Shown piece after piece: positions 1 to 30,286 of a DNA stretch of 30,286 bases. The DNA comes from a virus. Made by a program: the position numbers and the translations under genes. The stretch covers positions 1 through 30,286 of IMG/VR virus record IMGVR_UViG_3300029892_000013; one strand, 5' to 3'. Position 1 is the stretch's first letter. Every line of letters begins with the position of its first letter. Below the pieces are notes generated by a model. The model ran no database searches. It was not told where the DNA came from and was given only the letters and a program-made list of their open reading frames with translations.

Positions 1-59
1 GTTGGCGCTTTATTGCTGCTGGCTTTTTGCGCCCCTAACCACCCCCGCAAGCAGGCAGG

Positions 60-407
60 ATGACGAAGAAGAAAGGACGGAAACCAATGGTCGGACACTT
101 CGATGGCGTGAACTATCCGGAGCGCACGATGGCGCGCGAGCTCGCCTCCCCTTCGGCTCGCGAGCGCCTGGACGAGATGAACACGCCGAAGCATGCGCGG
201 CTTCAGATCCCGCTCAAGGACGCACACAGCCTGCGCAACGTCGCAGATATCTTGCGCGGCCTGGCCAACAACCTCGATCTGTTGAGCAGGATTCCAGAGG
301 CGAACCTGCACCGCGACAAGAACGAGGCCGAATATCGCGCGCTGCGTGACGCGCTGTGGGAAATCAGGGCCGCCAACCTGAAAATATCTGGACAGCAGAA
401 ATCCTGA
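60..407 (+). CDS. Hypothetical protein, 115 aa
   Basis: Function not recognised. The protein starts with a basic stretch (MTKKKGRKP) and then looks soluble and mostly helical, with many charged residues and leucine-rich segments such as VADILRGLANNLDLLSR around residues 62-77. No membrane segment or signal peptide is seen. An AGGCAGG stretch directly before the ATG is a poor, tightly spaced ribosome site, so the start is tentative. It is one of only two plus-strand genes and points at the late operon, meeting it in an AT-rich spacer. It may belong to the next transcription unit to the left, outside this window. Confidence 0.6.
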   Translation: MTKKKGRKPMVGHFDGVNYPERTMARELASPSARERLDEMNTPKHARLQIPLKDAHSLRNVADILRGLANNLDLLSRIPEANLHRDKNEAEYRALRDALWEIRAANLKISGQQKS

Positions 408-595
408 CGTGGTACAAAATCTGGTAAATCATTGCAGCGCAACCATAATATACATTATCCGGGCGAAATAAAATTACCTTTCTACGGCCACGCATAATTT
501 TATTACTTTTGGACTGATAATTTACTTTCCATAATGCAATCCGGTCCCGCCCCGTTCCAATCAACATCTTGATTAATTGCGCGCAACCGATCAAC
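408..595. other. AT-rich spacer between convergent genes, with inverted repeats
   Basis: No gene is seen here. The stretch is much richer in A+T than the rest of the window. It holds a 10-bp inverted repeat (AATAAAATTA at 467-476 with its complement at 495-504, 18-nt loop), a near-perfect 14-bp palindrome (ATAATATACATTAT, 445-458), and related short direct repeats of the TTACTTT type at 474-482, 503-510 and 522-529. It separates the plus-strand gene from the terminator of the minus-strand late operon. It could hold regulatory sites or an attachment site; neither can be shown from sequence alone. Confidence 0.5.
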
Positions 596-628
596 AAAAA
601 ACCCGCCCCAGCCTTTCGGCCAGGGCGG
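596..628 (-). terminator. Intrinsic terminator of the late operon
   Basis: On the minus strand an 11-bp stem, CCGCCCTGGCC pairing with GGCTGGGGCGG through two central G-U wobble pairs, is closed by a GAAA tetraloop and followed by GTTTTTT. It lies about 55 nt after the holin stop codon, the last gene of the late transcript. This is a textbook Rho-independent terminator. Confidence 0.88.
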
Positions 629-682
629 CGAGTTTCAACCCGAGGGAGGATGCCGCAACAGCCCTGCGGCGCGGGCTGCGAT

Positions 683-1228
683 TCAGGCGATCATTTTTTT
701 GATGGCTTCGTCCTTTTTGGCGCTGCCGGCCGAGCTGCCCAGCCAGTAATTGCAAACCTGGCCAAAACCGATCTGCAGCGCGCCAAGCAGGAAAAGCATG
801 ACGTCTTTCAGGTTGTCGCTGACCTTCAGGCCATCCCGATTGAACAGCACATACAGGATAATGAAGTAGCCAAGGGTGATGATGACCGACACCACCACCG
901 GGCCCCAGGCAATAGCGCTGCCGGCCTTGGCAAGATCCACGGTCTGTTGCCGTGCGTTTTGGGTATCCTGCAGGCCGGCAATGAATGCCTGGTGATCGCG
1001 CTGCCTTTCGGCGTCCTCGATATCGGCAAGCCGCAGTTTGAATTGCAGTGCCAGGTTCGGGTCTGCTGCAATGGCCTTTGACAGGGTGTCCGGGTCGTCG
1101 GTGCCGATCAGGTTTTTTGCAACATCGGCTACCTGTCCGGCCACGCGGCCGGCCTTGTCGCCGCCAATCCACTGTGCCAGCGTGGGGGCGAATTGCAGGG
1201 CGATGCCTAGAAGCGCCGGAATTGCCAT
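683..1228 (-). CDS. Holin, GTA-type three-TM family
   Basis: Predicted inner-membrane holin that would time host lysis and release or activate the endolysin. The 181-aa protein has a hydrophobic N-terminal segment (residues 1-22), a polar central part, a strong membrane segment around 105-130 (GPVVVSVIITLGYFIILYVL) and another around 143-167, ending in a lysine-rich tail. That topology and the overall sequence resemble the GTA_holin_3TM family of alphaproteobacterial phages and gene transfer agents. The ATG has AAAGGA seven bases upstream. It sits four bases after the endolysin stop and just before the operon terminator, the usual place for a lysis gene. Confidence 0.8.
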   Translation of the reverse strand: MAIPALLGIALQFAPTLAQWIGGDKAGRVAGQVADVAKNLIGTDDPDTLSKAIAADPNLALQFKLRLADIEDAERQRDHQAFIAGLQDTQNARQQTVDLAKAGSAIAWGPVVVSVIITLGYFIILYVLFNRDGLKVSDNLKDVMLFLLGALQIGFGQVCNYWLGSSAGSAKKDEAIKKMIA

Positions 1229-1231
1229 GCT

Positions 1232-1642
1232 CTATCCTTTCATCTCAAAATGCGGCAGATCGACGAACCGTTCGTCGGGGTCGCCATCGGCGCGGGTCTT
1301 GCCGTCGCCATCCCAGTCGCCGCCCCAGCGCAGGGAGACTCCCATCTCGGCGGCCACGGCCAAGACGTGGTGCGCCAGCTCGACAAACCGGCCGTGGTCG
1401 TTCCAGTCAATGGGATACGGCGCGATATCCACGGCCAGGCTGGGCTCGGCATTGTGCTTGCTGGTCGGGAATGGGGTTTTGGACAGGCCGGCGGCAACTG
1501 CAGCGTCCTGCTCGATCTTGCCGCGGTGGCCGCACAGGACTGAGAAGTCCGGCCCGGTGGCGATGGCGGCGCGCATGACGCGCTGCATATCCGGGTGGCA
1601 GGTGCGCAGCCTGGCCTCGCTGTGACGGCCGAAGCTGGGCAT
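1232..1642 (-). CDS. Endolysin, M15-family L,D-peptidase
   Basis: Predicted peptidoglycan peptidase that cuts the stem peptide during lysis. The 136-aa protein carries the zinc-site pattern of M15 peptidases: SKHN at 61-64 (His63), AVDIAPYP with Asp72, and the C-terminal PHFE with His131. The length is normal for a one-domain M15C endolysin without a wall-binding domain. I chose the ATG at 1642 because it overlaps the stop of the upstream membrane protein (TAATG) and the homologous part begins there; an in-frame extension upstream only shadows that neighbour. An AAGGTGTGGAAG stretch precedes the start. No signal peptide is visible, so export would depend on the holin. Confidence 0.87.
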   Translation of the reverse strand: MPSFGRHSEARLRTCHPDMQRVMRAAIATGPDFSVLCGHRGKIEQDAAVAAGLSKTPFPTSKHNAEPSLAVDIAPYPIDWNDHGRFVELAHHVLAVAAEMGVSLRWGGDWDGDGKTRADGDPDERFVDLPHFEMKG

Positions 1643-1923
1643 TACTTCCACACCTTGTCGATCAGCCAAGCCGCGCCGCCGCCCAGCACTACCAGCACGC
1701 CGCCGACCCGGAGCAGGATCCACCAGGCGCCCTTGCCCATGTTTGCCGCCGCAAGCAGCTCGTCGAGCTTCTTGTCGATGTCCTCCAGCCATTTCTGCTG
1801 GCCGGCGACGGTGGCCTCCAGCCGGGCAAGCCGGTCGCGCTCTTCTGGCGTCACAGCACCCATCCCCCCGCCACGGTTGCGCGCGGGTTCCTGCAATGCC
1901 CCGACTTCGTTGCAATTGCGCAT
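1642..1923 (-). CDS. Small coiled-coil protein with one C-terminal TM, lysis cassette
   Basis: Probably a lysis accessory protein. A helical, heptad-like stretch (PEERDRLARLEATVAGQQKW and following residues, about 25-60) leads into a hydrophobic segment near residues 66-88 and a short basic end. This layout recalls XhlA-like and similar phage lysis-associated membrane proteins, but the match is by topology, not by clear identity. The stop overlaps the endolysin start, implying translational coupling. An internal ATG at 1863 (73-aa product) is also possible; both starts have G-rich sequence before them, so the N-terminal 20 residues are uncertain. Confidence 0.6.
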   Translation of the reverse strand: MRNCNEVGALQEPARNRGGGMGAVTPEERDRLARLEATVAGQQKWLEDIDKKLDELLAAANMGKGAWWILLRVGGVLVVLGGGAAWLIDKVWK

Positions 1924-1994
1924 CGCTGCACCCCGGATTTGAATTCAGGTTCCATGGCCGAGCCCTCGCTACAGGGTGAAGTCTTGGGGGTCGT

Positions 1995-2023
1995 CTTCAG
2001 CGGTCGCCACACGGCCGCTGAAG
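1995..2023. repeat. 9-bp perfect inverted repeat between tail and lysis genes
   Basis: CTTCAGCGG at 1995-2003 is repeated in inverse at 2015-2023, leaving an 11-nt loop. It lies in the 113-nt spacer between the 98-aa gene and the lysis cassette. No T-run follows on either strand, so it is not a standard intrinsic terminator; an RNA-processing hairpin or an operator are alternatives. Confidence 0.5.
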
Positions 2024-2036
2024 GCGCGCTCCAGAC

Positions 2037-2333
2037 TTACAGGCCGCCGCGGTCGAGCTTGGCGACCCAGCCGGTAAAGGACGCGTCGTTGAGGTGACTG
2101 GCGATCGAACCCAGGAAGGTGTCGAAGTCGGCGCCCTTGCCGGTTTCGACCTCAAACCCGGAGCCGGTGGCCTCGAGATTTTCCGGCGTGTCGCCCGCCA
2201 CGACCTCAAGCCGGATCGCGTTCAGGCGCGCGGCCAGCGCCTGCACTTCCTTGATCCGACTGACCATTGTTGCGGTCATGATGCCGAAGTTGGCAGTCGT
2301 CGAGTTGTATTTGATGTTGGTTGGCGCGGTCAT
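2037..2333 (-). CDS. Hypothetical phage protein, 98 aa
   Basis: Function not recognised. The ATG at 2333 is preceded by a very good ribosome site (AAAGGAG) and overlaps the stop of the upstream gene as ATGA, so I prefer it to the longer frame that reads back into that gene. The protein is soluble and lacks membrane segments. Its middle (MVSRIKEVQALAARLNAIRL) looks helical and the C-terminal half is acidic. It lies between the plus-strand methyltransferase-like gene and the lysis genes, a place where phages often keep small accessory proteins. Confidence 0.65.
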   Translation of the reverse strand: MTAPTNIKYNSTTANFGIMTATMVSRIKEVQALAARLNAIRLEVVAGDTPENLEATGSGFEVETGKGADFDTFLGSIASHLNDASFTGWVAKLDRGGL

Positions 2334-2620
2334 GTTCGTGTCACTCCTTTCTCGATCCGAAGCAGAATTGCCTCGGTGGTTTTGCCCGCTGATTCCAGGG
2401 CGTCGGCCTCGCGGGCCCACAGGCCGACATATTCCGCGCTGATTGCCTCAGCCTTACTGTCAGGCTTCGGAAACTGCGCGCGAATTCTGGTGAGATCGGC
2501 AATCATGGCGTTGAGCTGCGCCGGGCGGCCGGCAGCGGCGTCAGACAGGGCCTGGATCTGCTTTTTTGCTGGCCATAGCGCATCAAACGGGTCGCGCTGA
2601 GGGGTTTGCCATATTGTCAT
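2330..2620 (-). CDS. Hypothetical phage protein, 96 aa
   Basis: Function not recognised. The start at 2620 (MTIWQTPQRDPF) has AAAGG upstream; the frame continues further but without a better start. The sequence is helical and charged, with a conserved-looking DPFDALWPAKKQIQALSDAA segment near residues 10-30, and no membrane segment. The stop overlaps the next start as ATGA, so the two small genes are likely made together. It begins only 51 bases from the divergent plus-strand methyltransferase-like gene, so the spacer between them may carry promoters for either. Confidence 0.65.
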   Translation of the reverse strand: MTIWQTPQRDPFDALWPAKKQIQALSDAAAGRPAQLNAMIADLTRIRAQFPKPDSKAEAISAEYVGLWAREADALESAGKTTEAILLRIEKGVTRT

Positions 2621-2671
2621 AGCGCGCCTTTGCTGGCAGGTTACGGCGATTAGCCGGCCAATATTGGAGGC

Positions 2672-3388
2672 ATGCGATTGCAAACGTATTCATGCGACCC
2701 CGATGTGTTTTTCGATGTCGCCGACCCAGGCGGAATGAGGCGCGAAGAAGTCCGGGACACGATCAACCATCTCGCAGATTGCTACAGCCTGGACGGCAAA
2801 ACCGTCCTGTCAGTTGGCGCCGGCCGCGCCTGTGAGGAATATCACCTGATGAAGCGCGGGTGTCGCCTTCACCTTGTCGATAACAACGGAGAAGGCACCG
2901 TTGCCGACCCGGTGATGAGGTCCATGACGGACCGCGACACCGGGCTGCTGTACACCCTTGGTGACTTCCGGCGCTACAAGGGCGATCAGTCTGCCGATGT
3001 CCTGTACTTTTCTGGCTACTATCCCGATGAGGCCCGGCGCGAATTCATCTACCGGAAATTACCAGGACCGCACGCCATCAAATGGCGCCTGCTTGGGCCC
3101 TTCTCTCGATCCGTTATGAGGGCAACACGAGCGCTCAAGCCGGGCGGCCTGCTTTTGGTGCAGTCTTACTATGGCGGCGTCGAAATGAAGGATCACCAGG
3201 ATTATATCAGGGCCTGTGAGAGCCAGCTTTCACGGGCCGGCATGACGCTGATGGACGTTTACTGTTTCTCCCGCACAACCGGCGTCAAGTTTTTTGCCGC
3301 CATCAAGGGGAAGCCAATCCAGCGCGGCGAACTGGCCCGCTTCCATGGCCGGGCGCGCAGCAACGAGGCCATCATGCGGGTTTACTAG
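2672..3388 (+). CDS. Class I SAM-dependent methyltransferase-like protein (possible moron)
   Basis: Predicted methyltransferase of unknown substrate. The 238-aa protein shows a motif I-like loop (KTVLSVGAGRACEEY, about residues 43-57), an acidic end of strand 2 (LHLVDNN, about 66-72) and a late KPGGLLLVQSYYGG strand-and-loop near 157-170, all as in Rossmann-fold class I enzymes. GGAGG just upstream supports the start. It reads against all late genes around it and its TAG stop shares the palindrome CTAG with the stop of the tail fibre. Such a lone opposite-strand gene in a late operon is typical of a phage moron. Substrate could be protein, glycan or small molecule; the sequence does not tell. 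Confidence 0.7.
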   Translation: MRLQTYSCDPDVFFDVADPGGMRREEVRDTINHLADCYSLDGKTVLSVGAGRACEEYHLMKRGCRLHLVDNNGEGTVADPVMRSMTDRDTGLLYTLGDFRRYKGDQSADVLYFSGYYPDEARREFIYRKLPGPHAIKWRLLGPFSRSVMRATRALKPGGLLLVQSYYGGVEMKDHQDYIRACESQLSRAGMTLMDVYCFSRTTGVKFFAAIKGKPIQRGELARFHGRARSNEAIMRVY

Positions 3389-4353
3389 CGAACGGCCACG
3401 TAAAGCGTACAACGCTCCGGAGCAGAACCGGCACCGATCCAAGTCCCGGTGTCGCTGAACACGCGGGCGACAACTGTTGCGTAATGATACCCCTCAGAAA
3501 GGCCGGCTTTTTCAACGGAAAGAGAGCAGTTGACATTATATTGAAAGGTGACTATAGATATCCCGCTTTCAGGCGTAGTCCCATCGAACGCGATGCCGGT
3601 ATAAGTGAGCCTGCCGTTGTTATTTAATGCAGCGCCCACCAGACTGGCGCCGACAATTTCGCCGTCCCATACCAGAAACGGCACCCGGATTTCGCTATTG
3701 ATCTCAACATAGCTTGTGGACGTGGTTGTGCGCGCCGCCGTAAACCATGCGGACTGCACAGCGTATGCCCGGTTAAACCACGACCGCGTCAGCGCCGCAG
3801 AGAATTGCGTTGAGCCGTCAGTGCGGATCAGGCCGACAAGAGATCGTGTCGCATCCCCGGTCTTGATCTTGTTGCCGTAGGTCGAATCTTCATCGTATGC
3901 CGTCGCCGATGCCTCCAGCGTCATGGTGCCGGAATTCATGTAAGCGTAGACATAATAGACGGTTGCGGAAGAGAGCCCGCTAGTGCCGAGCGTAACCCCG
4001 GCTGCCGGTACTTCCTCGAAAGCGCCGTTGATGAGAAGATAGCGGCCATTATAGCGCGACAGGGTGATGGTCGTCGCGTTGGTATATCGCAGCTGGCATT
4101 GACCGACGACGCCTTTGCCAACCGGGCCGTTATAGGGCTCCGAAAGCGTCCCCTTGATGATCCAGGCGCTATTCGCAGCGTTGCGCTGTTTCAGCAGGTC
4201 GTTAGCCGTGTCGGCCCACTCCATGAATGGATATGTCGCACTCGGCGCGGTTCCGCCGCTCTGCTTGGTGGTAATGGCCTCCAGAGCGGAATTAATTGCG
4301 GACCGAACGGACGCGCCGGAACCGTTGGCAATCGAAATGCTAGCTTGAGCCAT
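3385..4353 (-). CDS. Tail fibre / tail-associated protein, 322 aa
   Basis: Likely a distal tail component that may contact the host surface. The N-terminal part (ISIANGSGASVRSAINSALE, then a WADTANDLLKQRN segment near residues 46-58) matches a common module found at the start of phage tail fibre and tail appendage proteins. The remainder is rich in Thr, Ser, Gly and aromatic residues in short beta-like runs, as expected for a trimeric fibre. It follows the J-like tip gene and one small gene, the normal fibre position. No collagen-like repeats, peptidase or chaperone domain are evident. Receptor binding is inferred from position and composition. Confidence 0.72.
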   Translation of the reverse strand: MAQASISIANGSGASVRSAINSALEAITTKQSGGTAPSATYPFMEWADTANDLLKQRNAANSAWIIKGTLSEPYNGPVGKGVVGQCQLRYTNATTITLSRYNGRYLLINGAFEEVPAAGVTLGTSGLSSATVYYVYAYMNSGTMTLEASATAYDEDSTYGNKIKTGDATRSLVGLIRTDGSTQFSAALTRSWFNRAYAVQSAWFTAARTTTSTSYVEINSEIRVPFLVWDGEIVGASLVGAALNNNGRLTYTGIAFDGTTPESGISIVTFQYNVNCSLSVEKAGLSEGYHYATVVARVFSDTGTWIGAGSAPERCTLYVAVR

Positions 4354-4355
4354 AA

Positions 4356-4574
4356 TTACACCTTTGCCTTATGGGTTGGACGCTTCTTGACCGGCCAGAA
4401 AGCGCCGCCGAACGGGTTTGTTTCATCGTCCACCCAGACGTATTCGCCTACAGGCAGGTCGCATTCGACGATGGCCTGCAGGCGACGATGGCCGTCAGCG
4501 ACCGGAAAGCTTGAAGTAAACATGCCCAGATAAACGCCGCGTTCATCAATGACGGCGAGTTGCTTTTCGCTCAT
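4356..4574 (-). CDS. Hypothetical protein between tail tip and tail fibre, 72 aa
   Basis: Function not recognised. The compact protein opens with QLAVIDERGVYLGMF, like a small beta-hairpin module, and ends in a basic tail (KKRPTHKAKV). Its ATG overlaps the stop of the J-like gene as ATGA and its stop lies two bases before the fibre start, so it is translated as part of the tail-tip unit. It could be a fibre assembly factor or a minor fibre-attachment protein, which is a guess from position only. Confidence 0.65.
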   Translation of the reverse strand: MSEKQLAVIDERGVYLGMFTSSFPVADGHRRLQAIVECDLPVGEYVWVDDETNPFGGAFWPVKKRPTHKAKV

Positions 4575-7204
4575 ACCAATGCCTCCGCTTTCACGCGCAG
4601 TTGGGAAATGTTGATGTTGTAGGTCGGGTCATAGCTGCGAAGCTCGGCGCGCAATTCCACGCCTCGGCAATAGACCTCGGTTGAATCCACGCGGCTCCAT
4701 TCGCTCCACGTAGCCGGCGAGCTGGCCGGGTCGTCGTCGGTGATGCGCGCCTCAACCCAGCAATCGGCAGCGCTGCCGCCGTCGTCGCCGTCAAAATCCA
4801 GCCAGTCGTCGATATTGTCCGTGCGGCTGTCGATCAGGTCGTTTGTATTTACGACGATGCCGCCGATGATCGAGCGCAGACGGCGGCGGCTTTTTGTGGT
4901 GAAGTCGAAGCCGGCGGCAAAGTAGTAAGTGCCGCTCGCTGTGGTGCCGCCGTAGTCGTCAAGCGATGCCACCTCGTCAAAATCCGGGATGTCGTCGAAT
5001 AGGCCGACCCCGGTCAGCTTTAGAACTGTGCCGTCGACAACGACGCCGGACTTCTCGCCCAGAAAATCGTCGTCCTCCTGCACCGTCGATACATCGGCGA
5101 ATTCGCGGATGTCGGCGCCATCGGTGGAAACCTGCGCCCAGGTCTCCGACTGCTGGCCTGTGGAATCCTCGGCGCGGATCAGGTACGAGCCGGGTTTCAG
5201 CGGCAGGATCAGGTTCACGCTGGCGCCGGGGTAGCCGTCCGGATCGCCAATGCTGAAACTTTCAGACCACTCGGCCGCGCTGGTCGCCTCGCTGTGCCGA
5301 ACCAGAAGCCGGCCGCCGATCCGCACGTCGAGAGCGGGATGTAGGTCAAGCGTGATGTACGCCTGCCCGCCGAACCGCTGCAGCCCGCGAATGGTCGGCG
5401 CGGCCGGCGCGGCGCCAAGGCCATAGATTTCCCGCCGGGTCAGCGCGTCGTCAGGATCGGACGCCGATCCAATGCCGGTAATCGCGCGCACCCTGAAATC
5501 GTAGGTTCCGGGCGCAATGTCCGGTATTTCGGAGGTCAGGCTGCCGGTGCGCGGCAGGACGACCCAGTCCGTCGCGCCGACCAGCCGATACGACGGTTCA
5601 TACTGCGACACGAAGGCGTGCGGCGATGCAGCCCAAGACAGCAGCGCCTTGACGGCCACACCTCGCCCCGTGGTGGTTTCGTAAAGCTGCTCTGTGATCG
5701 CAGGCTGCCCAGGCGGGTCGATATTGAAGGCATCCGGCAGATCGGTATTCGGCGCGTCGTCGACGGCCTGTTCCTCGGACGTCGACCAGTCGTAGATCGT
5801 GCTGACCGTCTCGCGCAGCATGACCTGCACGACCAGCGCGGGATTGCCGCCCTGATCCTGCTGCACGGCCAAGGCCCACTCGACGCACTCGAATTCCTTG
5901 TCGGTCCAGCCGAACCGGGTATTCGACAGCATGATCGTATCGCCGGCCTGGAAGCGGAAGGCCGACAGGTTGAAAACGGCCTCGACCGTTATGGGCTGGC
6001 GGGCTTTCAGCAGCTCGATCTTGGCGAGCCGCTGCGCCATCGTCGGGCTGGTCGTGAACGGCAGGTCGTGGTCTTTGTAGCGGTGCGCGGCAAGGCCAAG
6101 GGCGGCGCGCTGTGCCTCGGATTTGATGGCCGGGTAATCGCTGGCAACCCACAGGTTTTCAGGCGACACATAGACGCCCTTGATTGCCGAGAAAGCCTCG
6201 CGCGCGCTGACGCGGGTGCGGACCTTGATCGGCGCGACCAGATCGCCTTCATCGAAGGAAAGCGTCGGCGCGTCCCAGGCCGCGACATACAGCCGCCATT
6301 TGCCGCCGGAATAGACCAGTCGGCCGCCGCAGGACGTCAGCAGCTCCTGCAGGATTTCCTGCGGGCTGTTGGCGGTGTCGATGACGCCGTCGCAGTAGTA
6401 ACGATTTTCGAATGTCGACGGGCTGCTGCTGCCGTATTCCACCTGCTCGTCGCAGATATTGGCGGCGGCGATGAAATAGTCGTCGTCAATCTCGTCGTCG
6501 CCGCAGCCCAGACCGTAAATCGGGTCCTTGAGATAATGCCGGATCAAAAGCGCCGGGTTGCGGGTGTAGGCGTAATAGGTCGGCGATCCGGCCTGACGCG
6601 GGTCTTCAACAAGGCAGTCGCCCTCGACGTCGGCCTTGATCGATGGGATGCCGTTGGTCCAGACGTTTTCGTCCCAGCGCAGTCGCACATACAGATAGGC
6701 AACGCCCTTGCCTTGGTGCGCGCTGGTCCACTTGCCGCCGGATTCCGAGATCAGGTTCGCGCTGGCGGCCTGGCTTTCGGTGCCGAGGAATTTCTCGATC
6801 CGCACCAGCCCGGAGAATTTTGGATCCGTGCTGATCGTATCGTCGAGGTACACGTCGTTGATCGCCTGCACCTGATGCGAGGCCAGCGCGATGACGAGAT
6901 GCAGGTAATTGTTGTTGTCCGTCGACTGGACATACACAAGCGGGCCGGACACCCGCGCCTTGCCATAGATCAGCTTGCGACTGACGACAGGCTGGCGGAT
7001 CAGGACGGTACGGTCGCGCAGGGTGGCGCGGAAAGCCGACAGGTCTGGCGCCTTGGCCTTTTTCTGTGTCAGCGACTGGCCGACCAGGCTGATGCCGGTC
7101 GAGATGGCAAGCCCGACGACGGCGCCGATTATGCCGCCGCCAATCGCCGCCGATGCCGCGCCGGCCGCAACCGCCGCAACAATCGCTACCGCCGCCTGTG
7201 GCAC
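4571..7204 (-). CDS. Tail tip / host-specificity protein, lambda J-like
   Basis: Central tail-tip protein forming the distal end of the tail and carrying fibres or receptor contacts. At 877 aa it is within the usual range for J-like proteins. A Gly/Ala-rich hydrophobic N-terminal stretch (about 1-50) is followed by a segment typical of the family (RQPVVSRKLIYGKARVSGPL, about 74-93) and then a conserved core with YLHLVIALASHQVQ. The C-terminal half contains fibronectin-like beta repeats. The start is GTG at 7204, four bases after the upstream stop and preceded by GGAGGGTG. Position after the NlpC/P60-like gene equals lambda K followed by I/J. Confidence 0.87.
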   Translation of the reverse strand: MPQAAVAIVAAVAAGAASAAIGGGIIGAVVGLAISTGISLVGQSLTQKKAKAPDLSAFRATLRDRTVLIRQPVVSRKLIYGKARVSGPLVYVQSTDNNNYLHLVIALASHQVQAINDVYLDDTISTDPKFSGLVRIEKFLGTESQAASANLISESGGKWTSAHQGKGVAYLYVRLRWDENVWTNGIPSIKADVEGDCLVEDPRQAGSPTYYAYTRNPALLIRHYLKDPIYGLGCGDDEIDDDYFIAAANICDEQVEYGSSSPSTFENRYYCDGVIDTANSPQEILQELLTSCGGRLVYSGGKWRLYVAAWDAPTLSFDEGDLVAPIKVRTRVSAREAFSAIKGVYVSPENLWVASDYPAIKSEAQRAALGLAAHRYKDHDLPFTTSPTMAQRLAKIELLKARQPITVEAVFNLSAFRFQAGDTIMLSNTRFGWTDKEFECVEWALAVQQDQGGNPALVVQVMLRETVSTIYDWSTSEEQAVDDAPNTDLPDAFNIDPPGQPAITEQLYETTTGRGVAVKALLSWAASPHAFVSQYEPSYRLVGATDWVVLPRTGSLTSEIPDIAPGTYDFRVRAITGIGSASDPDDALTRREIYGLGAAPAAPTIRGLQRFGGQAYITLDLHPALDVRIGGRLLVRHSEATSAAEWSESFSIGDPDGYPGASVNLILPLKPGSYLIRAEDSTGQQSETWAQVSTDGADIREFADVSTVQEDDDFLGEKSGVVVDGTVLKLTGVGLFDDIPDFDEVASLDDYGGTTASGTYYFAAGFDFTTKSRRRLRSIIGGIVVNTNDLIDSRTDNIDDWLDFDGDDGGSAADCWVEARITDDDPASSPATWSEWSRVDSTEVYCRGVELRAELRSYDPTYNINISQLRVKAEALV

Positions 7205-7205
7205 G

Positions 7206-7643
7206 TCACACCCTCCAGGCGCGGAGACAGTTGCGCAGCGGGATTTCCGTCAGGCCGACCGGGCCGGCAAAGAGCGCGGTGCGGCCGGACAGGCTGACCA
7301 GGCCAAGCGCCGGCGCGCGGGCGGAACCCGTATCGACGTCGGCCAGCACGCAGTCGCCACGGTGCGCCAGCAATGGGCTGGCTTCTTCCATGTACAGCCG
7401 GCCGGTGATGGCTTCGGCCGCCTCGCACAGCCCGCCGCCGGCAAACCCCTTGAGCGCTCGAGCCGCTCCAATGGCCGTGCTGTAGCGCCCGCGCAACTCT
7501 GCCATGGGGTCGATGCCGGTCATGGCCTCAATACCGTTGCAGGCAAAAGTGCAGCAGTCGTGATCGCCCCATGAAAAAGGCCGCTTCAGAGCGGCCTTGA
7601 TGTGAGCGCCCAGCCGGGCGTGCCAGCTCTCGAAGCGGATCAC
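7206..7643 (-). CDS. NlpC/P60-like tail protein (DUF6950-type), lambda K position
   Basis: Likely a tail-tip assembly protein related to papain-like NlpC/P60 peptidases, which help make or cut through the cell wall. In the 145-aa sequence WGDHDCCTFACNG at about 25-37 carries the candidate nucleophile Cys, and HRGDCVLADV near 93-102 lies where the family has its second conserved block. The overall pattern resembles DUF6950. A catalytic His is not obvious, so activity is uncertain. It starts with GTG at 7643, overlapping the previous stop (GTGA). Gene order between the L-position protein and J matches lambda K. Confidence 0.72.
   Translation of the reverse strand: MIRFESWHARLGAHIKAALKRPFSWGDHDCCTFACNGIEAMTGIDPMAELRGRYSTAIGAARALKGFAGGGLCEAAEAITGRLYMEEASPLLAHRGDCVLADVDTGSARAPALGLVSLSGRTALFAGPVGLTEIPLRNCLRAWRV
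7577..7598 (-). repeat. Terminator-like hairpin inside the NlpC-like gene
   Basis: An 8-bp perfect stem, AAGGCCGC with GCGGCCTT, encloses a 6-nt loop and is followed on the minus strand by three more T bases, giving TTTTTC after the GC-rich arm. It lies within the first 25 codons of the coding sequence. It may be a weak intrinsic terminator or attenuator, or simply a coincidence of coding for an AALKRPF segment. Confidence 0.4.
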
Positions 7644-8200
7644 GACCGCCCCCAGACGATGGGCTTTTCCTGGATGCTGGGGCCGTACTCGAAAAACAGG
7701 TCGCCGGCATACAGGGCGAGCTGGTCCTCATGCTCGTAACGATGCTCGCGGGCGCGTTCCAAATCGATCAGCCGCCCCTCGACCTGCACGGAGACGGCGC
7801 AGGTTTCGCCGGCCTCGTCGATCTCCATGACGTCCATTCGGCCGCCCTGGATTTTGTGCGGGTCCGCGATGACCTGGCCCTGGTCGTTAAGAGCGCCGAC
7901 CCAGACATTGACCGGGCGGCCCTGGTAATCCTCGGCCAGTGCAATCGAGATGATGCTCGACGAAATGCCGGACAGCGCGATGGTGAAGCCGACCGCCTTC
8001 AGCTCCTGGCTTTCGGCAAGCTCCGAAATGCCGACCAGGCCGCCGGCGCCGGTCCACTCGACGCCGTTCCATGTGATCGGCCCGATGCCGGTCCACAGGC
8101 GCAGTGTGCCGCTGTCGAACTGGGCTTCGAAGAAGAAGCGCGGCTGCAGGCTGGTCTTGACGACCTCGGCCTGCATGCCGGCGGTGAGATCGCGGGTCAT
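7640..8200 (-). CDS. Tail-tip assembly protein, lambda L position (DUF2163-like)
   Basis: Likely a structural protein of the tail tip. The 186-aa sequence is beta-rich and contains RLWTGIGPITWNGVEWTGAG-type text near residues 34-53, a pattern common in phage tail proteins placed between the M- and K-position genes, including DUF2163-like and related families. The later part (LIDLERAREHRYEHEDQ) resembles the end of those families, where the tail protein binds neighbours. It is shorter than the full two-domain GTA version. Start and stop both overlap neighbours by four bases, so it is tightly coupled to them. Confidence 0.68.
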   Translation of the reverse strand: MTRDLTAGMQAEVVKTSLQPRFFFEAQFDSGTLRLWTGIGPITWNGVEWTGAGGLVGISELAESQELKAVGFTIALSGISSSIISIALAEDYQGRPVNVWVGALNDQGQVIADPHKIQGGRMDVMEIDEAGETCAVSVQVEGRLIDLERAREHRYEHEDQLALYAGDLFFEYGPSIQEKPIVWGRS

Positions 8201-8835
8201 TGCGCCTCGATGATGTCGAAACTGACCGCAGCAACGATGCCGCTGGCGAGCGTCCAGCGCGGGCGGTTGTCGGCCAGGCGGAACACGCCTTTGGCCGACT
8301 GGACCGTGATTGCCGCGCCGTCTGCCACGTCAGCACGCAGAGCGGGGAAAATGTCGATTGCCGCATAGCCGCTGCTATCGCTGCTGGCATCCTGCAGAAC
8401 CTTGTGCAGCTTGGCGCTGCTGCCGGAGCCGAGCTGCAGCCAGTCGCCGGCTTTCAGGATGCCGGAAACTCCCTCGGTCCATCCGCGCGTATACAGAACG
8501 CGGTCGCGGGCGACATTCAGGCTCGGACTTCCAACCGCGTCAGCAACGGGCGTACCCGTTGCGGTTCCGCGCGGTGTAGCGCCAGCCGGATCGCCGAACA
8601 GGAACGTTCCGCGGCGACCGCGCAGGGCAGTCAGGAACGCCATCCAGGGTTCGTAAATGTCGCGGTTGACCATCGGCGAAACCGTCACGCGGCCAGCCCA
8701 GCCCTCGCCGGCATGCTCCTGAACCTGCTGCCCAAGCGTAAAGGGCGATTCCGTCATGCCGACTACGCTGCTCGGTCCAAAATCCAGGCCAGTAATTCCG
8801 GTCGTCGGGTGATTGATCGGATAGGTAATAGTCAT
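8197..8835 (-). CDS. Minor tail protein, lambda M position / distal tail-like
   Basis: Likely the protein that joins the tail tube to the tip. The 212-aa protein is beta-rich, with WAGRVTVSPMVNRDIYEPWM near residues 46-65 and LRGRRGTFLFGDP near 70-83, the latter resembling the loop in small tail proteins that follow the tape measure. Its start overlaps the tape-measure stop (ATGA). No enzymatic motif is seen. The exact family is uncertain; the call rests on gene order after the tape measure and before the NlpC-like gene. Confidence 0.7.
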   Translation of the reverse strand: MTITYPINHPTTGITGLDFGPSSVVGMTESPFTLGQQVQEHAGEGWAGRVTVSPMVNRDIYEPWMAFLTALRGRRGTFLFGDPAGATPRGTATGTPVADAVGSPSLNVARDRVLYTRGWTEGVSGILKAGDWLQLGSGSSAKLHKVLQDASSDSSGYAAIDIFPALRADVADGAAITVQSAKGVFRLADNRPRWTLASGIVAAVSFDIIEAQ

Positions 8836-10895
8836 GCCCGCGTGCCCCGGCGCTGGCGGTTTTCCATTTCGCTGACCGATGCCTTGACAATGCTGGGGGC
8901 GGCCTCACGGATCAGCAGGCGAACGCGGCCATCCGTCATGACTTCCTGCTCTATTGGCGGCGCGTTCATTCCGCGCTGGTCGATGATCTCGATCTTGCTG
9001 CCGCCCAGCGCCTTCATTTGCGCGGGCGTGAACACACCCTCACCCTTCTGCAGGATGGCCGGGAACTCGTCCGGCATCAGACCGGAGTGAAAGCGCGGGG
9101 CATTGACGAACGTGTCATTGGCAACAGGCGACATGCGGACACGGTCGCTGCCAACCACGCCGCCGGTATGGAAGAACATGCCGTAGTCCATGTTCCCGAA
9201 CGCGGAGCCGGTGCCGAATCCGGTGTTGCCGCCGCCTCCGAGAAGGCCGAATAGATCGAAGCTGCCGAGAGTTGGCGATTTTGGTGCGCTAGGAAACAGC
9301 GCGTTTTTCAGCGGATTAATCGCTGCCAGCTTGATGAACTCCTGCGCGATCTCATTGACCACGGCAAGCGCGACATTCTTGAAGTCCAGCGCCGACGCCT
9401 TGCCCTCGACAAACATGGTCGTGATGGCAGTGCCGATGCGGTCGAATGCGCGCTCGAAGCTGCGCTCCAGTTCGTCGGCGAGCGCCTGTTGCTGCCGGTA
9501 CGCCTCACCGACTGCCTGCGCCTGCTCGACCCGGCGGCGCTCACCTTCCGTCAGTGCGGCGCCTTTCTTCTCCTGCGCGTCCATAAGCGCGGTCTGCAGC
9601 CGGCGCTGATCGGCGGACAGGCCCAGCAGTTCGTTCTCGCGCTCCAGTCCGGTGAGGTACTGCTCGAATTTCTTATTGCGCTCATTGTCCTGCCTGACGA
9701 TCTCGTCGCCGCGCTTCATCGCGGCCATGCGGTCCCGGTCCTGCTGGGCAGCGGCTTCGTTATCGCCCTGCTGGATACGCTTGATGCGCTGTTCTTCCTT
9801 GCGGGCAAGCTCGTCGGCCGCGCGGGCCTGCTTGTCCTGCAGATCCTTTACGGCCTCGGCGCCGCGCTTCTGCGCCGCAAGACGGTCTTTGTCCTGCTGG
9901 GCAGCAGCGGCAGCGGCATCGTCCAGCCCACGGCCAGCGGCGCCTGCGTTTTCCAGCGCGGCAAAATCGTTAACCGCGCGCTCGATATTGGCGCGGGCTT
10001 GCGCAATCTTTTCCTCCAGATCGGCAATCGTCCGGGCGGCCTCACGGGCGAATTTGTCGGTTCCCGGAGTGCCTGAGAAGCGGACGCGCAGCCGCTCGGC
10101 TTCCTGCTCGGCCGATACGATAAAGTCGGTGTTTTCCTGTATCGACTTTTGCAGATCGCCCTGGGTTTGCGAAACAAGCTGCCGCTGCCTGGCTGTCGCG
10201 CTGCCAATCTGGCTCAACAGCAGGCTGTTTGTTTTTTCCAGCGTGGCGTTGAAATTCTTCTGGGTTTCATCCCATTTGCCGGTGGCGTCCTCGGCATCTA
10301 GAAACTGCACGGCAAGAGCGCCAGCAGCCGCGCCCACTGCGCCGATCACAGCGCCCCAAGGGCCGAACGCGCTGACAAACTGCGTGCCCTGCTGGATCAG
10401 CGGCCGAATGACGCCCGACCCGCTGGCGACCTGCACAGCAAAGTCGCCAAACTGGAACGCGGCATTTTGTATTTGCGCGCCCATGGCACGAGACGAGCGC
10501 CCAACAGCCGCGTTGCTGGCTTCAAGCGTGCTGTTCGCCGCTACCATGCGCTGAATAGCGGCCGTGCGCTGGGCAAAAGCGCGTTGCAGCGCCGCCTCGG
10601 TCTGCTCGGCATTCAGCGCGCCAAGCTGTTCGGCCCGGCGGATATTCTCCAGCTCGGCGATATACCGCTTCTGCGCCGCATAGACCGGGTCGTAACGGCG
10701 CTTTAGTTGCTCAGTATACTTGGCATCGGCGCGCGCCAGCGCCTCGGTGCGCTTGTCAATCTCCTGCGTGCCGGCTACGACCTTTTTTTCAAGGGCGTCG
10801 AGATGCTTGACGGCAGAATTGGCGGCGGTCTCGAAGCCCGAGACATCGCCGCCAATCTGTACGACAAGATCATTGCCCTGGTTTTCGGTTGCCAC
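8832..10895 (-). CDS. Tail tape measure protein
   Basis: Predicted ruler that sets tail length and travels into the host envelope during DNA entry. At 687 aa it is a short member. Residues about 1-130 and 235-480 are long helical, Ala/Gln/Arg/Glu-rich coiled-coil text with repeats such as AQKRGAEAVKDLQDKQ and AAQQDRDRMAAMKRGD; a small hydrophobic Gly/Ala stretch lies near 175-200 (GAVIGAVGAAAGALAVQF). The C-terminal third ends in a soluble domain with FHTGGVVG and LMPDEFPAILQKGEGVFTPAQ, typical of the tape-measure C-terminus. The start is GTG at 10895 with CGGAG upstream and overlaps the end of the chaperone extension. At roughly 0.15 nm per residue a tail near 100 nm is expected. Confidence 0.87.
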   Translation of the reverse strand: MATENQGNDLVVQIGGDVSGFETAANSAVKHLDALEKKVVAGTQEIDKRTEALARADAKYTEQLKRRYDPVYAAQKRYIAELENIRRAEQLGALNAEQTEAALQRAFAQRTAAIQRMVAANSTLEASNAAVGRSSRAMGAQIQNAAFQFGDFAVQVASGSGVIRPLIQQGTQFVSAFGPWGAVIGAVGAAAGALAVQFLDAEDATGKWDETQKNFNATLEKTNSLLLSQIGSATARQRQLVSQTQGDLQKSIQENTDFIVSAEQEAERLRVRFSGTPGTDKFAREAARTIADLEEKIAQARANIERAVNDFAALENAGAAGRGLDDAAAAAAQQDKDRLAAQKRGAEAVKDLQDKQARAADELARKEEQRIKRIQQGDNEAAAQQDRDRMAAMKRGDEIVRQDNERNKKFEQYLTGLERENELLGLSADQRRLQTALMDAQEKKGAALTEGERRRVEQAQAVGEAYRQQQALADELERSFERAFDRIGTAITTMFVEGKASALDFKNVALAVVNEIAQEFIKLAAINPLKNALFPSAPKSPTLGSFDLFGLLGGGGNTGFGTGSAFGNMDYGMFFHTGGVVGSDRVRMSPVANDTFVNAPRFHSGLMPDEFPAILQKGEGVFTPAQMKALGGSKIEIIDQRGMNAPPIEQEVMTDGRVRLLIREAAPSIVKASVSEMENRQRRGTRA

Positions 10896-11145
10896 GTTTG
10901 CGCGCTCCGATGATACGAAGGGTCGATTTCAGCTGCTTTGCCACATCCTGCTTGTCAGGCGGCGGCGGTTCCTCGGGCTTCAGGCCAAGCTGTGCCCGCA
11001 GGCTGGCAATGCGGCCTTCCATGGCCGCCTCGATGCGGAAGATGCTCGTCCGCATGGCCGCGTCGTCGGACCAGCCAAGCCAGCCCGTTGCGTGGCGGTA
11101 TAATTCCTCGGATTTTTCGGCCGCCGTCAGCCGGCGGCCATCCCG
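10870..11145 (-). CDS. Frameshift extension of the tail assembly chaperone (GT-type)
   Basis: C-terminal part of a predicted fusion protein made by a -1 ribosomal slip from the gp10-like chaperone gene. Reading onward from the slippery site gives RDGRRLTAAEKSEELYRHAT and then GWLGWSDDAAMRTSIFRIEA, which matches the short second reading frame found after tail chaperone genes in many phages. This frame has no start codon or ribosome site of its own for its first 30 codons; the first ATG is at 11055, inside the conserved part. The fusion would be about 206 aa (115 from the first frame plus 91). The extension would recruit the tape measure while the common N-terminal part coats it, as known for lambda G and GT. 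Confidence 0.78.
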   Translation of the reverse strand, partial: RDGRRLTAAEKSEELYRHATGWLGWSDDAAMRTSIFRIEAAMEGRIASLRAQLGLKPEEPPPPDKQDVAKQLKSTLRIIGARKRGNRKPGQ

Positions 11146-11151
11146 TTTCCC
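11119..11151 (-). promoter_or_regulatory. Programmed -1 frameshift signal (slippery heptamer + hairpin)
   Basis: On the minus strand the heptamer GGGAAAC (11151-11145) is in the correct phase, G_GGA_AAC. Five bases later begins a perfect 8-bp GC-only stem, GGCCGCCG with CGGCGGCC, closed by the loop GCTGA, which contains the zero-frame TGA stop. Slippery site, 5-nt spacer and stable hairpin are the three elements of a bacterial -1 frameshift site, and the two frames it would join encode the two halves of a tail chaperone. Confidence 0.85.
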
Positions 11152-11489
11152 TGGTCGGCCTCGGCGGCGGCTTCAGCCTCGACTTCCTCGGGCGATTTGC
11201 CGGCATTGAAAAGCCGGAACAGGTATTCCGCGACCGGCGCGGCCAGCTTCGGCAGACCCGTCTCGAAAAGCTGCTCCGGCAGCTTGCGGGCCTGGTCGTC
11301 GGTCAGGCCAAGACCGTTGCGGATCACGAAGGCTATCGCGCCGAGATCGCAGCGGGTAACGCGCGGCAACAGGTCGCGATATGCGCCGACCGAACCGATA
11401 TTCTGGAACGCCTGCAGGCTGGGCTTGAGAGTGCGGGTTTCGCCGGCAAGGATAATCTGTACCTCGCCGCGATTGAGGGCGTTTGTCAT
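11127..11489 (-). CDS. Tail assembly chaperone, GTA gp10-like (lambda G analogue)
   Basis: Predicted chaperone that binds the tape measure during tail assembly and is absent from the finished particle. The 120-aa protein starts MTNALNRGEVQIILAGETRT, then LKPSLQAFQNIGS and CDLGAIAFVIRNGL, closely resembling GTA gp10-like proteins of alphaproteobacteria. The ATG at 11489 has GGAG upstream; the longer frame adds a proline-rich, unlikely N-terminus. Its end is acidic and Ala/Glu-rich, and holds the slippery site for -1 slipping five codons before the stop. It lies between tail tube and tape measure, the standard G position. Confidence 0.82.
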   Translation of the reverse strand: MTNALNRGEVQIILAGETRTLKPSLQAFQNIGSVGAYRDLLPRVTRCDLGAIAFVIRNGLGLTDDQARKLPEQLFETGLPKLAAPVAEYLFRLFNAGKSPEEVEAEAAAEADQGNGMAAG

Positions 11490-11588
11490 GGATGGAGCTC
11501 CGATGGTGGGGCTGAAAGGGAGAGGCGGCGGCACGCCCCCATGCCGCCGCCCGCGACCCGGGGAGGAAATCCGGGTCGGTCAGGGCGG

Positions 11589-12062
11589 TTAGACCGCCGC
11601 GACCTCGATGATCGCCGAGTTGATCGCGATATTCGTGCTGGCCTTCACGACGTTCTCGGCATTGCCGATATTCGTGGTGTAGGACTGCACCTGACCACGG
11701 AAATAGAACGTGGTCGGGCTGGACGGGCTGCCCTGTCTCGCGTCGTTCAGCGTGATCTTGATCGCGTAGTCGTCATCTTCCGCAAGCGCGGCGACGATTG
11801 CGGCCTGGCCGGTGTCGGTCGGGTCGCGGCCGAGCGTCAGGGCGATGGTGCCGGCGTCGAAGGTCGTCTTGATCTTGCGAACGCGGCGGTCGCCGAGTGC
11901 CGTGAAGTTGGTCGCGGCGGCCTGATCGCCAAAGTCGCCGATGCTTTCGATTTCGCCGACCTCGACAAAGCTCAGGGCCTCGTATTCTCCCTGCGTGTCC
12001 ACAGTGGAAGCAGCAACCGGGCCGATATACAGCTTCGACCCCGCAGCGGTGCGTACAGTCAT
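11589..12062 (-). CDS. Major tail tube protein
   Basis: Predicted subunit of the stacked rings forming the tail tube. The 157-aa protein has the beta-rich composition of tail tube proteins, with segments such as GEIESIGDFGDQAAATNFTA (about 37-56), the RVRKIKTTFDAGTIALTLG strand region and AIKITLNDARQGSPSSPTTF followed by FRGQVQSYTTNIG. This sequence order matches the GTA gp9-like/siphovirus tube proteins. It is separated from the upstream genes by a strong terminator-like hairpin, so expression of this abundant protein may be set apart. It is followed by the chaperone gene after about 100 bases. Confidence 0.82.
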   Translation of the reverse strand: MTVRTAAGSKLYIGPVAASTVDTQGEYEALSFVEVGEIESIGDFGDQAAATNFTALGDRRVRKIKTTFDAGTIALTLGRDPTDTGQAAIVAALAEDDDYAIKITLNDARQGSPSSPTTFYFRGQVQSYTTNIGNAENVVKASTNIAINSAIIEVAAV

Positions 12063-12082
12063 GGCATTGTCTCCTTGCCAAT

Positions 12083-12105
12083 AAAAAAGCCGCCCAAGTG
12101 GCGGC
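12083..12105 (-). terminator. Intrinsic terminator-like hairpin before the tail tube gene
   Basis: On the minus strand GCCGCC and GGCGGC form a 6-bp GC stem with the loop ACTTG, directly followed by TTTTTTA. It lies 25 bases after the stop of the DUF3168-type gene and 20 bases before the tail tube start. A second small hairpin (CCCCG with CGGGG) lies just upstream at about 12113-12126. Full termination here would cut off all downstream tail and lysis genes unless transcription is antiterminated or a further promoter exists. Confidence 0.75.
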
Positions 12106-12129
12106 GCTCGTACCCCGAATGCGGGGGGT

Positions 12130-12537
12130 TCAATGCTGGGTCAGGATTCTTAGCGTGACCTGGCCCATGTAAGTGACGGCATCGGCGTCGCGGACGCTGC
12201 GTTTGCGGCGCACGCGGCAATGCACCATTGTTCCGGTGTCGAGCATCAGCCTTTGCCCATGCAGAAGGCGGTCGATCTCGGCCATGATTTCCTTGACCTC
12301 TTTCTGGCCGCGATAGGTCGACCACACCGAGAGATAGAAAAACCGTTCGTCCATGCGGCTGGCGAGGAAATCGGCGTCGTTCGCAATCTCGCTATCCAGG
12401 GTCACATACGGATGTGTTGCCGATTGCGGCACAGAGTCATAGACCGGCACATTCTGGCCCGGCGAACCGTTGATCGTGATATGGCCGTTGAGGGCGGTAT
12501 AGATCGCCTTCTGCACGGCAAAGGACGGGTCGCTCAT
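12130..12537 (-). CDS. Tail completion/terminator protein (DUF3168-like)
   Basis: Predicted ring protein that caps the tail tube and joins it to the head. The 135-aa protein shows the pattern of DUF3168: N-terminal helix (PSFAVQKAIYTALNG), VPVYDSVPQSATHPYVTLDS near residues 30-49, then FLASRMDERFFYLSVWSTYR and a helix EVKEIMAEIDRLLHG. Its start overlaps the upstream gene stop as ATGA. It is next to the HK97 gp10-like gene, the usual pairing. A terminator-like hairpin follows its stop. Confidence 0.83.
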   Translation of the reverse strand: MSDPSFAVQKAIYTALNGHITINGSPGQNVPVYDSVPQSATHPYVTLDSEIANDADFLASRMDERFFYLSVWSTYRGQKEVKEIMAEIDRLLHGQRLMLDTGTMVHCRVRRKRSVRDADAVTYMGQVTLRILTQH

Positions 12538-12968
12538 ATGCCGAACGCCTTCCCGATCCTGCTGCCTGCCAGCGCCTTGCGGACGGCTTCGCGCATCATT
12601 CCCATGATCTGCGTCTCGTTCGCATCCAGCGCCGGCATGATGAACGGGCGGGCAGGCTGCGGCGGTACATTCCGCTCAGGGTCGCCCTTGGTGCCGTATT
12701 CTATGAACTTGGCGACGAAGCCGGCCGGCAGATCGACCATGCCGACGCGTGCAACCAGTTTGTCGCCGGACATTTCGCTGCCGATGTGGCTGGCCGTGAT
12801 CCCGGTCTCCTTGGGCGCAAACTGGTACATATCGGTCTGCACCTTGATCGCGGTATCGGCGACAACAACGCCGATTTCCTTGCGCATGCTGACCGGCAGG
12901 CCCTTCAATGCCCGCCGAAGCTCTGACACGCCACGAAGGCCGGAACGCTGGCGCGCGGTGGAAGCCAT
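12534..12968 (-). CDS. HK97 gp10-like head-tail component
   Basis: Predicted minor head-tail joining protein. The 144-aa protein has an N-terminal basic helix (LRGVSELRRALKGLPVSMRK), then IKVQTDMYQFAPKETGITAS and VEYGTK-like text (FIEYGTKGDPERNVPPQPAR) followed by a PFIMPALDAN helix, all features of the HK97-gp10 family. Starts and stops overlap both neighbours (TGATG and ATGA). The length is normal for the family. Confidence 0.85.
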   Translation of the reverse strand: MASTARQRSGLRGVSELRRALKGLPVSMRKEIGVVVADTAIKVQTDMYQFAPKETGITASHIGSEMSGDKLVARVGMVDLPAGFVAKFIEYGTKGDPERNVPPQPARPFIMPALDANETQIMGMMREAVRKALAGSRIGKAFGI

Positions 12969-13171
12969 CAGCCAATCTCTATTTCGACGCCGTCGTCCGA
13001 AGACTTAAATGCGCCAAACACGACAGTGATTTTCGGAATCTCGTCGCGCTCGAACTTGATGCTCGTTGATTCTTGGCCCGGCAGGATTTCGCCAGCTTCG
13101 GTGTGAAGCGCGAAAACTGGCGCGCCGCCGGGCGCTTTCTGGCCGACAATTGGTTTGTAGATCAGTTTCAT
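12968..13171 (-). CDS. Hypothetical protein in connector operon, 67 aa
   Basis: Function not recognised. The small protein (MKLIYKPIVGQKAPGGAPVF at the N-terminus) is beta-like and acidic toward the end. It fits tightly between the head-tail adaptor and HK97 gp10-like genes, with four-base and one-base overlaps, so it is clearly translated with them. It could be a small connector or assembly factor; nothing in the sequence decides. Confidence 0.65.
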   Translation of the reverse strand: MKLIYKPIVGQKAPGGAPVFALHTEAGEILPGQESTSIKFERDEIPKITVVFGAFKSSDDGVEIEIG

Positions 13172-13500
13172 GTCGGCACCCCCGCCTCACAGTCGATCCG
13201 AAACTCCAGATCGCCCTTGCCGGGATAGGCGATGAAGCGAATCTGCATGGTGATGCCTTCCCACACGATGCGGTCGGCCGTGGTGAGCCCGCGCGTGCCG
13301 CTATCGTTCGGCACGGTCAGGCGATAGTTGCGCGGGCTCTCGGTCTGCTGTGCCGCAGCGCGCTCTCCACCGGACAGCGGCTTGACCTCGCACCAGCGGG
13401 AAATGAGATCGGCCCAGGTATCGACCGACCCGCCGGCGCCGTCCGGCGTGCTGGTGAAGCGCTGGAAGGTGACGCGCTGATCTCTGCTGCCGGCGGTCAT
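13168..13500 (-). CDS. Head-tail adaptor protein (phage_H_T_join family)
   Basis: Predicted stopper that closes the head exit channel and binds the tail. The 110-aa protein has the family pattern: RDQRVTFQRF at residues 6-15, a turn DGAGGSVDTWADLISRWCEV, then VPNDSGTRGL and TADRIVWEGITMQIRFI. It belongs to the SPP1 gp16/HK97 head-tail joining type. The ATG lies one base after the DUF6527 gene stop. In a usual siphovirus this gene directly follows the gp6/gp8-like connector; here about 4.2 kb of sugar and methyl genes lie between the two. Confidence 0.84.
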   Translation of the reverse strand: MTAGSRDQRVTFQRFTSTPDGAGGSVDTWADLISRWCEVKPLSGGERAAAQQTESPRNYRLTVPNDSGTRGLTTADRIVWEGITMQIRFIAYPGKGDLEFRIDCEAGVPT

Positions 13501-13501
13501 G

Positions 13502-13780
13502 TCAGCACTCGACGAACTGGCCGTCAGTCAGATAGCCGTGCCACTTGCAGCCTTCCATGTGGAGGATGCTCGGCCGGACTGTCGGCTTTTCGCGCGGACC
13601 AGAGAGCGTCCATTCGCGGTTGCCAAATGACACGCCGAGCAGCGAGCCGCAGCCGCAAGGGCACTGAAAGTTAATCCCCTCCGTGCCGTCCGGTGCCTTC
13701 CAATACTTGGCCTCGCCGGGCTTGGCTTGGTCGCCGACGACGTTTTCAACGAGGCGGAAGGTCGCGTTACGCTTGCTCAC
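13502..13780 (-). CDS. DUF6527-family zinc-ribbon-like protein
   Basis: Function unknown. The 92-aa protein contains FQCPCGCGSLLGVSF at about 38-52, then REWTLSGPREKPTVRPSILH and a CKWHGYLTDGQ end, which is the pattern of DUF6527. The CPCGCG cluster with a later Cys and His suggests a small metal-binding fold. It begins with GTG at 13780 overlapping the FkbM-type gene stop (GTGA) and ends one base before the head-tail adaptor. It is the last gene of the inserted cassette and may be a separate phage accessory, since related proteins are common in phages without sugar genes. Confidence 0.78.
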   Translation of the reverse strand: MSKRNATFRLVENVVGDQAKPGEAKYWKAPDGTEGINFQCPCGCGSLLGVSFGNREWTLSGPREKPTVRPSILHMEGCKWHGYLTDGQFVEC

Positions 13781-14448
13781 GCCGGCACCATGATGAAGTC
13801 GCCCGACATCTCGCGCGCCACGCGATAGCCGAGGCTTTGCAGGTATGTCACGGCGTCGGTCTGGCCGAGACCGAAGCCCTGCGCCTTGCCCGGCTTCTGC
13901 TCGACGCAGATCACCGGCATGTTGCGGCGGATAAGCTGCTCGCCGCCGCGGAGGGCGAAAAGCTCGTAGCCCTCGCAGTCGAGCTTGATGAAGTCGATAT
14001 TGTCGGCATCTGGCAGGACATCGTCGAGACGGCGCAGCGGAATATCTCCCTCGCCCGCGACCGTCGTATCGCCCGAGCTGGTCGTAGCGGTGTGCATGCT
14101 TACGCTGCCCTCTACCTCGCCAAGGGCGATCGGGTGCAGCTTTACCAAGGCCTCGCCAAGAATGCGGCGCTGTAGATGCGGGATATTCGCCTCGAAGCAG
14201 TCTCGATGCTCGGCAACGGGCTCGAAGGCGTCAACGGCCTGAAACCGCTTCACCATGTTCTGCGCCCATAATCCGCAGTGGGCGCCAACGTCGCAGGCGG
14301 CACGGAACTGCTTGCACAGGCCATATGCCGCGAGCTGCTTGTCGAGCTGGTACGTAAGCCGGCCGTCGACGACCTGATTCTTCTTCGTCATCCACTCGAC
14401 CAGATGGGTCTCATGATCCGGGAGCCAGACGCCGCCGACCTGTTTCAT
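13777..14448 (-). CDS. FkbM-family methyltransferase
   Basis: Predicted SAM-dependent O-methyltransferase; members often methylate sugar hydroxyls. In the 223-aa protein DVGAHCGL (53-60) is motif I, a VDAFEPVAEH segment follows near 72-81, and DFIKLDCEGYE (152-162) with GGEQLIRRNMPVICVEQK is the hallmark of the FkbM family. I chose the ATG at 14448, which has GAGGAAAG upstream and overlaps the glycosyltransferase stop (ATGA); a longer frame reads into that neighbour. Within a run of glycosyltransferases it probably caps or methylates the sugar they add, which is inference. Confidence 0.83.
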   Translation of the reverse strand: MKQVGGVWLPDHETHLVEWMTKKNQVVDGRLTYQLDKQLAAYGLCKQFRAACDVGAHCGLWAQNMVKRFQAVDAFEPVAEHRDCFEANIPHLQRRILGEALVKLHPIALGEVEGSVSMHTATTSSGDTTVAGEGDIPLRRLDDVLPDADNIDFIKLDCEGYELFALRGGEQLIRRNMPVICVEQKPGKAQGFGLGQTDAVTYLQSLGYRVAREMSGDFIMVPA

Positions 14449-15164
14449 GCCGCTTTCCTCAAGATGCTGTCCAGCGCCGCCACGACCTGCGCCGGGCTGA
14501 TCTGACTCATGGCCTTTTCGCAATGCCGGCAGGGGCCGCGATTGCCGCAGGCCTCGCCGCCGGTAAACAGGTTGATATGCGTGTCGTAGCCGGTGACATC
14601 CGGCGAGATATACCCGCCGAAGATCACCACCGCCGGAAGCCCGACCGCTGCCGCCGCATGATGCAAGCCACCCTCAGGCAGCACGGCAGCCGAGGCGACC
14701 GACAGAACCGCCAGCGCGTGGCCGAAGCTCGGCAGCGCCGGCATCTCCAACCACGGCAGGTCGGGGCGGAGCGTCATCAGGTCGGCCCAGCGGCCCCATT
14801 GCTTGTTCGGGCTGGCACCGGCCTTGATCCGCGGCTCGATGACCACCCGGCCGCGGTATTGCTCGGCCCAGTGCAGCAGGTCCGGTGGCAAGATCACCTT
14901 GGCCGGTACTGGCCGGTATGGCAGCCAGGCCCAGCGGTGCCGTGCGCTGCGGCTGTAGTCGATATATGGCCGACGCTGACCGCCGTTGACAATGTAGGGC
15001 AGTCCATCGCGCCATTGATTGCGCGGCAGAACGTCCGGGCAGTAGTCCCAGACGCCATACCATTTCTGTCGGCCGCGGCGGTCCAGAATGGCGACCGGGC
15101 GGCCATGGGTTTCCGCGGCCCGCCGAGCTTCTCCGGCAGCCATTAAGCAGTCGCCAATTCCCAC
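14445..15164 (-). CDS. Glycosyltransferase family 9-like (heptosyltransferase fold)
   Basis: Predicted GT-B glycosyltransferase that would move a sugar from a nucleotide donor. The N-terminus GIGDCLMAAGEARR and the C-terminal part with PEGGLHHAAAAVGLPAVVIF, then GGYISPDVTGYDTHINLFTG, match GT9/ADP-heptose transferase-like proteins. A late Cys set (ACGNRGPCRHCEKAM) is also typical of the phage-borne version. I place the start at a GTG at 15164, one codon after the stop of the previous gene, with GAGG ten bases upstream; an in-frame ATG at 15143 is the alternative. A much longer frame upstream only overlaps the methyltransferase gene. Confidence 0.76.
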   Translation of the reverse strand: MGIGDCLMAAGEARRAAETHGRPVAILDRRGRQKWYGVWDYCPDVLPRNQWRDGLPYIVNGGQRRPYIDYSRSARHRWAWLPYRPVPAKVILPPDLLHWAEQYRGRVVIEPRIKAGASPNKQWGRWADLMTLRPDLPWLEMPALPSFGHALAVLSVASAAVLPEGGLHHAAAAVGLPAVVIFGGYISPDVTGYDTHINLFTGGEACGNRGPCRHCEKAMSQISPAQVVAALDSILRKAA

Positions 15165-15166
15165 GG

Positions 15167-15664
15167 CTACAGCGCCTCGCGCAACATCAGTTGCGGGCCA
15201 ACCGGAAAGCGGTGTGCGAAAAGATCGCACCACCACCGAAAAGGCCGGACAGTGACATGCAGGTTCGTTCCGTCTGGGAAGGTCTTTTTCGCCGGCCGGC
15301 AACAAACAGAGGCGAACAGGAACTTCCCGGCGTAACCGGCGAGATCCTCAATCAGCGCCGGCAATTCGTCCTCCGGTACATGCTCCAGAACATCGGCGCA
15401 GATTACGCCGTCGAAGCGGCCCTCCGGCTTGGCTGAGAACGCCGCGGCACCGGGGTCGTAGAGGGTCGGCATGACACCGCGGAAATGCGTCTTGTGCACC
15501 CGGTCCTTCAGGTAGGCATTTCCCGAGCCGCAGCCGTAATCAAGCAGTGTGCGGGCGTCATGGCGGCGCACAAGTAGGGCGATTTCCGGCAGCCATTGCG
15601 AAATGCTGCGCGAGTTGAAGGCGCCGGCGGCATGCATGGCTTGGTACTGCTCAAGATACCGCAT
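15167..15664 (-). CDS. Class I SAM-dependent methyltransferase, 165 aa
   Basis: Predicted methyltransferase, substrate unknown. Motif I is LLDYGCGSGNAYL near 40-52, and GVICADVLEHVPEDELPALI near 86-105 fits the Methyltransf_11/23-like motif IV region. At 165 aa it is a short, minimal Rossmann domain. The C-terminal part (CCRPAKKTFPDGTNLHVTVR then PFRWWCDLF) lies where such enzymes end their substrate lobe. Start overlaps the upstream glycosyltransferase-like gene by 14 bases, and the next gene begins three bases before its stop. Sitting among glycosyltransferases suggests a sugar or lipid-linked sugar substrate; this is context only. Confidence 0.76.
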   Translation of the reverse strand: MRYLEQYQAMHAAGAFNSRSISQWLPEIALLVRRHDARTLLDYGCGSGNAYLKDRVHKTHFRGVMPTLYDPGAAAFSAKPEGRFDGVICADVLEHVPEDELPALIEDLAGYAGKFLFASVCCRPAKKTFPDGTNLHVTVRPFRWWCDLFAHRFPVGPQLMLREAL

Positions 15665-16379
15665 GCAGGTCCGCCCATGCCTTTCCGCTTTTCATTTCCT
15701 CAAGGCTCCACTGGCTGGCCGCAAGCGACGCCGCCCATTCCTCGCGCCCATCCGGTGTCGGCGGCGCCTCGATCTGATCGAGCCCGTCACCCGCCACCGG
15801 TGCCGCAGCACTCTCGCCGAGCACGATGGCCGGCACGCCCGCGATGATCGCTTCCACCGCGCAGTTGCTGGCCCATGTCACGACGCAATGGCAGCCCGCC
15901 AGATCAGCGGCCAGCGGCCTCGGGTCGCCTTTGCGCCGGACGATCACTGGCCGGTCAGTCTGTTCCCGGACCGCCGCGGCGATGTCGCCGGTGAAGCCGG
16001 CCACCGTGGCCATAAATTCGGCGCTTTGCAGGCAGACCACGACGTGCCGGCCACCGCGGCGCCACTTAGCTAACCTGACCCCGAGCCTAGCTAACCTCTC
16101 CGCATCCGGCCGGCATTGCGCCGCCTGTGCGGCATTGCGGGCGATGCGGAACCGTCCGGCTCCGATGAACCCGTTATCGATGTAGAACCAGTCTCGACCC
16201 TCGCCCTTCGCCTGGGCCCATAGATGCGCCCATTGCGGGCGGACCCCGTAGAATGCCGCCGCGCCCGGCAGGAGCGCCGCCGGGGTTTGCTCCAGCACCC
16301 GGCCGCCACATCCGGCCGCGAAGGCCCGGCAGACATCAAGCGCCTTGCCTTTGCCCGGCTGGGGGTAGCAGTGCAACAA
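15651..16379 (-). CDS. Glycosyltransferase-like, KpsC/KpsS-type GT-B fold, copy 2
   Basis: Predicted sugar transferase. The 242-aa protein aligns by eye with the next gene upstream: WFYIDNGFIGAGRFRIARNA (about 69-88) matches its VAENGYF segment, CVVTWASNCAVEAIIAGVPA matches its VVIWSSCSG segment, and both end in an NQWS/SQWS-EE helix. The WASNCAVEAIIAGVPAIVL pattern resembles the nucleotide-sugar lobe of capsule synthesis proteins KpsC/KpsS. It begins with TTG at 16379, overlapping the upstream gene by 44 bases, an unusually long overlap; the conserved N-terminal text LHCYPQPGKGKALDVCRAF supports that start. Confidence 0.66.
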   Translation of the reverse strand: MLHCYPQPGKGKALDVCRAFAAGCGGRVLEQTPAALLPGAAAFYGVRPQWAHLWAQAKGEGRDWFYIDNGFIGAGRFRIARNAAQAAQCRPDAERLARLGVRLAKWRRGGRHVVVCLQSAEFMATVAGFTGDIAAAVREQTDRPVIVRRKGDPRPLAADLAGCHCVVTWASNCAVEAIIAGVPAIVLGESAAAPVAGDGLDQIEAPPTPDGREEWAASLAASQWSLEEMKSGKAWADLHAVS

Positions 16380-17124
16380 ACGGCAGGCCCCTTGCGATTT
16401 CCTCGACCGACCACTGGTTCGCAGCGGCGTTTGCCAGGCCGGCGGAACGGTCGCCTAGAAACGGCCTTTCAAGATCGGCGCCGGCCAGCGGCATTGCGGC
16501 CAGCTCACAAATCCACCGCGGCGCGGCATAGAAAACCGGAATGCCGGCCAGCAGGGCCGCAATACCGGAGCAGCTCGACCAGATCACCACCGCATGGGCG
16601 CCGCGCAGGTCATGCTCGAGCGGCACTTTCGGCGCGTCGTTGCCGGGATGCCGGCGGAACCTGACCGGCCGGCGCGTCTGCACACCAAGGCGGTCGGCAA
16701 TCTGTCCGTTCGCCCATTCCGGCGGCGAGGCCATCAGACGCGACCCGATGCCGCGCTGCCCGACGACCAGGATGTGATCGCCTTCGGTGCGCCAGGGCTG
16801 CAAATTCCCAAACTCAGGGTTTTTTATGCAGATCCTATGCGCGCCGCCGTGGTGATGCTGGCCCCGGCTAATCGCATAGGCGCCAGGCGGCTTGCCATGC
16901 TCGGCGAAATACCCGTTCTCAGCCACCAGCACATGACCGCCGGCCCGCTCGTACTGCGCCGCCAGATCGTCGTTCACCCCGTAGCGGTTCCAGATCACCA
17001 GCAGGTTGCCCGGCCCAGGCTTCGGCTGCTGCGTCACCGACCAGCCCGCAGCGCGCAGGCCAGCCAGGAAGGCGTCATGCCGATAGTGCGGCTTGTCGCG
17101 GATCAGCAGGCAGGCAGTCGGCAA
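16336..17124 (-). CDS. Glycosyltransferase-like, KpsC/KpsS-type GT-B fold, copy 1
   Basis: Predicted sugar transferase, a paralogue of the next gene. The 262-aa protein starts with ACLLIRDKPHYRHDAFLAGL, then LLVIWNRYGVNDDLAAQYER, a GGHVLVAENGYFAEHGKPPG segment, and a C-terminal lobe AHAVVIWSSCSGIAALLAGI ending in NQWSVEEIARGLPF. The serine-rich loop followed by AALLAGIPV is the kind of site that holds the donor in KpsC/KpsS-type proteins. The likely start is TTG at 17124, because similarity begins immediately there, although no good ribosome site is seen; it overlaps the previous gene by 50 bases. Confidence 0.67.
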   Translation of the reverse strand: MPTACLLIRDKPHYRHDAFLAGLRAAGWSVTQQPKPGPGNLLVIWNRYGVNDDLAAQYERAGGHVLVAENGYFAEHGKPPGAYAISRGQHHHGGAHRICIKNPEFGNLQPWRTEGDHILVVGQRGIGSRLMASPPEWANGQIADRLGVQTRRPVRFRRHPGNDAPKVPLEHDLRGAHAVVIWSSCSGIAALLAGIPVFYAAPRWICELAAMPLAGADLERPFLGDRSAGLANAAANQWSVEEIARGLPFVALLPPAGQRQGA

Positions 17125-17713
17125 GGGCGGCTCGCGGGAAGCAGTCTAGCGCAGAGCCCGGCGTGCAGTTGATGACCTCGACGCCGCGCTGTTTCAGCGG
17201 TTCGACCAGGGTCGGGAACTTTGGGAGCATCGTGCCGGAATAGACATGCGGCTGGGTCGCCTTCGGGTGATCTCCGAACCAATGGCCGGGCTTCATGTCG
17301 TAGCCCAGCAGCAGGATGCGCCGCGCACCGAGATGGACGGCCAGATTGATGCACTGATACCCGGAATTCCCGCCGGTCATCACGCCCCAGCGTTCCGGGT
17401 AGAGCCCGGTCTGCCCGACATTGTGCAGGCACCACAGGCCCGGCACGACGTCGCGCAGATGGTAGTTTTCCAGGGTGGCGACCTGGCCGCGAAACGACAG
17501 CACTCCAGCCCGGTGCCAGTTGAACCACTTTTCGTCGCAGAACCAAAGCAGGTCCGCCCACTGCGCCAGCCTGTAGGCGTCGTTGATGCCGATCACCCGG
17601 ACACGGCCACGGCAGGCGTTGACCTGATCGGCCGTCAGCGACTTGCCGCCGCCCAGAATGGCGACCGTCTCGCCCGGCCAGATGTCCGGGACGTGGGTTG
17701 ACCGATGATCCAC
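17075..17713 (-). CDS. MptE/DUF115-like phage protein
   Basis: Predicted Rossmann-like enzyme of unknown reaction. The 212-aa protein carries VAILGGGKSLTADQVNACRG (about 17-36), VIGINDAYRLAQWADLLWFC (about 40-59) and MTGGNSGYQCINLAVHLGAR (about 112-131) followed by ILLLGYDMKPG. This Gly-rich and aspartate pattern resembles the DUF115/MptE-like group, which occurs with glycosyltransferases in phages and in bacterial surface-glycan loci. It starts with GTG at 17713, three bases after the connector gene stop. It is the first gene of the cassette, so it is under the same transcript as the connector. Confidence 0.66.
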   Translation of the reverse strand: MDHRSTHVPDIWPGETVAILGGGKSLTADQVNACRGRVRVIGINDAYRLAQWADLLWFCDEKWFNWHRAGVLSFRGQVATLENYHLRDVVPGLWCLHNVGQTGLYPERWGVMTGGNSGYQCINLAVHLGARRILLLGYDMKPGHWFGDHPKATQPHVYSGTMLPKFPTLVEPLKQRGVEVINCTPGSALDCFPRAALADCLPADPRQAALSA

Positions 17714-17716
17714 GGC

Positions 17717-18322
17717 TCAGACGCGCCAGACCTTCAGGGGGAAGATCACGGCATCAAGACCGAACGGCATCGGCCCGGAGCCGCTCGGCGCCATCACCGG
17801 CGCACGATTTGCCCACCAGTGGACGACCAAATCGGTGACCGCGCGCTCAGCTTCAGGCGGCGCCTCGGTCGGGCTGGCGTCATTGTCGTATCCGCAGGTA
17901 AAGCGGATCGTAATTGCGTCCATTTGGTCGCGGACGACCGGCCAGGACTGGTCATAGGCCTCGGTGACGCGGCCGCAATGCGCGTACATGCCGGAGGGCG
18001 CTGAAACTTGGTATTTCGAGGTGGCGAGGGTCTGCAGATCGCCGTTTTCGTCAACATATTTGATGAAATCGACGCTGATCAGTGGCGGTTTCGGCAGAAT
18101 TATGGGCGATCCGTCGCTCGGGAAGCACCGAAAGGCCGCTTCCCACGTCTGCCGGCGCAAAGCGCGGCCTGTTTCGGCCTCAATCTGCGCCCGGGCAGCC
18201 GCAATCAGCCGGGTCAGGTAGTTGTCTTCGTCGGTACTGTCGATGCGGGCCTCCGCTTTGACCTGCGGCAGGTCAACGGGCTCTGATCCGCTCTGAGAAA
18301 TCAGGCTGAGGCGCATGTTCAT
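17717..18322 (-). CDS. Head-tail connector, phiE125 gp8 / HK97 gp6-like
   Basis: Predicted adaptor ring protein that attaches to the portal. The 201-aa protein has the family start (MNMRLSLISQSGSEPVDLPQ), then VKAEARIDSTDEDNYLTRLI and AARAQIEAETGRALRRQTWE, a strong match to the phiE125 gp8/HK97 gp6 connector pattern. The C-terminal half includes DAITIRFTCGYDND and a long helix around ERAVTDLVVHWWANR. It is a normal length. There is no clear Shine-Dalgarno before the ATG at 18322; the space upstream is filled by a stable UUCG hairpin, so translation may be limited. Confidence 0.83.
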   Translation of the reverse strand: MNMRLSLISQSGSEPVDLPQVKAEARIDSTDEDNYLTRLIAAARAQIEAETGRALRRQTWEAAFRCFPSDGSPIILPKPPLISVDFIKYVDENGDLQTLATSKYQVSAPSGMYAHCGRVTEAYDQSWPVVRDQMDAITIRFTCGYDNDASPTEAPPEAERAVTDLVVHWWANRAPVMAPSGSGPMPFGLDAVIFPLKVWRV

Positions 18323-18331
18323 GGGCAGAAT

Positions 18332-18351
18332 GGGGCGGCCGAAGCCGCCCC
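18332..18351 (-). repeat. UUCG-capped 8-bp GC hairpin before the connector gene
   Basis: On the minus strand GGGGCGGC and GCCGCCCC form a perfect 8-bp stem closed by TTCG, the most stable type of RNA tetraloop, followed by ATTCT. It lies between the stop at 18359 and the connector start at 18322. It could be a partial terminator or an RNA stability element that keeps capsid-side expression high and connector expression low. Confidence 0.7.
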
Positions 18352-18358
18352 GCTCCTA

Positions 18359-18757
18359 TCAGCTGACCGGGGCGATGTGCGGATGGCCGAGCAGTACGGT
18401 CGCGCCGAAGGCGCAGCCGGTCGCCGGGCTCGGGGAACCGCCGGTTTCGGTCGCAACCACGCGGATGTACCGCTTGCTGCCGACATACCCGACCCGCTTG
18501 ACGGTGTTATCGTCATCGGAGTCGATGGTCGGCTCGGTGCCGATCAGGTTGTCGTCGGAAACCGCCGAGAACGAGCTGTTGTCGTCGGATTCCTGGACTT
18601 CGAAGGCGAAAGCGCCGTCGGTGCAGGCGCCCACCGAGATCAGAACCGTTGCCGAGTCATAATCGCGGAGATCGACGCCAGTGCCGTTGACGCTCGTGGT
18701 GCGGAGCAGAGGCGCAATGCTGACCTCCGCGCCGACATTGGACTTCATATCGCGCAT
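18359..18757 (-). CDS. Hypothetical protein after the capsid, possible decoration protein
   Basis: Function not firmly recognised. The 132-aa protein is beta-rich and acidic, with GTGVDLRDYDSATVLISVGA near residues 25-44, FAFEVQESDDNSSFSAVSDD and YVGSKRYIRVVATETGG near 91-107. This composition is typical of small secondary capsid or decoration-like proteins often encoded right after the major capsid gene. GGAGG nine bases before the ATG gives strong translation. Hairpins lie on both sides. The decoration role is inferred from location. Confidence 0.66.
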   Translation of the reverse strand: MRDMKSNVGAEVSIAPLLRTTSVNGTGVDLRDYDSATVLISVGACTDGAFAFEVQESDDNSSFSAVSDDNLIGTEPTIDSDDDNTVKRVGYVGSKRYIRVVATETGGSPSPATGCAFGATVLLGHPHIAPVS

Positions 18758-18787
18758 GATGTGGCCCTCCTTTCAGGCCGATCGATG

Positions 18788-18822
18788 GAAACGGGCGGCC
18801 GTAATTGACCGCCCGCCGTTTC
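18788..18822 (-). repeat. Hairpin after the capsid gene
   Basis: On the minus strand GAAAC plus GGGCGG pair with CCGCCC plus GTTTC, giving 11 base pairs with a 3-nt bulge and a 10-nt loop. It starts about ten bases after the capsid stop codon. No real T-run follows, so a stabilising 3'-end hairpin or weak terminator is more likely than a full stop. Confidence 0.6.
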
Positions 18823-18832
18823 GCCTCAGCCG

Positions 18833-20149
18833 TTAGGCGGCGAACTTCACGAACTTGATCGCTTCGAAGTTCAGCACGCCGGCGCCTACGCGCTTGGTCG
18901 TGTAGAACTTAACGTAGGGCTTCGCGGTGTACGGGTCACGCAGCACGCGAATGCCTTGGCGATCAAGGATCTGATAACCGACCTTGAAGTTGCCGAACGC
19001 CAGCGACAGGGAACCCGCCGCCAGAGTGGGCATATCTTCGGCCATCAGGATCGGATAGCCAATCAGCGACGCCGGCTTACCGGCCTGGAGGCCGGGCTGC
19101 CAGAGGTACTGAGAGTCGCTACCCTTGAACTTGCGCACCTTCGTGATGACCTGGCGGCGGGTCACCCAGGAAGCGCCGGCCAGATAGCCGGTCTTCATGG
19201 CGCCCTCGACATCGAACAGGATGTCGGCCGGGTTGGAGGCGGCGAAGTCGCCGTTGACGCCCGTGGCGACATGCTCCAGCTGGCCCCAGGTGCGGGACGA
19301 GTCCGCGGTCGCCGCAGTCGTGTAGCTGCAGATGCCGCGGATTTTCGTGGAGCCATTGATGAACTGCTCGTTCTCGAAGCGCGAGAACTTGTCAGCCACC
19401 TTGCCGGCGAGCCAGGCCTCAACATCGACCGCCGCGTCGTCCAGCAACTGCTGCGTTGCCTTCGGCTCGGTGTCGATGATGAAGACCGGAATGCGCCATT
19501 TGCCGATCTGCGGGGTCGTGGTGTTGCCCGAGGTTGCCCGTTCGTCGGCATAGCCTGCGCCCGCCTCGCCCAGGTCCTCGATGCCTTCCATCGCGTCGGT
19601 CGAGATGGTCTGGACATCTGCGATCTGGCGCAGCGGCGAGGTTTCGTACAGCTTGGTCACGACCCGGCCCGTGGTATCGGGGGTGACGAGGTAGCCGCCG
19701 TCCGGGTCGCCGCCAACTGACATGGTCTTGAGCTCGTCGGCGGTCAGGCTCTGGTGACCCTTACGCAGATAGTTCTGCGCGAGCGTCTTGTATTCACCGA
19801 GAACCTTCTCGTCGACCGGATTGCCCTTCAGTTCGAAGGCATCGCGAGCGATGTTGAACTGCTTGACTTCCTCGGCCGCCTTCGCGGTGTCGGCGTTGCC
19901 GATCTGAGGACGGTTGAGCTTCTTTTCCAGCTCATCCATGCGCTCCTTGTGCGCCTTCTCAAGCGCATCCTTCTTGGCCTGGAGATCGTCGAGGCTCTTG
20001 TTCAGCTTCTCGAGCTTGTCGGCCGTAACGACGTCAGCGAAGCCCTTCTTGACTTCTTTGATCTGCGCATCGTTGGTCTGCTTGAACTCTTCGAACGCTT
20101 TGCCGAGGTCTTCGACGACCTTGGTCAATTCAGTGTCCATGTCGGGCAT
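18833..20149 (-). CDS. Major capsid protein, HK97 fold
   Basis: Predicted subunit of the icosahedral head. The 438-aa protein starts with a coiled-coil N-terminal domain (about 1-95, with DKLEKLNKSLDDLQAKKDAL and KERMDELEKKLNRPQ), as in the scaffold-like delta domain of HK97 gp5 that is removed by the protease. The mature part begins with typical family text (LKTMSVGGDPDGGYLVTPDT), then GKWRIPVFI, ASWVTRRQVITKVRKFK and LIGYPILMAEDMPTLA near the end. AAGGA lies upstream of the ATG. The protease gene directly before it supports this processing route. The isopeptide cross-link residues of HK97 were not checked. Confidence 0.93.
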   Translation of the reverse strand: MPDMDTELTKVVEDLGKAFEEFKQTNDAQIKEVKKGFADVVTADKLEKLNKSLDDLQAKKDALEKAHKERMDELEKKLNRPQIGNADTAKAAEEVKQFNIARDAFELKGNPVDEKVLGEYKTLAQNYLRKGHQSLTADELKTMSVGGDPDGGYLVTPDTTGRVVTKLYETSPLRQIADVQTISTDAMEGIEDLGEAGAGYADERATSGNTTTPQIGKWRIPVFIIDTEPKATQQLLDDAAVDVEAWLAGKVADKFSRFENEQFINGSTKIRGICSYTTAATADSSRTWGQLEHVATGVNGDFAASNPADILFDVEGAMKTGYLAGASWVTRRQVITKVRKFKGSDSQYLWQPGLQAGKPASLIGYPILMAEDMPTLAAGSLSLAFGNFKVGYQILDRQGIRVLRDPYTAKPYVKFYTTKRVGAGVLNFEAIKFVKFAA

Positions 20150-20160
20150 GGTCTGTCCTT

Positions 20161-20841
20161 TCAGGATTTGATGGTTGCGGTGAGCCGACGCAGCGCGTCG
20201 GTTACGTCGCTCCCGTCCTCATCCCGAGGTTCCGGTCGAGCTTTAAAGCCGCCTGCGGCAATGGCCTTGGCGGCGGCATTCGAGTAGCCGCCTACATCCC
20301 GTAGGAAGTCCTCGAAATCACGAATGGTCTTAACGTCGTCGGCTGCCTTTGCGGCGCTGCGCGCCTTACTGTTTGCGGGGAAGGTCACCGGACTGATTTC
20401 CAAAAGGTGGACCTTCTTCAGCGTGCGGCGCGGCTCGTCGGGCTTGGTTCCGAGACTCCACTCCTTTGCCTGGTATCCGATGCTAAGCCCGTCAATCGCC
20501 GGCCGCGGCTCCATCTTCATCAGCGTGTACATCTCGCGACCGCGAGCGGTGTCGGCCAGCTTGCCGACAACGCGGAGGCCTTTCTCATCCTCTTCCAACT
20601 CGGTCCACACTCCGATAGGGGTCATATCGTCCGCCGACATCCCCCATCCGCCATGCTGCGAAAGCATGGCCGGCCAAATGCCAGTCTTCTTCGCCTCCCG
20701 CAGCGTCTCTCGGAACGCGCCTTTGGCAATCACGTCTCCGTGGGAGTCTATGTTCCCGAATACGGCGCCATAGCCTTCGAACATCATGCCCGCCGGATCA
20801 CCGGCAAGCTTCAGTTCCAGCGCACAGTTAAGTCGGCTCAT
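20161..20841 (-). CDS. Prohead maturation protease, HK97 gp4-like
   Basis: Predicted serine protease that trims the capsid N-terminal domain. In the 226-aa protein FEGYGAVFGNIDSHGDVIAK (about 21-40) is the family opener, MLSQHGGWGMSADDMTPIGV carries the candidate catalytic His, AIDGLSIGYQ the candidate Ser, and LLEISPVTFPANSKARS the family end motif. The C-terminal 60 residues are a helical extension. I chose the ATG at 20841, which overlaps the portal stop by 14 bases; upstream sequence in the same frame overlaps the portal and lacks family similarity. Confidence 0.92.
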   Translation of the reverse strand: MSRLNCALELKLAGDPAGMMFEGYGAVFGNIDSHGDVIAKGAFRETLREAKKTGIWPAMLSQHGGWGMSADDMTPIGVWTELEEDEKGLRVVGKLADTARGREMYTLMKMEPRPAIDGLSIGYQAKEWSLGTKPDEPRRTLKKVHLLEISPVTFPANSKARSAAKAADDVKTIRDFEDFLRDVGGYSNAAAKAIAAGGFKARPEPRDEDGSDVTDALRRLTATIKS

Positions 20842-22087
20842 TGTCGCCTCCGTCGCCCGGCTTCTTGCCGTCGTCAGATGGATTGTTCGGATCTTCCATG
20901 TTGAGGGGCACGCGATACTTGTCGCCGCCCTCATACGGGTTCATGTCCTCGAGGGCGCGAATCTCGTTCGGGTTCAGCGCGCCGACGCCGTACATCTTCG
21001 TGTAGAAATCGCCGCGGTCCTTGATGTTGCCGCGGAGGAGTCCGTTGACAAAGAACTTGCAGAACAGGCCGCCCTGACGCTCTTCCTTGGTCAGCAGGTT
21101 AACATCGGCCGACTGCTCCCACGCCTCGTACCCCGGCCCGAGTGTGTGAACGACATGGGCGCCGAAGAACTGTTCGGCGCTCGCGTAGGTCGGCGCCTTG
21201 TCGCTGTAGCCGATCATCTGCGGGAAGACGCCCATCGTGCGGCAAACTTCCTCGACCTGAAACTTGCGCGTCTCCAGATGCTGAGCGTCGACGCCGGTCA
21301 TCTGCGTCTGAAGCCATTTCGCATTGCGGTCCAAGATCATCGGAAGGCCGGCATTCTTCGATCCGGCGTGGTTCTTCTCGATGAACTTGCGCAGCGCTTC
21401 GTACTGCTCGTCGCGCAGTGTGCCCTCTACCGAATAGACGCCCGTATTCTGGACGCCCTTTTCGTGCAGACGCGCCTGGCTCTCTTCCGACGCCATGGCG
21501 AGGCCGATCGCCTCGCGTGCCAGCTTGACGGCCTCCATCCCCATCCAGGAATTCCACGACGCACCGCGCAGGTGCCAGATCGCTTCAGCCGGAAAAACTT
21601 GTGCCTGCCCGCTGTCGGGCCGGACGGTATAGGTCAGCGAGTAGTCCGGGTTCCGCTTGACCGTTACCCAGCCCGGCTCGAAGGGGATGATTTCGACGAC
21701 CTTACCGCCGACGCGATTGAGGAAGGCGAAAGCATTGCCGCAGAGAACCCGGTGCAGCTCCATGGTCTGCCGCAATTCGAAGCTGGTCTGCCACGGATTT
21801 GGCCGGCGGTGCAGGACATCGAACAGGGCGTGGTCCGTGGCCGGCAACTTCGTCGAAAGACCGTTCTGCCCGCCAGTCTCGCGCATCAGTCGAAACGGAA
21901 CCTGAGCAATGCCGTTCGCACGCACGGTCGCGCAGGCGAGCACGACACTGACCTGCAGGGCGGACTTCCACGTTACGGTCTGGCCGCTTTTGCTCGGCGG
22001 CGAGCCGTAAATCTCGCGGAACAGGTCCAGCGTACCGTTCGAGGCTTTCGCCTCCGAGCCGTACAGCAGGCGGTTCCAGAAACCCAT
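20828..22087 (-). CDS. Portal protein, HK97 family
   Basis: Predicted dodecameric portal through which DNA is packaged and ejected. The 419-aa protein shows LQVSVVLACATVRANGIAQV (about 45-64) with VPFRLMRE, then HRRPNPWQTSFELRQTMELH, the VIPFEPGWVTVK strand, and TGVDAQHLETRKFQVEEVCR followed by MGVFPQMIGYSDKAPTYAS, all standard for Phage_portal HK97-type proteins. The C-terminal part includes NEIRALEDMNPYEGGDKYRV, also typical. GAGAGG precedes the ATG. It lies between large terminase and protease, the canonical order. Confidence 0.94.
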   Translation of the reverse strand: MGFWNRLLYGSEAKASNGTLDLFREIYGSPPSKSGQTVTWKSALQVSVVLACATVRANGIAQVPFRLMRETGGQNGLSTKLPATDHALFDVLHRRPNPWQTSFELRQTMELHRVLCGNAFAFLNRVGGKVVEIIPFEPGWVTVKRNPDYSLTYTVRPDSGQAQVFPAEAIWHLRGASWNSWMGMEAVKLAREAIGLAMASEESQARLHEKGVQNTGVYSVEGTLRDEQYEALRKFIEKNHAGSKNAGLPMILDRNAKWLQTQMTGVDAQHLETRKFQVEEVCRTMGVFPQMIGYSDKAPTYASAEQFFGAHVVHTLGPGYEAWEQSADVNLLTKEERQGGLFCKFFVNGLLRGNIKDRGDFYTKMYGVGALNPNEIRALEDMNPYEGGDKYRVPLNMEDPNNPSDDGKKPGDGGDNEPT

Positions 22088-22102
22088 TCGTCAGACCTCT
22101 CG

Positions 22103-23770
22103 CTAGGCCGCTTGGGTTTCCCAGAAGGATCGCCCACCTTGCGGCTCGGGATTGGTTGCCATCAACGCAATCGCATCAAACGCCGCCATCAGCGGGTCGA
22201 TCTTGGCCGTGCCGGCCGCTTGCTTCGTTATCGAAATGGCGTTGCCCTTCGGCTCCACCTTGGCGTTGCTCACTGCCCATGCCATCAGTTCCTGGCCGCA
22301 ATGGCTGAGCGTGCCGTCAGCCAGCTTTCGCTCGCCGGTTTTGATCGCTCCCGCCAGCTTCCAGCCCTGCGGAATGCCGACGATCCGGTCGGCTTCGATC
22401 CCGATCTCACCCAGAGCATCGACAATCATGCCGACACCCATGGGGTCGAGGCCGATCTTCGCAAGCAGGCCGGTGTTTTCGACCCGCTGGACAACTTCGA
22501 TGATCCCGGCGATGTCGTCCCCGAGATTCTCGACGATCACCAGATCGCCGGTCTTCTTCAGGTCAAGCAGCCGCGGCGCCTCAGACTTGCGGCGCTGCAG
22601 AACGTCGGTGAAGGCCCAAGCCTTCGCCCAGAGCAACCATTCTTTAGTTTCGGCGTCGCGGCCGAGGACGCATACCGCGAGCAAGTCGTCAAGGCCGCCG
22701 CCGTCAATGCCGATCGTCACGACCTCGGACCGGGCCAGTATGCCGTCGAGCGTCAACTCGGGAATTGCCCGGCTCTGCCAGTGGTCGGCGCCCGCCCAGC
22801 GGTCCGACCGTAGCGCAAGGCCAATCTCGACATTCAGGTGCTTGGCGAAGAACCCGGCCAGCGATTCAGCGCCAGCCTCCTTTGCCTTCTCGAACTCGTC
22901 GGTCAGGAACTGCTCATCAACCGATGCCCCGAGATTGGGGTTCGTGATGTAGAAGTTCCGCGGCTCCTTGAACTCACCACTGTCAAGCATCCGCTTCGGG
23001 AACTCGTACAGGACGCCCATCGAGCGCGGCGCAACCAGCTCGCCGTCGCGGATCTTGCGGAACCGCTGCAGCCACTCCCGAAACACACCCGCTGGCGGAT
23101 CATCACTCTGGGTCGAGAGCGCAATCACAAAGCCCTCGGGTCTGGACGCGAGGCCGCCGGTCGCCTCCCGGAGCATTTCCTTTGCCCGCGGCTGCTTGCC
23201 AAACAGCCATAACTCGTCGATCAGGATGCCGGACGCCTTCTTGCCCGACACGACATCGGAGTCCGCCGCAACGATCTTCAGTGTCGCCCCGGTGGTCCGG
23301 TGCTCGATCGTCCGCAGGTGCGGGACCGGCTTGAGCAGCGCACCCAGCTCCGGGTCCTTCTTGACCATGTCCATGGCCGGCTTGGCCGAGTTGTTCGCCA
23401 CTTCAATGGTCGGCGCCAAGATGATGAACTCGGCTGACTCTCGCCAGTTGCGCAGAAGGGCCGTCACCATGATGCCGGCAGCAACTGTCGACTTGCTGTT
23501 CTTCTTGCTGATGAGCTTGAAGAACTCGTTTATCAGGCGCCGGCCCGTCTCTGCGTCATAGGCGCCGAAGATGGCGGCGACGAAATCGAATACCCACTCT
23601 CGGCACGCTTCGCCCATGGTCGGGCTGTTCGGCGCGTCGACGATCTTCAGGCCCTTGAATATCTCAAGGGCTGCGGCGGCCTCGTCCGGGAACAGCGGCG
23701 CGCAGGGCACCAGCGATTTTCCCGCAACAATCCACTCCTCCCAATCCGGGCACGCGGTGGTCCACTGCAT
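22103..23770 (-). CDS. Terminase large subunit (Terminase_1)
   Basis: Packaging motor and genome-cutting nuclease. In the 555-aa protein the adapted Walker A is KKNSKST (89-95), Walker B is GILIDELWLFG (181-191), the coupling motif is ALSTQSDDPP near 217-226, and the nuclease domain begins with VTIGIDGGGLDDLLA near 351-365. An N-terminal domain with EFFKLISKK precedes the ATPase. The ATG overlaps the small-subunit stop as TGATG, so the two are coupled. The length is normal. Phages with this family and an HNH gene alongside often make cohesive ends. Confidence 0.94.
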   Translation of the reverse strand: MQWTTACPDWEEWIVAGKSLVPCAPLFPDEAAAALEIFKGLKIVDAPNSPTMGEACREWVFDFVAAIFGAYDAETGRRLINEFFKLISKKNSKSTVAAGIMVTALLRNWRESAEFIILAPTIEVANNSAKPAMDMVKKDPELGALLKPVPHLRTIEHRTTGATLKIVAADSDVVSGKKASGILIDELWLFGKQPRAKEMLREATGGLASRPEGFVIALSTQSDDPPAGVFREWLQRFRKIRDGELVAPRSMGVLYEFPKRMLDSGEFKEPRNFYITNPNLGASVDEQFLTDEFEKAKEAGAESLAGFFAKHLNVEIGLALRSDRWAGADHWQSRAIPELTLDGILARSEVVTIGIDGGGLDDLLAVCVLGRDAETKEWLLWAKAWAFTDVLQRRKSEAPRLLDLKKTGDLVIVENLGDDIAGIIEVVQRVENTGLLAKIGLDPMGVGMIVDALGEIGIEADRIVGIPQGWKLAGAIKTGERKLADGTLSHCGQELMAWAVSNAKVEPKGNAISITKQAAGTAKIDPLMAAFDAIALMATNPEPQGGRSFWETQAA

Positions 23771-24156
23771 CAGGCGTTATTGACGACCAGCTTCGGCGCG
23801 GCCGGCGGTGCATACTTCCCGCCAGGCGCGGCTGCTTCCTGCGCAGCCGCCTCTGCTTGGGCCTTCTTGCCCAGCGCAGCACTCTTGCCGGTCGATGCAA
23901 TTCCTTCGGCGCGCTGAAGAAACGCCTTCTGCGCGGCGACATTGCCCTTCTTGGCCGCCTTGAACAGAGCGTCGAGCACCTCGGCCTTGCGGTCGGCGGC
24001 ACCCTTGGTCAGCTCCTCGTCGAAATGCTTCAGCAGTGTGGTCCGGCTGATTCCCAGCGCGGCCGCGATCTGCTCGTGGGCCATGCCGCCGGCAGCCAGA
24101 ATCGCCACGCGCTTACGCTGCGCGGCTGTCGGCTGGAATTCCGGGCGACCCGTCAT
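23770..24156 (-). CDS. Terminase small subunit
   Basis: Predicted DNA-recognition subunit that brings the genome to the packaging motor. The 128-aa protein has a helix-turn-helix near the N-terminus (AAGGMAHEQIAAALGISRTT then LLKHFDEEL, about 22-50), then an oligomerising helix (VLDALFKAAKKGNVAAQKAF) and an Ala/Pro-rich end. This layout is standard for the family. GAGGG precedes the ATG. Just upstream of its ribosome site lies a perfect 14-bp palindrome, and it may act on a nearby site for packaging. Confidence 0.9.
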   Translation of the reverse strand: MTGRPEFQPTAAQRKRVAILAAGGMAHEQIAAALGISRTTLLKHFDEELTKGAADRKAEVLDALFKAAKKGNVAAQKAFLQRAEGIASTGKSAALGKKAQAEAAAQEAAAPGGKYAPPAAPKLVVNNA

Positions 24157-24169
24157 TGGTTAACCCTCG

Positions 24170-24183
24170 TTTCTGTACAGAAA
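24170..24183. promoter_or_regulatory. Perfect 14-bp palindrome upstream of terminase
   Basis: TTTCTGTACAGAAA lies between the HNH gene stop and the terminase small subunit start, just ahead of the ribosome site. A palindrome of this kind suits a dimeric DNA-binding protein or a packaging site. It is not the E. coli LexA spacing (CTGT-N8-ACAG) nor the alphaproteobacterial GTTC-N7-GTTC SOS box. Confidence 0.5.
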
Positions 24184-24186
24184 TGG

Positions 24187-24753
24187 CTACGCCGCTGCGC
24201 ATTGGAAGCGAGCGCCACGCCCGTCCGTCTTTCGCGAATTGCATATCCAGTGCGCGCATTGCGTATTGGCCCGCGTGTGCGCTCCGCCTCGGGAAATCGG
24301 CACTACGTGGTCCAGGCTCGCGGCCATTGGGTCTGGCGCCCGCAGCGCCGGATCTACCTGCTTGTGACATATGCCGCATACCCAGCCGTCACGGGAAAAT
24401 ATCTCGGCCGCATCGAACCGCTCAGAACTTGAGCCCCGAAGCCGAGCTCTGCGGCGGTGTCGCTCCGCCGCCATCCGGGCGCTCGGCGATTCGTATAGCT
24501 TCCTTGGACCGTTCAGCGCGGCAAGGTGGCAGGCGTTTGAACAGTATGCCCCGCGGGCGCTGTATCGCGGCCTGAACTGCTCGCCGCATCCGGGGCAACG
24601 AGCTGTTTTCCGCGAGAACGGTTTTGCCGTCGCCCGGCATTGCTCGCTGCAAAAACCCGGCAACCGACCTGCTCCAGATTTCAGGTATTCGAACGTCGCG
24701 GCACACACGCGACAGGCCAGGGCGACCCGCCGCTGCTGATTTTTGGGCAACAT
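24187..24753 (-). CDS. HNH endonuclease with N-terminal zinc-binding motifs
   Basis: Predicted HNH nuclease. The 188-aa protein has CRVCAATFEYLKSGAGRLPG ending in FCSEQC and then CPGCGEQFRPRYSARGAYCS, two CxxC...CxxxC zinc-binding pairs, a basic linker (AERHRRRARLRG), and a C-terminal HNH core with DGWVCGICHKQ, LDHVVPISRGGAHTRANTQ and a CNSRKTDGR end. Its location next to the terminase suggests a role in cohesive-end cutting like the HNH proteins of HK97-type phages, though homing-type origin is possible. Shine-Dalgarno is poor, so the start at 24753 is less sure. Confidence 0.8.
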   Translation of the reverse strand: MLPKNQQRRVALACRVCAATFEYLKSGAGRLPGFCSEQCRATAKPFSRKTARCPGCGEQFRPRYSARGAYCSNACHLAALNGPRKLYESPSARMAAERHRRRARLRGSSSERFDAAEIFSRDGWVCGICHKQVDPALRAPDPMAASLDHVVPISRGGAHTRANTQCAHWICNSRKTDGRGARFQCAAA

Positions 24754-24949
24754 TCTGGTTTAGCCTGAAATTTCCGGGGAAAGAAAATCTCTGAATGACC
24801 CCATGCGCGGCTTCCCGGCCCCGGATCGTTAAGGATTTGACCGGCCCCCCGGTTGAAACAATATTGCGCACTTTTCTTTCGCAATATTGTTGCGTGGGAG
24901 GTCGGATCGTCCGCGTTCGGAGGATCATTAGGGGTATGCTGACGATCTG
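24754..24949. promoter_or_regulatory. Intergenic region with 12-bp inverted repeat, possible operator or cos
   Basis: No gene is seen in these 196 bases. AACAATATTGCG at 24857-24868 is repeated in inverse at 24880-24891 with an 11-nt loop; each arm also contains the palindrome CAATATTG (24859-24866 and 24882-24889), spaced about two helix turns apart. A small inverted repeat ACCGG/CCGGT lies at 24840-24853. There is no T-run, so it is not an ordinary terminator. Position just before HNH and terminase genes suits a late promoter/operator or a packaging site. Confidence 0.55.
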
Positions 24950-25276
24950 CTACGCCTTCATGCGCTTCGCCCGCTCCGCAGCGGTTTTGCGGGTATGACA
25001 AGAGCCACAAAGCGCGCGTCCGTTAGCAGGGTCGAACTCAGCCCCGCCATCCTTACGCTCGACGATGTGGTCGGCGAACATGCGGCGCTCCGCCCTGCTG
25101 CAGCGGTGCCCATTGACTATGCCCTCACACCGCCCGCCAGCCCTGGCTATCACGATGGCGCGCCACTGCCGATGCTCGGGTGTCGAGTAGTGCGGGTCCG
25201 CCTCTTTCGGCGGCGGCTGCGCGGTGCGAGTGTCCAGCGTTGCGACGCGCGGGGCGAGGTTGGTTAGCTTTGCCAT
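24950..25276 (-). CDS. HNH endonuclease, 108 aa
   Basis: Predicted small HNH nuclease. The sequence reads REWRA-like at HRQWRAIVIARAGGRCEGIV (about 35-54), then CSRAERRMFADHIVERKDGG with the catalytic His/Asp pair, and FDPANGRALCGSCHTRKTAA, which is the C-terminal Cys pair and HNH end. It resembles the HNH proteins found beside terminase genes. AGAGG lies upstream of the ATG. Together with the next HNH gene it flanks the repeat-bearing spacer. Which of the two works with terminase is not clear. Confidence 0.85.
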   Translation of the reverse strand: MAKLTNLAPRVATLDTRTAQPPPKEADPHYSTPEHRQWRAIVIARAGGRCEGIVNGHRCSRAERRMFADHIVERKDGGAEFDPANGRALCGSCHTRKTAAERAKRMKA

Positions 25277-25323
25277 CCCTGCGCCTCTGCGCTGCGGTAG
25301 TCAGGCATGGGCCAGATACACCA

Positions 25324-25353
25324 GCGCCCGGCAGGCTGTTAACCTCCGGGCGC
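25324..25353. repeat. 8-bp inverted repeat GCGCCCGG
   Basis: GCGCCCGG at 25324-25331 is repeated in inverse at 25346-25353 with a 14-nt loop containing GTTAAC. It lies in the 123-base gap between the DUF6456-like gene and the HNH gene. No T-run follows on the minus strand. Confidence 0.5.
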
Positions 25354-25363
25354 AGTAAAGGAT

Positions 25364-25389
25364 CATGGGAAAAAGCGTTAATTCCCATG
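25364..25389. repeat. 8-bp inverted repeat CATGGGAA
   Basis: CATGGGAA at 25364-25371 is repeated in inverse at 25382-25389 with a 10-nt loop. It begins 11 bases after the stem at 25324-25353, so the gap holds two independent hairpins or operators. The end of the early operon and the likely beginning of late transcription meet here. Confidence 0.5.
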
Positions 25390-25399
25390 GCACGGGATG

Positions 25400-25936
25400 T
25401 CAAGGGGTATTTGCCCTCTCCTGCGCCGTCTTGCTATAATGCTCGGCCAGCACCTGCAACGCCTTCCTCAGCACCTTGATCCCTGCCCGGCTGTCCGTCA
25501 GGTGCAGCCTACCCCATTCCTGCACGGGCCGGCCTTCCACCGCAACCCAGCGCACGACCGAGGCGAGGAACCAGCCCAGCGCCGCCGATGCCTGATGCAG
25601 CCGCCGATCGGCAGCATTCATGCGCGAGCCGTTCTTGACAATCGCCACCACGGGGTCACCGCCGGTGTCGTGGTTCATGCAGGACCGCGTGCTGGCCTCG
25701 GCCTTGTCCCAGTCCTCGGCAAACTGGCTGCCAGCCTTGTACTCGGCCTCGGTGATGCCGCCCTGGCTCGGGCCGCGTTTCCACATCCGCTCAAGCCTGG
25801 TGCAGACCCGGTAGCCTTCGACGGTGCCGCTTACCCTCTCGCCTGTGGTCTCGTCCAGCGCGGCGCGACGGTCGGTGATGACGTCGCCGCGCTGGATGCG
25901 GATATCCGGCGGCGGGATGACTTCGCGGCGGGTCAT
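25400..25936 (-). CDS. DUF6456-like protein, possible late-gene regulator
   Basis: Possible DNA-binding regulator. In the 178-aa protein AEYKAGSQFAEDWDKAEA is near 64-81, and the C-terminal part RWVAVEGRPVQEWGRLHLTD with SRAGIKVLRKALQVLAEHYS resembles the helical end of DUF6456 and of small late activators (RinA/ArpU/Q-like) that contain a sigma region-4-like fold. It is the last gene of the early operon and directly precedes the spacers before HNH and terminase, where late activators are encoded in many phages. Identification is moderate; a replication accessory function cannot be excluded. The ATG overlaps the upstream stop (ATGA). Confidence 0.55.
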   Translation of the reverse strand: MTRREVIPPPDIRIQRGDVITDRRAALDETTGERVSGTVEGYRVCTRLERMWKRGPSQGGITEAEYKAGSQFAEDWDKAEASTRSCMNHDTGGDPVVAIVKNGSRMNAADRRLHQASAALGWFLASVVRWVAVEGRPVQEWGRLHLTDSRAGIKVLRKALQVLAEHYSKTAQERANTP

Positions 25937-26256
25937 TTGCTGGCCTCTTTCTTAATTTCGACGCTATGGCCGTTTTTTTGCCCGTACAGACGATTTGTCA
26001 TCTTTGCGCCACCATCGTATGGTTTTGCCGTTCCATCGCGTCCAGCGGGCAAATTTTCGGCCTTTACGGCGCCATTCTGACGCCGACATTCCGTGATGAT
26101 GCTCTGGCGCAGGATTTCGCACTCAACCCGCTCGACGTCGATCTCGGCGATGCCAGTGCGCCAGAGACGCGCCCAGCGGTGATCCGCGATCTCGTCGTCG
26201 GTGGTCGGCGGCGACAGGTGGCGCAACTGGCTGGGGATGCGGTCATGCCTCGACAT
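25933..26256 (-). CDS. Hypothetical protein in early operon, 107 aa
   Basis: Function not recognised. The start at 26256 (MSRHDRIPSQLRHL) has GGAGG with ideal spacing and is preferred over two upstream ATGs that lack one. The protein is charged, with DDEIADHRWARLWRTGIAEI near 20-39 and a lysine-rich C-terminus (VEIKKEASK). No membrane segment is visible. It overlaps the upstream gene by 14 bases and the downstream one by four, so it is translated with the replication operon. Confidence 0.62.
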   Translation of the reverse strand: MSRHDRIPSQLRHLSPPTTDDEIADHRWARLWRTGIAEIDVERVECEILRQSIITECRRQNGAVKAENLPAGRDGTAKPYDGGAKMTNRLYGQKNGHSVEIKKEASK

Positions 26257-26497
26257 GGCGGCCTCCGTCATCGGCCCAGCGGGAAGCCTCGCAGACATAC
26301 GTGGTGTCGTTGGCCCAGAGTATGAAATTGGTCACAGTGGGTCGCCAAAGCGATCTACGACGGAGCCAATCATCAAGGTCAGCATCAGAGAGCATTTCGC
26401 CCACGCTATATTTTGCAGCAATCGTGCCTCGCAAGGAGCGCGCAACAGTCCGAACCGCCAATTCCATCGCAGTGCATGGTGATAGGCGGCGGGTCAC
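26243..26497 (-). CDS. Hypothetical small protein, 84 aa
   Basis: Function not recognised. The start is GTG at 26497, overlapping the replication initiator stop as GTGA and preceded by GAGGTGG; a longer frame upstream would overlap the initiator by more than 120 bases and is unlikely. The protein has a basic start, then MELAVRTVARSLRGTIAAKY and SDADLDDWLRRRSLWRPTVT, and is helical. It is part of the tightly packed early operon. Confidence 0.58.
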   Translation of the reverse strand: MTRRLSPCTAMELAVRTVARSLRGTIAAKYSVGEMLSDADLDDWLRRRSLWRPTVTNFILWANDTTYVCEASRWADDGGRHVEA

Positions 26498-27444
26498 GGC
26501 ACCACCTCGTAGCCAAACTCGCGCAGGATGGCCGGGTCGACCGTGCAGCCCTTTGAACCAGGCGGCGGTCCCTCGCCTCGCCATTGGCCGTCGCGCTTGT
26601 AGGCCCGCACATACCGCCATGGCAGCTTGGCGCGTTCCTCGGGGGTGAGTTCCGCCGGTTTCTGCGGTTGGGGCGTCTTGGCCGCCTCGGTCAGCATCGG
26701 CGTGAAATAGGCCAGCGTGCCAGGCGGCTTGTAGCCAGGGCGAGCGGCAACCTCCTTGATCACGGCAAGGATGCGCTCATCCGGCAATCCCAGCGCCAGC
26801 CATCCCTGACCGATGCCCAGCCAGTTAACCGCCTTGCCCTGGTCGATGCCGGCCTCGCTGCATGCCGAGTGCAGCAATCCAACAACATCCCTTGGCGCGC
26901 ACGGTGCTGGCTTAGGTATAGGTATAGGTAAAGGAGAAGGCTTGGGTATAGCATCCCCCTTCGAAGGGGTATCCGATGGGGTATGGCAAGGGGTATCGAA
27001 GGGGGATGGCATGGGCCATCCTTCTTTGCCCTTCAAGGCTCTTTCCTCGGCCAGTAGTTGCGGCTCAAGTCTTTGTTTCAGTTCGCGATATACCTCAGTA
27101 TCGCGCGGCACCCGGTCGGCCAGGCTGAGGGCGTGAATGGCCGCCTTGCCGCCCTTGATCGGGTCGTGTTTCAGGTGATTTGTGATGAACGTCCAGTCGG
27201 TCGCCTCGTCCCGGACGATGAACCCCATTCGAAGGAGTTCCGATAGGGCATCATATACCCCTTCGATGCCCCATTTTTTGAAGCGCGGTTGGTCGGTAAT
27301 TGCGCCGATTCCGAGGCGGAAACAGCCAATGGCATTGCGGTGTGGCCCGGTAATCAGGAACAGACCAAGCAGCGCCGCCCGGTCGCTCAAGGTGTCGATC
27401 CGGCGCGATTCCCAAAAAGCGTCGTTTACCTTTCCGTAACTCAT
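26494..27444 (-). CDS. Replication initiator / replisome organiser, lambda O-like
   Basis: Predicted protein that binds the phage origin and brings in the helicase. The 316-aa protein has an N-terminal winged-helix-like part (MSYGKVNDAFWESRRIDTLS, then GVYDALSELLRMGFIVRDEA), a Pro/Thr/Ser-rich linker near 147-187 (DTPCHTPSDTPSKGD, PKPSPLPIPIPKPAP), and a C-terminal domain with VVGLLHSACSEAGIDQGKAV and LAYFTPMLTEAAK. This layout is that of phage initiator proteins of the O/DnaD type. The ATG at 27444 overlaps the helicase stop (ATGA); the earlier ATG at 27456 has no ribosome site. The linker DNA carries iteron-like repeats. Confidence 0.76.
   Translation of the reverse strand: MSYGKVNDAFWESRRIDTLSDRAALLGLFLITGPHRNAIGCFRLGIGAITDQPRFKKWGIEGVYDALSELLRMGFIVRDEATDWTFITNHLKHDPIKGGKAAIHALSLADRVPRDTEVYRELKQRLEPQLLAEERALKGKEGWPMPSPFDTPCHTPSDTPSKGDAIPKPSPLPIPIPKPAPCAPRDVVGLLHSACSEAGIDQGKAVNWLGIGQGWLALGLPDERILAVIKEVAARPGYKPPGTLAYFTPMLTEAAKTPQPQKPAELTPEERAKLPWRYVRAYKRDGQWRGEGPPPGSKGCTVDPAILREFGYEVVP
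26915..27009. other. Candidate replication origin: GGTAT iterons and palindrome within the initiator gene
   Basis: Within the linker of the initiator gene, GGTATA or GGTAAA occurs at 26915, 26921, 26927 and 26945, and GGGGTAT starts a 12-bp tandem repeat three times at 26966, 26978 and 26990. A 14-bp palindrome CCCCTTCGAAGGGG spans 26956-26969, and a 13-bp inverted repeat (CATCCCCCTTCGA at 26952-26964, complement at 26997-27009) encloses the tandem units. This is the same place, inside the initiator gene, where lambda keeps its origin iterons in O. Confidence 0.5.
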
Positions 27445-28904
27445 TCCGTCACCCATGCAGGAGGTTCGCCCAGGTCAGCGCCGATCCCAGGCAGGTCCGT
27501 AAATTCGTTGCAGGCGATGTTGCAGGCGATGCGCGCCGTGCCGATGGCGCCGCTGCGGTTCTTCTCGATGATGATCTCAGCGGTACCGCGTACGGCATCC
27601 ATGCGCTGATCCCAGGCCGCCCATTCCGGGCTATCCTTGACGCGCGGCTCTTTCCGGCTTTCGTAATACTCGGCGCGGAAGGGAAACATGATCACGTCGG
27701 CATCCTGCTCGATGGCGCCTGATTCGCGCAGGTCGCTCATCTGTGGCCGCTTGTCGTCCCGGCTCTCGACGGCGCGGGAAAGCTGCGACAGGGCGATGAT
27801 GGGGATATTCAGCCGCTTGGCGACGTTCTTGAGTTGCCCGGTGATCTCGCCGATCTCGGCAACCTTGTTGCCCCGGTAACGGTCGCCGCTGCGGCAAAGC
27901 TGCAGGTAATCAACGGCGGCCAGGGCGATCGATCGGCCGTATTTCTGGAGCGAGATGGCGTTCAGCCGCAGCAGCTCGGACTGGATGCCGACGGGTGTCC
28001 GGGCGCCTGTGTCGTCGATCCACAGCGGAATGGCGTCCAGCCTGCGCCGGGCGGCGTCCAGGCGCTGCACGGCATCGGCAGGCAGGCCGTGGCCCGTCCG
28101 CATGGCAAAGAACGGTATGCCGGTCAGGCGGGACAGCAGGCGCTGCGTGACGGCTTCCTTGCTCTGCTCCAGGCTGAACAGCACGGCAGGGTCGCCGGCC
28201 ATGGCGGCAGACAGCTCAACGTCGATCACCAGCGCGGTCTTGCCCATGCTGGGGCGGCCGGCCACGATGATCAGATCCTGCGGGTGCATGCCGCCAAGCT
28301 TGGCGTCCAGGGCGCGAATGCCGGTTTTCAGGCCCGGCGGTTTGCCGCCCTGCATGATGGCCTGCACCGCCTCGACCTCGCGGGCGGCAATCTTGCCGGC
28401 ATGCTCGGGCCGGTGTTCCGCGCTCCGGCCGGTGTCGGGTATGGCCTGCAGCTCGGCAATGCCCTGCTCGATCAGGTCGTCGGCGGAATCCTCGACCCTG
28501 GGATCGTAGGCGCGGCTTACAATGCCCTCGCCAATCCCGATCACCTCGCGCCGCAGGGCCAGGTCATGCACGACATGGGCATAATCCTCGGCGTTGATCA
28601 CCGTCGTTGCCGCCGCAGCCAGGCGGGCGAAATATGAGGTTCCCCCGGCCTTGGCAATCACCTCGTCCTGCCCGAAATAGGCCACCAGCTTGACCGGATC
28701 GACCCGTTCGCCCCGGTCGATCATCGTTGCGCAGGCCGTCCATGTCCGCCGGTGCGCCTCGTGGAAGAAATGCTCCGCGCGCAGGAAGCCGTTGACCTTG
28801 TGATAGGCCGCGTTGTTGACGAGGATCGCGCCCAGCAATTCCTGCTCGGCGTCGAGGTTCGCCGGCTGCTGCCTTTCGGGTGTTGAATTGAAGATGGCGT
28901 TCAT
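27441..28904 (-). CDS. Replicative DNA helicase, DnaB-like
   Basis: Predicted hexameric 5'-3' helicase of the phage replication fork. In the 487-aa protein the N-terminal domain opens with PANLDAEQELLGAILVN (14-30), Walker A is GRPSMGKT near 199-206, and Walker B is VDYLQL near 314-319, followed by the usual KRLNIPIIALSQLSRAVESR and SDLRESGAIEQDADVIMF. The C-terminus lacks a strange extension. The ATG at 28904 overlaps the HNH stop (ATGA) and has AAGG upstream. A full-length DnaB suggests that replication does not need the host helicase. Confidence 0.94.
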   Translation of the reverse strand: MNAIFNSTPERQQPANLDAEQELLGAILVNNAAYHKVNGFLRAEHFFHEAHRRTWTACATMIDRGERVDPVKLVAYFGQDEVIAKAGGTSYFARLAAAATTVINAEDYAHVVHDLALRREVIGIGEGIVSRAYDPRVEDSADDLIEQGIAELQAIPDTGRSAEHRPEHAGKIAAREVEAVQAIMQGGKPPGLKTGIRALDAKLGGMHPQDLIIVAGRPSMGKTALVIDVELSAAMAGDPAVLFSLEQSKEAVTQRLLSRLTGIPFFAMRTGHGLPADAVQRLDAARRRLDAIPLWIDDTGARTPVGIQSELLRLNAISLQKYGRSIALAAVDYLQLCRSGDRYRGNKVAEIGEITGQLKNVAKRLNIPIIALSQLSRAVESRDDKRPQMSDLRESGAIEQDADVIMFPFRAEYYESRKEPRVKDSPEWAAWDQRMDAVRGTAEIIIEKNRSGAIGTARIACNIACNEFTDLPGIGADLGEPPAWVTE

Positions 28905-29395
28905 GCGCCTTTTTTCCTCGCCCAATACAGCCGCCGCGCTGCGATGCGCTGGCACTCGCGGCAGAAGCGGCTGCCCTTATATTTGTAGGTATTCTCGCGG
29001 TCGTAAGGGTGCCCGTTCGGGCAATGTGTCTTTGCGGCCCATTGCTGGCCGCCCTCACCTCGCCGGATATTTTCTTGCTGAGTAACCGGCTCAAGGTGAT
29101 TTGGGTTGACGCAATTTCGGCAGCGGCACAGGTGGTCGATCTGGTAGCCGCGCGGTATTTCACCTCGGAACATTTCAAATGTGAATCGGTGTGCCTGGGC
29201 AAGGCGGCTTTCCTGACGTGTCTTGCCGGGAACCCATATCTGCCCGTAGCCAGTAGATGATTTGCTGCCATTCCAGAGCCAGCACCCTGTAGCCTCATCT
29301 ATGGAAACCTTGCCCATGACGCGCAGCACGAGATCGGCATGCGGAACGATGCGATATTGGACGCGGACCAGCGGGTCGGGCGGGAGCGCGGTCAT
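28901..29395 (-). CDS. HNH endonuclease, HNH_3-type, in the early operon
   Basis: Predicted HNH nuclease. The 164-aa protein contains GCWLWNGSKSSTGYGQI (about 37-53), then AHRFTFEMFRGEIPRGYQID with HLCRCRNCVNPNHLEPVTQQ (about 68-107), the His-Asn-His core, and a C-terminal zinc motif CPNGHPYDRENT with FCRECQR. It is of the free-standing phage kind and may be a homing-type element, though its ATGA and TGATG overlaps show it is well fitted to the operon. The start is the ATG at 29395; an in-frame longer frame overlaps the upstream gene and is not used. Confidence 0.85.
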   Translation of the reverse strand: MTALPPDPLVRVQYRIVPHADLVLRVMGKVSIDEATGCWLWNGSKSSTGYGQIWVPGKTRQESRLAQAHRFTFEMFRGEIPRGYQIDHLCRCRNCVNPNHLEPVTQQENIRRGEGGQQWAAKTHCPNGHPYDRENTYKYKGSRFCRECQRIAARRLYWARKKGA

Positions 29396-29760
29396 CACAC
29401 CCCCGCCGGCCGAAAGAAGAAGCACCAGAGCGTGTCGTGCCCGCAGCCGAAGAACCGCCCCTCGGGATCGCGGCTCTCGTAAGTGCCCTGCATGTTCTGC
29501 TGAAATACCTGCCCGGTCGGCTTGTACAGCCAGCCGTCGGGCGTCCATTGCACGTCGCGGTTATTGAGCGGCCGGCAATGCGAGCGGTCGCAGCAATGCA
29601 CGTCGGTATTGCGCATGAGGTATCGCGGCTCGGCCTGTATCCAGTCGTGGTCGCCGAGATCAGGGCCTTTGCCGTGGTGATCCTGCCCCCACGCATAGAC
29701 GGCGGCCAGCATCGCGGCTGCTGTGACGGAGGCGACGAGGATGCAGCTTGCCCTACTCAC
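29395..29760 (-). CDS. Small exported Cys-rich protein, 121 aa
   Basis: Function not recognised. The N-terminus (VSRASCILVASVTAAAMLAA then VYAWGQDHHG) looks like a signal peptide with likely cleavage after about residue 24. The mature part has a CCDRSHC cluster near 55-61 and more Cys near the end (FGCGHDTLWCFFF), with a WTPDGWLY segment near 70-77, resembling a small periplasmic family seen in alphaproteobacteria and their phages. The start is GTG at 29760, overlapping the previous stop (GTGA). Finding a secreted protein in the replication operon is unusual. Confidence 0.7.
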   Translation of the reverse strand: MSRASCILVASVTAAAMLAAVYAWGQDHHGKGPDLGDHDWIQAEPRYLMRNTDVHCCDRSHCRPLNNRDVQWTPDGWLYKPTGQVFQQNMQGTYESRDPEGRFFGCGHDTLWCFFFRPAGV

Positions 29761-30182
29761 CCCAGCACCCCCACAACACCGGCCAGCGTGCGAAAATTCG
29801 TGCTGGTCGGGATGGATACGCGCGGCGTGCGGGTCCTGGATTTCATCACCTCGCCCGGGGCGTCTGTGTAGCGCGCATCGCCGTGATGCTCGGCCCATGC
29901 CTGCTCGAATGCGGTATTCATGGTCTTGACGTCGCAAGTCGTGGGCCGGCCTGCCACGAAATTCGCTTTGGACTCGGCGAGGTAAAGCGCGCGTGCTGCG
30001 ACCTGATCGACGTGAACGCCCTTCTGCCGCATCCAGGCGCGGACCGTCTCAGGCTTGCGGTGGAATCCGTCGTCGCGCATCGCGGTTGCTATGCGGCGCG
30101 GGGAGAAACCGGCGGCGGCGTATTCCCGTATCTTCGCGGCTTCCTCGTCGGTGATGGGTTTGAGCGGCCATTGCGTGGTCAT
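29757..30182 (-). CDS. Helix-turn-helix DNA-binding protein, 141 aa
   Basis: Predicted DNA-binding protein with an N-terminal helix-turn-helix: DEEAAKIREYAAAGFSPRRI then ATAMRDDGFHRKPETVRAWM (about 12-51), much like short recombinase-type or GcrA-like recognition modules. The rest is polar and ends in a low-complexity stretch (SIPTSTNFRTLAGVVGVLG). It could regulate the early operon or act in replication. The ATG overlaps the upstream gene stop as ATGA and GGGAGG lies six bases before it. Confidence 0.7.
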   Translation of the reverse strand: MTTQWPLKPITDEEAAKIREYAAAGFSPRRIATAMRDDGFHRKPETVRAWMRQKGVHVDQVAARALYLAESKANFVAGRPTTCDVKTMNTAFEQAWAEHHGDARYTDAPGEVMKSRTRTPRVSIPTSTNFRTLAGVVGVLG

Positions 30183-30286
30183 GTCCGCACCTCCCGCGCG
30201 CTAATCAGGCCCCATTCGTAAAGCGTCCGCTTGAATTGGCCGAAGTCGCGGACGAGGGCGTAATTGAATTCATGGCCAACCAACCA
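30179..30286 (-). CDS. Partial gene, C-terminal 35 aa only
   Basis: The 3' end of a gene that begins outside the window. The visible part reads FNYALVRDFGQFKRTLYEWG and ends in LISAREVRT. Its stop overlaps the next start as ATGA, so it continues the same operon. Nothing can be said of function; the rest lies to the right. Confidence 0.6.
   Translation of the reverse strand, partial: WLVGHEFNYALVRDFGQFKRTLYEWGLISAREVRT

Follow-up and report, generated by a model that had tools for sequence, protein, structure and literature searches.

Why does this phage place sugar-transfer and methylation genes among those for the neck of its particle? In the window, that is, the whole stretch of 30,286 nucleotides analysed here (IMG/VR record IMGVR_UViG_3300029892_000013), two neck genes are separated by seven tightly packed genes, all on the late strand (the minus strand, on which every feature given below lies). 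Upstream of the interval is Ad1 (17717..18322), a phiE125 gp8 / HK97 gp6-like head-tail connector that matches TIGR02215 (phage_chp_gp8, E 9.6e-26) and phrog_442 (head-tail adaptor), with the major head protein (18833..20149; phrog_10, E 2.7e-56) further upstream. Downstream is Hc1 (13168..13500), which matches PF05521 (E 1.9e-18) and phrog_25 (TIGR01563). The original prediction had the coordinates and gene order right, and rightly saw a gp8-like connector on one side, but the protein that it took for a head-tail adaptor on the other is really the head-closure protein. Its premise that the connector and the next neck gene normally lie side by side is borne out by the nearest relatives free of the cassette (L110, L111, L122-L124), where Ad1 and Hc1 are 6-13 nt apart.

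The junctions are, in order of transcription, a 3-nt gap, overlaps of 50, 44 and 14 nt, a 2-nt gap, two overlaps of 4 nt each and a 1-nt gap; five of the eight thus overlap, as had been claimed for most of them. The 50- and 44-nt overlaps depend on inferred TTG starts, and the TTG start of the second gene, KpsA, is open in the relative L002 too. A search of the cassette for sigma-70-like promoters found none (1.0 expected in shuffled sequence), in agreement with the original prediction, which had also seen no terminator; on that point there are two terminator-like sites, against 4.0 expected in shuffles. The shared late strand and the tight packing within the operon support the view that the cassette is likely to be co-expressed with virion genes.

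The first gene of the cassette (17075..17713) encodes an MptE/DUF115-like protein of 212 aa, a predicted glycosyltransferase of the Maf/CstII fold. It matches phrog_4603 ('alpha-2,3-sialyltransferase') with E 6.8e-41, and as a single sequence it scores 18.0 bits against PF01973 (MAF_flag10/DUF115), short of the gathering cut-off of 34.6. The best solved match to its AF2 model (pLDDT 95) is Maf (5mu5; Z 15.5, rmsd 3.4, 187 residues aligned), followed by CstI/CstII (Z about 12) and archaeal MptE (Z 12). Its entire length aligns to residues 252-516 of the 632-residue Maf chain: the Rossmann-like core of this flagellin O-glycosyltransferase, common to CstII, is predicted here too, whereas the additional N- and C-terminal domains of known Maf proteins are absent. 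The known Maf and CstI/CstII enzymes use CMP-activated acidic sugars as donors, and Maf enzymes O-glycosylate Ser/Thr, accepting CMP-Neu5Ac and CMP-Kdo (PMC11339370). The literal name sialyltransferase was dropped, being the annotation of phrog_4603 for a fold common to Maf and archaeal MptE.

The next two genes encode KpsA (16336..17124, TTG start), a KpsC/WbbB-fold glycosyltransferase, and its paralogue KpsB (15651..16379). A single-sequence search of viral_contigs with KpsA yielded L002 as the only match, and alignments were therefore used instead. The resulting profile matches KpsC with E 5.6e-6; in the AF2 model (KpsA being the one modelled of the pair; pLDDT 90) retaining Kdo transferases account for all 22 Foldseek matches at E<=1e-3, with Z 12.3 to KpsC over 220 residues and Z below 8 beyond the Kdo transferases. 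KpsB aligns to KpsA in hhalign with probability 100, E 1.5e-50 and 26% identity, and its putative assignment as a glycosyltransferase rests on this paralogy; it also matches DUF6716 ('putative glycosyltransferase') with E 0.006, and in the PDB its profile finds only weak GT-B matches. The retaining Kdo transferases KpsC, WbbB and KrkA share with KpsA its fold and an HP-containing motif, the phage proteins forming a paralogous pair, but phage KpsA is shorter. In KpsC, a catalytic aspartate (D160) binds Kdo covalently. Judged by HMMER sequence alignment only, its equivalent is missing from the main phage KpsA clade, which has a GQRGIGS loop with no Asp, and GQVxGDxS, with the Asp, is confined to divergent members. 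KpsA has a His-Pro motif (RxxHP) and, after it, a strand containing Ser (WSS); KpsB has neither. With the Asp missing, KpsA of the main clade either differs from KpsC in chemistry or donor, or is inactive.

Three further enzymes complete the set. The small class I SAM methyltransferase (15167..15664) matches PF13489 (Methyltransf_23) at 31.9 bits, above the cut-off of 27, and phrog_24759 at E 4.2e-22. The GT9 heptosyltransferase-like protein (14445..15164) matches WaaF (E 1.7e-8) and WaaC (E 2.2e-6) as an alignment profile, with the C-terminal donor-binding region present, and TIGR02195 with E 3.3e-4; as a single sequence it reaches 15.2 bits against PF01075, below the cut-off of 22. The longest open reading frame extends to a TTG at 15305, but the GTG at 15164 is the more likely start. 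The FkbM-family methyltransferase (13777..14448) is well above threshold for both PF05050 (54.7 bits, cut-off 22.7) and TIGR01444 (68.3, cut-off 37.7), and also matches phrog_8156. By single sequence the MptE-, GT9- and KpsC-like assignments are sub-threshold or absent, and it is alignment profiles and structure that support them. Profiles and predicted folds thus uphold sugar or methyl families for six of the seven proteins that had been placed in the cassette. The seventh (13502..13780) is a DUF6527 protein (PF20137, E 3e-17, above the Pfam cut-off); since this family is not among the known sugar or methyl enzymes, and a single-sequence profile search did not find it in related loci, we regard it as part of the operon but outside the conserved glycan set. 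Comparison with L002 indicates purifying selection on the cassette (dN/dS 0.07-0.45).

Comparison of phages with and without the cassette shows that it recurs in unrelated phages, which strengthens what had been claimed of its content and linkage. Each of the 16 fetched loci that hold the five core families arranges them as the window does, 306 of 331 gene pairs agree with that order, and wherever a locus combines a cassette gene with a recognisable head or neck gene (107 of 107 cases), all of these genes share one strand. Given the conserved order and strand, the placement of the cassette is not a chance insertion. Its position and membership differ among phages, and it also appears, whole or in part, among the virion genes of other virion types. 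Loci of the L089 type hold it between the genes for the major head protein and for a virion structural protein, and L149 between its head-morphogenesis genes and the major head gene. In giant Caulobacter phages it follows the tail genes and precedes those for lysis, and in L058 and L158 it has replication genes nearby. Of all members, the MptE-like protein is the one most frequently seen on its own, and it often fills the gap between MCP and connector by itself (L024, L036, L037, L150, L155, L159).

The occurrence of such cassettes, in the same order, among the virion genes of unrelated phages probably means that they sugar-coat the phage's own particle. A late-expressed cassette that glycosylates the virion is the best explanation of the locus, with a probability that we put at about 0.57. 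The MptE-like protein would prime the glycan, placing a first acidic sugar on Ser/Thr of a virion protein much as Maf does on flagellin, from a CMP-activated sugar of the host, for instance CMP-Kdo or a CMP-nonulosonate. KpsA, KpsB and the GT9 protein would extend it with further sugars, using donors of the LPS-core type (CMP-Kdo, ADP-heptose) supplied by a Gram-negative host; methylation of the glycan would fall to the methyltransferases. Assembly itself would not depend on the coat, whose role in adsorption, stability or evasion would begin once the particle is complete. Besides the order and strand shared with virion genes, the purifying selection, the lack of any strongly hydrophobic segment and the dispensability of the P1 homologues (below) speak for this reading. 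Against it count the missing Asp of KpsA, the absence of Maf's extra domains, the loci near replication genes and, as described below, the attribution of XacN1's glycoproteins to other genes and the independent recombination of cassettes.

To our knowledge, most demonstrations of virion glycosylation to date concern mycobacteriophages. Phage Corndog has a set of glycosyltransferase and methyltransferase genes between its portal and protease genes (PMC4351075), which is reported, in the account of Freeman (2023) given in PMC11600133, to modify capsid and tail tube. As described in PMC4351075, PMC11600133 and PMC12363180, Corndogvirus and other mycobacteriophages carry glycosyltransferases and an O-methyltransferase in the head operon, on the same strand. 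Glycosyltransferase and methyltransferase genes inside a virion operon are thus common to the window and to Corndogvirus (represented by Firecracker and Catdawg, L162/L163), but hosts and position differ (portal-protease there, between connector and head closure here), and the Corndogvirus proteins gave no match to any cassette profile at E 0.01. Phage XacN1, which carries two homologues in an MptE-MptE-GTx2 arrangement, has at least two reported glycoproteins, credited by its authors to other glycosyltransferase genes, ORF328 and ORF334 (PMC5852040).

The original prediction had left open whether virion or host surface is modified. We favour the virion because the core enzyme is folded, by prediction, like a protein O-glycosyltransferase, because it so often stands alone between capsid and connector genes, and in view of both the Corndogvirus cassette, with its similar operon position and reported virion glycosylation, and the reported glycoproteins of XacN1. 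The main rival, which we consider unlikely, is late remodelling of the host envelope (LPS core or capsule), blocking superinfection or keeping progeny from binding to debris and, in lysogens, converting serotype. Folds like those of Kdo transferases and heptosyltransferases do serve LPS core and capsule in bacteria, some cassette relatives are prophages or phage-plasmids, and the LPS-type glycosyltransferase of a temperate Sinorhizobium phage has been interpreted in this way (PMC5537653). The membrane flippase and transferase of Gtr-type serotype-converting modules are, however, not matched in this late-operon cassette, which has no flippase, membrane component or strongly hydrophobic segment (highest 19-residue mean 1.89). 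Its linkage to virion genes, kept beside tail and lysis genes in the giant Caulobacter phages too, and the best fold match of its core protein also speak against envelope remodelling.

Less probable still is that these are moron-like accessory genes that profit from a strong operon and act elsewhere, on phage DNA, a small molecule or a defence protein. The variation in membership and position, and the loci near replication genes, would suit such a role, but the conserved order and the Maf-, Kdo- and heptose-type folds suit glycan building. PADLOC found no match to defence families in the cassette, and identity as a defence system was rejected on this ground; no base-modification gene was seen among the subset of window genes searched. 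We think it most improbable that the cassette is partly decayed, with MptE and the methyltransferases alone active and KpsA and KpsB structural or inactive relatives of glycosyltransferases. The missing catalytic Asp of the main KpsA clade and the missing His-Pro motif of KpsB would fit decay, but both genes are under purifying selection (dN/dS against L002 of 0.22 and 0.16, respectively) and conserve clade-specific motifs (GQRGIGS, RxHP, QW..EE).

The comparisons also bear on how the cassette is exchanged. Window and L002 compare at 20% in MCP but at 95% in MptE, a mosaic that suggests a cassette moving with the tail side; L128 and L136 compare at 78-89% across the cassette, yet at 30-39% in MptE, Ad1 and Hc1, the cassette moving by itself. 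By these sequence comparisons, cassettes recombine independently of neighbouring genes, which leaves no pointer to one dedicated acceptor, and rank correlations of co-inheritance with head or tail as acceptor give inconsistent answers. A tentative joint reading, possible rather than probable, is an exchangeable two-part system, widespread among phages of Gram-negative hosts, for glycosylating the virion, in which a backbone-specific Maf-like enzyme that primes a virion protein with an acidic sugar is combined with an interchangeable KpsA-KpsB-GT9-FkbM module, also holding extra transferases and methyltransferases, and a methylated LPS-core-like glycan made from host Kdo and heptose would let the particle mimic the host surface.

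A homologous MptE protein is found in D3 (orf7/orf12/orf13), PAJU2 (gp10-12), P1 (pmgO/pmgP/pmgQ), Tetraselmis virus S20 and CcrColossus (gp126-131), several with further cassette members; their genes lie in or beside virion genes, in sets smaller or placed otherwise than that of the window. Most are annotated as sialyltransferase, morphogenetic or hypothetical, and those of P1 are reported to be dispensable for lytic growth (PMC10695390). If virion glycosylation is correct, the 'morphogenetic' or 'sialyltransferase' genes of P1 and D3 gain a function, and the cassette is a second virion-glycosylation system with no detectable homology to that of Corndogvirus, spanning siphoviruses, other virion types, giant Caulobacter phages, P1 and D3, and relevant to adsorption, particle stability and antibody recognition of phages. 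As a minor observation on the window itself, a gene matching phrog_5707 (18359..18757) lies between the major head protein and the connector, and its DNA resembles a gene of Streptomyces phage Chymera annotated 'capsid cementing protein'.

The window, an IMG/VR virus record of 30,286 bases, derives from an HK97-like siphovirus, with genes for terminase, portal, protease, major head protein, connector, head closure, tail terminator, major tail protein and tape measure on the minus strand. Between the connector gene (Ad1, 17717-18322, minus strand) and the head-closure gene (Hc1, 13168-13500, minus strand) lie seven genes, just as the original prediction described: those for an MptE/DUF115-like protein (MptE, 17075-17713), two KpsC/KpsS-like paralogues (KpsA, 16336-17124, and KpsB, 15651-16379), a small methyltransferase (15167-15664), a GT9 heptosyltransferase-like protein (14445-15164), an FkbM methyltransferase (13777-14448) and a DUF6527 protein (13502-13780). 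Five of the eight cassette junctions overlap (by 50, 44, 14, 4 and 4 nt) and the remaining three are gaps of 1-3 nt; a sequence scan with shuffles found no promoter-like sites in the operon, and terminator-like sites were rarer than in shuffled sequence. In cassette-free relatives sharing head proteins (L110, its major head protein 53% identical to that of the window, and L122-L124), Ad1 and Hc1 are only 6-13 nt apart, so the Ad1/Hc1 border is a genuine site of insertion.

Across five viral-contig scans, one scan of bacterial genomes and a phage collection, 140 loci carried at least one core cassette gene (114 non-redundant at 90% identity). Of these, 107 had recognisable head or neck genes, and without exception their cassette and head genes share one strand. 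The loci were retrieved via cassette genes, not head genes - the exception being one set retrieved via the major head protein as a cassette-free comparison - so, that set aside, the search itself did not impose the linkage to virion genes. The commonest position is the gap between major head protein and Ad1, followed by the Ad1-Hc1 gap or a site after the tail terminator; exceptions are L058 and L158, where the cassette is close to replication genes. All 16 loci with five core families keep the window gene order, and across all pairs of genes 306 are ordered as in the window versus 25 that are not. Frequent additions are a GT8-like transferase (35 loci), a family including P1 pmgQ, annotated as a glycosyltransferase (21 loci), and a further methyltransferase (15 loci); the representative of the pmgQ family matched no Pfam family, and we take the family for a transferase. 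Several phages carry MptE, without other cassette genes, between major head protein and connector.

The arrangement extends to other virion types and to known phages. In their connector regions D3, PAJU2 and Tetraselmis virus S20 carry MptE together with partner genes, and two MptE-like genes, pmgO and pmgP, occur in P1 alongside the related transferase pmgQ (pmgP, the second family member at 79 bits, overlaps pmgO by about 100 nt). GT9-FkbM-KpsB is flanked by the genes for the major head protein and another virion structural protein at L089 and loci like it, head-morphogenesis and major head genes flank MptE and a methyltransferase at L149, and in giant Caulobacter phages MptE-KpsA-KpsB-GT-MT-GT9 follows the tail genes and precedes endolysin/lysozyme genes. 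In the Bradyrhizobium elkanii plasmid pUSDA31-2, six members lie between the portal and connector genes, and the stretch read includes a full set of phage genes.

Comparison of the window with its relative L002 reveals mosaicism: at the protein level MptE, KpsA and KpsB are 88-95% identical and Hc1 plus most of the tail region 57-93%, whereas identity is just 22-39% for terminase, portal, protease, head protein and Ad1, the similarity beginning at the Ad1/MptE border. The KpsA-KpsB-GT9-FkbM module of L128 is 78-89% identical to that of L136, where it is differently placed, against 30-39% for MptE, Ad1 and Hc1. This one comparison of sequences fits a two-part reading in which MptE would form part of the phage's backbone and an extension module would be exchanged; in L002, unlike L128/L136, MptE moved together with the module. 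Rank correlations of the cassette with head and with tail do not consistently favour either side.

What can be said of the proteins themselves? Single-sequence searches gave firm names only to the FkbM methyltransferase, the small methyltransferase and DUF6527; the others were assigned with alignments of relatives. The MptE profile best matches CstII sialyltransferases, weakly (E about 0.07), and the structure closest to its AlphaFold2 model (pLDDT 95) is a Maf flagellin glycosyltransferase (Z 15.5 over 187 residues), followed by CstI/CstII and the archaeal MptE enzyme (Z about 12). The GT9 profile finds the heptosyltransferases WaaF (1.7e-8) and WaaC (2.2e-6), and that of FkbM finds 2py6 (4.8e-7). 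KpsA matches KpsC by profile (E 5.6e-6); the first 22 Foldseek matches of its model (pLDDT 90) are retaining Kdo transferases, with Z 12.3 against KpsC and scores falling clearly beyond that group. KpsB is a paralogue of KpsA (hhalign E 1.5e-50), and lacks the RxxHP motif kept in KpsA. PDB titles and the KpsC alignment identify Asp160 as the Kdo-adduct-forming residue of KpsC; in the main phage clade the equivalent KpsA loop is GQRGIGS, without an Asp, and in divergent relatives it is GQVxGDxS. Judging from its model, the window KpsA has a Kdo-transferase fold, yet for want of this Asp it cannot be called a KpsC-type enzyme.

Glycosylation of the virion is the best-supported reading of the cassette; we infer the acceptor, donors, order of steps and benefit of this putative modification. 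Maf enzymes transfer nonulosonates to Ser/Thr of flagellin, and also accept Kdo (PMC11339370). The main rival is that the enzymes may modify the host envelope, which the lack of strongly hydrophobic segments in the cassette proteins and the linkage to virion genes make less likely. A role in assembly is argued against by P1, which does not need pmgO, pmgP or pmgQ for lytic growth (PMC10695390). Similarly placed enzymes are known from Corndog, whose portal and protease genes enclose genes for glycosyltransferases and one O-methyltransferase (PMC4351075), a set reported to modify capsid and tail tube (Freeman 2023, as cited in PMC11600133); the Corndogvirus genes at L162 and L163 matched no cassette profile. 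In XacN1, MptE-MptE-GTx2 precedes large genes of the same strand, and at least two glycoproteins are reported for this phage, ascribed by the authors to other genes (PMC5852040).

Since virion glycosylation by phage-encoded enzymes is already known, the cassette is not a new kind of system. The apparent novelty is that many phages share, at the head-tail connector, a conserved cassette built from different enzymes in a preserved order, and that well-studied phages carry relatives of these genes to which no function is assigned; a search of open-licence literature found no paper describing it.

The connector region may be a preferred site for decoration genes or genes acting on glycans, because two relatives that lack the full cassette have GDSL-type hydrolase genes there (L111:5819-6988, Pfam Lipase_GDSL, 2.5e-6; L120:4090-5580, Lipase_GDSL_2, 5.6e-16). 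L120 also encodes a protein (2161-2868) that matches no Pfam family and is MptE/CstII-like by eye (GLGPSS, FNTTAAYAVAYAL, LFGCDF). Close to MptE, L054:16-645 encodes a protein that is collagen-like (Pfam Collagen, 6.9e-18), contains a carbohydrate-binding module and is a possible acceptor; the gene recurs at about 12 other loci, including PAJU2, and at several lies between portal and Ad1. A radical SAM/SPASM protein is encoded within one cassette (L071:6578-7522), FAD-oxidoreductase and sugar-epimerase-like genes occur in others, and in L087-L091 and L098 a TPR-repeat protein with a weakly GT9-like C-terminus precedes GT9-FkbM-KpsB. Elsewhere in the window, the longest-ORF protease and portal genes (20161-20934 and 20828-22087) share 107 nt, and the protease start may be further downstream; 1232-1915 gives a weak M15 peptidase match below the cut-off (20.8 bits), possibly an endolysin; and 28901-29548 encodes an HNH_3 endonuclease, overlapping another long frame upstream of a DnaB-like helicase gene.
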